Below, piece after piece: positions 1 through 54,795 of a DNA stretch of 54,795 nt (position 1 is its first letter; every line of letters begins with the position of its first letter). Origin of the DNA: Eubacterium sp. (GTDB lineage Bacteria > Bacillota > Clostridia > Lachnospirales > Lachnospiraceae); assembly GCA_017938215.1 (NCBI GenBank), contig JAGBBZ010000035.1:1-54795 (forward strand). The letters are read 5' to 3'. Below the pieces are notes generated by a model that saw only the letters and a program-made list of their open reading frames with translations, searched no databases and was not told the DNA's origin. The position numbers and the translations under genes are program-made.

Positions 1-12
1 AGCGGGTTTTAT

Positions 13-40
13 TTGACATGCATAAAAATCCCTGTATAAT
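13..40 (+). promoter_or_regulatory. near-consensus σA promoter, plus strand
   Basis: TTGACA at 13-18 and TATAAT at 35-40 are separated by 16 bp. The -10 sits inside a 15-bp palindrome (31-45, CCTGTATAATACAGG), which could be an operator. It fires away from the window edge and towards the 3' end of the minus-strand ABC ATPase gene, so it does not serve an annotated gene. Confidence 0.6.
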
Positions 41-45
41 ACAGG

Positions 46-214
46 TAAGGGGCAGAACCTAGAAATTCGGCTCTGCCCCTTGTAACTATAGTGAATCTTA
101 CACTGGTTTTTTTGAGTTTACACAAAACTTGAAACGGTCTCTAAAATACGTCTATCCTTCACAGCCGAAACACACTCTCGTTTTTCTTTGTGAAGGATAG
201 ACGTATTATTTTTC
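46..214 (+). ncRNA. candidate small RNA between promoter and terminator
   Basis: A transcript from the promoter at 13-40 would begin near 46. It would first form a hairpin with 10-bp outer arms (AAGGGGCAGA / TCTGCCCCTT, about 47-82) and end at the strong hairpin 145-207 with a T5 tract. I see no credible ORF with a ribosome binding site in between. No known RNA family is recognised. It could equally be an untranslated remnant of a mobile element, or terminator DNA for genes left of the window. Confidence 0.3.
145..213. terminator. 19-bp perfect inverted repeat, probable bidirectional terminator
   Basis: Arms 145-163 and 189-207 are perfect complements around a 25-nt loop. The plus strand continues ATTTTTC and the minus strand continues TTTTAG, so either direction could terminate. 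The stop codon of the ABC ATPase gene (206-208) lies in the right arm. A weaker outer pairing exists between about 127-135 and 211-219. Confidence 0.6.
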
Positions 215-841
215 AAGTTCAACCACCTTCGTTGCAAAGGACACATCTCGTCTATCATGAGAACTTAAAATGATTGTTGTTCCCAAATCATTAAGATTCT
301 TTAACACTCTCATCACCTTATCTCTTCCCTGTTCATCCAAGGAAGCAGTTGGCTCATCCGCAATAATGATTTTCGATTTTTTTACACACGCTCTGGCAAT
401 CGCCACACGCTGTTGCTCTCCTCTCGACAACAATTTTGTGGTAGCACCCAAAACATCCTTTATCCCTAGACATCCAGAAATTTCACATATTTTATCAGAA
501 GCATTCATTATATTTTTTTGCATCCTTAACGACAACATAATATTCTCATAAGCAGAAATATCTTCGATTAGATTCAAATTCTGTGGAATATATCCAATCT
601 CATACTTTCGTATTCTTGCATTAAGCCTGTCATGTGTACCTTTAACAAGATTTCCGTTATAATAAAATTCACCCGAATCATATGAATCAAGCATTGCCAA
701 TATTTTTAGAAGAGTTGTTTTCCCACTGCCAGACTTCCCCGAAATAAGAACCCTTTCTCCCCTTTCTATCTTGAGATTGAAATCACGAATAATGATTCTA
801 TTTTCACTTACCCTTTTTTCCAAGTTAACAACTTTAATCAT
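206..841 (-). CDS. ABC transporter ATP-binding protein (LolD/MacB type)
   Basis: A 211-residue nucleotide-binding subunit that would power the FtsX-like permease encoded just upstream. It shows a Walker A (SGKSGSGKTT), a Q-loop region (YIPQNLNL), a variant signature motif (LSRGEQQR in place of LSGGQQQR) and a Walker B followed by the D-loop (IIIADEPTASLD), then the switch-loop histidine (SSHDRR). I chose the ATG at 841 because GAAAGGGG lies just before it and ATGA overlaps the permease stop codon, implying translational coupling. A longer reading to 892 would begin inside the permease gene. Substrate is unknown; this family typically exports lipoproteins, peptides or bacteriocins, or acts in antimicrobial peptide defence. 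Confidence 0.9.
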   Translation of the reverse strand: MIKVVNLEKRVSENRIIIRDFNLKIERGERVLISGKSGSGKTTLLKILAMLDSYDSGEFYYNGNLVKGTHDRLNARIRKYEIGYIPQNLNLIEDISAYENIMLSLRMQKNIMNASDKICEISGCLGIKDVLGATTKLLSRGEQQRVAIARACVKKSKIIIADEPTASLDEQGRDKVMRVLKNLNDLGTTIILSSHDRRDVSFATKVVELEK

Positions 842-1905
842 TGTCTTTTCCCCTTTCTTTTCATCGTATTTTGTATCAACGCAAATACGCAAACAATCGA
901 AACAATCACAATCAATAACAAAATGACATACAAATTATTGTTCGCAATATCATTTCCAAACGTTTTCAAAGAATAGATACAAACACCTATATATGAAACC
1001 ATAATGTCTATCAACACTGGAACAATTAGGTAAATCGTCAGTTCATAATCACAATATCCTTGCTCCCTCATAACTCCTAATTCAGTTATATTTTTACAAC
1101 AATAAAGATACAGCAAATAAAACGAAGTAAAAACCGTTGCAAGTATTAAAAAAACAATCATTATCTTATTTTCTCGAGTCGTCTTGTTTTCATATTTGCC
1201 TTCCTGCATTTTCCTGAAATCTTGGTTCTTCTCTACCCCAAAACCTTGTTTCAAAAGTTCTTCATATCCACAGGAATCCACCATAATCGCTCTAGATGAA
1301 ACTTCCATCTGGCACAAATCCAGTAATTGTTTGTTATTCGTAACAAATATGTCCTCAGACAGCGACGTAAATATATCATCATAATTTAAATCCTCGCCAC
1401 TGACGTTTAACAACATAAATCTATATTCTTTTCCTAAATCCCCCACAATTTTACCAATATATTGAGAGCCTATGTAATACGAGTCACCAAGTTCGTACTG
1501 AGAAGAATGATCCCCCCCAATAACAATTTCTTCATTATTCTCTATCCAACGACCTCTCTCTAACGGATATCGAAACGCACGCAAATAATCACTAATATAG
1601 ACATATCGTTTCACAGATTCTTCTCCATGCTCCATATAAGAACATTCATATCCTACATGGTTATCCAAATCAGATGTTTCCATCCGCTGCGGAAAGAAAT
1701 CCAAATTCATCTCATCCTCAAAAGGATCCGATACATATTTCGAATCAGCTGGAACACGTTCAAAAATATTTCTATTATATTGAAAATCGGATAATTCATC
1801 GTTTGTATAGTACAGCAACCCAATCAATAAATTAAAAAAAGCCAGAATTAAAATTAGATTTTGAACGATATTTTTCCGATATCTTTTTACAATAAAATAT
1901 AACAC
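838..1905 (-). CDS. FtsX-like ABC transporter permease
   Basis: A 355-residue membrane protein. One transmembrane helix sits near the N-terminus (about residues 13-33), followed by a roughly 210-residue extracytoplasmic region, then three hydrophobic helices (about 245-345) and a basic tail. That is the MacB/FtsX topology. The start is GTG at 1905, placed by AGGTGAT seven bases upstream. The 3' end overlaps the ATPase start (ATGA). The DNA is clearly more AT-rich than the tRNA-modification genes upstream, suggesting a separately acquired module. No substrate can be named from the sequence. Confidence 0.8.
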   Translation of the reverse strand: MLYFIVKRYRKNIVQNLILILAFFNLLIGLLYYTNDELSDFQYNRNIFERVPADSKYVSDPFEDEMNLDFFPQRMETSDLDNHVGYECSYMEHGEESVKRYVYISDYLRAFRYPLERGRWIENNEEIVIGGDHSSQYELGDSYYIGSQYIGKIVGDLGKEYRFMLLNVSGEDLNYDDIFTSLSEDIFVTNNKQLLDLCQMEVSSRAIMVDSCGYEELLKQGFGVEKNQDFRKMQEGKYENKTTRENKIMIVFLILATVFTSFYLLYLYCCKNITELGVMREQGYCDYELTIYLIVPVLIDIMVSYIGVCIYSLKTFGNDIANNNLYVILLLIVIVSIVCVFALIQNTMKRKGKRQ

Positions 1906-1950
1906 AATACATCACCTATTAATAATGGTAAAAAAAACATAATACAACAC

Positions 1951-2289
1951 TCAGCCACCAGATAAATATGTAGCATCAACTTTGAAAGGCCCTTGCTCAT
2001 ACATTACAGAAATAAGTTTTTTTCTTTGTTTTATATAAAAACAATAGCCCAAAATCACAACACCAACCATAAACAACACAAGACATGTTACACCAATGTT
2101 ATATTTAAAGACAAACTCCATCAAGTAAACGACATCGATTCTCCCGTTTTCCCGAATGTCATTCATTAACTCAAAGCAAGTTATCTTTAGCACGACAAAA
2201 ACAATAGTCATTATGACTAAATGCATAATAACTATTGTTTTATTTGTATTTATACTGAGTTTTTCAAACCTTCCAAACAATACTTTCAC
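1951..2289 (-). CDS. small membrane protein, possibly a degenerate permease
   Basis: A 112-residue protein with two hydrophobic segments (about residues 18-36 and 68-88) on either side of a short loop. Its C-terminus (SVMYEQGPFKVDATYLSGG) resembles the cytoplasmic segment of FtsX-like permeases, compare GVMREQGYCDYELTIYL in the neighbouring permease, but stops where further helices would follow. It may be a truncated second permease, or a short partner subunit. The GTG at 2289 opens the frame. A TTG at 2280 with AGGTG six bases upstream is an equally good start. It lies 11 bp after the TtcA-like gene and 45 bp before the permease. Confidence 0.55.
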   Translation of the reverse strand: MKVLFGRFEKLSINTNKTIVIMHLVIMTIVFVVLKITCFELMNDIRENGRIDVVYLMEFVFKYNIGVTCLVLFMVGVVILGYCFYIKQRKKLISVMYEQGPFKVDATYLSGG

Positions 2290-2300
2290 CTACCCAAAAA

Positions 2301-3158
2301 TCAATGCTCATAATCATCTAAAAAATGGTGTTTGACACCATCCTGCTTGTAAGCAATGACGGTGGCCAGATTAACATTTTCCACACTTCGAAAAATATTC
2401 ATAGCGACAGAAGGATTGATTTCTTCCAATTTTTTTATCAGTTGTTTCATCTCTTCACGCTTGGAACTTTTGTCCTCTTCTTCCTCCTCCGCTACACATT
2501 TCTCTGTAAAACGGCAAGCACATCGAATGAAACGAAGCTCATTGTAATTGGTCCAGTGAATAATATCTTTTTCACGAATGAGATACAGCGGCCGAATCAA
2601 CTCCATCCCCTCGAAATTGGTACTATGGAGTTTTGGCATCATGGTCTGAATCTGAGACCCATACATCATCCCCATCAAAATCGTCTCCACCACATCATCA
2701 AAGTGATGGCCCAATGCAATTTTATTACACCCCAATTCTTTCGCTTTGCTATACAAATATCCGCGACGCATTCTGGCACAAAGATAACACGGGGATGTTT
2801 CTTCCACCACGGCATCAAAAATCGGACTTTCAAATTCGATTATAGGAACCCTCAACATCTCCGCATTATTACGAATCGTCTCAGAATTTATCTCATTATA
2901 TCCCGGATTCATCACAAGAAATACCACCTCAAAGTTTTTCTTCCCATGGCGTTCCAGTTCCTGAAACAATTTTGCCATCAACATGGAATCCTTTCCTCCG
3001 GAAATACATACAGCAATCTTGTCTCCATCTTGAATCAACTCGTATTCATTGATGGCTTTTGTAAACTTTCTCCATATTTCCTTACGATATTTTTTTATTA
3101 TGCTGCGCTCCACATCGCGACATTTCTCTTTCTTCTCTTCTGCCATTGTCTTTCTCAA
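2301..3158 (-). CDS. TtcA-like tRNA 2-thiolation PP-loop ATPase
   Basis: A 285-residue member of the TtcA/TilS-type adenylating family. The PP-loop is ISGGKDSMLMAK (about residues 53-64). A CxxC pair follows (PCYLCARMRRG), with a further RCACR cysteine cluster downstream, as in TtcA proteins that carry an Fe-S cluster and thiolate cytidine 32 of tRNA. The DDV within GHHFDDVVETILM is also characteristic. The exact modified base is inferred from family only. The start is uncertain: TTG at 3158 has AAAGGA well placed, while the ATG at 3146 (MAEEK) has a poorer site. It follows tcdA by 12 bp, so the two tRNA-modification genes are probably co-transcribed. Confidence 0.85.
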   Translation of the reverse strand: MRKTMAEEKKEKCRDVERSIIKKYRKEIWRKFTKAINEYELIQDGDKIAVCISGGKDSMLMAKLFQELERHGKKNFEVVFLVMNPGYNEINSETIRNNAEMLRVPIIEFESPIFDAVVEETSPCYLCARMRRGYLYSKAKELGCNKIALGHHFDDVVETILMGMMYGSQIQTMMPKLHSTNFEGMELIRPLYLIREKDIIHWTNYNELRFIRCACRFTEKCVAEEEEEDKSSKREEMKQLIKKLEEINPSVAMNIFRSVENVNLATVIAYKQDGVKHHFLDDYEH

Positions 3159-3170
3159 TCTCTCTTTCCT

Positions 3171-3887
3171 TTATTCATGGTCTTTTACTAAATCTCGAAT
3201 CACTTCCGAAGCAATAATCAATCCTGCCACCGACGGGACGAATGACGTCGATCCAGGAAACGAACGTCTGGTTCCAGGATCCTCTTCCGTTGCCCCCTTC
3301 GGCACGATTGCCTCTTCCTTCGAGTAAACCACCTTAAGCTTTCGGACACTTCGTTTTTTCAATTCCCGTCGCATCACTTTCGCCAACGGGCACACGGATG
3401 TCTTATAAATATCCGTCACCTCAAACAGCGTCGGATTTAACTTATTTCCCGCTCCCATACTACTTATGATTGAAACCCCTGCATCCTTCGCTTCCATCAC
3501 AAGCTGAATTTTAGCCGTCACCGTATCCACCGCATCCACCACGTAATCATACTGCGAAAAATCAAATTGGTCTGCCGTATCCGGTAAATAAAAGCATCGG
3601 TATGCATTCACCACACAATCTGGATTAATGTCCTGAATTCGTTTTTTCATCACATCCACCTTGAATTCTCCAACTGTAGAATGCAACGCAATAATCTGTC
3701 GATTTAGATTTGTAATGCTTACTGTGTCATTGTCGATTAAATCAATCGCCCCCACACCACTTCGCGCCAAGGCTTCCACCGCGTGGCCACCCACACCTCC
3801 GATTCCAAATACCGCAACTCGCGCATCAGCAAGTCGCTTCATTGCTTCTTTTCCCAACAATAATTCCGTTCTCGAAAAAGGATTCAT
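3171..3887 (-). CDS. tcdA: tRNA threonylcarbamoyladenosine dehydratase
   Basis: A 238-residue E1-like (ThiF/MoeB superfamily) enzyme that uses ATP to cyclise the t6A37 side chain of tRNA to ct6A. The Rossmann ATP-binding motif is VFGIGGVGGHAVEALAR near residues 26-42. The family hallmarks IDNDTVSITNLNRQ and DAVDTVTAK follow. The ATG at 3887 (MNPFSRTE) is chosen because GGAGGGGG lies about 4 bp upstream, so the longer reading to 3905 is not used. The E1 zinc CxxC pairs are absent, as expected for TcdA. It heads a pair with the TtcA-like gene. Confidence 0.92.
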   Translation of the reverse strand: MNPFSRTELLLGKEAMKRLADARVAVFGIGGVGGHAVEALARSGVGAIDLIDNDTVSITNLNRQIIALHSTVGEFKVDVMKKRIQDINPDCVVNAYRCFYLPDTADQFDFSQYDYVVDAVDTVTAKIQLVMEAKDAGVSIISSMGAGNKLNPTLFEVTDIYKTSVCPLAKVMRRELKKRSVRKLKVVYSKEEAIVPKGATEEDPGTRRSFPGSTSFVPSVAGLIIASEVIRDLVKDHE

Positions 3888-3910
3888 ATTCCCCCTCCAT
3901 TTCATAAGAA

Positions 3911-3942
3911 TACGGCGTCACCCAACTCGTGAGTGATGCCGT
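3911..3942 (-). terminator. hairpin after metY, weak terminator
   Basis: ACGGCGTCAC and AGTGATGCCGT form an 11-bp stem (one G-U pair and one mismatch) about 55 bp beyond the metY stop. The minus strand then reads ATTCTTATG, a poor U-tract, so termination may be partial and tcdA could be read through. Confidence 0.4.
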
Positions 3943-3996
3943 TTGCTTTCATAATTAGGTTTATTCTATCACTGTATATGCAATTGCGCAAGAACA

Positions 3997-5304
3997 TTAT
4001 TCCACAGCACGGAATGCTTCTTCCAAATCTTCAATAATATCATCCACATGTTCTGTCCCAACAGAAAGACGAATGGTATTTGGCTTAATTCCTTGTTCCT
4101 TCAATTCCTCTTCACTCAACTGTGAATGCGTGGTAGATGCCGGATGGATGACCAGCGATTTTACGTCTGCTACATTTGCCAACAAGGAGAACAATTCCAA
4201 CTCATCAATGAAAGCCTTTGCCTTCACAGCATCGCCCTTAATCTCAAAAGTGAAGATAGATCCTCCACCATTTGAAAAATACTTCGCATATAATTCTTTT
4301 TGGTTTTCATCCTCTGATACCGACGGATGATTCACTTTTTCCACCAGCGGATGATCGTTTAAATATTTCACCACTTTCAAAGCATTTTCTATGTGACGTT
4401 CCACTCGTAAGGACAGCGTTTCCAAGCCCTGCAAGAACAAAAATGCATGAAATGGTGACAAGGTAGCTCCCGTATCCCGAAGGAGTATTGCACGAATCTT
4501 TGTCACAAAAGCTGCCGCTCCTACCGCTTTTGTAAAGCTGACTCCGTGATAACTAGGGTTTGGCTCCGTCAAAGAAGCAAATTTACCACTCGCTTCCCAA
4601 TCAAATTTTCCGCCATCAATAATCACACCACCAATGGCAGTTCCATGTCCACCAATGAATTTTGTTGCAGAATGGACAACGATGTCAGCACCATACTCAA
4701 TTGGGCGCACCAAATATGGCGTTGCAAAGGTATTGTCGATTACAAGTGGTATTTTATTTTCATGAGCAATTTCAGCTAAGGTTTCGATATCTACCACATC
4801 CGAATTGGGATTCCCCAAGGTTTCAATAAATACTGCTTTTGTATTTTTCTGAATCGCGTCTCTCACCTCGTCATTATCAAACGGATCCACAAATGTAGCT
4901 GTAATTCCGTAATCTGTAAGGGTATGCGCCAACAAATTGTATGTTCCTCCATAGATGTTTTTCGCTGCTACAATATGATCTCCGGCATGTGCCAGATTTT
5001 GAATCGTATAGGAGATAGCCGCTGCTCCCGATGCCACTGCCAATGCCGCCACACCACCTTCCAAGGCAGCAATTCGTTGTTCAAACACATCCTGTGTTGG
5101 ATTGGTCAATCGCCCATAAATATTCCCTGCATCACTAAGATCAAATCGAGCCGCCGCATGCTCGCTATTATGAAATACATATGAGGACGATGCATAGATT
5201 GGAACCGCTCTAGCATCCGTCGTCGGATCTGGTTGCTCTTGTCCTACATGTAACTGTTGTGTCTCAAATTTCAATTTTCTTTCTTTATATGCCTTTTTGC
5301 TCAT
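3997..5304 (-). CDS. metY: O-acetylhomoserine aminocarboxypropyltransferase / sulfhydrylase
   Basis: A 435-residue PLP enzyme of the Cys/Met metabolism (trans-sulfuration) family. It makes homocysteine from O-acetylhomoserine and sulfide in the cytoplasm. Features seen are the N-terminal TQQLHVGQEQPDPTTDARAVP, the substrate loop YGRLTNPTQ, and the PLP lysine in HSATKFIGGHG (about residue 212). The C-terminal STTHSQL and IRLSVGTEHVDDI segments also fit, as does the length. The start is the ATG at 5304, preceded by GGAGGT. It follows a LysR gene on the same strand, separated by a terminator and its own promoter. A second, divergent family member is at 39122-40399. Confidence 0.92.
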   Translation of the reverse strand: MSKKAYKERKLKFETQQLHVGQEQPDPTTDARAVPIYASSSYVFHNSEHAAARFDLSDAGNIYGRLTNPTQDVFEQRIAALEGGVAALAVASGAAAISYTIQNLAHAGDHIVAAKNIYGGTYNLLAHTLTDYGITATFVDPFDNDEVRDAIQKNTKAVFIETLGNPNSDVVDIETLAEIAHENKIPLVIDNTFATPYLVRPIEYGADIVVHSATKFIGGHGTAIGGVIIDGGKFDWEASGKFASLTEPNPSYHGVSFTKAVGAAAFVTKIRAILLRDTGATLSPFHAFLFLQGLETLSLRVERHIENALKVVKYLNDHPLVEKVNHPSVSEDENQKELYAKYFSNGGGSIFTFEIKGDAVKAKAFIDELELFSLLANVADVKSLVIHPASTTHSQLSEEELKEQGIKPNTIRLSVGTEHVDDIIEDLEEAFRAVE

Positions 5305-5368
5305 AACGTACCTCCATTCCAAAAACATGTACTACGTGATTATTTATTCCCGATCGGATTACAAAGAT

Positions 5369-5397
5369 ATGGTATCATTCCTTCTATTCTTTGTCTA
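5369..5397 (-). promoter_or_regulatory. metY promoter
   Basis: TAGACA (5392-5397) and TACCAT (5369-5374) on the minus strand with a 17-bp spacer, just downstream of the lysR terminator. The boxes are weak (5/6 and 4/6), as expected of an activator-dependent promoter. I see no S-box or T-box leader before metY. Confidence 0.5.
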
Positions 5398-5400
5398 ATT

Positions 5401-5446
5401 CATATAAAAAAGAGCCAGCTATAGCTTTTCACTATAACTCGCTCTT
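5401..5446 (-). terminator. lysR rho-independent terminator
   Basis: A 14-bp stem with two mismatches (5411-5424 with 5432-5445) closes a 7-nt loop, and the minus strand then reads TTTTTATATG. It sits 13 bp after the lysR stop codon. Confidence 0.8.
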
Positions 5447-5458
5447 GGTACGTCTACA

Positions 5459-6370
5459 TCAACGCAATCCCTTGTCCTTATATTTCATGATTTCCTCCAA
5501 ATATTTTTCACCCAAAGGGCTAATGGTCACACCCTTTCTGGCAATATATCCGATGGACATAACTTCTTCTGCCTCTAATTTTACTGCACAGTAATCCGTA
5601 CCATTTAATTCCTCGCACAAGATACCCGAACATAGGGTGTATCCATTCAATCCAACCATTAAATTCAGCATCGTAGCTCGGTCATTGGCTTTAATCAACT
5701 GTTTATAATCATAGGTACTTAATACCTCTTCCGCAAAATAGAAAGAATTATAACTCCCTTGGTCAAAGGATAGACATGGATAGCCCGCTAAGTCCTCCAA
5801 CGAAATTCGTTTACGTTTTGCCAGCGGATGCCCCTTCCACATATATACATAAATCCCGCACTTCAACAATTCATGAAATTCTAATTCCGATTGTTGAAAC
5901 AACTTTTCCAGCACTTTTCGGTTAAAATCATTCACATAAAGAATACCGATCTCACTTCGAAACGTCCGTACATCTTCTATTACTTCGTAGGTTTTTGTTT
6001 CATGAATAGCAAATTCATATTCATCCATCCCAAACTGCTTTACCATCTCAACGAAGGCATTCACCGCAAAAGAATAATGTTGCATTGAAACACTAAACTT
6101 TTTCCGTATCTTTTCTTTCTCGATATACCTTGTCTCAATTAGTTCATATTGTTCCACTACCTGTCTTGCATATCCTATAAATTCCTTTCCTTCTGGAGTA
6201 AGCGAAATCCCTCGATTGTTTCTTCGAAACAGTTCAATTCCAATTTCCGACTCTAACTCCTTTATGGTAGCCGAAAGGCTCGGTTGAGATATATATAACT
6301 TTTTAGCAGCCTCATTAATAGACGTGGTATTTGCTGCCATAATAACATATCTTAATTGCGCAATGGTCAC
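5459..6370 (-). CDS. LysR-family transcriptional regulator
   Basis: A 303-residue regulator. The N-terminal winged helix-turn-helix is typical (MTIAQLRYVIMAANTTSINE, then AAKKLYISQPSLSATIKELE). A linker and a periplasmic-binding-like effector domain from about residue 90 follow. The start is GTG at 6370 with GAGGGGAT upstream. Its position directly before metY suggests control of sulfur or methionine genes (compare CysL/CysB/YtlI), which is inference. A palindrome at 6423-6436 upstream could be an autoregulatory site. It has its own terminator, so it and metY are separate transcripts. Confidence 0.85.
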   Translation of the reverse strand: MTIAQLRYVIMAANTTSINEAAKKLYISQPSLSATIKELESEIGIELFRRNNRGISLTPEGKEFIGYARQVVEQYELIETRYIEKEKIRKKFSVSMQHYSFAVNAFVEMVKQFGMDEYEFAIHETKTYEVIEDVRTFRSEIGILYVNDFNRKVLEKLFQQSELEFHELLKCGIYVYMWKGHPLAKRKRISLEDLAGYPCLSFDQGSYNSFYFAEEVLSTYDYKQLIKANDRATMLNLMVGLNGYTLCSGILCEELNGTDYCAVKLEAEEVMSIGYIARKGVTISPLGEKYLEEIMKYKDKGLR

Positions 6371-6407
6371 ATGATCCCCTCTTCCTTTATTCCTTTTTAG
6401 AAAAGAT

Positions 6408-6452
6408 AAAACCGTTGCATTTTAGTAAATTTACTATAAATACAACGGTTTT
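6408..6452. promoter_or_regulatory. long inverted repeat with internal palindrome upstream of lysR
   Basis: AAAACCGTTG (6408-6417) pairs with CAACGGTTTT (6443-6452), and the centre holds the perfect 14-bp palindrome TAGTAAATTTACTA (6423-6436). It could be the rny terminator (it lies 47 bp past the rny stop), a LysR operator, or both. The U-tract on the minus strand is interrupted (TTTTATCTTTTC). Confidence 0.55.
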
Positions 6453-6498
6453 ATTATGACATATAACGTCTTTTATGCCAAATGGAATAATTCCATCA

Positions 6499-8073
6499 CT
6501 ATTTCGCATAATCCACAACTCTGGACTCTCGTATCACATTAACCTTAATCTGACCAGGATACTGTAGCTCAGATTCAATTTGTTTTGAAATGTCTCTAGC
6601 CAACAGCACCATCTCATCATCATTAATATGATCTGGAAGCACCATTACTCGAACTTCTCTACCAGCCTGAATTGCAAAAGATTTGTCAACGCCCTTAAAG
6701 CCGTTTGAAATATCCTCTAATTGTTTCAATCTATTCGTGTATGTTTCCAGGGTTTCTCTACGCGCTCCTGGACGCGCTGCTGAAATCGCATCCGCTGCTT
6801 GAACAATACAAGCAATTAAACTTTCAGGCTCCACATCACCATGATGCGCCTCTACTGCATTAATAACAAGGGCAGACTCCTTGAATTTGCGGCACAGATC
6901 AACACCAAGCTGAATATGGGATCCTTCCATATCGTGGTCCACAGATTTACCGATATCATGAAGCAAACCTGCTCTCTTCGCCATACGCACATCCGCACCA
7001 AGTTCACCCGCCAGCAAACCTGACAAATGAGCAACTTCGATGGAATGTTTTAATGCATTCTGGCCATAGCTTGTACGAAATCTCATCTTTCCTAAAAGTC
7101 GAATCAGCTCGGGATGTATGCCATGGACACCAACTTCCAAGGCTGCTGCTTCTCCTTCTTCACGAATCATTGTTTCAACTTCTTTTTTTGCTTTTTCAAC
7201 CATTTCTTCGATTCTGGCAGGATGAATTCTACCATCAACGATAAGTTTTTCCAAAGCAATTCTGGCTATTTCACGACGAATCGGATCAAAACCAGACAGA
7301 ATAACTGCCTCTGGTGTGTCATCAATGATCAGATCAATTCCTGTAAGATTCTCAAGTGTTCGGATATTTCTACCCTCTCTACCGATAATTCTACCTTTCA
7401 TCTCATCACTTGGCAATGGAACAACAGAAATCGTAGCCTCAGATACGTGATCTGCCGCACACTTTTGTATTGCATTCACGATGTACTCTTTGGCTTTCTT
7501 ATCTGCGTCATCCTTTGCCTGACGCTCCAATTCTTTTACTAAAACTGCAGTTTCATGTTTCACATCTTCTTCCACAGTTCTCAATAAGTAATCTTTCGCC
7601 TGTTCGGAGGTGAGACCGGAAATCTTTTCTAATTCACGCAAATGACTTTCGCGAAGTTCTTCCACTTTTTCCTTTTCCTTTTCGAACTCAGCCATTTTTG
7701 TAGCAAGCTTCGATTCCCTTTTCTCGAGTGCATCCAATTTTTTGTCCAAAGTTTCTTCTTTACCCAGCACACGTTTTTCGTAGCGCTGGATCTCCGCTCT
7801 TCTTTCCTTTGTCTCGCGTTCGAGATCATTTTTGGCTTTCAGATTTTCTTCTTTCGCCTCCAAAAGAGCTTCTCTCTTCTTGGTTTCTGCTGTTTTCAAT
7901 GCATCATCAATAATTTCTCTTGCCTTTTCCTCAGCACTTCCCACTTTTGCTTCACCTACTTTAATTCGATAGGCGATTGCTGCTTTCCAGGTAACAAAAA
8001 CTGAAATAGCGATGAGAACCAGAATTACTGCGATTGCACCAACGATAAAACCAATACTCAAACCTTCGGGCAC
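6499..8073 (-). CDS. rny: ribonuclease Y
   Basis: A 524-residue membrane-anchored endoribonuclease that initiates mRNA decay in Firmicutes. Domain order is clear. An N-terminal transmembrane helix (about residues 5-28) comes first, then a long charged coiled coil (about 40-195) and a KH RNA-binding domain with [15 protein letters not shown]. The HD phosphohydrolase domain follows ([13 protein letters not shown], then [14 protein letters not shown]), and then a conserved C-terminal domain. Length matches the family. The start is GTG at 8073. Its Shine-Dalgarno AGGAGGT is followed by CTCCT, which can fold back on it. It is expressed from its own promoter after recX. Confidence 0.97.
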
Positions 8074-8123
8074 AGGAGCACCTCCTTTATTAAGTTGTCA
8101 TTGCACATAAATACAACATAACA

Positions 8124-8152
8124 ATTTTACACTTTTTTGGCTTAAATGTCAA
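8124..8152 (-). promoter_or_regulatory. rny promoter
   Basis: TTGACA (8147-8152) and TAAAAT (8124-8129) on the minus strand, 17-bp spacer. The -35 box overlaps the last codons of recX. Confidence 0.75.
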
Positions 8153-8693
8153 GTTTGTAAAACACATTCTTGACACAATTCAGATCAAATCCTTTGCGCC
8201 TGAAATATGCCATAACTTTCTGTCTTTCTTCGTAACTCAACTCACTAACGGAACGTCCTTTTAACTTCTTTGGAAGCAAACGCTCTACTGCCTCTTCTTC
8301 CCCTTCATAATCAGCTTCAAGAAAAACTTCCCGAATCAAGTCACGAGCAATTCCTTTTTCCACAAGTTTGTACGTAATTTCTTTACGACTTCGCTTTCCT
8401 TGCTGGAACATTATATACGTCTCGACATAACGCCGATCATTAATGTATCCATAATGCTCTGCATAGGACACTGCTTCCTCGGATGCTTTTTCTGAAAAAC
8501 CAGCCCGATACAATCGTTCCTCTAACTCTTTCCTTGTTCTATCTTTATACGCCAACAACGACATTGCCTTTTCTGTCGCCCGCTTTCCTTCTTCATCCGA
8601 AAACCCATACGAAGAAGAGGGTTTCAACTCGATTTCTTTCAGCTGCTCTTCCAAGTTTCGACGCTTTTCTCGCAAATCCTCCGACGACTTCAT
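8142..8693 (-). CDS. recX: regulatory protein RecX
   Basis: A 183-residue modulator of RecA filaments. After a charged N-terminal stretch it shows the tandem three-helix RecX repeats: KAMSLLAYKDRTRKELEERL, then GYINDRRYVETYI and KGIARDLIREVF, then SYEERQKVMAYFRRKGF. It begins 7 bp after the recA stop codon with a TAGGTGA site, so it is co-transcribed with recA and should be SOS-induced. This is the standard recA-recX arrangement. Confidence 0.93.
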   Translation of the reverse strand: MKSSEDLREKRRNLEEQLKEIELKPSSSYGFSDEEGKRATEKAMSLLAYKDRTRKELEERLYRAGFSEKASEEAVSYAEHYGYINDRRYVETYIMFQQGKRSRKEITYKLVEKGIARDLIREVFLEADYEGEEEAVERLLPKKLKGRSVSELSYEERQKVMAYFRRKGFDLNCVKNVFYKLDI

Positions 8694-8700
8694 ACGTCAC

Positions 8701-9759
8701 CTACTTATCTTCTTTTTTGGACTTTGAAGAGGATTTTTTCTCTTCCTCCACACTTTCCTCTTCTTTTTTGAAGTATTTCTCACGTACAAGGCGATCCACT
8801 TCTTCGAAAATAGCTGGATTATCTGCTAAATATATCTTCGCATTTTCTCTTCCCTGGCCAATCTTCTCGCCTTTATAGGAATACCATGCACCACTTTTTA
8901 TGATAATATCATTCTTCGCTGCCAGATCAAGCAAATCACCTTCTTTGGAGATTCCTTTTCCAAACATGATATCAAACTCAGCCTCTTGGAATGGTGGAGC
9001 TACTTTATTTTTCACTACTTTTACTCGAACGTGGTTACCAATCATCTCTCCACCTTGCTTCAATGTCTCAATTCGTCTTACATCCATACGAACAGATGCG
9101 TAGAATTTCAAAGCATTACCACCAGTTGTAGTTTCTGGATTTCCAAACATAACACCAATTTTCTGTCGTAACTGATTGATAAAAATAACCGTACAATTGG
9201 ACTTATTAATTACACCTGTCAATTTACGAAGAGCTTGGCTCATCAATCGTGCTTGAGCACCCATCTGTGCATCTCCCATATCTCCCTCAATCTCCGCTTT
9301 TGGCACAAGGGCAGCGACCGAGTCCACAATCACAATGTCTACCGCACCAGAGCGCACCATCGTCTCCGTAATTTCAAGTGCCTGCTCTCCACAATCTGGC
9401 TGAGATATGTAAAGTTCGTCTACATCAACACCAATATTTCTTGCATAAACAGGATCCAGCGCATGCTCAGCATCGATAAATCCAGCAATTCCACCACGCT
9501 TTTGTATCTCTGCCACCATATGAAGAGCAACGGTAGTCTTACCACTGGATTCCGGTCCATAAATCTCAATAATTCTTCCCTTTGGAATACCGCCCACTCC
9601 CAATGCAATATCCAAACTCAGTGAACCTGTCGGTACTGCCTCGATGTTCATGTTAGCTGCTGTATCTCCAAGCTTCATCACAGATCCCTTACCATACTGC
9701 TTTTCAATCTGTGCAATCGCTGACTCCAATGCTTTTACTTTATTCTGATCTTTCTCCAT
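8701..9759 (-). CDS. recA: recombinase RecA
   Basis: A 352-residue DNA strand-exchange and LexA co-protease protein. Seen are the N-terminal [20 protein letters not shown], the Walker [14 protein letters not shown], the Walker B region [14 protein letters not shown], loop regions [14 protein letters not shown] and [17 protein letters not shown], and a lysine/glutamate/serine-rich C-terminal tail. The ATG at 9759 has GGAGGT eight bases upstream; the frame extends further but without a site. A LexA-regulated promoter lies upstream and recX follows. Confidence 0.98.
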
Positions 9760-9804
9760 TATAATTAACCTCCAATGTAATAATATGAATCGAACCTCAT
9801 TTCG

Positions 9805-9816
9805 GAACATTTGTTC
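9805..9816. promoter_or_regulatory. LexA/DinR SOS box
   Basis: GAACATTTGTTC is a perfect inverted repeat matching the Gram-positive SOS box core GAAC-N4-GTTC. It lies just downstream of the recA -10 box, where LexA would block initiation. No lexA gene is in this window. Confidence 0.85.
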
Positions 9817-9827
9817 TGTATATGGAT

Positions 9828-9856
9828 ATACTACACCAATGTTCGGAAACTGTCAA
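9828..9856 (-). promoter_or_regulatory. recA promoter
   Basis: TTGACA (9851-9856) and TAGTAT (9828-9833) on the minus strand with a 17-bp spacer. The SOS box at 9805-9816 covers the region just past the start site. The recA leader is about 60 nt. Confidence 0.8.
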
Positions 9857-9915
9857 TGTTTTTTTAATTTTTTGGGGAAATAATTTGATGTCATTTTGTA
9901 CCATAAGATAGTAAG

Positions 9916-9944
9916 AAAGGCACAATACAAGTGTATCATGCCTT
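9916..9944 (-). terminator. hairpin after dusB
   Basis: An imperfect stem (AAAGGCACAATACA with TGTATCATGCCTT) lies about 55 bp beyond the dusB stop. The minus strand continues CTTTCTTACTATC, a weak U-tract. It is the only terminator candidate between dusB and the recA promoter. Confidence 0.45.
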
Positions 9945-9999
9945 CCGAAATTTGTAAAGTGTTTTCCCATTCGCAACGTAACACGAGAAAAAATGTGTC

Positions 10000-10983
10000 T
10001 CACCCACCATACTCTTTAAAAATCTTCGCCAAATCTTCCACCGTCTCGATTTCATTGACACGTCGGCGCATAGATGCGGAATTCGGATACCCCGACGTAT
10101 ACCAGGCAAAATGTGTGCGCATTTCACGCATTCCATACAACTCGCCCTTCCATTCGGTCTGCATTTTTGCATGGCGTAAGATCATCTCTGAAACTTCATG
10201 CAAAGATGGTTTCGGGAGTACTTCCCCCGTCTTCATATAATGGCGAATCTGTTGAAAAATCCATGGATTTCCACGTGCTCCCCGTCCGATCATAATGGCA
10301 TCACAACCCGTTTCCAGAAACATCCTTTCTGCATCCTCTCCGGAAAACACATCGCCATTTCCAATTACCGGAATCGACACCGCTTCCTTAACACGACGAA
10401 TCACATCCCAACTTGCTTCCCCACTATAATATTGTTCACGAGTTCTTCCGTGAACGGCAACCGCCGAAGCACCTGCTGCCTCTGCCGCCTTTGCAAGTTC
10501 CACCGCCTGCTCTTCACCATTTTGAAATCCACGGCGAAATTTTACTGTTACCGGCTTTTTTGTAGCGTTTACTGTCTTCCGAATAATGTCTTCTGCCAGT
10601 GGAATATTTTTCATAAGTGCCGACCCCTCACCATTGTTTACCACTTTCGGGACCGGACACCCCATATTAATATCCAAAATGTCGTAATTACGTTCTTCAA
10701 TCCGTGCCGCCATGCGACTGACAATATCCGGGTCAGAACCAAACAACTGCAACGCCACCGGGCGCTCTTCTTCATTTACTTCCAGAAGTGCTTCTGTATT
10801 TTTACTATTGTAGTAAATCCCTTTGGCACTGACCATTTCTGTATATATGAGATCCGCCCCTTTTTCTTTACATAAAAGGCGAAAGGGCAGGTCAGTCACG
10901 CCTGCCATCGGTGCCAGTATTAGTTTCCCTGGTATGGTCACGTTTCCAATCTGCCAACTTTGATTCACGTCTATTTTACTCAC
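10000..10983 (-). CDS. dusB: tRNA-dihydrouridine synthase (DusB type)
   Basis: A 327-residue FMN enzyme that reduces uridines in tRNA to dihydrouridine. The TIM-barrel signatures are present: [15 protein letters not shown], the catalytic-cysteine motif [45 protein letters not shown] and the FMN-phosphate site [11 protein letters not shown]. The start is GTG at 10983 with AAAGGA eight bases upstream, overlapping the coaX stop by 8 bp. The longer reading to 11025 lies inside coaX. It is the last gene of a run beginning at argF. Confidence 0.92.
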
Positions 10984-11776
10984 CAGTCGTTCCTTTCTTT
11001 TCTTCCGCCGCTTTTGTTTTTTCATAAATCAAACGAGTTCCGTGAAGCGTCAAATCCGGATCATAAATATCAATGCTATCGGTAGCATTGGAAATGCTTC
11101 TTCCCAATCCACCAGTAGCCACTACTTTGATGTTATCAATGCCCGACTCTTCCTTCATCTTGCGGATAATGTACTCCGTCTGTCCAATGGTTCCATACAT
11201 CAATCCAGCCTGCATACTCGTTATCGTATTCTTAGCCAAAATGGAATCCGGCTTCTTTATCTCGATTTCCGGCAATTGCGCTGCATTGGACCACAATGCT
11301 TTTGCACTGATTTTAATTCCCGGGCATGTAACACGGGCAGCAAACACAGCATCTTCCGTAACCAAGTCATAGGTGGTCGCCGTTCCATAATCAATGACAA
11401 TGACAGGACCTCCATACAATTCATACGCCCCCACTGCATCCACGATTCGATCTGCACCGATTTCGCTTGGATTGGCAGCCGCGATATGAATCCCGGTTTT
11501 CGTTCCATTTCCCACTACATAGGGTTCCGTATGAAAATATTTCTTAATTCCACTTACAAGAGAATACATCACTTTGGGAACAACAGATGCGATAATCACA
11601 TCATGAATCTGCTTTTCTTTAATCCCTTGTCGTGCCAATGCTTCCACAATCGCCTCTCCAAATTCATTGGAGGTTCGTGGAAGATTGGTCGTCAAACGAA
11701 ACGTTCCTTTTATTTCTTCATTTTCAAATACACCAAATGTTAAATTTGTATTTCCAATATCAATTGCTAGTAACAT
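10976..11776 (-). CDS. coaX: type III pantothenate kinase
   Basis: A 266-residue enzyme that phosphorylates pantothenate, the first step of coenzyme A synthesis. It belongs to the ASKHA fold: the phosphate-1 motif is [16 protein letters not shown] at the N-terminus, with [21 protein letters not shown] and [13 protein letters not shown] (phosphate-2) in the middle and [11 protein letters not shown] (adenosine motif) near residue 220. Length is typical. The ATG at 11776 has GAGGAT upstream. It overlaps dusB by 8 bp and follows the DUF6145 gene by 15 bp. Confidence 0.95.
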
Positions 11777-11791
11777 GTTTTATCCATCCTC

Positions 11792-12118
11792 TTATTCCTG
11801 CGTCTCTAAAAAGAAAGCTCTATAATACTCTTCTAATCCTTCCAGCAGTTCCTCGTGTTGCTGTCGAATCTGCTTAATTTTAAGATAACTTCCAATCTCA
11901 TCATAAAAGAAATCATTTTCCTTTGCCGTCGTCGACATATACAACGTACCATCCTCTTCAAACTCCATGGTAAACACACCACCTACATCTGACGTCAGGG
12001 TTACACATATAATCTTCAATTCATCCTGAATTGCCCCAGGCAAGGAGGAATACTTCGGGTTAAGATAAAACTTTTGCTCATATGCGCTACACGCACATAA
12101 CACTTGACTTTCGTCCAT
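11792..12118 (-). CDS. DUF6145 family protein
   Basis: A 108-residue soluble protein without membrane segments. The pattern CACSAYEQKFYLN, PGAIQDELKIICV, DVGGVFTMEFEEDG and YDEIGSYLKI is what I recall for the Lachnospiraceae family DUF6145; the assignment is from memory. Function is unknown. The ATG at 12118 (MDESQ) has AAAGGA nine bases upstream and lies 4 bp after the citrate synthase stop, so the longer start at 12136 is less likely. Tight spacing ties it to citrate synthase and coaX, perhaps linked to CoA or acetyl-CoA use, which is speculation. Confidence 0.75.
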   Translation of the reverse strand: MDESQVLCACSAYEQKFYLNPKYSSLPGAIQDELKIICVTLTSDVGGVFTMEFEEDGTLYMSTTAKENDFFYDEIGSYLKIKQIRQQHEELLEGLEEYYRAFFLETQE

Positions 12119-12122
12119 TGTC

Positions 12123-13496
12123 TTATTTCCTTTCACTCATTGGTACATATGGTTTATGTGGACATACTGCTTTGTATGCCGGACGAATAATCTTTCCGGC
12201 ATTTACAAGTTCCTCCAGACGATGTGCACTCCATCCCGCAATACGTCCAATCGCAAACAATGGTGTGTACAACTCCGTCGGCAACTCCAACATACTATAT
12301 ACCAAACCGCTGTAAAAGTCAATATTGGCACTAACACCTTTGTAAATCTGGCGCTCTTTCGCAATCACTTCCGGTGCCAATCGTTCCACCTTTTCGTACA
12401 ATGCATATTCATCCATCATATTTTTTTCTTCCGATAACTTCTTGACGAACTTTCGGAATGTCTTCGCACGAGGATCCGAAATGGAATATACAGCATGCCC
12501 CATTCCATAGATCAAACCAGATTTATCAAATGCCTGGCGATGAAGAAGTGCAGTAAGATATGCACATATTTCATCTTCATCCTCCCAGTTTTTCAGTGTT
12601 TTCTTCATATCCTCAAACATCAAAGAGACTTTCTTATTGGCACCACCATGACGTGGTCCTTTTAATGAACCGAGGGACGCGGAAATTGCCGCATAAGTAT
12701 CCGTCCCGGAAGATGTCACTACATGGTCAGTAAAGGTCGAGTTATTACCTCCACCATGCTCTGCGTGAAGCACCAAAGCAATATCTAAGATTTTTGCTTC
12801 TAACGGAGTAAACTGACTATCTGCGCGTAACATGTGTAAAATATTTTCCGCCGTGGAATATTCTTTCTTCGGTGGGTGAAGGAAAAAGCTACTTCCCTCA
12901 TGAAAATAATTCGCCGCCTGATAACCATACACTGCAAACATCGGCAATAGAGCCACCAATTCCAAGCACTGGCGGAGTACATTTTCCGTCGACGTATCGT
13001 CGGCGCGATTATCGTAAGAATACAACGTTAATACACTTCGTCCTAACGTATTCATCAAATCCGCACTTGGTGCTTTCATGATAATATCTCGCACAAAGCT
13101 GGTTGGAAGGCTCTTCCGATACTCCGCAAGAATATCTTTCAAATCCTCCAATTGCTGTTCTGTCGGAAGTTCTCCAAACAAAAGAAGATATACGACCTCC
13201 TCATACCCAAAACGTTTTTCCTGCAAAAATCCATCTACAATCTCTTCGATGTCAATTCCCTGATAAAAAAGTTTACCTTCACAAGGAATCATATCACGGT
13301 CAACCACCGTATAGGAGCGAATTTCTGAAATTTCAGTCAATCCAGTCAAAACTCCCTGACCATTCAAATCTCGCAAGCCTCGCTTCACTTCGTATTTATC
13401 AAATAAAGTAGAGTCAATGGTACTGCTGGCTTCGCATTTGCTCGCCATCTTCTGTATCCAATCGTGTCGATATCCCAAATCCAAGTTGCTGTTCAT
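12123..13496 (-). CDS. citrate synthase (citrate/2-methylcitrate synthase family)
   Basis: A 457-residue enzyme condensing acetyl-CoA with oxaloacetate. Conserved segments are the substrate-domain motif LHAEHGGGNNSTF (catalytic histidine), GSLKGPRHGGANKKV (second catalytic histidine), YGMGHAVYSISDPRA and FYSGLVYSMLELP with the catalytic aspartate, and IGRIAGWSAHRLEE. An N-terminal extension of about 50 residues precedes the core, typical of the clostridial forms. The ATG at 13496 has AGGAGGGCC upstream. In fermentative clostridia the enzyme mainly supplies 2-oxoglutarate for glutamate, which fits the adjacent argF. Confidence 0.93.
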   Translation of the reverse strand: MNSNLDLGYRHDWIQKMASKCEASSTIDSTLFDKYEVKRGLRDLNGQGVLTGLTEISEIRSYTVVDRDMIPCEGKLFYQGIDIEEIVDGFLQEKRFGYEEVVYLLLFGELPTEQQLEDLKDILAEYRKSLPTSFVRDIIMKAPSADLMNTLGRSVLTLYSYDNRADDTSTENVLRQCLELVALLPMFAVYGYQAANYFHEGSSFFLHPPKKEYSTAENILHMLRADSQFTPLEAKILDIALVLHAEHGGGNNSTFTDHVVTSSGTDTYAAISASLGSLKGPRHGGANKKVSLMFEDMKKTLKNWEDEDEICAYLTALLHRQAFDKSGLIYGMGHAVYSISDPRAKTFRKFVKKLSEEKNMMDEYALYEKVERLAPEVIAKERQIYKGVSANIDFYSGLVYSMLELPTELYTPLFAIGRIAGWSAHRLEELVNAGKIIRPAYKAVCPHKPYVPMSERK

Positions 13497-13542
13497 ATTG
13501 GCCCTCCTTTTCTATTTCACTTCTCATGCTGTTTCACGCATT

Positions 13543-14532
13543 CTACTTCTGTAGTGTTGCATACATAACTGCTTTAATCGTATGCATACGATTTTCTGCC
13601 TCATCAAAGACAACGTCTGCATATTTTTCAAACACTTCGTCTGTGACTTCCATTTCAGTCAGTCCATACTTTTCATATATTTCTTTTCCAATGGTTGTTT
13701 TTAAATCATGGAATGCTGGAAGACAATGCATAAAAATAGCTGTTTCTTTCGCATTGTCCATGGCTTTTTTATTCACCTGATATGGACTCAACGCTTGGAT
13801 ACGCTCTGCCCATACTTCGTCCGGCTCACCCATGGAAACCCACACATCCGTGTACAATACATCCGCATCTTTTGTACCTGCTTCCACGTCTTCGGTCAAC
13901 GTAATGGTACCACCACTTTCCTTTGCGTACTCTTCACATTGCGCAACCAATGCCGGATCCGGGAAATATTCCTTTGGCGCACATGCCACAAAATGCATTC
14001 CCATTTTCGCACACGTAATCATCCATGAATTTCCCATGTTATAACGAGCATCTCCCATATAAACCAACTTAAGTCCCTTCACTTTTCCGAATTTTTCTCG
14101 AATGGTCAAAAGATCTGCCAGCATCTGTGTCGGATGATACTCATTGGTCAATCCGTTCCATACAGGAACTCCTGCGTATTTTGCCAACTCTTCCACAATT
14201 TCCTGACCATACCCGCGATACTCGATTCCATCAAACATTCGTCCTAACACACGTGCGGTATCGGCAATGCTCTCTTTCTTTCCAATCTGAGAACCTTTCG
14301 GATCCAAATATGTAACACCCATACCAAGATCATTGGCTGCCACTTCGAAAGAACATCTTGTACGTGTACTTGTTTTTTCAAAAATCAAGGCAATGTTTTT
14401 TCCTTCAAAGTCTTTATGAAGAATTCCTTTCTTCTTTTTGTCCTTTAATTCTGCTGCCAAATCGAGAAAACATGTAATCTCCTCTGCAGTAAAATCTTTT
14501 AATGTCAGAAAATGTCTACCATTCAAATTCAT
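13543..14532 (-). CDS. argF: ornithine carbamoyltransferase
   Basis: A 329-residue enzyme that transfers carbamoyl from carbamoyl phosphate to ornithine, giving citrulline in arginine synthesis. The carbamoyl-phosphate motif is [22 protein letters not shown]-like ([11 protein letters not shown]), [19 protein letters not shown], the ornithine motif VSMGEP and the catalytic [10 protein letters not shown] are all present. The start at 14532 (MNLNGRHFL) has AGAGGAG upstream. It could be the catabolic arcB form; sequence alone does not decide. No other arg gene is nearby. The 46-bp gap to citrate synthase has no terminator, so they are probably one transcript. Confidence 0.93.
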
Positions 14533-14568
14533 TCTTATTTCTCCTCTCAAGCTATTTCTATGATGTAT

Positions 14569-14624
14569 GAAAGAGGGTTGTTCCCTTGTGGAAGTTTCTT
14601 TTCCACAAAGGAATCCCCTCTTTC
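14569..14624. other. long imperfect hairpin between SPFH gene and argF
   Basis: GAAAGAGGG (14569-14577) pairs with CCCTCTTTC (14616-14624), and the inner segment TTCCCTTGTGGAA pairs with TTCCACAAAGGAA, giving a roughly 24-bp interrupted stem. Neither strand has a good U-tract after it. It may be a processing site, a weak terminator for the NfeD-SPFH transcript, or a leader structure for argF. Confidence 0.5.
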
Positions 14625-14646
14625 CTCAAGTCGTTTTTCATCCAGC

Positions 14647-15591
14647 TTATGCTTCTTTTCCAATCTCCGCAACCGATTTTGCAAGCCCCGCAATACTCTG
14701 AATCTCAGATGGAATAATGATCTTTGTAGCTTTTCCATCGGCAGCCTTTTCGAATGCTTCCAGACTCTTAATGGTCAATACGCTCTGGGAAGGTGCGGCT
14801 TCATTTAAGAAACGGATACCCTCTGCTGTCGCTTTCTGTACTGCCTCGATTGCCTGTGCCTTACCTTCTGCCTCACGAATCATTGCCTCTTTCTTGGCTT
14901 CTGCTCGAAGAATCGCTGCTTCTTTTTCTGCCTGTGCTTCCAAAATAGCAGATTCTTTCTTACCTTCTGCCACAAGGACAGTGGATTTTTTCTCACCTTC
15001 TGCACGAAGGATGGACTCACGTCTTTCACGCTCTGCCTTCATCTGCTTCTCCATGGAATCCTGGATTTCACGTGGTGGAATGATATTTTTCAATTCCACA
15101 CGGTTTACTTTGATTCCCCATGGGTCAGTGGCAATGTCCAGATTCGCTCTCATATGTGTATTGATTGTCTCTCTCGATGTAAGTGTCTGATCCAACTCCA
15201 AATCTCCGATAATATTACGAAGTGTTGTTGCGGTCAAATTTTCAATGGCCATGATCGGATTCTCAACGCCATACGTAAACAATTTTGGATCCGTAATCTG
15301 GAAAAATACTACAGTATCAATCTGCATGGTTACATTATCCTTTGTAATAACCGGCTGTGGTGCAAAATCCATAACCTGCTCTTTCATGTTTACTTTTCTT
15401 GCTACACGATCAATGATTGGCACACGAAAATGGATTCCCACTCCCCATGTATCCAAATATCCTCCCAATCGTTCAATCACATACGCATGTGCCTGTGGAA
15501 CGATATTAATGCAGGATGCTAAAATTGCCAATACGATTACGATTAACACTACTCCGATCACAAGACCGGATCCCATACCAAATGCACTCAT
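14647..15591 (-). CDS. SPFH/Band 7 membrane protein (stomatin/QmcA type)
   Basis: A 314-residue membrane-anchored scaffold protein. One N-terminal transmembrane helix (about residues 8-30) is followed by the SPFH domain (VPQAHAYVIERLGGYL, FAPQPVITKDNVTMQIDTV, LRNIIGDLELDQTLTSRE, WGIKVNRVELKNIIPP). An alanine/glutamate-rich coiled coil with repeated EAE/KKE heptads covers about residues 175-255, and a short C-terminal region follows. Such proteins oligomerise in membrane microdomains and often partner with NfeD proteins; the NfeD gene lies 19 bp upstream. AGGTGA precedes the ATG. Confidence 0.9.
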   Translation of the reverse strand: MSAFGMGSGLVIGVVLIVIVLAILASCINIVPQAHAYVIERLGGYLDTWGVGIHFRVPIIDRVARKVNMKEQVMDFAPQPVITKDNVTMQIDTVVFFQITDPKLFTYGVENPIMAIENLTATTLRNIIGDLELDQTLTSRETINTHMRANLDIATDPWGIKVNRVELKNIIPPREIQDSMEKQMKAERERRESILRAEGEKKSTVLVAEGKKESAILEAQAEKEAAILRAEAKKEAMIREAEGKAQAIEAVQKATAEGIRFLNEAAPSQSVLTIKSLEAFEKAADGKATKIIIPSEIQSIAGLAKSVAEIGKEA

Positions 15592-15610
15592 TTTTTCACC
15601 TATTCCTTTC

Positions 15611-16027
15611 TTATTTTACAATTAACTTTACTCCTTCAACAGACACCACAGTTGCCTTTTCTTTCTCAGCTATTATGCGTCCGTCCTCACTTCGCGCCGT
15701 CCATTCCATGCCATTTAGCATAACTGTACCTCGCGCTTGTTCGTTGTCAATCTCCTTTGTGACTACAACTGTTTTTCCAATGACATCGTCCACATTGGTT
15801 TTTTCTTTGTCTTTATTCAGATACTTCACTGCAATTGGTCGACACAACGCCATCGCCACAACAGAAAGAATCGCAAAGACAATGATTTGAGCCCAGATTC
15901 CATATCCAAGCCATGCGACAATCGCCGCTCCAATCGCTCCAACTCCAAACCATACAGTGGTGAGCCCTAGAGTCAGCGCTTCAATCACCAGCATGATAGC
16001 CAGAACAACCAACCATACGATATACAT
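15611..16027 (-). CDS. NfeD family membrane protein
   Basis: A 138-residue protein with several hydrophobic helices in the first 65 residues and a soluble C-terminal OB-fold domain (VDDVIGKTVVVTKEIDN, then GTVMLNGMEWTARSEDG). It lacks the N-terminal ClpP-like protease domain of long NfeD proteins, so it is the short form. Operon pairing with an SPFH protein is the usual context and implies a joint role in membrane organisation or quality control. The ATG at 16027 follows GGAAGGAGGG. Confidence 0.9.
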   Translation of the reverse strand: MYIVWLVVLAIMLVIEALTLGLTTVWFGVGAIGAAIVAWLGYGIWAQIIVFAILSVVAMALCRPIAVKYLNKDKEKTNVDDVIGKTVVVTKEIDNEQARGTVMLNGMEWTARSEDGRIIAEKEKATVVSVEGVKLIVK

Positions 16028-16069
16028 GGATATCCCTCCTTCCCTTTGGTAAAAAATAATACGCCATTT

Positions 16070-16098
16070 ATTATACTATAAATACATTGCTTTTGCAA
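16070..16098 (-). promoter_or_regulatory. NfeD-SPFH operon promoter
   Basis: TTGCAA (16093-16098) and consensus TATAAT (16070-16075) on the minus strand with a 17-bp spacer, placed just after the TrmH stop codon. Confidence 0.7.
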
Positions 16099-16101
16099 AT
16101 G

Positions 16102-16890
16102 CTATTTCCTTCGTTTCCGATGGACTTCATACATGAGGAGCGCCGCTGAAACTGCTGCATTCAATGACTCCACTTCGCCCTCCATTGGAATATGAATCTT
16201 TTCGTTGGCACACGCCGATGTTTCCGGGCGGATTCCGTTGGCCTCATTGCCCACCAAAATCCCAACTTTCCCCTGATATTGGCATTCTGTAAAGTTACGA
16301 CTCCCGTCTAACTGCGAAGAATACACGGTGAACCCTTGCCCCTGAAGATGACGTATCTCCTCAGTCATTGATTCCACAATATAAAAAGGCATGCGAAACA
16401 TGGCTCCCATGGTAGATCGCACCACTTTCGGATTGAACAAGTCTACGCAGCCTTTCGTCATAACGACTGCTGTCATTCCCGCGCCTTCTGCCGTCCTCAT
16501 AATGGTTCCCAAATTCCCCGGATCTTGCACATCCTCCAGACAAATCAAGGCAGGATGTTCTGCTTCCAACAAAGCATCTCGGTCATATTCCGGCATTTCC
16601 ACCAATGCCAGAACTCCTTGTGGCGTCTCCGTATCGGAAATTTGTCGAAACACCGATGTGGAAACTTCTTCACATCGAATGCTTTTCATGCCATCTTCAA
16701 TTCTTCGTGCCTGCCATTCTTCCATCGCATCTTCCGACACGTAGACAATCCTTGCTTTTTTGTATCGCAACGCCTCTTCTACCATTTTGAATCCTTCCAC
16801 GATAAAACAGTGTTCCTGTCGACGAAATTTCGCACTTTTTTTCAATTTTTGTATTTTTTTCATCTGTGCATTGGATGTACTTTCTATCAC
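16102..16890 (-). CDS. TrmH-family (SpoU) RNA 2'-O-methyltransferase
   Basis: A 262-residue SPOUT methyltransferase with an N-terminal RNA-binding substrate domain (VEGFKMVEEALRYKKARIVYV) and the knotted catalytic domain. The three SPOUT motifs are seen: EDVQDPGNLGTIMRTAEGAG, VGILVGNEANGIRPE and IHIPMEGEVESLNAAVSAAL. It most resembles RlmB/YsgA-type 23S rRNA ribose methyltransferases; the target base cannot be read from sequence. The start is GTG at 16890, overlapping the stop of the GTPase-NYN gene (GTGA). The two are therefore translationally coupled, consistent with a shared ribosome-related role. Confidence 0.88.
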   Translation of the reverse strand: MIESTSNAQMKKIQKLKKSAKFRRQEHCFIVEGFKMVEEALRYKKARIVYVSEDAMEEWQARRIEDGMKSIRCEEVSTSVFRQISDTETPQGVLALVEMPEYDRDALLEAEHPALICLEDVQDPGNLGTIMRTAEGAGMTAVVMTKGCVDLFNPKVVRSTMGAMFRMPFYIVESMTEEIRHLQGQGFTVYSSQLDGSRNFTECQYQGKVGILVGNEANGIRPETSACANEKIHIPMEGEVESLNAAVSAALLMYEVHRKRRK

Positions 16891-19460
16891 ACTGATTCCT
16901 CCTGTTCTTGCAATTCCTGTCGAATTCGAGCTTCCACCTGCTCCACTTCTTTTTGAAATGCCCGTGCAGATACTCGCGTAGCACCATGTCCCAATATAAT
17001 CATTTGCTCCATTCCATCGGAAGTTGCCACTCGCACACGATTCCTTTTTGCTATTTTCTTTGTTGTCTTTTCGATGTACATATCTGCCGTTTCCGCCTCT
17101 TTTGTGTATACGACACTGATGTTATGATAGTCTTCCACACTTCCGGGATTTCCTTTCACTTTATATGCATCAAACACAACAATCAAATGGCATTTTTTAT
17201 ACCCCTGATAGTTGCACAAAATATCCTGTAAACGCATACGGGCAGCATCCAAACTCACCTTGGTAAGCTCTTTTAGTTCTTCCCAGGCAAATATAATATT
17301 GTATCCATCCACCAAAAGATACTCTTCCATAGGCTCTTTAAACGTAATCTCCACATGTTGCTTTTCCGGCTTTCCTTTGATTACCTTAGCACCACCTTGT
17401 TCCTTATGACGTTTCACAGGTCCAAATGTACGTTCAAAAATCGCCTGTAGTTCTTTTTCTTCCGCATAATACATTTTCTTTTCTCTCTCATACGCCACCG
17501 CTGGTTCTGCGTGCATTTTCTTCGCCTTTTCTCGCTCCACTAAGACACTTGGTACATGCATATGATCAAAAACAAGATTCCATTTAACCACATAACCGGA
17601 ACCGTGAGAGCAAAAGACAGAATCTGGCGTATTTTCCACATCTGCCTCCGGATCGTACCCCATCGCCAAAACCACTTCATCCGTATTGTGGCATGGCGCA
17701 TATCCGCCGAAAACACAAGATAAATGTCCACGCCCCTTCGAATACGCAGCAAATTCCACCGGATAATCTTTCATCGTAAGAACCGGACAAGTTCCCGTCA
17801 ATACAGCGAACTCTCCTTCCTCCGGTAACGTTTCAAAGTCTCCACTCATTCGCTTAATATCGGTCATTGCTCGTCCAATGAACGCTGCCGGCACCTCCAA
17901 TCGAAACCGATAAACCGGCTCCAACAGTATACTCTCTGCCTGCATCAATCCTTGGCGCACTGCTCGATATGTCGCTTGACGAAAATCACCGCCCTCCGTA
18001 TGCTTCAAATGTGCCCGGCCAGCAACCAAAGTTATTTTCATATCCGTTATGGCAGAGCCAGTCAAGACACCAGGAAATTCCCGTTCTGCCAGATGGGTCA
18101 AAATCAGACGTTGCCAATTCAAATCCAACTTGTCTTCACTGCAATCCGTTTCCAATACTAGTCCACTCCCTAACGGCAATGGTTCCAAAATAAGATGTGC
18201 CTCTGCATAGTGACGCAATGGTTCAAAATGCCCCACTCCTTCCACAACACTCCCAATGGTTTCCCGATAGGTTATCGTTCCTTCGCCAAAAGAAACTTCC
18301 ATACCAAATCGATCTTTAATAATGCACTTGAGTACTTCCAATTGCACTTCTCCCATCGGTTGGATAAATACCCGTTGCAACTTTTCATTCCAAATGATGT
18401 GGAGCTGCGGATCTTCTTCCTCCAATTCTCGCAGTTTTTGTAGCGCAACAACAACGTCTGTTCCCTCAGAAAATTCGATTCCGTAATTCAACACCGGCTC
18501 CAATTCGCTAGAAAGAAAGTCATTTTCTGCCCCCAATCCCTGTCCCGGAAAAGAGGCTTCCAGCCCAGTCACTGCGCATACCATACCTGCAGTAGCTTTT
18601 TCCGCCACCTCATACTTATCTCCCGAATACAAGCGAATCTGATTAATCTTTTCCGTCTCATTAACTTGAGCACGAACTCCAATCTCTCCTCCCGTCACCT
18701 TCATATGGGTCAGGCGTTTTCCTTGTTCATCTCGAGATATTTTGTAAACTTTTGCACCAAAAACCTCAGAATATGGTTGTTGCATCGTATATGCTTCCAG
18801 ATGCTCCAGAAGTTCCTTCACTCCTTCCAGACGAAGGGCTGAGCCAAAGAAACACGGAAACAATTTACGTTCCCAAATCGGCTCTCGCAAATCTTCCGGC
18901 AAATTTAATGTTCCATCTTCCAAGTACTTCTCCAATAGCACTTCATCGCACATTGCTACGTTTTCGAAAAAAATCTCACTGTCCGGATTGGAAAAATCCA
19001 CACATCGATCCGATAGACGACGCTGAATCTCTCTCATTCGCGCCTCTTGATCCGCCCCAGCCAAATCCATTTTATTGACAAACAAAAATACAGGAACGCC
19101 GTAACTTTCCAACAATCGCCATAAAGTCTCCGTATGTCCCTGTACCCCATCTGTTCCACTGATAACAAGGATTGCGTAATCCAGCACACGCAATGTTCGT
19201 TCCATTTCCGTAGAAAAATCCACATGTCCCGGGGTATCTAATAACGTAATTTCCAACTCCCCGAAATTCATGCGCGCCTGCTTGGAAAAAATGGTGATGC
19301 CACGCTCTCGTTCCAAGGGAGAGGTATCCAAAAAAGCATCCTGATGATCCACCCTTCCAAGCTTACGAATCTCACCACAAGTATACAACATTGCCTCCGA
19401 CAAAGTTGTTTTCCCCGAATCCACATGTGCCACAATCCCTGCTGTAATCCGTTTACTCAT
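16887..19460 (-). CDS. TetM/EF-G-like translational GTPase fused to a NYN (Rae1/YacP) nuclease domain
   Basis: An 857-residue fusion. Residues 1-230 form an EF-G-type GTPase domain: G1 AHVDSGKT (11-18), G2 RGIT (53-56), G3 DTPGH (75-79), G4 NKMD (129-132). EF-G-like domains II-V follow to about 640, closest in layout to ribosomal-protection proteins (TetM/TetO). After a charged linker, residues 712-857 match the NYN endonuclease Rae1/YacP: VDGYN (D718), VFDAY (D764), TKEAETAD (E790, D793), ATSDG (D815). Rae1 cuts mRNA in the ribosomal A site, so the fusion would bring a nuclease to the site the GTPase occupies (inference). It overlaps both neighbours (AI-2E-type gene by 8 bp, TrmH by 3 bp). 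Annotation as tetracycline resistance is not justified by context. Confidence 0.9.
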   Translation of the reverse strand: MSKRITAGIVAHVDSGKTTLSEAMLYTCGEIRKLGRVDHQDAFLDTSPLERERGITIFSKQARMNFGELEITLLDTPGHVDFSTEMERTLRVLDYAILVISGTDGVQGHTETLWRLLESYGVPVFLFVNKMDLAGADQEARMREIQRRLSDRCVDFSNPDSEIFFENVAMCDEVLLEKYLEDGTLNLPEDLREPIWERKLFPCFFGSALRLEGVKELLEHLEAYTMQQPYSEVFGAKVYKISRDEQGKRLTHMKVTGGEIGVRAQVNETEKINQIRLYSGDKYEVAEKATAGMVCAVTGLEASFPGQGLGAENDFLSSELEPVLNYGIEFSEGTDVVVALQKLRELEEEDPQLHIIWNEKLQRVFIQPMGEVQLEVLKCIIKDRFGMEVSFGEGTITYRETIGSVVEGVGHFEPLRHYAEAHLILEPLPLGSGLVLETDCSEDKLDLNWQRLILTHLAEREFPGVLTGSAITDMKITLVAGRAHLKHTEGGDFRQATYRAVRQGLMQAESILLEPVYRFRLEVPAAFIGRAMTDIKRMSGDFETLPEEGEFAVLTGTCPVLTMKDYPVEFAAYSKGRGHLSCVFGGYAPCHNTDEVVLAMGYDPEADVENTPDSVFCSHGSGYVVKWNLVFDHMHVPSVLVEREKAKKMHAEPAVAYEREKKMYYAEEKELQAIFERTFGPVKRHKEQGGAKVIKGKPEKQHVEITFKEPMEEYLLVDGYNIIFAWEELKELTKVSLDAARMRLQDILCNYQGYKKCHLIVVFDAYKVKGNPGSVEDYHNISVVYTKEAETADMYIEKTTKKIAKRNRVRVATSDGMEQMIILGHGATRVSARAFQKEVEQVEARIRQELQEQEESV

Positions 19461-20628
19461 CTACTTCCTCTTCCTCATTATCCATCGTTTCTTCTTGTAA
19501 CTCCATTACTCCATTGCGCTGATTCACATCATTTTTCAAAAGTTTGTATGCTGCAGACGCAAGTGGTACAAACAAAAGCATTCCACCAACACCCAGAACA
19601 CTACCTCCGATGGTTACAGCTGCCAACACCCAGATTCCCGGTAGTCCAATGGATTCCCCCACCACTTTCGGATAAATCAACTGGCCTTCCACTTGCTGTA
19701 ATACCAACAAGAACACAAGGAAAATCAGCGCTTGTACTGGCGATATCGTAGCAATCATAAAGAAACCAACCGCACCACCGATATAGGCACCTGCCACTGG
19801 TATCAATGCTGTAAAACCAATCAACGCACCTAACATTCCCGCATATGGCATACGCAAAATCAATAATCCGATTGCACAAAGGCTTCCCAAAATCACGGCT
19901 TCCAAACACTGTCCTACGATAAAATTGTGGAAACTTTCATTGAGCGTGGAGCACACATATACCGTACGATTGTACAGCTTCTCTGACATATATGCCTTGG
20001 CTACCCGATTTACCTGATCCAATATTTTCTTTTTCCCCGCCAACAGATATATTGAAAAAATAATACTCATAATAATATTGAATGTCGTAGAAAAAGTAGC
20101 AGTAATCACATTCCCTACTGCTCCCATCGCTCCACCGACACCACCGACAACCCAATTCGCCGCCTTATTGGCAAGTTCTTTCCAATCAACATCTCCCCGT
20201 TTTGTCATGGACAACGCATTATCAAAATAAACGCCCCATTCTGTATTGGTTCCAAGCTTTTCCGCCAGTCGCTCCATCGCCGGTGGAATCTTTTCCAGCA
20301 ACAGTTTCACACAGTTAACCAATTCCGGTACGATTAATCCGATAATCAGTGCAATAATTCCAATCAAGCTGAGATATGCAAAAAGCAAACATACGGCACG
20401 TCGGCTCTTTAATATCCATTTGTTTTTTGCCTTCGGAAAGTAGTACTTCTCATAAAAACTCATTAGTATATTTACTGCATACGCAATTACAAATCCAATA
20501 ATAAGAGGCGAAGCAGCATGAAAAACGAGACCCATGCCACTGGCAATCAACGACCAGTATTGTATGAAGAGATATAACACGCCTACTGTGACGCCTATTT
20601 TCAAACAACTTTTCCATTCTAATTTCAT
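19453..20628 (-). CDS. AI-2E family (YtvI/PerM-like) membrane transporter
   Basis: A 391-residue polytopic membrane protein of the AI-2E_transport family. Hydrophobic segments are at about residues 12-50, 75-105, 165-200 and four to five helices between 225 and 345. Family hallmarks include VGQCLEAVILGSLCAIGLLILRMPYA, here split as VGQCLEAVILG and LILRMPYAGMLG, then IYPKVVGESIGLPGIWVLAA near residue 320. The C-terminus is acidic. The transported substrate is not known; family members include a sporulation protein, a proton/Na+ antiporter and an AI-2 exporter. It follows the YitT gene by 23 bp and overlaps the GTPase gene. Confidence 0.88.
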   Translation of the reverse strand: MKLEWKSCLKIGVTVGVLYLFIQYWSLIASGMGLVFHAASPLIIGFVIAYAVNILMSFYEKYYFPKAKNKWILKSRRAVCLLFAYLSLIGIIALIIGLIVPELVNCVKLLLEKIPPAMERLAEKLGTNTEWGVYFDNALSMTKRGDVDWKELANKAANWVVGGVGGAMGAVGNVITATFSTTFNIIMSIIFSIYLLAGKKKILDQVNRVAKAYMSEKLYNRTVYVCSTLNESFHNFIVGQCLEAVILGSLCAIGLLILRMPYAGMLGALIGFTALIPVAGAYIGGAVGFFMIATISPVQALIFLVFLLVLQQVEGQLIYPKVVGESIGLPGIWVLAAVTIGGSVLGVGGMLLFVPLASAAYKLLKNDVNQRNGVMELQEETMDNEEEEVDE

Positions 20629-20651
20629 GATTTTTCCTCACTTTCCCATTT

Positions 20652-21515
20652 TTAATCCCCAATGCTCTTCCCGAAAGCACTCGACACTTCCGAAATCGTC
20701 ACAAATGCATCTGGGTCGATGGATGTCACAATATTTTTCAACTTTACAACCTGAAAACGGTTCACCACAAAATATATAATCTTCTGCTCTTTTCCGGAAT
20801 AATATCCCATGGCATCGATATGTGTCACTCCATGACCAAATATCTCCGACAGTTGACCACTAATTTCATCTGCCTTGGTTGTAACAATCATAGCAGATTT
20901 TACTTTATCCAGACCTTCCACGATAAAGTCAACGGTTTTGATCGCTGCTCCATATGTAATGATAGAATATAATGGAAGAATCCAACTTTGGAAAATACAC
21001 CCGGCAATCACATAAAGAATTACATTGTATATCATAACAAAGGTTCCCACTGTCAGACCAAGTTTTTTGGCAAAGATAACTGCCATTACCTCCACTCCGT
21101 CAATCGCGCCACCATAACGAATCGTCAGACCACTGCCAATACCAGAGATAATTCCACCAAAAATGGCACACAAAAGCAGATCCGAACCAGCAAACGGAGA
21201 GGTCGTTGTCACATCTACCAACATGCTGATCACATATGCTGACACTGCGTATGTTACCACCGCACAGATGGAATAAAGAGTAAAGGCACCCCCTAGTTTT
21301 TTGTAACCATACAGAAAAAAGGGAATATTAATCAATATCAAACATACCGAAAATGACCAATCATTACCTGCCATCTGTGACACTAACATCGCCGTTCCTG
21401 AAAAACCGGTGTCATAGAGATTTACCGGTGCCAAAAACATCGTTATACCAATGGCGTTGATTACACCTGCTGCAAACAAAATAAGAAAATTTTTGTAACT
21501 TAAATTTTTAAACAT
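20652..21515 (-). CDS. YitT family membrane protein
   Basis: A 287-residue protein with five to six transmembrane helices in the first 170 residues (INAIGITMFLAPVNLYDTGF, GIGSGLTIRYGGAIDGVEV) and a cytosolic DUF2179 domain at the C-terminus (about 200-287; MIVTTKADEISGQLSEIFGH, VVNRFQVVKLKNIVTSIDPD). This is the standard YitT architecture; function is unresolved. The ATG at 21515 has AAAGGAG nine bases upstream, so the 14-residue extension to 21557 is discarded. It heads a four-gene operon. Confidence 0.9.
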   Translation of the reverse strand: MFKNLSYKNFLILFAAGVINAIGITMFLAPVNLYDTGFSGTAMLVSQMAGNDWSFSVCLILINIPFFLYGYKKLGGAFTLYSICAVVTYAVSAYVISMLVDVTTTSPFAGSDLLLCAIFGGIISGIGSGLTIRYGGAIDGVEVMAVIFAKKLGLTVGTFVMIYNVILYVIAGCIFQSWILPLYSIITYGAAIKTVDFIVEGLDKVKSAMIVTTKADEISGQLSEIFGHGVTHIDAMGYYSGKEQKIIYFVVNRFQVVKLKNIVTSIDPDAFVTISEVSSAFGKSIGD

Positions 21516-21611
21516 TTTGAGCGACTCCTTTCTACAACATAACATATATCTCTTCATTTCAAAATCAAAACATATATCGATTATTATAACACAAATGATT
21601 CAGAAATAAAA

Positions 21612-21651
21612 CGAAAAAAGAAAAGGACACTACACTTTCTGCAATGTCCTC
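21612..21651 (-). terminator. glpK terminator
   Basis: AGGACA (21624-21629) and TGTCCT (21645-21650) close a hairpin 20 bp after the glpK stop, and the minus strand continues TTTCTTTTTTCG. Confidence 0.8.
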
Positions 21652-21670
21652 TCTCATTTCACATTTCAAG

Positions 21671-23158
21671 CTATTTCCATTGAAGTGTACAAGAGATTGC
21701 CTTCTCCCATCCACTCACCTTTTCCACCCGTTCTTTCTCCGACATATTCGGAGTAAATTCTCTATCCATCTCATGATTTCCCATGATTTCGTCTGTATCT
21801 TTCCAATAATTCACAGCAAGTCCTGCAAGGTAGCCCGCTCCCATAGCCGTACTCTCGACGCATTTCGTCCGCTGTACCAAAACATTGCTGACATCCGCCT
21901 GGGTTTGCATCAAAAAATCATTGGCACTTGCCCCACCATCTACTTTCAGGGCAGCTAACGGAATCCCGGCATCTTGCTCCATCGCCCGCAACACATCATT
22001 TGCCTGATAAGTGATAGCTTCTAATGTGGCACGAATGATATGGTAACGATTCACACCTCGTGTCAAACCAACGATGGTTCCTCGTGCGTATTGATTCCAA
22101 TACGGTGCGCCTAATCCGGTAAACGCCGGTACCACATAACAACCATTGGTATCTGCCACCCTTTGTGCCATTTTTTCCGATTCTACTGCTGTCGTAATTA
22201 ATCCCATTTCATCCCGAAGCCATTGGATTGACGCCCCTGCAATGAATACAGAGCCCTCCAACGCGTACGTAATCTTACCATCCATTCCCCATGCAATGGT
22301 GGTAACCAGGCCATGTTCAGAGAATACCGGTTTTTCCCCTGTATTCATTAACAAAAAACATCCGGTTCCGTAAGTGTTTTTTGCCTCGCCTTTTTGAAAA
22401 CAGTTTTGTCCAAACAATGCTGCCTGCTGGTCTCCGGCAATTCCTGCAATTGGAATTTCTCCACCGAACCATTCCGCATCTGCACTTCCATAAATTTCAC
22501 TAGAAGGATGCACTTCCGGCAACATGCACGCAGGAACATTTAACTCCTTCAAAATTTCTTCATCCCACTTCAATTCACAAATATTGTACATCATTGTTCG
22601 TGATGCGTTGGAATAGTCCGTAACATGAACAGCTCCCTTCGTCAGTTTCCAGATAAGCCATGTATCCACTGTACCAAAAAGAAGTTCCCCCCGCTGGGCC
22701 CTCTCCCGAGCTTTTGGTACATGATCCAAAATCCATTTGCACTTTGTCCCTGAAAAATATGCATCAATCACCAACCCATTTTTCTTGCGAAACACTTCAG
22801 TCAGTCCCTTTTCTTTTAAGCTGTCGCAATATTCCGATGTCCGACGGCATTGCCACACGATGGCATGATATATAGGCTCGCCAGTATATTTATCCCATAC
22901 AATCGTAGTTTCCCTCTGGTTGGTTATGCCGATGGCAGCAATATCCTCTGCCACTGCCCCTATCTTCTTCATCGCTTCTTTTGCTACTTCTAATTGCGTC
23001 ACCCAGATTTCCTTGGCATCATGCTCTACCCAACCTAGTTGTGGATAGATTTGAGTGAATTCCTTCTGCGCCACCGACACAATGCTCCCACGATGATCAA
23101 ACAAAATGCAACGATTGCTGGTGGTACCGGCGTCCAATGCCATAATATACTTTGCCAT
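21671..23158 (-). CDS. glpK: glycerol kinase
   Basis: A 495-residue FGGY-family kinase forming glycerol 3-phosphate from glycerol and ATP. Seen are the N-terminal [37 protein letters not shown], the FGGY signature region [20 protein letters not shown], and [20 protein letters not shown]. The regulatory-histidine loop region of Firmicute enzymes phosphorylated by HPr (near [12 protein letters not shown]) can be located, but no H is apparent at that site, so PTS control is doubtful. No glpF or glpD is adjacent, making it a single-gene transcript. Confidence 0.95.
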
Positions 23159-23189
23159 ACCTTTTCCTCCCCTTCCTCCTTCTTTTTTG

Positions 23190-23238
23190 CTATAATATAA
23201 TAATACTACGGATCACTTCACAAAGCAATCCGTAGTAC
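23190..23238 (-). terminator. epimerase-gene terminator
   Basis: TACTACGGAT (23204-23213) and ATCCGTAGTA (23228-23237) form a perfect 10-bp stem and the minus strand continues TTATTATATTATA. A possible glpK promoter (TTGCTT, 17 bp, TATTAT) overlaps this hairpin. Confidence 0.75.
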
Positions 23239-23274
23239 TGCATTCGCATTATTATGTGTTCCACTTCACAGACA

Positions 23275-24294
23275 CTATATCAATTCCTCCGCCTTTAACC
23301 ACTCCACCTCATCGTGAATAGTTTCTTTGTATGAACGTGTCGTATAACCAAGTTCCACTCTTGCCTTTGAATAATCAAATTCATTATTTCGAGCAAGATT
23401 ATACACGGAAAATGTTGTCATCATCGGCTTCTCGCCCTTTTTTTCCGCCTTTTTCTCTAAGGTTTGCGCAATCTTCTCCGCCCAATCCAATGGTAAATAG
23501 AACTTGATTTTTTGGCATTGACATTCTTCATGAAGCATTTCACACATATCCTTTAGAGTCACGGTTTCATTTGCTAAGATATATGCCTCCCCGACCCGTC
23601 CTTTGTCCACAGCAGCGATACAACCTGCCGCCAAGTCACGTACATCACAAAGATTAAAGGAGCCTTGCATACCAACCGGCATTTCCCCTTTAATAATTTT
23701 AATTAAAGTACTTGTCGTCTCTCCAATGGCATAGTCATTTGGTCCTAATATCCCGCTTGGATGAACGATGCATGCTTTCAAGCCCATTACTTTTACCGAA
23801 TCCATCACCATCTGAGATGCTTTTGCTTTCGACTGACTGTAAGCCCCCACCACTTTCGCCGGATCATTCGGTTCGAATTTATCAACTTCTTTAATTTTAG
23901 TACCTATCGGCTGTTCTGGAATCGCTCCTGTACTGCTGACATATACCATTTTTTCACATTCCGGATGTGCCAAACATTTTGTAATAATATTTCTTGTTCC
24001 GGTCACATTAACTTCCATTAATTTGTCACTGTATGCCGGATCTACCGTCACCATACTTGCACAATGAATCATTACGCTATTCATTTCCTCTGGGATTGTA
24101 AAAAAACGTTCCAATGACTCTTCATCACAGAGGTCCCCAATGCAAATCTCCACTTCTTTGGGAATATATTTTACAGATTTGTCATTTGGCAAAACTAACG
24201 CACGAACTTTTTCTCCCTTCTCTAATAGCTGTGCACATACATTACTCCCTAAAAAGCCAGCTGCTCCTGTTACCAAATAAATTCGATTACTCAT
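23275..24294 (-). CDS. NAD-dependent epimerase/dehydratase family (extended SDR)
   Basis: A 339-residue Rossmann-fold oxidoreductase. The nucleotide site is VTGAAGFLGSNVCAQLL (TGxxGxxG, near residue 9) and the catalytic dyad is in GAYSQSKAKASQ (YxxxK), preceded by the serines of VYVSSTGAIPE. HPSGILGPNDY matches dihydroflavonol-4-reductase-like members. The substrate is unknown; nucleotide-sugar epimerase, ketone or aldehyde reductase are all possible. It has its own terminator and no obvious operon partner. Confidence 0.85.
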   Translation of the reverse strand: MSNRIYLVTGAAGFLGSNVCAQLLEKGEKVRALVLPNDKSVKYIPKEVEICIGDLCDEESLERFFTIPEEMNSVMIHCASMVTVDPAYSDKLMEVNVTGTRNIITKCLAHPECEKMVYVSSTGAIPEQPIGTKIKEVDKFEPNDPAKVVGAYSQSKAKASQMVMDSVKVMGLKACIVHPSGILGPNDYAIGETTSTLIKIIKGEMPVGMQGSFNLCDVRDLAAGCIAAVDKGRVGEAYILANETVTLKDMCEMLHEECQCQKIKFYLPLDWAEKIAQTLEKKAEKKGEKPMMTTFSVYNLARNNEFDYSKARVELGYTTRSYKETIHDEVEWLKAEELI

Positions 24295-24441
24295 ATTCTA
24301 ATTCTCCTTCTTGTTCAAAATTCAATTTTATGTTTCTAACAAATGTTATACAAGAGGATTTTTTCCAAATTGTTTGGGAAATGTTAGAGAAATGTTAAAA
24401 ATTCTTGCAGGGCCTTCGTCCCCCATCGTTTACACTCATAT

Positions 24442-24501
24442 AGAAATAGAAAGAAACACACAGTTTCTTGCAAGCAAGACTGTGTGTTTCTTTCTATTTC
24501 T
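24442..24501. terminator. 23-bp perfect hairpin after prfA
   Basis: Arms 24442-24464 and 24479-24501 are perfectly complementary over 23 bp, and the 14-nt centre can pair further (CTTGC/GCAAG). It lies 20 bp after the prfA stop. The T-rich part is inside the stem and no separate U-tract follows, so it is an atypical terminator or an RNase III-type processing site. Confidence 0.6.
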
Positions 24502-24521
24502 GCATTCGCCGTTTATTCGTT

Positions 24522-25592
24522 CTATTCGCTCATTTTTGCGAGTTTTGCTGCTTGATCTGCTGCGATGAGACTGTCGATAACCTCATCGATATCTCCATCG
24601 ATAATGGCATCCAAACGATGCAACGTCAGTTTGATACGATGATCTGTCACACGCCCTTGTGGATAATTATAGGTACGGATTTTCTCCGAACGATCTCCCG
24701 TTCCAATCTGGCTTCTTCTCTTCTCTGCCTCTTCATCATGAGCCTTAGCAAGTTCCATCTCATACAAACGAGCACGGAGTACTTTCAATGCCTTATCTTT
24801 GTTTTTTAACTGAGATTTTTCATCCTGACAAGACACAACGATTCCCGACGGAATATGGGTCAATCGCACCGCAGAGTCTGTGGTGTTGACACACTGACCA
24901 CCGTTACCGGAAGCACGGAACACGTCAAATCTACAGTCATTCATATCGATTTCCACTTCCACATCCTCAACTTCCGGCATGATTGCCACCGTAGCAGTCG
25001 AGGTATGAATACGTCCGCCGGATTCCGTTGCTGGGATACGTTGCACGCGATGCACACCACTTTCATATTTTAACTTCGAGTATGCCCCTGCTCCATTGAT
25101 CATAAACACAACTTCTTTAAAGCCACCAATTCCATTTTCATTGGAGTTCATCATATCAATTTTCCAACGATTTCTCTCGGCATATTTGCAATACATACGA
25201 TACAAATCTGCTGCAAAAAGTGCCGCTTCATCTCCGCCGGCGCCGCCACGAATCTCTACGATAACGTTCTTGTCATCATTCGGGTCTTTTGGCAACAATA
25301 AAATACGAAGTTCCTGCTCATAGGTTTCCACATTTGCTTTGCACTCATTTAATTCCTCTTTGGCAAGTTCGCGCATTTCCTCATCGCTTTCCTCTTCAAG
25401 AATAGCAAGACTATCCTCAATGCCTTCTTTCGCCGCTTTGTACTCTTTATACTTTGCTACGATTGGCTCCAATTCAGACTGCTCTTTCATCAACTTCTGA
25501 TAACGCGCCTGATCATTCAGCACATCCGGCTCACTGAGCTCATTCAGCACTTCCTCGTAGCGCAACAGTGTATCTTCTAATTTATCAAACAT
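24522..25592 (-). CDS. prfA: peptide chain release factor 1
   Basis: A 356-residue class I release factor that reads UAA and UAG. The catalytic GGQ is in [18 protein letters not shown] (about residue 236), the stop-codon recognition region around [13 protein letters not shown] precedes it, and the C-terminal segment [18 protein letters not shown] matches the family. The ATG at 25592 has GGAGGAG upstream and overlaps prmC by 8 bp, so the longer reading to 25637 is rejected. The glutamine of GGQ is methylated by the product of the adjacent prmC. Confidence 0.97.
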
Positions 25593-26457
25593 CAAACTCC
25601 TCCAATCTGCCGGAGACCACACGGTCAAGACCGGCAAGGTCTTTTATTATCTCAACATTTTGAAATTTCTTTTCTTTCATAAGCATAGCAACGCTTTTTC
25701 CTTGATTGTACCCGATTTCAAAGCACAATATGCCACCTGGATTCAAGTACTTTGGTGCATCTTCCACGATCTTTCGATAAAAATCCAATCCATCTTCGCC
25801 ACCATCCAATGCAGACATCGGTTCATGGTGTTGTACCTCCGGCATCAATGTTGGAATCACCTCTGACTCAATATATGGCGGATTGGATACGATCACATCA
25901 AAGGTTCCTGCAATCGGTTCCCATAGATTTCCACAGACAATTTCTACTGGCGCTTCAAGTCCCTCTTTCTTTCGAAGGCGAAGTTCATTGCAGCTTGCAA
26001 CCTGACACGCACCTTCCGAAATATCACTCAACATAACTGCTGATGGATTTCCCAATGTGCCAATACTTAGTCCGATACATCCCGAACCAGTACACAAATC
26101 CAAGACTCGCTTTCCTCTACATTCACTTAATACATGTTCCACCAAAATCTCCGTATCCTGCCGCGGAATCAGCACATGCTCATTCACACAAAACACAAGA
26201 CCCATAAACTCGGTGGTTCCTGTAATATATTCCAACGGAATCCGTTGTTCACGACGCTCCACAAAGGCAAGATATCTTTCTTTTACTTCCTCGCTCGCCT
26301 CTTCTCCACGTTGAAGGAAATAGTCACTTCTTCGAAACAAATCGTCGCCTTCACTCAGCACTGCCTGTAACAGATACCATGCATTTAATTCTGCTTCTGG
26401 CACCTGGCACTTCTGTAATCGTTCTGTCCCAATGGTCAACAATTGCTCCAGCGTCAT
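25585..26457 (-). CDS. prmC: release factor glutamine methyltransferase
   Basis: A 290-residue SAM-dependent enzyme that N5-methylates the GGQ glutamine of release factors. The N-terminal helical domain is followed by [15 protein letters not shown], the SAM motif [16 protein letters not shown] and the catalytic NPPY in [13 protein letters not shown]. Coupled by overlaps at both ends: ATGA with the DUF1385 gene upstream and 8 bp with prfA downstream. Confidence 0.95.
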
Positions 26458-27545
26458 TTTGCTTCCTCGTCTTCATTTTCGGATTTTTGGGGTGGAGCCT
26501 CAAAATAACGATCCAATGCCTGCAGAATCTCGTCGTCTTCCTCGTCATCGTCGTCCACTTCTACCACCTCAAAACCAGCTTCCTGCATTTCTTTTGTCGC
26601 TGCCACATCAGCCACAGACTTAGCAACTTTTTTCGAAACATTTCCGACCATTTCCTTCTCTGCCAAAAAGGCTTTCCAATCAAACACAGCCTCTACAGAA
26701 GAAATTGCCACCTCAATCATATCGTCATCCGGTTCCTTGGTTGTCAACGACTGCAACCATAACCCTGGCTTACTCAAAACATTCATTACTGCATTTTCAC
26801 TTTTCCCAGCCAATATAATAAACTCATAAGAAAGTCCTGCAATCACCGGAATCAATAAAATTCGTAATACCATACGAATCCACATATTAGAAACAGAAAT
26901 AAACATAAAGAACAAGATGCTGACAAACATAACCACCAACATAAAACTTGTTCCACAACGTTTGTGAACGGTAGTCTGCTTTCTTACATTCTCTACTGTC
27001 AATTCGCAACCATTTTCCAAACAATTGATGCATTTGTGTTCTGCACCGTGGTACATAAACACTCGTCGAATATCTTCCATAAAGGAAATCACTTTCACAT
27101 AACCCACAAATAGCGCAACGCGAATGACCCCCTCCAACAAACCACGCAACTGAGCCGATGGTATCGCCTTCGAAAGCAACTCAGACACAAAAAATGGAAG
27201 TAAAACAAAAAGTCCGATGGCAATGATCACAGCCAACATTACCACCAAGCCCATAATAAGATCATTGCTATTTTCTTTCTTTTCACTTTTCTCTTCCTCT
27301 TCTTCCCACAAACTTGCAGAATAATTTAAACTTCCCATACCTGTCACCAAGGATTCCACAAATGTAACTACTCCTCGGATGATAGGAACACCTGCCAGCT
27401 TGCATTTGTCTTTCCAACTTTTACGAGTTTCTACCTTAACTTCTATCTCGCCATCTGGCTTTCGCACAGAAACTGCATATTTGTCCGCGTTTTTCATCAT
27501 AACGCCTTCGATCACTGCTTGACCGCCAATTCCTGAATATCTCAT
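26454..27545 (-). CDS. DUF1385 family membrane protein (YqhQ-like)
   Basis: A 363-residue protein starting with the family signature GIGGQAVIEGVMMKN. Hydrophobic segments occur at about residues 100-125, 145-165 and 215-255. The putative metal-site region YHGAEHKCINCLENG lies near residue 170 and KRCGTSFMLVV near 200. The last 60 residues are unusually acidic (DDDDEEDDEIL), probably disordered. B. subtilis YqhQ belongs to this family; the biochemical role is not settled. In clostridia it is often found between rpmE and prmC-prfA, as here. Confidence 0.88.
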   Translation of the reverse strand: MRYSGIGGQAVIEGVMMKNADKYAVSVRKPDGEIEVKVETRKSWKDKCKLAGVPIIRGVVTFVESLVTGMGSLNYSASLWEEEEEKSEKKENSNDLIMGLVVMLAVIIAIGLFVLLPFFVSELLSKAIPSAQLRGLLEGVIRVALFVGYVKVISFMEDIRRVFMYHGAEHKCINCLENGCELTVENVRKQTTVHKRCGTSFMLVVMFVSILFFMFISVSNMWIRMVLRILLIPVIAGLSYEFIILAGKSENAVMNVLSKPGLWLQSLTTKEPDDDMIEVAISSVEAVFDWKAFLAEKEMVGNVSKKVAKSVADVAATKEMQEAGFEVVEVDDDDEEDDEILQALDRYFEAPPQKSENEDEEAK

Positions 27546-27570
27546 GATCTGACCTCATTTCTCTATATAA

Positions 27571-27618
27571 CGAATAACTCCGCAAATCTCAATATCCTCG
27601 ATACAGAGACATGCGGAG
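27571..27618 (-). terminator. hairpin after rpmE
   Basis: CTCCGCA (27578-27584) and TGCGGAG (27612-27618) pair around a 27-nt loop that holds a short inner stem. The minus strand continues TTATTCGTTATA. Read-through to the DUF1385-prmC-prfA genes is likely to be partial. Confidence 0.5.
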
Positions 27619-27640
27619 CCATAATGTGTTCATAATCCAC

Positions 27641-27841
27641 TTATTTTAAGCCATACTTACGGTTGAACTTGTCAATCGCACCACGAGCTGCCATGGACTT
27701 CTGCTGTCCTGTGTAGAATGGATGGCATTTGGAACATACTTCAACGTGAATCGTTTCTTTTGTTGAACCTGTTACGAATTCATTCCCACAGTTGCATACA
27801 ACCTTTGCTTGGTAATATTCTGGATGGATTCCCTCTCTCAT
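27641..27841 (-). CDS. rpmE: 50S ribosomal protein L31 (zinc-binding type)
   Basis: A 66-residue ribosomal protein with the start [20 protein letters not shown] and the zinc cysteines CNC and CSKC, so this is the C+ (zinc-containing) form rather than the zinc-independent paralogue. The ATG at 27841 follows GAGGTG. It is transcribed from its own promoter after rho. The window also has a zinc/cadmium efflux operon, but no zinc-starvation control site is visible here. Confidence 0.97.
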
Positions 27842-27894
27842 GTATTTTCACCTCACTACTTAATTTTTCAATTCCATAAAAAAACATCTTTCTC

Positions 27895-27923
27895 ATTCTA
27901 TCATGCTTTTTCAGAAAATGCAA
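27895..27923 (-). promoter_or_regulatory. rpmE promoter
   Basis: TTGCAT (27918-27923) and TAGAAT (27895-27900) on the minus strand with a 17-bp spacer, immediately after the rho stop codon. Confidence 0.7.
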
Positions 27924-27930
27924 GCCTTTT

Positions 27931-29502
27931 CTAACGAAGCTTTATTTTTTTTATTGTATCAATGAATTCTTTGTTATTTTTGGTCTTGCGGAACAAGTTA
28001 ATAATCTGCTCTAGATTGCTTTCGGAATTCGAACTTCCACTAAGAGCTTTTCTCATAATATAAACCGCTTCTAGTTCTTCCTGACTCAAAAGCAAATCCT
28101 CGCGACGAGTACTAGACTTCTGAATATCAATCGCCGGAAATACTCGCTTCTCAGATAAATGGCGGTCTAACACAAGTTCCATGTTACCGGTTCCCTTGAA
28201 TTCTTCAAACACCACATCGTCCATACGGCTTCCCGTATCCACCAATGCTGTAGCAAGAATGGTAAGACTACCGCCTTCTCTCATATTTCTGGCTGCACCA
28301 AAGAAACGCTTTGGCATATGAAGCGCTGCCGGATCCAAACCACCGGAAAGTGTACGACCACTTGGTGTCACAGTAAGGTTGTAAGCTCTGGCAAGTCGTG
28401 TAATACTGTCCAAAAGCACCACCACATCATCCCCGCCTTCCACAAGACGTTTGGCACGCTCGATTACCATTTCCGATACACGTTTATGATTGTCTGGTAA
28501 TTCATCAAAGGTAGAATAGATAACTTCTACTTTTTCTCCCTCAATGGACTCTTTAATATCCGTCACTTCCTCTGGACGCTCATCAATCAAAAGAATCAAT
28601 AAATGTATGTCCGGATAATTTCTGGTTATGGCACTGGCTACTTGTTTTAACAACGTTGTCTTACCTGTCTTAGGCTGGGATACGATCATACCACGCTGTC
28701 CTTTTCCAATTGGAGATATCAAATCCAACATTCTCATCGAAACACCAGAATTCGGTGTTTCCAAATGCAATCTTTCATTCGGAAAAATCGGAGTCAATTC
28801 CTCGAATTTGTGACGATGCGCCAAATAGGTGATCGGACGTTCGTTCACCTTTTTCATATAAAGCAATGCACTGAACTTTTCATTTTGTGTCTTAATTCGA
28901 ATATTTCCCTCAATAATATCACCTGTGCGAAGTCCAAAGCGACGTAGGAAAACCGGTGACACATAAACATCGTTCTCTCCCGGAAGGAAGTTGTCACAAC
29001 GGATGAACCCATATCCTTCCGGCATAATTTCCAAAATTCCTTTTTTGGTAATACCACTGTCCAATTCTTTCATCTCTGTTGGATGAACATCTAAAACCTG
29101 ACGATCCTTCGCAATTGTCACAAGACCTGCCTTAACCACATCTTCAATGGAGCGATATGGCTGTGGTTCCTGTAGCTGCCCTGGTTGTGAAGTAGTCTCT
29201 TGTCGACTTTCTCCACGACTGTCATTCCGGGAATCATACCGCCCCGAGTTACGACGCGGTCTGTCACTATGATTTGGCACGTAGGTATAAACCTTTTTTT
29301 CCTCTGCTTTTACCGACTCCACCTTTTTTTCTTCCGCTGTCGTCTCCACAACTTTCGGCGTTGTCTCAGAAAGTGTATTGGAAATCATCAGTTTTTCCAG
29401 TTCATGGATCAAGTCTCCCTTTTTCAATCCCGAAACCCCAGACAACCCCTTCTCCTTCGCAATTTCACGAAGTTCTTTCAAGGTCCTTTTTTCTAAACTC
29501 AT
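27931..29502 (-). CDS. rho: transcription termination factor Rho
   Basis: A 523-residue RNA-dependent ATPase and helicase. The N-terminal Rho_N/SAP-like domain ([20 protein letters not shown]) is followed by a charged insertion of about 80 residues rich in R, N, S and D (residues 70-110). The cold-shock RNA-binding domain ([20 protein letters not shown]), Walker A ([13 protein letters not shown]) and Walker B ([13 protein letters not shown]) come next, then the R-loop region ([20 protein letters not shown]). The disordered insertion is common in Clostridia and Actinobacteria. The ATG at 29502 follows AAAGGAAGA. Confidence 0.97.
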
Positions 29503-29524
29503 TCTATCTTCCTTTCTTCATAGA

Positions 29525-30751
29525 CTAGATCTCAATTCCGTTTTTCGTCATCAATTCCCTAGCACTTTCCAAAGAATCCACACCAGTTGCATTTTTTATC
29601 GGTGCAAATTCCTTTTCTCTCACAACTTCAAATGAAAGACAATTATCCATCATGTGAATCATATCCAAAACCAATGTTTCAAACTTATAGCCATTTAGTT
29701 CCTGTGGTTTCACATATTCACCATTTTCATTCATGTAAGGGATTTTTTTCTCTACGATATGAGTTGGAAGATTTTCACTCATAATCTTCTTCAAAACATC
29801 AACACGGAATAAATAATTGAGGATTACTCCGTAATTATACAACAATTTTCCGTCTTTGTCACGTGAATGTATAATTTCATCTGTCATTTCATAATATTCT
29901 ACAATGGATGGCTTGCCATCCTCCAAACAAAGCACTCCTACACGCTCGTTCGGATCTGCCTTTGCTACCACCTTCGCTCCACAGACACAATCATTTTCCA
30001 ACACCGCACCCACAAAAATCGGATCCGCAATTTTCTGCAAAACATTGTCCACCGCAAACACATTCAACCATTCCACACCAAGCTTCTCAATGGTATCTAA
30101 AAGTCCAGCATTTGCCAAAGAAATAAACCAGCCACCATTTCCATTCGGTGATGTAGAAATGCGATTTTTCTCCTCCATATATATTTTTCCATCATAGCTT
30201 ACTGACGGCGCCATCTTCTGCACAAAGAAAAAGACAAATTCTTTATTGTAACCAAAATAATTCTTTTCTTCAAAAAATCCTACGGTATCTTCATTATTTT
30301 TCTCGCTTGTCATAATAAACAAAGGAACCCACTCACCCGTCTGCTCCACAACATCCATGATATTGCAAATCAACTGCTCGAACAAGTATAATTCTCTATG
30401 TACACCAACATTTAACATCCCTTTGGGCTTATCGAAACCAAGACGTGTTCCTTGACCACCTGCCAGTAGAACAGCTCCCACTTTATGCTTTTTCAACGCA
30501 GCAATACCCGTTTTTGCAAAATCATCTTTTTTCGCCTGAATCTCTTCTATCGTCAATGCTCCAAGTGGTGCCAAAACACCCTTTTCTGTCTCGCTAGTAC
30601 CCTCACCAAGTAAGTTAAGCAAACCAAGATCCAGTTCATCAATCTGACGCAAAAGAGTTTCCTTTTCTTCTGCATTTAACTCCTCATACCAAGACAACAA
30701 ATGTTCTTGTCCTTCCCCCTCTAACTTAATTTTTGCCTCTTCAAATGTCAT
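29525..30751 (-). CDS. UTP-dependent sugar-1-phosphate uridylyltransferase (UDPGP family)
   Basis: A 408-residue enzyme of the eukaryote-like UDPGP/UAP1 family, which makes UDP-GlcNAc or UDP-hexose from UTP and the sugar 1-phosphate. The nucleotide loop is VLLAGGQGTRLGFDKPKGM (about residue 103) and the sugar-binding segment is STSPNGNGGWFISL. NVFAVDNVLQKIADP matches UAP1-like enzymes. This is unlike bacterial GlmU or GalU. The ATG at 30751 (MTFEEAKI) follows GAGGAAGG, so the 11-residue extension is dropped. It lies 22 bp upstream of rho on the same strand. Exact sugar specificity is not determined. Confidence 0.87.
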   Translation of the reverse strand: MTFEEAKIKLEGEGQEHLLSWYEELNAEEKETLLRQIDELDLGLLNLLGEGTSETEKGVLAPLGALTIEEIQAKKDDFAKTGIAALKKHKVGAVLLAGGQGTRLGFDKPKGMLNVGVHRELYLFEQLICNIMDVVEQTGEWVPLFIMTSEKNNEDTVGFFEEKNYFGYNKEFVFFFVQKMAPSVSYDGKIYMEEKNRISTSPNGNGGWFISLANAGLLDTIEKLGVEWLNVFAVDNVLQKIADPIFVGAVLENDCVCGAKVVAKADPNERVGVLCLEDGKPSIVEYYEMTDEIIHSRDKDGKLLYNYGVILNYLFRVDVLKKIMSENLPTHIVEKKIPYMNENGEYVKPQELNGYKFETLVLDMIHMMDNCLSFEVVREKEFAPIKNATGVDSLESARELMTKNGIEI

Positions 30752-30849
30752 ATATTCAACCTTCCTCTCACAAGTTTTGTTCATATATAACTCTTATTGT
30801 ACCATTTTCCGAAAAAAGCACAAGTACCAAAAGTGTTTTTTTCTTGGTA

Positions 30850-30878
30850 TTGTTTTTACTTATTAAAAGTGGTAGAAT
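30850..30878 (+). promoter_or_regulatory. malic enzyme operon promoter
   Basis: TTGTTT (30850-30855) and TAGAAT (30873-30878) with a 17-bp spacer, between the divergent UDPGP and malic enzyme genes. Confidence 0.65.
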
Positions 30879-30914
30879 AAGCATGGATTTTATGAATGAA
30901 AGGAATAACGATCA

Positions 30915-32069
30915 ATGACAAATAGCGAAAAGGCTCTTGCCTTACATAAAGAATGGAATGGAAAACTGAATACAACCTCGAAGTGCCAAGTTAACTCTCG
31001 CGAAGATTTAGCAATTGCCTATACTCCCGGTGTTGCGGAGCCTTGCAAGGCGATTGTCGCAAATAAAGAAGAAGCATACACATATACCATCAAGTCCAAT
31101 ACGGTAGCTGTCGTTTCTGACGGAAGTGCTGTTCTCGGTCTTGGAAACATTGGCGCAGAAGCTGCCATGCCCGTGATGGAAGGAAAAGCCGTTTTGTTTA
31201 AAGAGTTCGGCGGAGTCAATGCGTTCCCGATTTGTCTCGATACACAAGACACCGAAGAAATCATCCGAACTGTTGTGAATATTGCCCCTGCTTTTGGTGG
31301 CATTAACCTGGAAGACATCTCCGCACCGCGCTGTTTTGAAATTGAATCTCGTTTACAAGAATTACTCGACATTCCAGTTTTTCACGACGATCAACACGGA
31401 ACTGCCATCGTAGTTCTTTCTGGCATTATCAACGCTTTGAAAGTCACCGGAAAAATTAAGGAAGAATGTCGTATCGTTGTCAATGGTGCTGGTTCTGCCG
31501 GAATCGCCATTAGTAAACTCTTGCTTCGCTATGGTTTTCAACACGTAACCTTATGTGATAAAGTAGGTATTTTGAATAAAAATACTCCTGACTTGAACTG
31601 GATGCAAAAAGAGATGATGAATGTTACAAACTTAGAAGGAAAATCCGGCACTTTGGCAGATGCTTTAGTCGGTGCAGATATTTTTATCGGTGTTTCTGCC
31701 CCAAATATCGTCACATCGGAAATGGTTTCTTCTATGAACAAGGATTCCATCCTCTTTGCCATGGCGAATCCTGTCCCAGAAATCATGCCTGATGTTGCAA
31801 AAAAGGCTGGCGCAAAGGTGGTTGGAACAGGACGTTCAGATTTCCCAAATCAGGTCAATAACGTAGTAGCTTTTCCTGGCATTTTTAAAGGTGCGCTGGA
31901 AGGACGTGCTTCTCAGATTACAGAAGAAATGAAATTGGCAGCGGCTTTAGCCCTTGCCTCTCTTGTACCAGAGGACAAATTAAATGAAAACAATATTTTA
32001 CCAGAAGCATTTGATCCTCAAGTAGCCAACGTTGTAAGTGCTGCAGTCAAGGCTCACATCCATGACTAA
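30915..32069 (+). CDS. NAD(P)-dependent malic enzyme
   Basis: A 384-residue short-form bacterial malic enzyme that oxidatively decarboxylates malate to pyruvate. Motifs seen: the catalytic tyrosine region AIAYTPGVAEPCKA, lysine/metal segments PRCFEIESRL and VFHDDQHGTAIVVLSG, and the nucleotide fold VVNGAGSAGIAISKLLL. FAMANPVPEIMPD and GRSDFPNQVNNVVAFPG close the active site. The ATG has AAAGGAAT upstream. It is the first gene of the only long plus-strand run and overlaps the radical SAM gene by 8 bp. Confidence 0.94.
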   Translation: MTNSEKALALHKEWNGKLNTTSKCQVNSREDLAIAYTPGVAEPCKAIVANKEEAYTYTIKSNTVAVVSDGSAVLGLGNIGAEAAMPVMEGKAVLFKEFGGVNAFPICLDTQDTEEIIRTVVNIAPAFGGINLEDISAPRCFEIESRLQELLDIPVFHDDQHGTAIVVLSGIINALKVTGKIKEECRIVVNGAGSAGIAISKLLLRYGFQHVTLCDKVGILNKNTPDLNWMQKEMMNVTNLEGKSGTLADALVGADIFIGVSAPNIVTSEMVSSMNKDSILFAMANPVPEIMPDVAKKAGAKVVGTGRSDFPNQVNNVVAFPGIFKGALEGRASQITEEMKLAAALALASLVPEDKLNENNILPEAFDPQVANVVSAAVKAHIHD

Positions 32070-32997
32070 GCATCGATGGGGAGAGAAGCCATATCACTCC
32101 CTGGATTTTGAAATGAAAAAGCGTTTTGGTGGAAAAGTTTATAAGATTTCATTAGATGGCGGCATGACTTGTCCCAACCGAGATGGAACCATCGGAACTG
32201 GCGGATGTATCTTTTGTAGTGGAAATGGTTCTGGTGACTTTGCCGTTCCTCTTTGTTCTTCCGTGACCGAGCAAATCGATACCGGCATTGCAGGAATTTC
32301 CTCTCGTAAGCATGTAGGTGAACAGTTTATCGCATATTTTCAATCTTTCACCAATACATACGCCCCGATCGAAACGCTTCGTGCTCTCTACATGGAAGCA
32401 TTGCAACACCCAAATGTGGTTATGCTTTCTGTGGCCACCAGACCAGACTGCCTCCCTGCCGAAGTTCTTTCTCTTTTGGAAGAATGCAATAACATCAAAC
32501 CTGTTATTGTGGAATTGGGGTTGCAAACAATGCACGAACCCACCGCTCAATATATCCGACGTGGTTATCCACTAGAGGTGTATGATACAGCTGTAGAATC
32601 CTTAAAAAAAAGGAATCTGGAAGTCGTCACTCATGTCATCGCCGGACTTCCGGGAGAGACACAACAAGATTTTTTAGATACCATTGATCATGTAGCGGAG
32701 GTTGGATCTCATGGAATTAAGATACAACTTTTGCATATATTAAAAGGGACGGACTTGGCAAGTCATTACAAACAAGGCCTCTTCGAGGCACTTACCATGG
32801 ATGAATATATTTCCTTGGTTCTTCGTGCCCTTTCCCGTCTTCCAGAAGACATAATTATTCATCGTTTGACAGGAGATGGACCTAAGGAGCTTTTAATTGC
32901 TCCTACGTGGAGTAGCAAAAAGAGATATGTTCTCAATGAAATTCATCGCCAGCTGAAGTTGCAAAACATCTGGCAAGGAAAAGAAAAAAAGGAGTAA
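32062..32997 (+). CDS. TIGR01212-family radical SAM protein (YtqA-like)
   Basis: A 311-residue radical SAM enzyme of unknown substrate. The cluster cysteines are in TCPNRDGTIGTGGCIFCSG. HVIAGLPGETQQDFLDTIDH and the GIKIQLLHILKGTDLA segment match the YtqA/YhcC family. The elongator-like layout suggests tRNA or small-molecule modification, but that is not established. The ATG at 32062 overlaps the malic enzyme stop, with AAGG upstream; the earlier in-frame codons lie inside malic enzyme and are ignored. Confidence 0.87.
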   Translation: MTKHRWGEKPYHSLDFEMKKRFGGKVYKISLDGGMTCPNRDGTIGTGGCIFCSGNGSGDFAVPLCSSVTEQIDTGIAGISSRKHVGEQFIAYFQSFTNTYAPIETLRALYMEALQHPNVVMLSVATRPDCLPAEVLSLLEECNNIKPVIVELGLQTMHEPTAQYIRRGYPLEVYDTAVESLKKRNLEVVTHVIAGLPGETQQDFLDTIDHVAEVGSHGIKIQLLHILKGTDLASHYKQGLFEALTMDEYISLVLRALSRLPEDIIIHRLTGDGPKELLIAPTWSSKKRYVLNEIHRQLKLQNIWQGKEKKE

Positions 32998-33004
32998 GCA
33001 ATTC

Positions 33005-33526
33005 ATGAAGGAAGCACTTACCATTTACAAACTTATCATTTTATACACACTTAATAAAGTAGATTCCCCGCTAACTTTAGGACTCATCTCAGACTACATC
33101 ATTGATCGGGGATATACGAATTACTTCAATGTTCAAAATGCTTTTGCAGAATTGATGGATGCAGAATTAATTTCTGCTTCCCAGACGTACAACACATCAC
33201 ATTACAGCATTACAGAGGAAGGACGTCAGACACTAGAGCTTTTCCAAAATCAACTATCCCATGAAATACGTGGTGAAATTGAACAATATCTGCGCGAAAA
33301 TAAACAAAGCATTGCAAAACGAATGAATGTTGTAAGCGATTATACTCGTTCTGAAAATGGCGAATATCTCGTTACTTGTTCTCTGATTGAAAATGGACAT
33401 GTTCTTTTGGAAACTAAGATTTCCATCCCTTCTGAGGAAGATGCGATTAAAATATGCGATAATTGGCGTACCAATAGCGACGAGTTATATTCCTTAACAA
33501 TAAAAACACTTTTGCAATCACCCTGA
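33005..33526 (+). CDS. DUF4364 family protein
   Basis: A 173-residue protein whose N-terminal half looks like a winged helix (KLIILYTLNKVDSPLTLGLI, NVQNAFAELMDAELISAS, YSITEEGRQTLELF), followed by a mixed C-terminal domain. I recall this pattern as DUF4364, common in Clostridia; function unknown, DNA binding plausible. AAGGAG lies nine bases before the ATG. It ends the plus-strand operon and shares a terminator with the convergent M23 gene. Confidence 0.8.
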   Translation: MKEALTIYKLIILYTLNKVDSPLTLGLISDYIIDRGYTNYFNVQNAFAELMDAELISASQTYNTSHYSITEEGRQTLELFQNQLSHEIRGEIEQYLRENKQSIAKRMNVVSDYTRSENGEYLVTCSLIENGHVLLETKISIPSEEDAIKICDNWRTNSDELYSLTIKTLLQSP

Positions 33527-33530
33527 CACA

Positions 33531-33585
33531 AAACCCCTGCCAGAAACCAATTCTTTTTATATCATTGGTTTTCCGACAGGGGTTT
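33531..33585. terminator. bidirectional terminator between DUF4364 and M23 genes
   Basis: AAACCCCTG (33531-33539) pairs with CAGGGGTTT (33577-33585), and AAACCAAT pairs with ATTGGTTT inside. It sits between two convergent genes. The A and T ends give short U-tracts in both directions. Confidence 0.75.
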
Positions 33586-33590
33586 ACATC

Positions 33591-34592
33591 TTATCTAACA
33601 TATTTCAGATAATTTTTCTTCAAGGGATTAAATTGTTTGTAACGGTACTTATCCAACAGCTTATAGTTGTTATACTTCCCATTGAATTCCGGACCTTTTC
33701 GAAGTTCTAGATGAAGATGCGTTCCGAAGGTCCTTCCGGTTGCTCCTACTGTCGCAATCACATCTCCTTGCTCTACCTTATCTCCCACCTTAACCTTCAT
33801 GGAATGACAGTGAGCATAATAAGAATAAATTCCATTTCCATGATACAAAATAACAAGATTTCCAAAGGATGATTTTGATGTCCCACTATGGTATTGTGCA
33901 TAAACTACTTCTGCTTGGCGAATGGCACGAATTTTCGTCCCTTTGCTCACACCTTTGATATCAACACCGTAGTGTCTTCCACCATGAGCAGAACACTTAC
34001 ACCGAAATCCATCCCCCAACGTGCCGCCAGCTACCGGCCACATCCATTTACTTTCCTTTACTGTAAATTTCTTCTTTATCGCAGTTCGATGGTTTCCATA
34101 TGTATCTGTCACTTGCACCTCATAGGTATATTTTCCCGCATCCAATTCAGAAAATTTCATCTTTTCATCTACTTTACTAAGATCAAATTTCATACTTTGC
34201 GCTTTCTTAGTAACACCACACTCTTCTTTTCCTTCGCTAGAAACAATACTCGCTTCCACTGATTTCAACTTGTGATTCGACTTTATCGTACCCTTTACAG
34301 TAAAAGCTTGTCCTTTATATATTTTCTTCGGATAGGAACATTTCTTCTTCTTAATGACAAGCGTATTCGGTGCTGTCGTTTCCTCTGGCGTCACCGGAAC
34401 TTGCGTTGCACTTGGCACCTCTGTCACCTCTGCGGGCTGCACATTTCCAAGCTCCACATTCTTTTCTACGGAAGTAGTTTCCTCGGCATACGAGCTTTTT
34501 ACTGGATAGTACATCGACACTCCCAATGAAAAGACCATAGCTCCTACTACGAGTTTTCTCCTTTTTATTCCCCAACTTAGTAACTGATTCAA
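33591..34592 (-). CDS. secreted M23 family (LytM) metallopeptidase
   Basis: A 333-residue exported cell-wall enzyme. A basic N-terminus and hydrophobic stretch (about residues 12-30, cleavage likely after SYA) form a signal peptide. A Thr/Pro/Val-rich linker (38-75), an Ig-like domain (about 80-180) and the M23 domain (about 195-310) follow. Zinc ligands are seen in GGRHYGVDI and HLHLE, with YYAHCHSM between. It probably cuts peptidoglycan cross-bridges. The start is TTG at 34592 with AGGAG nine bases upstream. A promoter lies upstream; no SH3 or LPXTG sorting motif is seen. Confidence 0.88.
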   Translation of the reverse strand: MNQLLSWGIKRRKLVVGAMVFSLGVSMYYPVKSSYAEETTSVEKNVELGNVQPAEVTEVPSATQVPVTPEETTAPNTLVIKKKKCSYPKKIYKGQAFTVKGTIKSNHKLKSVEASIVSSEGKEECGVTKKAQSMKFDLSKVDEKMKFSELDAGKYTYEVQVTDTYGNHRTAIKKKFTVKESKWMWPVAGGTLGDGFRCKCSAHGGRHYGVDIKGVSKGTKIRAIRQAEVVYAQYHSGTSKSSFGNLVILYHGNGIYSYYAHCHSMKVKVGDKVEQGDVIATVGATGRTFGTHLHLELRKGPEFNGKYNNYKLLDKYRYKQFNPLKKNYLKYVR

Positions 34593-34653
34593 AATGATTT
34601 TCTCCTTTTAACACAAATGTAAGATTTCCTTAACAATTTCAAAAAGTGATTAC

Positions 34654-34682
34654 AGTATACACCTTTTTTCTGCATTCTACAA
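34654..34682 (-). promoter_or_regulatory. M23 gene promoter
   Basis: TTGTAG (34677-34682) and TATACT (34654-34659) on the minus strand with a 17-bp spacer. Confidence 0.55.
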
Positions 34683-34720
34683 GAGTAAAACATATTTTTG
34701 GGGAAAAAGTTGGTGAACTA

Positions 34721-34749
34721 TTGCTTTTTCTGTCTTCTTTTAGTAAAAT
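34721..34749 (+). promoter_or_regulatory. promoter of zinc-ribbon protein gene
   Basis: TTGCTT (34721-34726) and TAAAAT (34744-34749) with a 17-bp spacer, divergent from the M23 promoter. Confidence 0.6.
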
Positions 34750-34791
34750 TTACTTATCATATACAAATACTGTTAGGAAGAAGGAATCCAT

Positions 34792-35211
34792 ATGAACATA
34801 CATCAACCACAATACCTAGACAACGACTCAAACTTCATTTGTCCAAATTGTGATATCCAGATGCAATATAAATATGCTGGCATTTATGTCTGCACATCTT
34901 GTGGTGCCGAACAACTGAATGACTTCGGTAAAATCAAACGCTACCTCGACGAACACGGTCCTACCAATGCCATTGAACTATCTGCACAAACCGGCGTGAG
35001 TCGTTCCAAAATCGGAGAATTTTTGCGCCTTGGCAGAGTCGAGATTCCCGAAAACTCTCCTGTATTTATACATTGTAAAGGGTGTGGTGTTGCCATTCGT
35101 TATGGAAATTATTGTATGGAATGTGTCCATTCTAAGAACATTCAAGGGGCATATGTCGGCGAAGCAGCTAAGGGGCCTAAAAGTAAAATGCGCTTTCTGG
35201 ATACTGACTAG
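34792..35211 (+). CDS. small double zinc-ribbon / HTH-like protein
   Basis: A 139-residue soluble protein. The N-terminal zinc ribbon has CPNC and CTSC (about residues 18-40). The middle looks like a helix-turn-helix (IELSAQTGVSRSKIGEFLRL). A second ribbon has CKGCG and CMEC (about 95-115). The layout recalls flagellar-operon regulators such as YvyF or FlhC-type zinc proteins, but I do not recognise the family. AAGGA precedes the ATG. The stop codon overlaps that of the convergent secreted-protein gene in a CTAG palindrome. Confidence 0.7.
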   Translation: MNIHQPQYLDNDSNFICPNCDIQMQYKYAGIYVCTSCGAEQLNDFGKIKRYLDEHGPTNAIELSAQTGVSRSKIGEFLRLGRVEIPENSPVFIHCKGCGVAIRYGNYCMECVHSKNIQGAYVGEAAKGPKSKMRFLDTD

Positions 35212-38200
35212 ATGGCCTTCCGCTTACTCCATGCTCCATATGTCCTTTTTCCATTTTGTTTGAATACGGAACGCACTCTCACATAGTGTTTTCTTTTCTT
35301 CTTCACCGAAAGCGTGATGGTGCATTTTTTACTGAAACGCTTTTTCGTTTTTGCTGATACCTTTTTATTTGGTGTGCATACGATTTGATACCCTTTCGCT
35401 TCCTTCATTTTTTTCCATTTTATCTTGATTCTTTTTCCGTTTCTACGAATCTTCCGAATCTTGACTCGTGTATTTTTTTTGTTATTTTTATCAATTTCCC
35501 GAATCCATTGCGCAATTTTCTTGTCATAGTTCTCGCTCTGTTGAATTGTTTCTGCATCCTCTTGAGATACACTGAATCCACTTTCTTCAACATCTCCTTG
35601 ATAAATCATCAAACTATTTTCCTGCCCGATTTCCTGCAAACTAGTTTCCACATTTGCTTCTGGTATTTGAGACTCCAATGGCTCTGGTGACACACTTGGT
35701 AATGGCATCACCGTTGGCTTTGGTGACACACTTGGCAATGGCATCACCGTTGGCTTTGGTGACACACTTGGGGCCAACGTCACCTCTGGCATCCGAGTTG
35801 GTTTCGGTGTCGCAGTCACTTCCGAGATTCCTCCCAAATCCATGCGAATCCATCGAACAATCGTCTTATAATTCGATGTGTCTACCGGAACAAACATTGC
35901 TTCATAGGATTGCACACCCGCCCTAGTTTTCTGACTTTTCGCCTTCCACTGCCAACCTACCGGAAGAGGAATTTCTTTCAGCATTTGTCCTTCCTCATAA
36001 GAAATCCCCACTATATAAGGAACTTCTACCACAGGTTCCGCTTTCGTCACGCAAAGCGGAATGGCACGTTTTACACATTCATAATGCTTCGTATCTTCTG
36101 GTGTAAATATCGCTTCATAAGTATGCGATTCCACACATGGTACTTGCTCTGGTTCCATCCATTGCCAGCCCGCCGGAAGTTCTATCTCTTGAAGGGAACG
36201 CCTCGGATCATAAATCGTAGTCTCCAATATTGGTGTCTCGCATTGTGGGATTGCCTTTGCTACATTGACCCATACAGATCGAACAATTTCCTCATCTCCG
36301 GCACGGAATATTGCTTCATAATAACCACTTTCTTGTGGAATATAATCCGACTCTTTCCAACTATATTCTACACCAGTCTCATTTGATTTCATCATACTTT
36401 GCGCCAATGATTCTCCATATGCGATAGTCTCTGCCATCGGGTACTGAACAACCAACACCTGCGCCTTTAACGTGGCGTATCCTTCTTCAGAATCATATCC
36501 TGGCACACCACTCCAATCATAATTTTCGCAATCTTCCGGTGTAAAGCGAATGCTGTACTTTGCCACATTACTGGTAACGATTTGAAGCGGATTTTCCCAC
36601 ACAAGACTCCCCTTCACAGTGGCATCCGTTGATATTTGCGAAATTCCTAATACATCTCCATCGGCAAGCATACTTACAGAAAACGTAGGAGTATTTCCCT
36701 TGATTGGTTCTACCATCAATGGTATCTTGCGTTTTATCACTCCCTCTTCATATCCAGGTACTTGTCGGTAATCATAGTTATTACTGTCATTGGCTTTAAA
36801 CACTACAACATAACCATCATTTATCACCTCTGGAATTACGTCTGGCGTTTCCCAAGAAAATGCTCCGTATTCCATATCGCCACCATGAAAGGATGCTGTT
36901 GCCAGTCGCTCTCCATATCCGATGGAACTAGCCGTAGGGAATTCTATATTTTTCATCACCTTTCGGCTTATTTCCACCGTCTGCTTTCCCGTTTGTGTTC
37001 TATATCCTGTCTTCGACACTTCGTAATATACCGTGTAAGTACCTGCGTTTACATAGGTCGGGCACACCGTCATTGTATATTCTCCCGCCTTTGTTCCATA
37101 ACGAATGGTGGTTCCTGTCTCTGACTTCACCTGTATACTATGTGGATTTCCATCAAATTCACCTTGAAATCCACTTGATTCCACCGTAAGTGTTGCTGCT
37201 TTTATTACAACTTTAGCACTTCCGGTCACGGTTTCATAATTGGATTTCGTAATTCGATAATAGGTTGTATATGTTCCCGGTAACGTGTATCCCGGACAAG
37301 TTTCGCTCGTATATTTACCAGCAACGGTTCCATACTCTACTTTTGCACCATCATCACATACTAAGGAAATCGAATGTGGATTCCCATCATATGTACCAGA
37401 ATATCCCACCACTTTTACCGAAGAAAACTTTAATGGTGTTATCGTGAATGGTATTACCTTGCTCCCCGAGAACATACCTTCCCCAACAATCGTAAGAGTT
37501 GCCGTCCCTGCATTGGTATTGTTTTGATACATATACGCATAATCTTCCCCCACCGTCAATAACCGATTCCCATAATATACATTCGGTGTCGGTCTTTTCG
37601 CCTTTCCTGTATACGTATAAGCCGGAATACTTTCCACTTCGCAATCATCCACATCCGCTTCCAACATTGTTCCCAAGGAAAGCTTACCGCAATTATCCTC
37701 ATAATATAACAACGCACCACTGTTCCACCCAGTTGCCAAATATGCCCGTATATACTCCTGATTCAAATTCGTATAGGATACGGAAAGCCCTGTCCCGCCT
37801 CCACCAAGAAACTTCGGATTGCTATCCACATTATAAACTTTAGTTTCTCCTGCAAATTGATTATAATTTTCTTCTTCTGTTATGACCGCATAAATCGTCA
37901 TGGTTCCGGATACACTTATACATCCCACCATACAATTTTGCATGTATTTTACATATAGCGGAATATCGGGCGCATTGGTCATACTCGTACAATGCCAAAA
38001 AGCATACCGAATATCCTCCACCTTTGTCGGCAAAACAGGTGCATTCTTCATACTCTCACAGCCATAGAAGCAATACGCCAAGTTTGTAACACTTTCAGGA
38101 ATCTCTGGTGCCGCAGTTAATTTCGCACATTCATAAAAGCATCCTGTCATATTTTTGGCACTTCCCGGAATCACTGGTGGCGTCACGATGGCCGTACCAC

Positions 38201-38777
38201 GAAACATATATTCCATATCAAAAATCACATTACTTAACACTGTTGGGGTCTTACTCAAAGAGGTACATCCATCAAAAGCCCCTTTTGCAGCTGACACATT
38301 TTCCGGAATGCGAACGGAACAATCCAGTCGTGCACACCCCTTGAAAGTTTCACACATAGACTGTACAGAATCTGGTATCGCCCCCACAGAAAGCAACGCG
38401 GTACACCCTTCAAAGGTCCCATTTAGACCTTGAACTCCTGAAGGAATTGCATTTACAGACTTCAAGCTGGTACATTTGGAAAAATAATAACTCAAGTCTC
38501 CCCCCGTTACGCTTGTCATTCCAAATGACACTTTCTTAATCTCGCCACGTAGCGATTTCCATGGCACCTCATCCTCCGAAAATCTGGCAAAACTACCACT
38601 TCCCGAAATGTGTAATACTCCATCCGAATCCAATTTCCATTGATTTTCTCCACATGTTCCACTTGCCACTGTAGATGCATGTACCACTACTGGTATTCTT
38701 TCTGTAGTTCCACATAAAACTGTCATCACAAGACACCACGCCCAAAAGCGCTTCCAACATACTGTTATTTTTTGCAT
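35208..38777 (-). CDS. large secreted modular surface protein (BspA-type LRR, Ig-like repeats, FN3-like end)
   Basis: An 1189-residue exported protein. The signal peptide (about 1-35) ends near VVHAS. About eight BspA-like repeats (roughly 80-285) have a period of about 23 residues and the pattern IPxxV...F.GC..L. Next come two copies of an Ig-like module (EYGTVAGKYTSETCP and RYGTKAGEYTMTVCP). Several YxAxFxPxDTxNY repeats lie at about 620-1000, two with LPxGWQW. A 12-residue Pro/Ser tandem repeat and a very basic FN3-like C-terminus (RIKIKWKKMKEAKGYQIV) finish it. No LPXTG is seen. Adhesion or matrix binding is plausible. ATG at 38777 follows AAGGAGG. Confidence 0.8.
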   Translation of the reverse strand: MQKITVCWKRFWAWCLVMTVLCGTTERIPVVVHASTVASGTCGENQWKLDSDGVLHISGSGSFARFSEDEVPWKSLRGEIKKVSFGMTSVTGGDLSYYFSKCTSLKSVNAIPSGVQGLNGTFEGCTALLSVGAIPDSVQSMCETFKGCARLDCSVRIPENVSAAKGAFDGCTSLSKTPTVLSNVIFDMEYMFRGTAIVTPPVIPGSAKNMTGCFYECAKLTAAPEIPESVTNLAYCFYGCESMKNAPVLPTKVEDIRYAFWHCTSMTNAPDIPLYVKYMQNCMVGCISVSGTMTIYAVITEEENYNQFAGETKVYNVDSNPKFLGGGGTGLSVSYTNLNQEYIRAYLATGWNSGALLYYEDNCGKLSLGTMLEADVDDCEVESIPAYTYTGKAKRPTPNVYYGNRLLTVGEDYAYMYQNNTNAGTATLTIVGEGMFSGSKVIPFTITPLKFSSVKVVGYSGTYDGNPHSISLVCDDGAKVEYGTVAGKYTSETCPGYTLPGTYTTYYRITKSNYETVTGSAKVVIKAATLTVESSGFQGEFDGNPHSIQVKSETGTTIRYGTKAGEYTMTVCPTYVNAGTYTVYYEVSKTGYRTQTGKQTVEISRKVMKNIEFPTASSIGYGERLATASFHGGDMEYGAFSWETPDVIPEVINDGYVVVFKANDSNNYDYRQVPGYEEGVIKRKIPLMVEPIKGNTPTFSVSMLADGDVLGISQISTDATVKGSLVWENPLQIVTSNVAKYSIRFTPEDCENYDWSGVPGYDSEEGYATLKAQVLVVQYPMAETIAYGESLAQSMMKSNETGVEYSWKESDYIPQESGYYEAIFRAGDEEIVRSVWVNVAKAIPQCETPILETTIYDPRRSLQEIELPAGWQWMEPEQVPCVESHTYEAIFTPEDTKHYECVKRAIPLCVTKAEPVVEVPYIVGISYEEGQMLKEIPLPVGWQWKAKSQKTRAGVQSYEAMFVPVDTSNYKTIVRWIRMDLGGISEVTATPKPTRMPEVTLAPSVSPKPTVMPLPSVSPKPTVMPLPSVSPEPLESQIPEANVETSLQEIGQENSLMIYQGDVEESGFSVSQEDAETIQQSENYDKKIAQWIREIDKNNKKNTRVKIRKIRRNGKRIKIKWKKMKEAKGYQIVCTPNKKVSAKTKKRFSKKCTITLSVKKKRKHYVRVRSVFKQNGKRTYGAWSKRKAI
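35686..35773. repeat. 36-bp tandem repeat in the Pro-rich linker
   Basis: Unit 1 (35686-35721) and unit 2 (35722-35757) differ at a single base, and a partial third copy starts at 35758. Translated on the minus strand each unit gives SVSPKPTVMPLP. Such in-frame repeats can change copy number without breaking the protein. Confidence 0.85.
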
Positions 38778-38888
38778 AGACAAAGCCTCCTTCTTGTCTT
38801 TGCCTCATACATTTTCATACTGGCGTGCCAATGCCATTTTTTGAATCACGGACGAACTGTCCTTTATCTGCCTATCTTTAGATACTCC

Positions 38889-38905
38889 CTCAAAAGATCT
38901 TTGAG
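38889..38905. promoter_or_regulatory. possible operator downstream of the secreted-protein promoter
   Basis: CTCAAAAGATCTTTGAG is a near-perfect 17-bp palindrome about 11 bp after the -10 box, in a position to bind a repressor or fold at the 5' end of the mRNA. Confidence 0.4.
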
Positions 38906-38915
38906 ATTGTTTGTC

Positions 38916-38944
38916 ATTATATTCTCTTTCTTCTCGAAATGCAA
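38916..38944 (-). promoter_or_regulatory. secreted-protein gene promoter
   Basis: TTGCAT (38939-38944) and consensus TATAAT (38916-38921) on the minus strand with a 17-bp spacer. Confidence 0.75.
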
Positions 38945-39064
38945 GAACTTTTTTTCACATTCTCTCAAACAGCGAGCAGAATTACCCGAAAAATAATCCA
39001 TACTCACTTTTCTCGTAACCCAAGAATTCCCTTGCCTTTCACAAGACGAAATAGAACAGAAATT

Positions 39065-39098
39065 GAAAAAAACAGGCAGAAAAATAATTTTCTACCTG
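39065..39098 (-). terminator. terminator of the second sulfhydrylase gene
   Basis: CAGGCAGAAAA and TTTTCTACCTG pair (39073-39098) 23 bp beyond the stop codon, and the minus strand continues with T7. Confidence 0.85.
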
Positions 39099-39121
39099 CT
39101 CTCTCTTTCTAACTTATCTGA

Positions 39122-40399
39122 TTAGCGACAAGCCTCCAACGCCTGATCCAAATCAGCAATAATGTCATTTATACTTTCGATACCTACTGAAAGACGAATC
39201 AAATCCGGTCCCACTCCTGCTGCAATCAATTCCTCATCATTCATCTGACGATGTGTCGCAGAGGCTGGGTGAAGCACACAAGTATGAGCATCCGCCACGT
39301 GTGTTGCAATCATCGCCACCTTCAATTTCGCCATAAATTTCTCTGCCGCTTTACGGCCACCCTTCACACCAAAGGAAACAACTCCACAGGTTCCGTCCGG
39401 CATGTATTTCTGTGCTCTCTCATAATATTTGTTACCAGGAAGTCCTGGATAATTCACCCACTCCACACAGTCATGAGCTTCCAGATACTCTGCTACCTTC
39501 TGGGCATTTTCACAGTGGCGTGGCATTCTTACATGTACTGTCTCAATTCCAAGATTCAAAAGGTACGCATTCATCGGCGCCTGTATGGATCCCAAATCAC
39601 GCATCAGCTGAGCTGTCGCTTTTGTAATATATGCACCTTCCAAGCCAAATTTCTCTGCATACGTAATTCCGTGGTAAGATTCATCTGGTGTGGTTAAACC
39701 AGGGAACTTGTCCGCATGGGCAAACCAATCAAATTTACCGGAATCGATAATACATCCACCCACACTGGCATCATGTCCATCCAAATATTTTGTCGTGGAA
39801 TGAATAACAATGTCCGCGCCCCACTCAAATGGGCGACAATTGATCGGTGTCGCAAACGTATTGTCCACAATCAATGGTACTCCGTGATCATGTGCTGCTT
39901 TTGCAAATCGTTCGATATCCAACACAATCAACGCCGGGTTGGCAATGGTCTCACCAAATACAGCCTTGGTATTGGGACGAAATGCTGCTTCCAATTCTTC
40001 ATCCGAACAATCTGGCTCTACAAACGTAAACTCGATGCCCATACGCTTCATTGTTACCGCAAACAAGTTGTAAGTTCCACCATAAATGGTAGAAGAAGAC
40101 ACCACATGATCACCTGCACTACAAATATTAAATATGGAATAAAAGGATGCTGCCTGACCGGAAGAGGTAAGCATTGCAGCAGTTCCTCCCTCCAATGCAC
40201 ATATTTTAGCAGCCACATAGTCATTGGTTGGATTCTGAAGTCTTGTATAAAAATATCCACTCGCCTCCAGATCAAATAATTTCCCCATATCCTCACTGGA
40301 GTCATATTTGAACGTTGTACTCTGCACAATCGGAATCATACGGGACTCACCATTTTTCGGTTCATATCCTGCTTGGATACATTTTGTTTCTCTCTCCAT
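39122..40399 (-). CDS. second O-acetylhomoserine sulfhydrylase-type PLP enzyme
   Basis: A 425-residue Cys/Met-metabolism PLP enzyme, diverged from the metY at 3997. The substrate loop is YTRLQNPTNDYVAAK and the PLP lysine lies in IHSTTKYLDGHDASVGG. C-terminal HPASATHRQMNDEEL and IRLSVGIESINDII match the homocysteine/O-acetylhomoserine group, but cystathionine gamma-synthase-like or methionine gamma-lyase activity cannot be excluded. The ATG at 40399 (MERETK) has AAAAGGAG upstream; the six-residue extension is dropped. It is a single-gene unit with its own promoter and terminator. Confidence 0.85.
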   Translation of the reverse strand: MERETKCIQAGYEPKNGESRMIPIVQSTTFKYDSSEDMGKLFDLEASGYFYTRLQNPTNDYVAAKICALEGGTAAMLTSSGQAASFYSIFNICSAGDHVVSSSTIYGGTYNLFAVTMKRMGIEFTFVEPDCSDEELEAAFRPNTKAVFGETIANPALIVLDIERFAKAAHDHGVPLIVDNTFATPINCRPFEWGADIVIHSTTKYLDGHDASVGGCIIDSGKFDWFAHADKFPGLTTPDESYHGITYAEKFGLEGAYITKATAQLMRDLGSIQAPMNAYLLNLGIETVHVRMPRHCENAQKVAEYLEAHDCVEWVNYPGLPGNKYYERAQKYMPDGTCGVVSFGVKGGRKAAEKFMAKLKVAMIATHVADAHTCVLHPASATHRQMNDEELIAAGVGPDLIRLSVGIESINDIIADLDQALEACR

Positions 40400-40440
40400 G
40401 ATCATTCTCCTTTTCACTTATTTTTTTAATCACGACATAC

Positions 40441-40469
40441 AGTATACCATTTTTCATATAAATAGGCAA
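40441..40469 (-). promoter_or_regulatory. promoter of the second sulfhydrylase gene
   Basis: TTGCCT (40464-40469) and TATACT (40441-40446) on the minus strand with a 17-bp spacer. No S-box or T-box is recognisable between it and the gene. Confidence 0.65.
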
Positions 40470-40488
40470 ATGCTTTCGTAGAGAATTC

Positions 40489-42387
40489 TCATCGATTCAC
40501 TCGCATGGCATTTAGGATTGCCAACACAGCTACTCCTACATCCGCAAATACCGCTGCCCACATCGTTGCTATGCCAAATGCACCAAGTATCAACACAAAT
40601 GCTTTTATGACTAGTGCAAAAACGATATTTTGTCGAACAATCAGCATCGTTTTTCTGGAAATCTGCATCATAGCGGCTAACTTCGAAATATCATCTTCCA
40701 TCAAAACCACGTCCGCCGCCTCAATGGCCGCATCGGATCCCATACTTCCCATAGCAATTCCGATATCAGCCCGAGTAATAACAGGAGCATCATTGATACC
40801 ATCCCCCGCAAATGCCACGTAATGTCCTTCTGCTTTCTGATTCATGAGCTGTTCCAATTTTGTCACCTTATCTTCCGGCAAAAGCTCCGTGTAGGCCTCA
40901 TCAATCCCAAGTTCCTTGGCAATGGCCTCACCAGTCTCCTTTTTATCTCCCGTCAGCATGACAAACTGTCTCACCCCAGCTTTACAGAGTTTCTGAAGTG
41001 CTTCCGGAACACCAGCTTTAATCTGATCTGATATAAAGATGCACCCGGCATAAACACCATCATAGCCCACATAAACTACTGTGCTCTTTTTATTTGCTTC
41101 TTCCTGCTCCTTTCCAAAGTTCGGTATCAAAATTCCGTTTTCTTCTAACAGACGCTTTGTTCCAGCATATGCTTTTTTCGTTTCGATTGTACCACAAATC
41201 CCATAACCTGCAATTTCTTCTACATCTGTAGCATCACACTTTTCCACACTTTCTTCACTTGCTTTCAAAATCGATTTCGCAATTGGATGTTCCGAATATC
41301 TCTCTAAACCAGCCGCAATCTCCAAGGGATTCAACCCATTTTCCTCGTAAATCTTAGCGACCTCAAATTCACCCTTTGTCAATGTTCCCGTCTTGTCAAA
41401 CACGATGGTTTCCACCTTAGATACCATTTCCAAAAAGTTACTTCCCTTCACAAGTATGCCACGTTTGGATGCGGCGCCAATTCCCCCGAAGAAGCTCAAT
41501 GGTACAGAAATCACCAAAGCACATGGACAGGAAATAACAAGAAAAATACAACCTCTTTGTAACCATTCACCAAATCCTCCCCCAAACACAATCGGTGGAA
41601 CAAAAGCAAGTAATGCAGCTGCAATTACAACAATTGGTGTGTAATATCTTGCAAACTTTGTAATGAAATTTTCCACCTTTGCCTTTCGAGTACTGGCATT
41701 TTCCACCAATTCCAATATTTTAGCCACGGTACAATCATCAAATTCCTTTGTCACTTGTACACGCAACACACCACTTCCATTGACACAGCCACTAATAATT
41801 TCGTCCCCTTCCTGCACTTTACGTGGTACGGATTCCCCAGTAAGCGCAACGGTATCCAAAAAGGAATTTCCTTCCAAAACAATACCATCCAACGGGACTT
41901 TCTCTCCTGGTTTTACCACAATAATATCTCCTGGAGCAATGTCATCCGGATCCACCTTTTGCACTTGTCCTTCCACTTCAAGATTTGCATACTCCGGACA
42001 AATATCCATGAGTTCGGTTATGGACTGACGAGAACGATTTACCGCATAATTCTGAAACAATTCCCCCACTTGATAAAACAACATAACAGCAACTGCTTCC
42101 GAATAATCTCCGATTCCAAAAGCCCCTACCGTTGCCAGACACATCAAAAAATTTTCATCAAACACTTGACCATGACCAATGTTAATCACTGCTTTTTTTA
42201 CAATATCTCCACCAATGATAACATATGGAATAAAATATGTGACAAATCGCAACATTTCCCCTTGCACGGTAGTGCCAAAAACTACCTCTTCATCTAACAT
42301 TCCGGTGTGAAATAAAACAAACAATATAAGAAAAATAGTGCCCGAAACAATAATTCGGTATAACATATTTTTTTGTTTTTTGGTCAT
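40489..42387 (-). CDS. heavy-metal P1B-type ATPase (Zn/Cd/Pb efflux)
   Basis: A 632-residue metal pump. The membrane metal site is SCPCALV (CPC). The phosphorylation motif is FDKTGTLTKGE, the actuator loop is ALTGESVPRKV, the ATP-binding HP dipeptide is in YSEHPIAKS, and the hinge is FAGDGINDAPVI. The last helix has FADVGVAVLAILNAMRVNR, with the aspartate typical of Zn/Cd (ZntA/CadA) rather than Cu pumps. It has no N-terminal HMA domain; that domain is a separate gene 21 bp upstream. Regulated with that gene and the ArsR repressor as a three-gene operon. Confidence 0.93.
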   Translation of the reverse strand: MTKKQKNMLYRIIVSGTIFLILFVLFHTGMLDEEVVFGTTVQGEMLRFVTYFIPYVIIGGDIVKKAVINIGHGQVFDENFLMCLATVGAFGIGDYSEAVAVMLFYQVGELFQNYAVNRSRQSITELMDICPEYANLEVEGQVQKVDPDDIAPGDIIVVKPGEKVPLDGIVLEGNSFLDTVALTGESVPRKVQEGDEIISGCVNGSGVLRVQVTKEFDDCTVAKILELVENASTRKAKVENFITKFARYYTPIVVIAAALLAFVPPIVFGGGFGEWLQRGCIFLVISCPCALVISVPLSFFGGIGAASKRGILVKGSNFLEMVSKVETIVFDKTGTLTKGEFEVAKIYEENGLNPLEIAAGLERYSEHPIAKSILKASEESVEKCDATDVEEIAGYGICGTIETKKAYAGTKRLLEENGILIPNFGKEQEEANKKSTVVYVGYDGVYAGCIFISDQIKAGVPEALQKLCKAGVRQFVMLTGDKKETGEAIAKELGIDEAYTELLPEDKVTKLEQLMNQKAEGHYVAFAGDGINDAPVITRADIGIAMGSMGSDAAIEAADVVLMEDDISKLAAMMQISRKTMLIVRQNIVFALVIKAFVLILGAFGIATMWAAVFADVGVAVLAILNAMRVNR

Positions 42388-42408
42388 TTCAAACTCCTTT
42401 CCGGCTCC

Positions 42409-42627
42409 TTATCGCTCCAGATAACAATCTGAATCAATCTTTTTACAAGCCGCTTCTGCCAAATCCACAATTTCATCAAATCGATCATCCTCGGCAACCA
42501 ATGTAAGTTTCTGTGCCATAAAACTCACTGTAGCACTTTCCACACCATCAATTTTATTAATTGCTGTTTCCATTTTTGCTGCACAATTTGCACAATCCAA
42601 GTTAACCATTTTAAATTTCTTTTTCAT
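42409..42627 (-). CDS. stand-alone heavy-metal-associated (HMA) domain protein
   Basis: A 72-residue ferredoxin-like metal-binding protein with the CxxC site in LDCANCAAKMETAI (C14 and C17 or nearby). The acidic/cysteine C-terminus (AEAACKKIDSDCYLER) could add ligands. It probably delivers metal to, or regulates, the adjacent P-type ATPase, which lacks this domain. Genes for such metallochaperones usually belong to Cu systems, but the ATPase type and the ArsR operator here argue for Zn/Cd. GAGGAAAAG precedes the ATG. Confidence 0.9.
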   Translation of the reverse strand: MKKKFKMVNLDCANCAAKMETAINKIDGVESATVSFMAQKLTLVAEDDRFDEIVDLAEAACKKIDSDCYLER

Positions 42628-42647
42628 TATCTTTTCCTCACTTTCAC

Positions 42648-42998
42648 TTATTCCATTATATGTTCCATTCCCTGACTGAGAATCGACATGACATGATGAT
42701 CCGCCAGAGAATAAATCATCGACTTTCCTTCTCTTCGATTCTTCACTAATTTGTTTTGCTTCAACACTCGAAGCTGGTGAGATATCGCGGATTGGTTCAT
42801 ATTTAATACATCTGCAATATCACACACGCACATTTCCGACTTCAGTAACAAATACATAATCTTGATTCGTGTGGAATCACCAAATATTTTGTACAAATCC
42901 GCCAATTCGTATAACAAATCTTCATCGGGCATATCCTCTTTCCACTGACTGACCATTTTCTCATGATCATGTGGCATATGACAACATTCTTCTGCCAT
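42648..42998 (-). CDS. ArsR/SmtB-family metal-sensing repressor
   Basis: A 116-residue winged-helix repressor. The N-terminus is metal-binding-like (EECCHMPHDHEKM), the CVCD motif matches the α3 CadC-type site (SEMCVCDIADVL), the recognition helix is MNQSAISHQLRVLKQNKLV, and the C-terminal α5 region has DHHVMSILSQGMEH with histidines at zinc-site spacing. CadC/ZiaR-like control of the HMA and ATPase genes is expected. Two ATGs are adjacent (42998 and 43001); 42998 has the better spacing to AGGAGG. The operator is at 43032-43057. Confidence 0.9.
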   Translation of the reverse strand: MAEECCHMPHDHEKMVSQWKEDMPDEDLLYELADLYKIFGDSTRIKIMYLLLKSEMCVCDIADVLNMNQSAISHQLRVLKQNKLVKNRREGKSMIYSLADHHVMSILSQGMEHIME

Positions 42999-43031
42999 CA
43001 TGGCCCCTCCTTTCGTACACCTTTGTTTCAA

Positions 43032-43057
43032 CACATGAACAACTATTCATATGTTCA
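43032..43057. promoter_or_regulatory. SmtB/CadC-type operator
   Basis: The core TGAACAACTATTCA (43036-43049) is a 6-2-6 imperfect inverted repeat closely resembling known ArsR/SmtB zinc operators, and a flanking ATGAACA/TGTTCAT pair extends it. It lies directly downstream of the -10 box. Confidence 0.75.
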
Positions 43058-43062
43058 TTTAT

Positions 43063-43091
43063 AGGATACTACTATACAGGCACTCTGTCAA
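43063..43091 (-). promoter_or_regulatory. metal-efflux operon promoter
   Basis: TTGACA (43086-43091) and TATCCT (43063-43068) on the minus strand with a 17-bp spacer. The operator follows, so metal-free repressor would block initiation. Confidence 0.75.
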
Positions 43092-43095
43092 CCCC

Positions 43096-43130
43096 AAAAA
43101 GGAAAAAGAGGAAGACAACGCTTCCTCCTT
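43096..43130 (-). terminator. terminator of the hydrogenase-chemoreceptor gene
   Basis: GAGGAAG (43108-43114) pairs with CTTCCTC (43121-43127) and the minus strand continues TTTTTCCTTTTT. It separates the gene from the metal-efflux operon. Confidence 0.8.
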
Positions 43131-43152
43131 TCTTGAAAACAGGATTTTTTTC

Positions 43153-45099
43153 CTATAAATCATTCAATTGTTCCAATTTCGCTTTCAACTTATCGGATGT
43201 CTCGCTGACCATGGTAGCCGATGCAGCAATCTCCTCTGTACTAGCCGCCAAATTACTAATACGAGTATTAACGTCATCCACAGTTCGAATCAATTGCTCC
43301 GACTCCTCCAAAAGGCGACTCATGGCAACAACAATTTCATTTTTATTGGAATTACTTTCTTGTGCTGTATCTTTACTGGACTCACTCAAATTCTTGATTT
43401 CATCCGCAACTACAGCAAATCCACGACCAGCCTCTCCAGCCCTTGCCGCCTCGATGGACGCATTCAACGAAAGAAGATTTGTCTGATTCGCCACATTCGT
43501 AATATTATTATTGTTCTCTTCCAGCTTCTCCAACAACTCATTAATAACTTTAAATGCTTCTTTCATATTGTCGCAGAACTGTACGACATCCGCCATATCA
43601 CTACTAATACTACTACTCTCTTCCGCATTGCCATTGTTTCCAGCCATCATTTCTGCAAGAGATGTATTAAGTGTCTCAAAATCTTCATTTGCTGCTTCGA
43701 TCATTTCTGTAATTACTACATTTTTATGTTCGATTTCCTTGCTCTTTTCTTCCATCTCCAAAGCAATTTCTCGTTCTTTCAGCTTCTCTTCCAAGATAAC
43801 ATCCTTCACATAATGAATGCAGTTATCACAATAATTGTTCCCATTGTGAATCGCCGTGGCCATATCTTTACAAGATTCATATCCACAGGAACCACAGTTA
43901 ATCTTTCTAGACTCGTCTGTTAATTTATGTAAGCGGTCAAAAATCGCATTCAATTCTGTCGCATCCGGACTCTGAATCGCACATCCAGAAGACTTATCTG
44001 TGTACTTTCTTACAAAATCCTTCAAATCCAATTTCTTGAACTGACGATTCAATGCTGCAAGTCGTTGTTTTGGACTACTCTTTTTCTGCCATGCACTACT
44101 TACTTTTGGATTTTTACTCGCCTCTTTGATTTTTTGAATCTCATACAATATATCTTCATTCTGTGTCTTTTCTTCCTCGATACCTGTCCCATAAATACAC
44201 CCCTGGGAACAATTCAAGGCATCTACCATAAAAGGCAATTCTTTTCGTCCCTGCACGCGTTGGCAATAATCTTCCAAGAAATGGTATACATGTTTTTCCC
44301 CCTCAATCTGACGGATAAACAATTCCTCACCGCAGAACCAGTAAACGTTCTCTTTCAATCCACCTGGCATCGGGTAAATAGAGCCAAGACCATATTCCAC
44401 TTCATCGGATATCTCTTCTCCCATTACATCATTTTCTCGCACATACTCCATCAGATGTTCAAACGTCACATTGTAGGAAATATATCCTTCGGTATTTGGA
44501 TCTGAAATTTCAGCTTTTTTCGCAATACACGGACTGATAAACGCCAGCTTGTCCGTAATATTCATATATTTCTTTGCATATATAGCCGAGCACATCATCG
44601 GACTATGAACCGGAACCAACTTCGGAATCAATTCTGGTATATAATGCTCAATATAATTTACCACTGCTGGACATGGTTGCGAAATACCACCCTTAAAATT
44701 GTTTTTCGTAATGTAATTAATATATGCCCATGTGGTAATATCCGCTCCAAAACTTACACTAATAATACGGTTTACTCCTAACTTCTTCAACCCACCCAAA
44801 ATTCGTTTGTACTCATCCGGATAGTTTGCCGCAAAAGCCGGTGCCAGCAAGATTGAAATCTTTTCACCCTTTTCCAAGTCTTGAAAAAATTCTTCGGTAT
44901 CATCATAAAAACTTCTCGCTCCATGTTCACACGCATCAAAGCAAGCACCACAACCAATACAATTCTCTGAATTTACATGAATCACTGTTTTCCCATTCTC
45001 TTCCACCGCTGTATTCGCTGTAATAACCGGACATACTGAAATACATTTGTTACACCCAATACAATTGTCATTGGTATACACCAACCCCTGTTTCGCCAT
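43153..45099 (-). CDS. [FeFe]-hydrogenase-like sensor fused to methyl-accepting chemotaxis signalling domain
   Basis: A 648-residue soluble fusion. Two [4Fe-4S] ferredoxin motifs come first (C13, C16, C19, C23; C47, C50, C53, C57). The H-cluster domain (about 60-310) keeps all four ligand cysteines: C143 in SQPCP, C191 in [10 protein letters not shown]297 and C301 in NCSQGC. The proton-relay cysteine before C143 (TSCCP in catalytic enzymes) is proline P142, as expected for a sensor. A third cluster domain has C402, C405, C410 and C424/C427. A coiled coil and an MCP domain follow, with its CheA/CheW tip in [19 protein letters not shown] (538-556). No membrane helix or HAMP is present. It likely links H2 or redox state to motility (inference). 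AAGGAGG precedes the ATG at 45099. Confidence 0.9.
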
Positions 45100-45125
45100 A
45101 CAATCAACCTCCTTGTTATATCATC

Positions 45126-45235
45126 GAGTAGCCGGATTCCTACTCAATTTCGCACACGAACATTCCGCACGATCGTGCTCCATGGTCTTACGCCCGGCAA
45201 ATACCGTTTTGTGCAAGCAAAATGGTGCCTGCCAA
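45126..45235 (-). other. structured segment upstream of the hydrogenase-chemoreceptor gene
   Basis: Three inverted repeats lie within 110 nt just before the ribosome binding site: 45126-45145 (GAGTAG/CTACTC), the perfect 12-bp palindrome GCACGATCGTGC at 45167-45178, and about 45196-45233 (GGCA...TGCC with CCGTTTTG/CAAAATGG). It could be an mRNA leader, an intergenic repeat, or a regulator binding region. No riboswitch class is recognised. Confidence 0.4.
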
Positions 45236-45245
45236 GCTTGTACTA

Positions 45246-45282
45246 CAAAAAACAACCTTCGCCCATTCAAGCAAAGGTTGTT
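45246..45282 (-). terminator. terminator after the nuclease-like gene
   Basis: ACAACCTT (45252-45259) and AAGGTTGT (45274-45281) form a perfect stem and the minus strand continues TTTTTTG. Confidence 0.8.
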
Positions 45283-45361
45283 TCTTATTCTCCTGACAAA
45301 GAACACATCTAATTGATAAAATTATATCACATTCTCTTTGTCTTTTCAACTAAAACTGACA

Positions 45362-46096
45362 TTATTCGCACACTTCATACACGTAAGAATTTCCTTTTTT
45401 CCCAATGCGTTCCACCAACTTCAAGTAATGAAAAATATTCATGGCAGTCTGGGCATGGGGCAACGGTATTTTAGCACTCTTTGCATAGTCCTTTGTAGTA
45501 AACTCAGACAACTCCGCCGGAATCATCATGCGATAATCTTCCACCCGTTCGAAATACATCTCATCCACCAACGCTTTGGGCACTCGGTCATACTTTGTAG
45601 CTCCCCGCTTTTTATCATAACTCCACCCATCCAAAATCTTTGTTTCTTCCAAATCAATAAACAAAAATCGGATGCGAAGGTTGGGATGTGACAAATACTG
45701 TTTGATTTTGTACAATTCTTTAAATGCCTGATAGGGACTTCCTTTTTTGGGAGATTTCCGACGACTGACTTCCTCGCCAGTCTCCGGATCCACCCAGATC
45801 ACCCACTTTGTAGCAGGAATTGGATACACAATCGTAACCGGATACAATGGCAAAAACTTGTCCAACTTTCTGCGCAACACATTAAAATTTGCCGTCTGAA
45901 TTTCTACCACTGCGCCATCCCGAAAAATATCCGCCACATAACCTTCTAACGGAACTTCATGATAATCTTCGTTTGGTTCCAAATAATTTTTCACCACAGC
46001 ATGCAATGTCTTTTCGGACAACGTGCCGATGCCATATCGTTCCCGTTCTTGATAAACAATCTTTTCAATCGCCTGATCAAAGACCTTCCTGTCCAT
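45362..46096 (-). CDS. uncharacterised protein with PD-(D/E)XK-like core and C-terminal winged-helix-like region
   Basis: A 244-residue soluble protein I do not recognise. The segment [16 protein letters not shown] fits a PD-(D/E)XK nuclease core (D, about nine residues, then E-x-Q), followed by a hydrophobic strand. [20 protein letters not shown] and [20 protein letters not shown] look like a winged helix. Function is unknown; a DNA-processing role is only a guess. Start codons at 46096 (MDRKVF), 46105 and 46114 are all possible; none has a strong site. It overlaps the 3' end of araD by about 20 bp, so it is translated from the araD transcript. Confidence 0.7.
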
Positions 46097-46772
46097 AGTA
46101 TGCATTTTCTCCATGCTTTCTAAAATAATGCTTGTCTAATAAATATTGTGGCGCCGGCTTTACATTCGGATTCAATGTCATGGTATGGTGTGCCATCTCT
46201 GCCACCTTATCTAATACTACTGCATTGTAGACCGCATTGGCCGGAGAAGTTCCCCATGCAAACGGACCATGGTTTTTCACTACAATACCCGGCACTTCTA
46301 ATGCATCTTTTTCCCCGATGGTTTCCACGATAACAACACCAGTATTTTTCTCATATTCATCATGGATCTCCGCCGCCGTCAAATCTCTTGTGCACGGAAT
46401 CTCACCATAAAAATAATCCGCATGTGTGGTTCCTAACGCTGGAATCGACATCCCCGCCTGCGCAAATGTAACTGCCCATGTGGAATGGGTATGTACGACA
46501 CCACCTAAATTATCAAATGCTTTGTACAGTTCAATATGAGTAGCTGTATCGGAAGAAGGACGATATTTTCCTTCCACTACATTGCCGTCAAAATCCACTA
46601 CCACCATATCTTCCGGTGAAAGTTCTTCATACTCCACACCACTTGGCTTGATTACAATTCGATTGTTTTCACGATCAATGCCACTTACATTTCCCCACGT
46701 ATAGATTACAAGACCTTTTTCTTGAAGCTCCATATTGGCTTCATATACATCCTTTTTTAATTGTTCTAACAT
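46077..46772 (-). CDS. araD: L-ribulose-5-phosphate 4-epimerase
   Basis: A 231-residue class II aldolase-family enzyme converting L-ribulose 5-phosphate to D-xylulose 5-phosphate. Seen: [20 protein letters not shown] near the N-terminus, zinc ligands in [13 protein letters not shown] and the later KNHGPFAWG (HxH and H), the catalytic aspartate/tyrosine regions [15 protein letters not shown] and [15 protein letters not shown]. Length is standard. The ATG at 46772 follows GGAGGAT; the five-residue extension to 46787 begins with TTG and is dropped. No other arabinose gene is nearby. UlaF/SgbE-type specificity is also possible. Confidence 0.92.
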
Positions 46773-46824
46773 ACTTTTATCCTCCAATAAAATATAACTG
46801 CTTCTGGCAGTGTTTTACAAAAAT

Positions 46825-46853
46825 ATTATAAAACATCCACTGGAAACAGTCAA
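46825..46853 (-). promoter_or_regulatory. araD promoter
   Basis: TTGACT (46848-46853) and consensus TATAAT (46825-46830) on the minus strand with a 17-bp spacer. Confidence 0.75.
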
Positions 46854-46871
46854 TTTCTTTTATTTAGTTAA

Positions 46872-47804
46872 TTATTCCGTAAACAGCGGTGTGGAGTAAT
46901 ACCGATCCCCACTATCCGGCAACAACACAACGATATTTTTCCCTTGATTCTCTGGTTTCTTCGCTTCTTCCACTGCTGCCCACAACGCAGCCCCTGAGGA
47001 AATGCCCACCTGGATACCTTCCGATGCAGCGATCTCCTTTGCTGCCGAAAAAGCATCCTCATTATCCACTGCTACAATCTCATCATAGATTTTCGTATTC
47101 AGCACTTCCGGCACAAAACCAGCGCCGATTCCCTGAATCTTATGAGCACCTGCTTTTCCTTCTGAGAGAACCGGTGAGGATGCCGGCTCCACTGCCACCA
47201 CTTTCACCGATGATTTTTTCTCCTTAAGGTATTCACCAACTCCTGTTATCGTTCCGCCCGTTCCCACACCAGCCACGAAAATATCTACGTTACCATCCGT
47301 ATCCTTCCAAATCTCAGGCCCGGTAGTTCTTCTATGAGCTTCTGGATTTGCCGGATTCACAAACTGCCCCGCAATAATGCTTCCCTCAATCTCTTTCTGA
47401 AGTTCCTCCGCTTTCGCAATGGCACCACTCATTCCCTTGGCGCCCTCTGTCAATACGATTTCTGCCCCGTATGCTTTAATAATATTGCGTCGCTCCACAC
47501 TCATGGTCTCCGGCAACACGATAATCGCTTTGTATCCTTTTGCCGTAGCAATCGCTGCTAAACCAATGCCTGTATTTCCTGATGTTGGCTCAATAATTGT
47601 TCCACCCGGTTGTAATTTCCCACTATTTTCAGCTTCCTCAATCATCTGAAAGGCAATTCGATCCTTCGCACTTCCTGCCGGATTAAGATATTCTAACTTC
47701 GCAATAATCTTTGCCTCCAAACCATACTTTTTTTCAATATTATGAAACTCTACCAGAGGTGTTCCTCCGATTAATTCTGTCATATTTTGATATACTTTAG
47801 CCAT
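46872..47804 (-). CDS. cysK: cysteine synthase A
   Basis: A 310-residue PLP enzyme making cysteine from O-acetylserine and sulfide. The PLP lysine is in LNPAGSAKDRIAFQMI (near residue 45). IIEPTSGNTGIGLAAIA, FVAGVGTGGTITGVGEYLK and GIGAGFVPEVL are the standard phosphate-binding and active-site segments; ISSGAALWAA closes the fold. The ATG at 47804 follows AGAAAGGTGG. It lies 31 bp after the ABC exporter pair, so it may be co-transcribed with it. Together with two MetY-type genes it shows direct sulfhydrylation capacity. Confidence 0.95.
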   Translation of the reverse strand: MAKVYQNMTELIGGTPLVEFHNIEKKYGLEAKIIAKLEYLNPAGSAKDRIAFQMIEEAENSGKLQPGGTIIEPTSGNTGIGLAAIATAKGYKAIIVLPETMSVERRNIIKAYGAEIVLTEGAKGMSGAIAKAEELQKEIEGSIIAGQFVNPANPEAHRRTTGPEIWKDTDGNVDIFVAGVGTGGTITGVGEYLKEKKSSVKVVAVEPASSPVLSEGKAGAHKIQGIGAGFVPEVLNTKIYDEIVAVDNEDAFSAAKEIAASEGIQVGISSGAALWAAVEEAKKPENQGKNIVVLLPDSGDRYYSTPLFTE

Positions 47805-47835
47805 ATAATTTCCACCTTTCTACTACTTATTATTT

Positions 47836-49572
47836 TCACCCAGCAAACTGGCTCTGGTACAGATTCGCATAAAATCCACCTTTCGCCAGCAACTCTGCAT
47901 GATCTCCCTGTTCGATGATATGTCCATCCTTCATCACAAGAATCACATCCGCTTCCTGTATGGTAGACAAACGATGCGCCACGATAAAGCTGGTTCTTCC
48001 CTGCATCATTTTTGAAAATGCTTTCTGAATTCGCAGCTCCGTACGCGTATCGATGGATGAGGTCGCTTCGTCCAAAATCAACATCGGAGGCAGACAAAGC
48101 ATCACTCGTGTAATACAAAGCAACTGCTTCTGTCCCTGAGAAAAACTTCCGCCGTCCTCTCCAATCACGGTATCATACCCCTTCGGCAAACGCTTAATGA
48201 AACTGTGTGCATGACTGGCTTTCGCCGCCTGAATCATCTCTTCCTCTGTGGCATCTGGTTTTCCCATGATAATATTATCTCGTATTGTCCCCTGTTTTAA
48301 CCATGTTTCCTGAAGTACCATTCCATAATTTTCACGAAGACTCTCTCTGGTCAGCTTCTGTATATCCGTTCCGCTTACCCGAATCGTTCCTTTGTTTACA
48401 TCATAAAAACGCATCAAAAGATTGATCAGCGTTGTTTTTCCACATCCGGTAGGTCCCACAATAGCCACTCGCTGCCCCGGCTCTACGGACAGATTGAATT
48501 CCTCAATCAGCTTCTGCCCTGGCTCATACGCAAAGTACACATCTTCCATTTCCACACGACCATCCGCTTCGGCAAGCACTTTCGCATCATGGACATCCGG
48601 CTCCTGGGGCTTCTCGTCAATTAATTCAAAAATTCGTCCCGCACAAGCAAGAGCATTCTGAAGCTCCGTTACCACACCTGAAATCTCATTGAATGGTTTG
48701 GTGTATTGATTCGCATAGCTTAAGAAACAGGATAACTGTCCCACAGACAAACTTCCGTTGATGGCAAAATAAGCACCGGTAATTCCCACTCCCGCGTACA
48801 CCAAGCTATTGACAAAACGCGTCGCTGGATTTGTGATGGAAGAAAAGAAAATACCGCGAAGGGAACATTTTTGTAAACGCTCGTTGATTTCATCAAAAGT
48901 TTCCAATGCATCATCCTCGTATCCAAATGCCTGCACCACTTTTTGATTTCCCAGAATTTCCTCCACCAATGCCGTTTGCTCGCCACGAGTACTGGATTGT
49001 AGCTTGAACATTTCATAGGTCCGTTTTGCGATGAAGCTGGCTACTAAAAGCGATATCGGTGTAAGCAAAACCACTACGAGTGTAATGCTGACATTGATAC
49101 TAAGCATAAAAAGCAAAGTCCCAAGAATCGTCAACACTCCGGTAAACAGTTGGGTAAATCCCATCAACAAACCATCCGCAAATTGATCTACATCTGCTAT
49201 CACACGACTGACAACCTCTCCATAGGAATGGCTATCAATGTATTTTAACGGCAACTTCTGTATCTTATGAAATGCCTCATCTCGGATATCTCGCACCACA
49301 CTGTAAGTAATCTTATTGTTGCACACATTCATAATCCACTGCGCCACCATCGTAACGACCACAGCAATTCCGATTTTCCATAAAATCGTTCGAATCGTGG
49401 CAAAATCCACTTTCCCCGGTTCCAAAATGGAATCAATGGCATCTCCCGTCAGTATCGGCACGTACAAACTCAGCACGACCGTCACTGCTGCCAACACAAG
49501 AGAACAGACAAGGAAAAACGCATATTTTCTTATGTAACGAAGAACACGTTGTAATGTTTTTTTCTGATTCAT
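47836..49572 (-). CDS. ABC exporter half-transporter, second subunit
   Basis: A 578-residue fused permease-ATPase. Six transmembrane helices occupy about residues 15-310 and the ATPase follows: Walker A IVGPTGCGKTTLINLL, Q-loop MVLQETWLK, a signature position reading SFSQGQKQLL (not the canonical LSGGQ) and Walker B MLILDEATSSIDTRTE. The non-canonical signature is typical of one partner in heterodimeric exporters such as BmrCD or TM287/288. The ATG at 49572 is one base after the preceding stop with AAAGGAG upstream, so the pair is translated together. Substrate is unknown; drugs, lipids or peptides are possible. Confidence 0.92.
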   Translation of the reverse strand: MNQKKTLQRVLRYIRKYAFFLVCSLVLAAVTVVLSLYVPILTGDAIDSILEPGKVDFATIRTILWKIGIAVVVTMVAQWIMNVCNNKITYSVVRDIRDEAFHKIQKLPLKYIDSHSYGEVVSRVIADVDQFADGLLMGFTQLFTGVLTILGTLLFMLSINVSITLVVVLLTPISLLVASFIAKRTYEMFKLQSSTRGEQTALVEEILGNQKVVQAFGYEDDALETFDEINERLQKCSLRGIFFSSITNPATRFVNSLVYAGVGITGAYFAINGSLSVGQLSCFLSYANQYTKPFNEISGVVTELQNALACAGRIFELIDEKPQEPDVHDAKVLAEADGRVEMEDVYFAYEPGQKLIEEFNLSVEPGQRVAIVGPTGCGKTTLINLLMRFYDVNKGTIRVSGTDIQKLTRESLRENYGMVLQETWLKQGTIRDNIIMGKPDATEEEMIQAAKASHAHSFIKRLPKGYDTVIGEDGGSFSQGQKQLLCITRVMLCLPPMLILDEATSSIDTRTELRIQKAFSKMMQGRTSFIVAHRLSTIQEADVILVMKDGHIIEQGDHAELLAKGGFYANLYQSQFAG

Positions 49573-49573
49573 G

Positions 49574-51298
49574 TCAATTCTCCTTTCCAAACTGAGATTC
49601 ATATATTTCACGATACACATCGCAGCTTCCCAACAATGTTTCATGGGTTCCCTTACCAACCAACTCGCCATCATCCAGCACTAAAATTTGGCTGGCGTGT
49701 AAAATCGATGCCGCACGCTGGGACACGATAAATACCGTCGTTCCCGCAAGTTTCTCACGAATCTCTTGACGCAATGCTGCATCTGTGGCGTAGTCAAGTG
49801 CTGAGGCACTGTCATCCATAATCAAAATCTCCGGTTTTTTTACTAACGCTCTGGCAATGGTGAGACGTTGTCTCTGACCTCCGGAAAAGTTCTTTCCGCC
49901 CTGCTCTACCAAAGCATCCAGACCGCCCTCTTTCTTCCGAACAAACTCTGCTGCCTGAGCCGTCTCCAATGCTTCCCAGATTTCTTCATCGGTGGCATCC
50001 TTTTTGCCCCACTGCATATTGGAGCGAATGGTTCCGTGAAATAGTACTGCCTTCTGTGGCACGATACCAAATTTATCACGCAATTGTGCCAATGGATAGT
50101 TCTGAATCTCCTCACCTTCAATCCGAATCTTTCCGGAGGTAAGATCATAAAACCTTGGAATCAAATTTACCAAAGAACTTTTTCCCGAACCAGTACCACC
50201 GATAACCCCGATCACATCTCCACGATTTACCGAAAAACTAATATTCGTCAAGGACTCCTCCGACGCTTCCGGATACACAAGCCCAACCTTGTCAAACACA
50301 ATGAAATCCTGCTCTTTTCTGCATTCTACTCGTGTCGTTTTGGCATCTTTCAAACTGGATTTCACCTCAAACACATCCTGAATACGATTGCCACAAGCAA
50401 TTGCTTTTGTTACTGTGATAATCAAATTTGCCAACTTCACAAGTTCCACCAAAATCTGAGACATATAATTCACAAGTGCCACTACGGCTCCCTGGGTCAA
50501 AATCCCCGCCTCCACTTGCATGGCTCCTGTCCAAATCAGTACAATCAAGGCACCATTCACAATAACGTAAGTAAGTGGATTCATCAGCGCAGAAAACCGG
50601 CCGACGAACATCTGAACTCGATTCAACGTAAGATTTGCTTCTTCAAATTTTTCCGTTTCTTCCTCTTCTTTTCCGAAGGCACGAATCACACGAACTCCCG
50701 TCAAGTTTTCACGAGTAATCCCTAAAACACGATCCAAGCCTGCCTGCACCTTTTTATACAATGGAATACTTATAAGCATCACACCAAATACTACAATGGA
50801 CAAAAGCGGTATCGTCACCACAAAGATCATCGCCGCTTTCACATCAATCGTAAATGCCATGATCATGGCACCAAATACCACAAAAGGAGAGCGCAAAAAC
50901 AATCGAAGTACCAGATTCACACCAGACTGCACTTGATTTACATCACTCGTCATGCGAGTAATCAAGCTGGTTGTTCCCAACCGATCCAATTCGGCATAGG
51001 ACAATGATTCAATATGAGCAAACAAGGCATGCTTCAGCTTTGTCGAAAAACCAACCGCTGCCTTTGCCGCAAAGTACTGCGCCGTCAACGACGCTGTCAA
51101 TCCTACAATCGCCAAAAGAAGCAACAAACCTCCCATAAGCATCACATATTTTGTATCTTTGTTTTCAATACCAGTGTCAATCATTGCCGCCACTACCAAA
51201 GGCACCATCAATTCAAAAGACGCCTCCAACAGCTTAAATAGCGGTCCTAACACCGATTCCTTTTTATACTCTTTTAAGTATGTGAGTAATTTCCACAT
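49574..51298 (-). CDS. ABC exporter half-transporter, first subunit
   Basis: A 574-residue fused permease-ATPase, partner of the gene directly downstream. Six helices lie within residues 15-300. The ATPase has Walker A VIGGTGSGKSSLVNLI, Q-loop IVPQKAVLF, canonical signature NFSGGQRQRLTIARAL and a Walker B reading ILIMDDSASALDYATD, with D replacing the catalytic glutamate. Together with the non-canonical signature of the partner this suggests one degenerate and one working ATP site. The ATG at 51298 follows GGAGG; a six-residue longer start at 51316 is less likely. Confidence 0.92.
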   Translation of the reverse strand: MWKLLTYLKEYKKESVLGPLFKLLEASFELMVPLVVAAMIDTGIENKDTKYVMLMGGLLLLLAIVGLTASLTAQYFAAKAAVGFSTKLKHALFAHIESLSYAELDRLGTTSLITRMTSDVNQVQSGVNLVLRLFLRSPFVVFGAMIMAFTIDVKAAMIFVVTIPLLSIVVFGVMLISIPLYKKVQAGLDRVLGITRENLTGVRVIRAFGKEEEETEKFEEANLTLNRVQMFVGRFSALMNPLTYVIVNGALIVLIWTGAMQVEAGILTQGAVVALVNYMSQILVELVKLANLIITVTKAIACGNRIQDVFEVKSSLKDAKTTRVECRKEQDFIVFDKVGLVYPEASEESLTNISFSVNRGDVIGVIGGTGSGKSSLVNLIPRFYDLTSGKIRIEGEEIQNYPLAQLRDKFGIVPQKAVLFHGTIRSNMQWGKKDATDEEIWEALETAQAAEFVRKKEGGLDALVEQGGKNFSGGQRQRLTIARALVKKPEILIMDDSASALDYATDAALRQEIREKLAGTTVFIVSQRAASILHASQILVLDDGELVGKGTHETLLGSCDVYREIYESQFGKEN

Positions 51299-51361
51299 AA
51301 TTGTTGTTTCCTCCATTCCGACATTTCAATCACTACTGTTCCATATTGTAGCATATTTAAA

Positions 51362-51398
51362 AAAGAAATGCCACCAGCAATCACGTTTACTGGTGGCA
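51362..51398 (-). terminator. flagellin terminator
   Basis: GCCACCAG (51370-51377) and CTGGTGGC (51390-51397) form a perfect stem and the minus strand continues ATTTCTTTTTTAAAT. It lies just past the flagellin stop codon. Confidence 0.85.
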
Positions 51399-51403
51399 CT
51401 TTA

Positions 51404-53388
51404 TCATTGTGATATCAATTTTAAAATATTCTGTGGCTGTTGATTGGCATTGGCAATCATGGATTGCGACGCCTGCTCTAGTATCGTGATTCGAGCAAGA
51501 TTCATGGCCTCTTCTGCCATATCCAAGTCTCGCAAAATACTTTCGGAATTCTGCGTATTTTCTGCTGTATTGGCATTTACTCTCATGGCATATTCAAATC
51601 GATTCTGATATGCTCCAAACAAACTTCGCTGGGCAGATATCATATCCGTCGCCACATCAACTTCTGTAATTGCCTTGGACGCATCCTCCCTTGTCAATAC
51701 ATTGGTATCTCCCACTCCAAGATTTATGGTACGCAAGGAATCGTATGACATAGTGATGATTTGCTGACCATTGGCTCCTGCCTGAATGATACGTTCCACT
51801 GTGGCCTTGTATATCGGCACGTCGATGGGGTTATTTCTGGCACTGGAAGCATGTATACTATGCGTTGACGTCTGCGCTTTCCCCGAACTTTCATACCCTT
51901 GATACCCATCAAGAATGGTATTTTCATTTAAAGTCGCTTTCACACGATTCATCAAGGTCGCCTCTGTATCATCATCATATACTTGAATATTAATGTACAG
52001 AGAACCAACACCTGTTATCTGTCTTCCCTCATACTTTGCCTTATCTGCCTCCGTAGCTGTAAGATCAAAACGCAATGTAATGACACCGCCACTTTCCGCA
52101 TTATCCGTCAATGAAACACCTTTTTTTCCATTGCTTCCCAATTTATTTCCACGATTGGTGATGACATCTGTAATGCTATGAAGTGTTCCTGCATTCCCCA
52201 CACTTGGCGAATAGGAGTTCGCCGTCTTGTAACTGTTCTCTCCCCTTGAGTTCTTTACCCAATGCCACCAATGCCCCTCATCATCCTCATCTCGATCATG
52301 AGACTTAAAACTGACATTCGCCGATTTCGCTACAACTGTTCCTATATTTTGCATTTCAAATTCCAACGTCCATCCTGCATCCTCTGTGGGATCCGTATAC
52401 GACGGTGCACTTACAACATTAGATCCATTGGTCAACTTCGGCTGAATCCAATCTGTATCATACGCTTCCATGTCGCGATCACTGGCAAGTTCCGACAGAT
52501 AATTGATTTGAAGTTCATAGCTCACTCCCGGAACAGAGGTATTGGATTTGAGATATTCTGACGCACTAATTCCCACTGAAAAATTAATCCCGTTGATCGA
52601 ATTTGCCACATCATCCACAGTGGCAGACTCATGCCAATTAAATCCAATCTGATAACCAATTCCTTCTAATTCCGGATGCGTCGCTGTATCCACATAATCC
52701 TTAATATTAAATCCATAGGATTGGTTCGTTCCCACTCCTACATCATCCCAAGATATCATCTCTGTGGAATATTGCTTCGTATTCCACCCCTCCCATTTAA
52801 CAATAAAACCGTAATTCGCGGCATCATCCGGATTCGTTCCTTTTACTTCGATTTTATAACCATTGTAAGCAATGGCGCCTTTATTCGTATTTGTAACAGT
52901 AAAACTTGAATAGGACGTTCTCATATCCACTGCTTGCTTTTTCTCCGTGCCTATCTGCACGCGTCCTTCTCCCGTGGTATCCCAGATCATTTTATTATTA
53001 AACTCAGTTTCCTCAAAAATCCGATCCAACTCGTCTTTTAATATCTGTACTTCCTCATCAATGTACATTCGATCCTGCTCGGTATTTACATCATTGGCAG
53101 ACTGTATCGCCAATTCGCGCATACGATGCAAGATATCATGCGCGTTGCTCAACGCACCATCCGCCACTTGCACATAACTGATACCGTCCTGTACATTATC
53201 CTCTGCACGCTGCAAACCACGAATCTGCGCTCGCATTTTTTCTGAAATGGAAAGCGACGCTGCGTCATCCGCTGCCCGATTAATCCGATAGCCACTACCG
53301 AGGCGTTCCATGGACTTCATTTTTTTTTAGTATTTTCAATACTCATTCGTGTGGCTGTCATCGCCGCTAAGTGGTGCTGTATTACCAT
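51404..53388 (-). CDS. large flagellin, N-terminus out of frame at an A9 tract
   Basis: The continuous frame begins at 53320 (MKSMERLGSGYRINRAADDA). The σ28 promoter, an ideal GGAGG site and the ATG at 53388 open another frame reading MVIQHHLAAMTATRMSIENT, which hits TGA after an A9 tract (53320-53328). One extra A would give a 661-residue flagellin in which the GSGYRINRAADD block falls exactly where family members have it. Conserved helical ends (about 1-170 and the last 90 residues, ending IRDLDMAEEAMNLARITILE-like then QASQSMIANANQQ) flank a central variable domain of about 400 residues, longer than usual. It may be an error, phase variation or slippage. Confidence 0.85.
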
Positions 53389-53462
53389 AGATTGCCTCCA
53401 ATATCGATCTACATTTATCTTCACGTCAGCTCTGTTCTGACAAATTAGTCTCGCCATATACT

Positions 53463-53488
53463 ATATCGGCAAGCATCAAAAATATTTA
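53463..53488 (-). promoter_or_regulatory. σ28 (SigD/FliA) flagellin promoter
   Basis: On the minus strand TAAA (53485-53488) and GCCGATAT (53463-53470) with a 14-bp spacer, a full match to the σ28 consensus. The -35 box overlaps the 3' end of the MBL hydrolase gene. The leader is about 65 nt. Confidence 0.88.
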
Positions 53489-54129
53489 AATTCTCTCAAT
53501 CTCTGTGGCTCACCATGCCCCGGATACACCATCCGCTCTCCGTCTAACGACTTAAGGAATGGAATCGTCTTTTCCATAAAGTCTTTTTTGCTTCCTCCCG
53601 GCAATCTGGTAATGGTGTCATGCCCTGTAACCAATGTATCTCCGGAAAAAAGAATCTCTTCATCGAATAAAATGCATATACTTCCCTTGGAATGCCCTGG
53701 TGTTTCCTTCAAGCACACGTGGTGCCCTTCCCAATTCATCTCAAATCCCCCCACAAAAGTCTGATCTACCTCGCAAGAATAGGGTGGCAATTTCATATTG
53801 TGGACATACTCCTGGGTTGCTTCATCCTTCCCCATAAACAAAATCTCGTAAAAAGAGGATAAATTTTTATTAGGCTTACCACAAGCCCTAGCTGCCTCTT
53901 CCTGACAAATAACATTTACATCCGAAAAATGTTCACGTAACCAATTTACGCCAGAAATATGGTCATAATGCCCATGCGTCAATATCACATTAATTTCCTT
54001 TACATGATTTTCCTGTAAGCTTTCTTTTGCTTCATCGGATATGCACGGATCTATAATAAGTGCCTTGCTATTTTCAATGATCACATACATTCTGGAATCA
54101 ATGGGATAAAAGGAATAACTTTCTATCAT
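53476..54129 (-). CDS. MBL-fold metallo-hydrolase
   Basis: A 217-residue metallo-beta-lactamase-fold hydrolase. The metal motif is THGHYDHISG, with later ligands in PGHSKGSICI, LFSGDTLVTG and YPGHGEPQ. A glyoxalase II-like or other small ester/thioester hydrolase role is likely, but no substrate can be named. It has its own promoter (54164-54192). The last codons are inside the flagellin promoter, so transcription through it could interfere with or add to flagellin expression. Confidence 0.88.
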   Translation of the reverse strand: MIESYSFYPIDSRMYVIIENSKALIIDPCISDEAKESLQENHVKEINVILTHGHYDHISGVNWLREHFSDVNVICQEEAARACGKPNKNLSSFYEILFMGKDEATQEYVHNMKLPPYSCEVDQTFVGGFEMNWEGHHVCLKETPGHSKGSICILFDEEILFSGDTLVTGHDTITRLPGGSKKDFMEKTIPFLKSLDGERMVYPGHGEPQRLREFKYF

Positions 54130-54163
54130 AAAACTCCTCCAAATGAATTTTTTACATAATTAC

Positions 54164-54192
54164 ATTTTATCTGACTTTTTTCGTTTTTACAA
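54164..54192 (-). promoter_or_regulatory. MBL hydrolase promoter
   Basis: TTGTAA (54187-54192) and TAAAAT (54164-54169) on the minus strand with a 17-bp spacer. Confidence 0.6.
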
Positions 54193-54221
54193 GTATCTAT
54201 AAATTTAAGGAAGACGAATTA

Positions 54222-54248
54222 AGCCGACGCTCTTTCCGAACGCCGGCT
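54222..54248 (-). terminator. hairpin after the Rpn-like gene
   Basis: AGCCGACG (54222-54229) pairs with CGCCGGCT (54241-54248) with one mismatch. The minus strand continues TAATTCGTC, a weak U-tract. Confidence 0.5.
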
Positions 54249-54260
54249 CAGCACGTTACC

Positions 54261-54794
54261 TTATTCAATTCCATAGCTTTCCATAAGTTGCTTCTCGTAT
54301 TCACGATCCATAGCAATTCGAAGGATATCATCTTGTCTTCCATCCTCTGTAAGCCTCAGAATCAATTGGTTCACGCGTTGTATTCCGCGATCCATTCCCC
54401 GCTTCTCCCCACGTTCCTCTCTGATATCCAACATCATACACATCTTCTTCTCCTCCTTTGCTTCCTCTTCCGTCATTTTTTCAGCAATCTCTGCATATCT
54501 CCGATCGCTTGTTATGGCACTCATCGCCATGAGAAATTCTCGCGGATGCGTAACCGTTCGACTCGCATCATCCGAAAACGCCTGCAACTTCTCCTTATCC
54601 CGTTGTCTTATGTAATGAAGATAGTCCACGATATGACGGAAATCACTTTTGTATGCCTTCCTCGTCTCTTCGTCCTGCCTGGACAAATCGATAAGGCGTA
54701 TCGTATGGTTGTCAATCATCGATTCCAGTGAATCACGCCACTTTTCCGGTATATCCAACATCTCCATGATAGACGTAGGACCATCCCACTCTTT
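54261..54794 (-). CDS. C-terminal part of Rpn / PD-(D/E)XK nuclease-type transposase-related protein
   Basis: The frame is open to the window edge, so the gene is cut by the boundary: 177 residues are visible, starting KEWDGPTSIMEMLD. WDGP...EML and the charged C-terminal helices (KMTEEEAKEEKKMCMMLDIR, then REERGEKRGMDRGIQ) are typical of the Rpn family (recombination-promoting nuclease / putative transposase), whose catalytic core would be upstream of the window. Internal ATG at 54767 is not the true start. Such genes are multi-copy in Lachnospiraceae and can be mobile. Confidence 0.8.
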   Translation of the reverse strand, partial: KEWDGPTSIMEMLDIPEKWRDSLESMIDNHTIRLIDLSRQDEETRKAYKSDFRHIVDYLHYIRQRDKEKLQAFSDDASRTVTHPREFLMAMSAITSDRRYAEIAEKMTEEEAKEEKKMCMMLDIREERGEKRGMDRGIQRVNQLILRLTEDGRQDDILRIAMDREYEKQLMESYGIE

Positions 54795-54795
54795 G

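Follow-up and report, generated by a model that had tools for sequence, protein, structure and literature searches.

The window analysed here, by which we mean the whole stretch of 54,795 nucleotides, carries on its reverse strand one intact open reading frame of 648 amino acids (43153..45099, ATG start), hereafter hydS-MCP, that joins a hydrogenase-like module to a chemoreceptor signalling domain. A preliminary description of this DNA had read ferredoxin clusters, an H-domain, a further cluster domain and an MCP tip in a single frame, and the Pfam matches, each above its curated cut-off, fall in exactly that order: two ferredoxin-type [4Fe-4S] sites (Fer4, amino acids 7-61, 44917..45081; C13 C16 C19 C23 and C47 C50 C53 C57), the H-domain (PF02906, Fe_hyd_lg_C, E 2e-32; amino acids 81-304, 44188..44859), an FeS domain (PF04060, E 1e-6; amino acids 399-428, 43816..43905; C402-x2-C405-x4-C410-x16-C427) and the MCP signalling domain (PF00015, MCPsignal, E 3e-24; amino acids 506-645, 43165..43584), all on the reverse strand. 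No HAMP or PAS model matched the protein in the Pfam search, and the NCBIfam models for catalytic hydrogenases scored far under their cut-offs. The protein had also been called soluble, in agreement with its hydropathy profile, which gave no membrane span (best 19-residue window 1.16; three membrane receptors encoded in the same genome reach 2.6-2.9). Against solved structures (60 of 70 matches listed), the N-terminal part matched hydrogenases and other ferredoxin-type proteins and the C-terminal part chemoreceptors, and none of the listed structures matched the whole chain.

The gene is preceded by a ribosome-binding site (AAGGAGG, 45114-45108, reverse strand) and, further upstream, by a promoter-like TTGAAA-17-TATAAT with a TG extension (45321..45349, reverse strand; 11/12, a consensus match only), and is followed by a terminator-like hairpin (43103..43132, reverse strand; also a consensus match only). 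It is probably a transcription unit of its own. Its 219-nt leader folds far more strongly than shuffled sequences (z -5.0), and the segment just 5' of the gene (45114-45254, reverse strand) gives an end-to-end but weak match to the Rfam Clostridiales-1 RNA (21.8 bits against a cut-off of 48, E 0.22); a search for a conserved leader RNA by blastn against 97 other upstream regions returned 0 matches. A hairpin with a T tail (45245-45283, reverse strand) lies downstream of the best promoter-like site and ahead of the hydS-MCP start, and may mark where an upstream unit ends or act as an attenuator in the leader. Immediately 3' of hydS-MCP, on the same strand, stand an ArsR/SmtB regulator (42648-43034) and a heavy-metal P-type ATPase (40489-42387), predicted to be an ordinary metal-efflux pair, and a flagellin gene at 51404-53320 (reverse strand) fits a motile organism.

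Within its receptor part the protein has the hairpin tip residue E556 (43432..43434, reverse strand) in a 16-residue tip motif recognised by sequence match, which we take to be the region of contact with CheA and CheW. Sixty-six residues past the tip lies a 10-residue stretch (amino acids 618-627, 43219..43248, reverse strand) that presumably corresponds to the chemoreceptor methylation consensus, a match to consensus only. Soluble chemoreceptors likewise show a conserved hairpin tip, a methylation consensus and co-occurrence with CheA; the window protein differs from them in its input, a multi-cluster hydrogenase module, and in an arm that is shorter past the tip. That arm measures 92 residues. 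Six other receptors of the same genome gave a tip match; in four of them the arm is 154-161 residues long, and in the three of these four where the methylation consensus was recognised it stands at +101 to +115, versus +66 in the window protein. The +66 offset is common to 58 of the 91 tip-matched proteins (122 sensor proteins examined). A receptor of this kind should be out of register with longer receptors in one array, which would favour a separate cytoplasmic array.

Residues of the module were counted over 131 distinct sensor modules, with five truncated modules and one duplicate excluded. All eight Fer4 cysteines and all four cysteines of the PF04060 domain are present in 131/131, and the four H-cluster cysteines, which in the window protein are C143, C191, C297 and C301, are all kept in 130/131. 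The alignment bears out both these ligands and the proline (P142) that had been noted at the proton-relay position (C299 of CpI), a site held by proline in 127/131 modules. At the M353 and M497 sites the window protein has S189 and L295 (Ser 125, Thr 3 and Gly 3 at the first; Leu in 128/131 at the second), and the sites of E252 and E289 of the Thermoanaerobacter mathranii HydS (TamHydS) are L248 and D293 (Leu in 125/131, Asp in 128/131). The residues that, by alignment and CpI numbering, presumably face the [2Fe] site are retained, namely P190 in 130/131, K194 in 126/131 and P167 in 131/131 modules. Since these pocket residues are kept and the C299 and E252/E289 sites are replaced, the H-cluster pocket is conserved and both known proton paths are lost. 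The original reading of a sensor rather than a turnover enzyme holds. Of HydDB group C, about 10% is reported to have proline at the Cys299 site (PMC10055695), a fraction that is probably the clade of the window protein. In the Thermotoga maritima enzyme (TmHydS) Cys299 is replaced by Ala131 (PMC10055695). One GGDEF-EAL member of the family (L194:1849-4467) has Ser at the C297 site and has also lost the Pro and Glu of L2, with its remaining cluster cysteines intact; it offers a natural test case for a sensor without an H-cluster.

A hydrogenase-linked chemoreceptor is already listed, though nearly uncharacterised, as HydDB C2, 'Chemotactic (putative)', a class defined by similarity network and linked regulatory genes, for which H2 sensing is proposed and no mechanism is given in the excerpt (PMC5037454). 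The earlier assignment to chemotaxis-linked group C agrees with C2 in that an H-domain is likewise tied to a methyl-accepting chemotaxis protein (PMC5037454); in the tree the clade lies apart from PAS-type group C. In the window protein the MCP is fused and Pro replaces Cys299, and its clade adds kinase, GGDEF, GGDEF-EAL and HD-GYP outputs. The PAS-type group C HydS of T. maritima and R. albus likewise have two N-terminal clusters, an H-domain and a C-terminal Cx2Cx4Cx16C cluster motif (PMC8163306). Unlike them, the window protein lacks a PAS domain, and where TmHydS has Gly and Ser at the M353 and M497 sites it has Ser and Leu (PMC8163306). TamHydS (group D, M2e) resembles it in lacking PAS and in its residues at the M353 (Ser) and M497 (Leu) sites (PMC8163306); however, the proton-path residues E252 and E289 of TamHydS (PMC10407848) are Leu and Asp in the window protein, and TamHydS has no fused output. 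Membership of group D, which the Ser/Leu pocket might suggest, was rejected because proton path and tree disagree with it.

The tree (IQ-TREE) held 67 rows, 42 of them from the clade of the window protein; groups C and D were represented by proxies, 8 and 10 unnamed rows respectively, picked on sequence length and similarity, together with the named R. albus and Monoglobus HydS; PAS presence or absence was checked by Pfam in two proxies of each group, and T. maritima HydS and T. mathranii HydS were absent from the rows. The 42 rows form one side of a branch of length 2.0 supported at 100/100. Ten PAS-type group C rows, including R. albus HydS, form a separate clade (100/99), and the ten architecture-defined group D proxies without PAS, TamHydS not being among them, form a third (100/100) with the window protein outside. 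The best tree unites C and D at 63/10, and joining the window clade with C (p-AU 0.48) or with D (p-AU 0.36) is also compatible with the data. On these sequences, the module forms a clade of its own, set apart from PAS-type group C to the same degree as group D.

The host assembly, 68% complete and in 40 contigs, contains four PF02906 genes: two of catalytic type, hydS-MCP, and a hydS-MCP paralogue on contig 18 that has the full-length architecture and is 60-61% identical to the window protein. The same full-length architecture is shared by 54 aligned relatives, at 54-70% identity in 44 and 32-42% in ten. A scan of named genomes returned at least 583 relatives. The best 80 loci of these are mostly labelled Lachnospiraceae or its genera, with a few other MAG labels, and the named relatives of the host genome belong to the Lachnospiraceae, gut and rumen being the source of many. 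Outside this family, the cultured and named species Acetoanaerobium noterae (NZ_CP154629) also has the protein, in a version of 631 residues (L186:7992-9887), and has HydG encoded on the same replicon. No conserved operon partner of hydS was seen, the commonest neighbour family occurring in 18 of 91 loci.

A further finding was that the output joined to this module changes. Among 81 sensor ORFs in the best 80 of at least 583 loci, 64 fit the tip pattern of MCPs, a further 8 fit a variant MCP pattern, 5 have an HD-GYP domain, and 4 are cut short; output classes were assigned by Pfam for a subset of proteins and by sequence pattern for the rest, and two of the five directly fused HD-GYP domains, recognised by motif, were also found by Pfam. 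Pfam further identified an MCP with a receiver (REC) in L202, hybrid kinases of HisKA-HATPase-REC type in L053, L058, L195, L198, L199 and L201, the same with an extra Hpt in L048, L059 and L196, and HisKA-REC-Hpt with HATPase unmatched in L191. In L050 and L060 dCache-HisKA-HATPase-REC precedes the module and Hpt follows it, with a second HisKA match besides; GGDEF is the output in L055 and GGDEF-EAL in L192, L193 and L194, again by Pfam. The HD-GYP fusions form one clade (100/98), sister to the MCP type of the paralogue at 100/100, and four kinase-type proteins form another (100/100), kinase output as a whole needing three changes on the tree. Descent of the fused HD-GYP from that of the che cluster was considered and found unsupported (31% identity, versus 49% to the response regulator with HD domain, RR-HD, beside the kinase form of G008). 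In 10 of 13 fusions with both coordinates the output begins 12-42 residues past the C-terminal cluster domain (about 185 residues in L055, L199 and L201), which would place that domain at the joint of signal transmission. Given that MCP is exchanged for c-di-GMP enzymes and kinases, the hydrogenase-like module is best seen as a putative general-purpose sensor. Regulatory [NiFe] hydrogenases of groups 2b and 2c have their outputs linked, not fused as in hydS-MCP, and are unrelated to it in metal centre and protein. They likewise represent hydrogenases driving a kinase or a diguanylate cyclase (HydDB table, PMC5037454).

The tie of the module to chemotaxis was evaluated in 298 genomes of the family, mostly one per genus and at least 90% complete except the host genome; module carriers (best E <= 1e-50; 60/298) were compiled by hand, and all statistics ignore kinship. 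CheA was found in 58 of 60 carriers versus 94 of 238 non-carriers (Fisher p 1e-17, kinship ignored), and the two carriers without it (G102 and G129) have kinase outputs in all three modules listed for them. The preliminary description had asked for chemotaxis and motility machinery, and the host genome does have two CheA, with cheW in both clusters. One CheA lies within a flagellar cluster (flhB, flhA, flhF-like, YcgR-like with PilZ, cheB, cheA, cheW, cheD), and the paralogue is divergent to a second che cluster (kinase, RR-HD (HD_5), cheR, cheB, cheY, cheA, cheW, MCP). In G005, hydS-MCP leads the signalling genes of a run on one strand that has RR-HD, cheR, cheB, cheA, cheW and MCP by BLAST, and a kinase and cheY by inspection; gap, pgk and tpi (by eye) stand directly before it, and G004 resembles G005 in its che genes.

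We therefore hypothesize, from the pocket kept, the CheA tie, hydG/hydF and che-cluster adjacency in relatives, and output swapping, that the window protein is a soluble chemoreceptor that informs CheA of H2 or low-potential electron pressure in the cytoplasm and that probably has c-di-GMP as a second output, and we regard this as reasonably probable. The hydrogenase-like module (two ferredoxin clusters, H-domain and C-terminal [4Fe-4S]) would take the place of a ligand-binding domain and report H2 or electron pressure in the cytoplasm; a conformational change would pass through the C-terminal cluster domain to the receptor coiled coil, which would set CheA activity via CheW. In the host the outlet could be the flagellar CheA, the second CheA beside the paralogue, whose cluster has an HD-GYP response regulator, or both. 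Domains, ligands, conserved tip, methylation consensus and near-complete co-occurrence with CheA can be read from the sequences themselves; from that co-occurrence we infer that the protein controls CheA. A complete H-cluster would be built in it, hydF and hydG being present, and the signal would be H2 or electron pressure and not another ligand, the sign of the response being equally conjectural.

The output in the host may instead be a non-flagellar chemosensory pathway ending in HD-GYP regulators, through which the sensor would set c-di-GMP and thereby attachment or motility braking. The position of the paralogue, divergent to the che cluster with RR-HD_5, is in line with this, as are the enrichment of the module with a second CheA (at least two CheA in 26 of 58 CheA-bearing carriers versus 9 of 94 CheA-bearing non-carriers, p 9e-7, kinship ignored), the HD-GYP fusions in 5 of the best 80 of at least 583 loci, joined at 100/100 to the MCP type of the paralogue, RR-HD genes adjoining hydS in L043, L045, L051, L052 and L058, and the YcgR-like PilZ gene inside the flagellar cluster. 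Nevertheless, no che gene adjoins the window copy, CheA occurs singly in 32 of the 58 carriers that have it, and hydS and CheA lie within about 10 kb only in the host, G004 and G005 among the matches listed for 61 close relatives. We consider this version possible and somewhat doubtful. Steering by H2 or redox state, as first proposed, thus survives in part: H2 is less secure as the signal, and steering is not the sole likely output in view of the HD-GYP, GGDEF-EAL and kinase fusions.

The reason for caution about H2 lies in the maturases. The host genome has hydF and hydG, as the preliminary description would expect, whereas hydE was not found over cut-off in the assembly, which is 68% complete. 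Among the 298 family genomes HydG is over cut-off in 133, namely 27 of 60 module carriers and 106 of 238 non-carriers (p = 1, kinship ignored); the presence of the sensor is thus unrelated to HydG, which makes H2 a less certain signal than was earlier assumed. The four nearest modules of other genomes in this sample (G083, G350, G323 and G109; 69-79% identity) come from HydG-less hosts that are 95-100% complete, and in a 61-genome sample six of seven carriers outside the genus lack HydE, HydF and HydG over cut-off. Together with the hydE not found in the host assembly, these are the points that count against the chemoreceptor for H2 or electron pressure. In other genomes, at 3 of the best 80 of at least 583 loci (L080, L117 and L147), hydG and hydF are found no more than 1.1 kb from hydS-MCP and share its strand. 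In L080 hydS starts 17 bases beyond the hydF end, in G002 the match to hydG begins 31 bases beyond the hydS stop, and in G040 hydE, hydG and hydF stand behind a GGDEF form on one strand.

These observations bring up a second alternative, that the H-domain is a hydrogenase relic with [4Fe-4S] only, serving as an H2-blind redox sensor for reduced ferredoxin or O2. It is consistent with the missing HydG association (27/60 versus 106/238), with nearest modules in HydG-less genomes, with Pro for the proton-relay residue in 127/131, and with the GGDEF-EAL protein L194, which is minus one H-cluster cysteine and otherwise intact in its cluster cysteines. Moreover, the HydEFG-less carriers G054 and G055, and one of the two copies of G041, have a catalytic-type hydrogenase with TSCSP, that is, Ser for the second L1 cysteine. 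However, the four H-cluster cysteines in 130/131 and the pocket lysine in 126/131 modules speak against a relic, as do hydG and hydF adjoining the sensor gene in several genomes. Nor is HydG absence confined to the sensor: of 24 order-level relatives, ten (G038, G039, G041, G048, G051, G053, G054, G055, G057 and G060) gave no HydE, HydF or HydG over cut-off and yet have a full-size hydrogenase of catalytic type (E <= 1e-88). The L2 and L3 motifs are intact in all ten, and six, one of them a single-contig genome, keep TSCCP at L1; G051, G054 and G055 have TSCSP, with Ser for one ligand Cys, and G041 one copy with TSCSP and one with TNCCP (the TSCSP loci are L153 in G055, L157 in G054, L159 in G041 and L163 in G051). 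Likewise, the HydG-less carrier G231 has a gene 53% identical to the group B-like hydrogenase of the host genome, and the 1.87 Mb read of G231 gave no HydE or HydG hits, while its sole match to HydF covers 159 residues of a GTPase domain at 25% identity. As catalytic-type hydrogenases also occur without HydEFG, HydEFG was discarded as uninformative for a working H-cluster; HydG is a poor H-cluster marker in these bacteria, and the maturase test does not decide between H2 and redox. We judge the relic rather improbable, a shade below the c-di-GMP pathway, and keep to the chemoreceptor for H2 or electron pressure.

It has been reported that TmHydS and TamHydS keep slow H2 turnover (PMC8163306, PMC10055695), and the H-domain could accordingly be a slow working hydrogenase, with turnover as its purpose and the MCP part merely locating it. 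This seems very unlikely, since the proton-path residues of group A (Cys299) and of group D (E252 and E289) are replaced by P142, L248 and D293, tip and methylation motif are conserved, and a separate group A- or B-like hydrogenase is present in 7 of 7 carriers outside the genus and 28 of 28 inside it (61-genome sample, hand count). Finally, that a hydrogenase gene and a separate MCP gene were fused during assembly or sequencing, a danger raised at the outset, can be practically dismissed: homologues of full length occur in many independent genomes, that of Acetoanaerobium noterae among them, the same genome has the paralogue, and base composition is even over the hydrogenase/MCP junction (0.391 and 0.399). 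Overall, what the preliminary description observed has been confirmed, and its interpretation is partly supported.

Beyond the single protein, we tentatively suggest, as a conjecture less likely than the chemoreceptor itself, that the clade is a further major H-domain branch, a general cytoplasmic redox/H2 sensor plugged into chemotaxis, kinases and c-di-GMP enzymes by gut Firmicutes and working HydEFG-free in about half of its hosts, whether by a novel way of acquiring the H-cluster or as an Fe-S switch blind to H2. Direct physiological evidence for putative sensory [FeFe] hydrogenases is described as little (PMC8924675, excerpt). Among the matches listed, from a literature search outside which most subscription journals lay, neither fused c-di-GMP outputs nor a characterised [FeFe] chemoreceptor appeared; within that literature, the clade, the output swapping, the tie to CheA but not to HydG and the c-di-GMP link are new. 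The fusions, which suggest that the signal is passed on at the C-terminal cluster domain, make GGDEF, HisKA or HD-GYP domains 12-42 residues past the module directly assayable read-outs for H2 signalling, in the form of diguanylate cyclase, kinase or phosphodiesterase activity. The lack of a HydG tie raises the question whether proteins of this kind acquire an H-cluster at all, and by what means. If true, control of movement and c-di-GMP by H2 or electron pressure would tie gut hydrogen cross-feeding to where Lachnospiraceae swim and settle.

Some minor observations deserve mention. Two hydS-MCP types stand in same-strand tandem in L049, L062, L141 and G013:C13, the second type being about 35-37% identical to the window protein, and they are possibly paired sensors with differing set points. 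In L052, gap, pgk and tpi (by eye) precede a second-type hydS-MCP on the same strand, with a che cluster after it. An HD-GYP-like gene lies directly 3' of the group B-like hydrogenase both on host contig 39 (L002:1-1274) and in G231 (L245:12177-13160), a second hint of c-di-GMP control near H2 metabolism.
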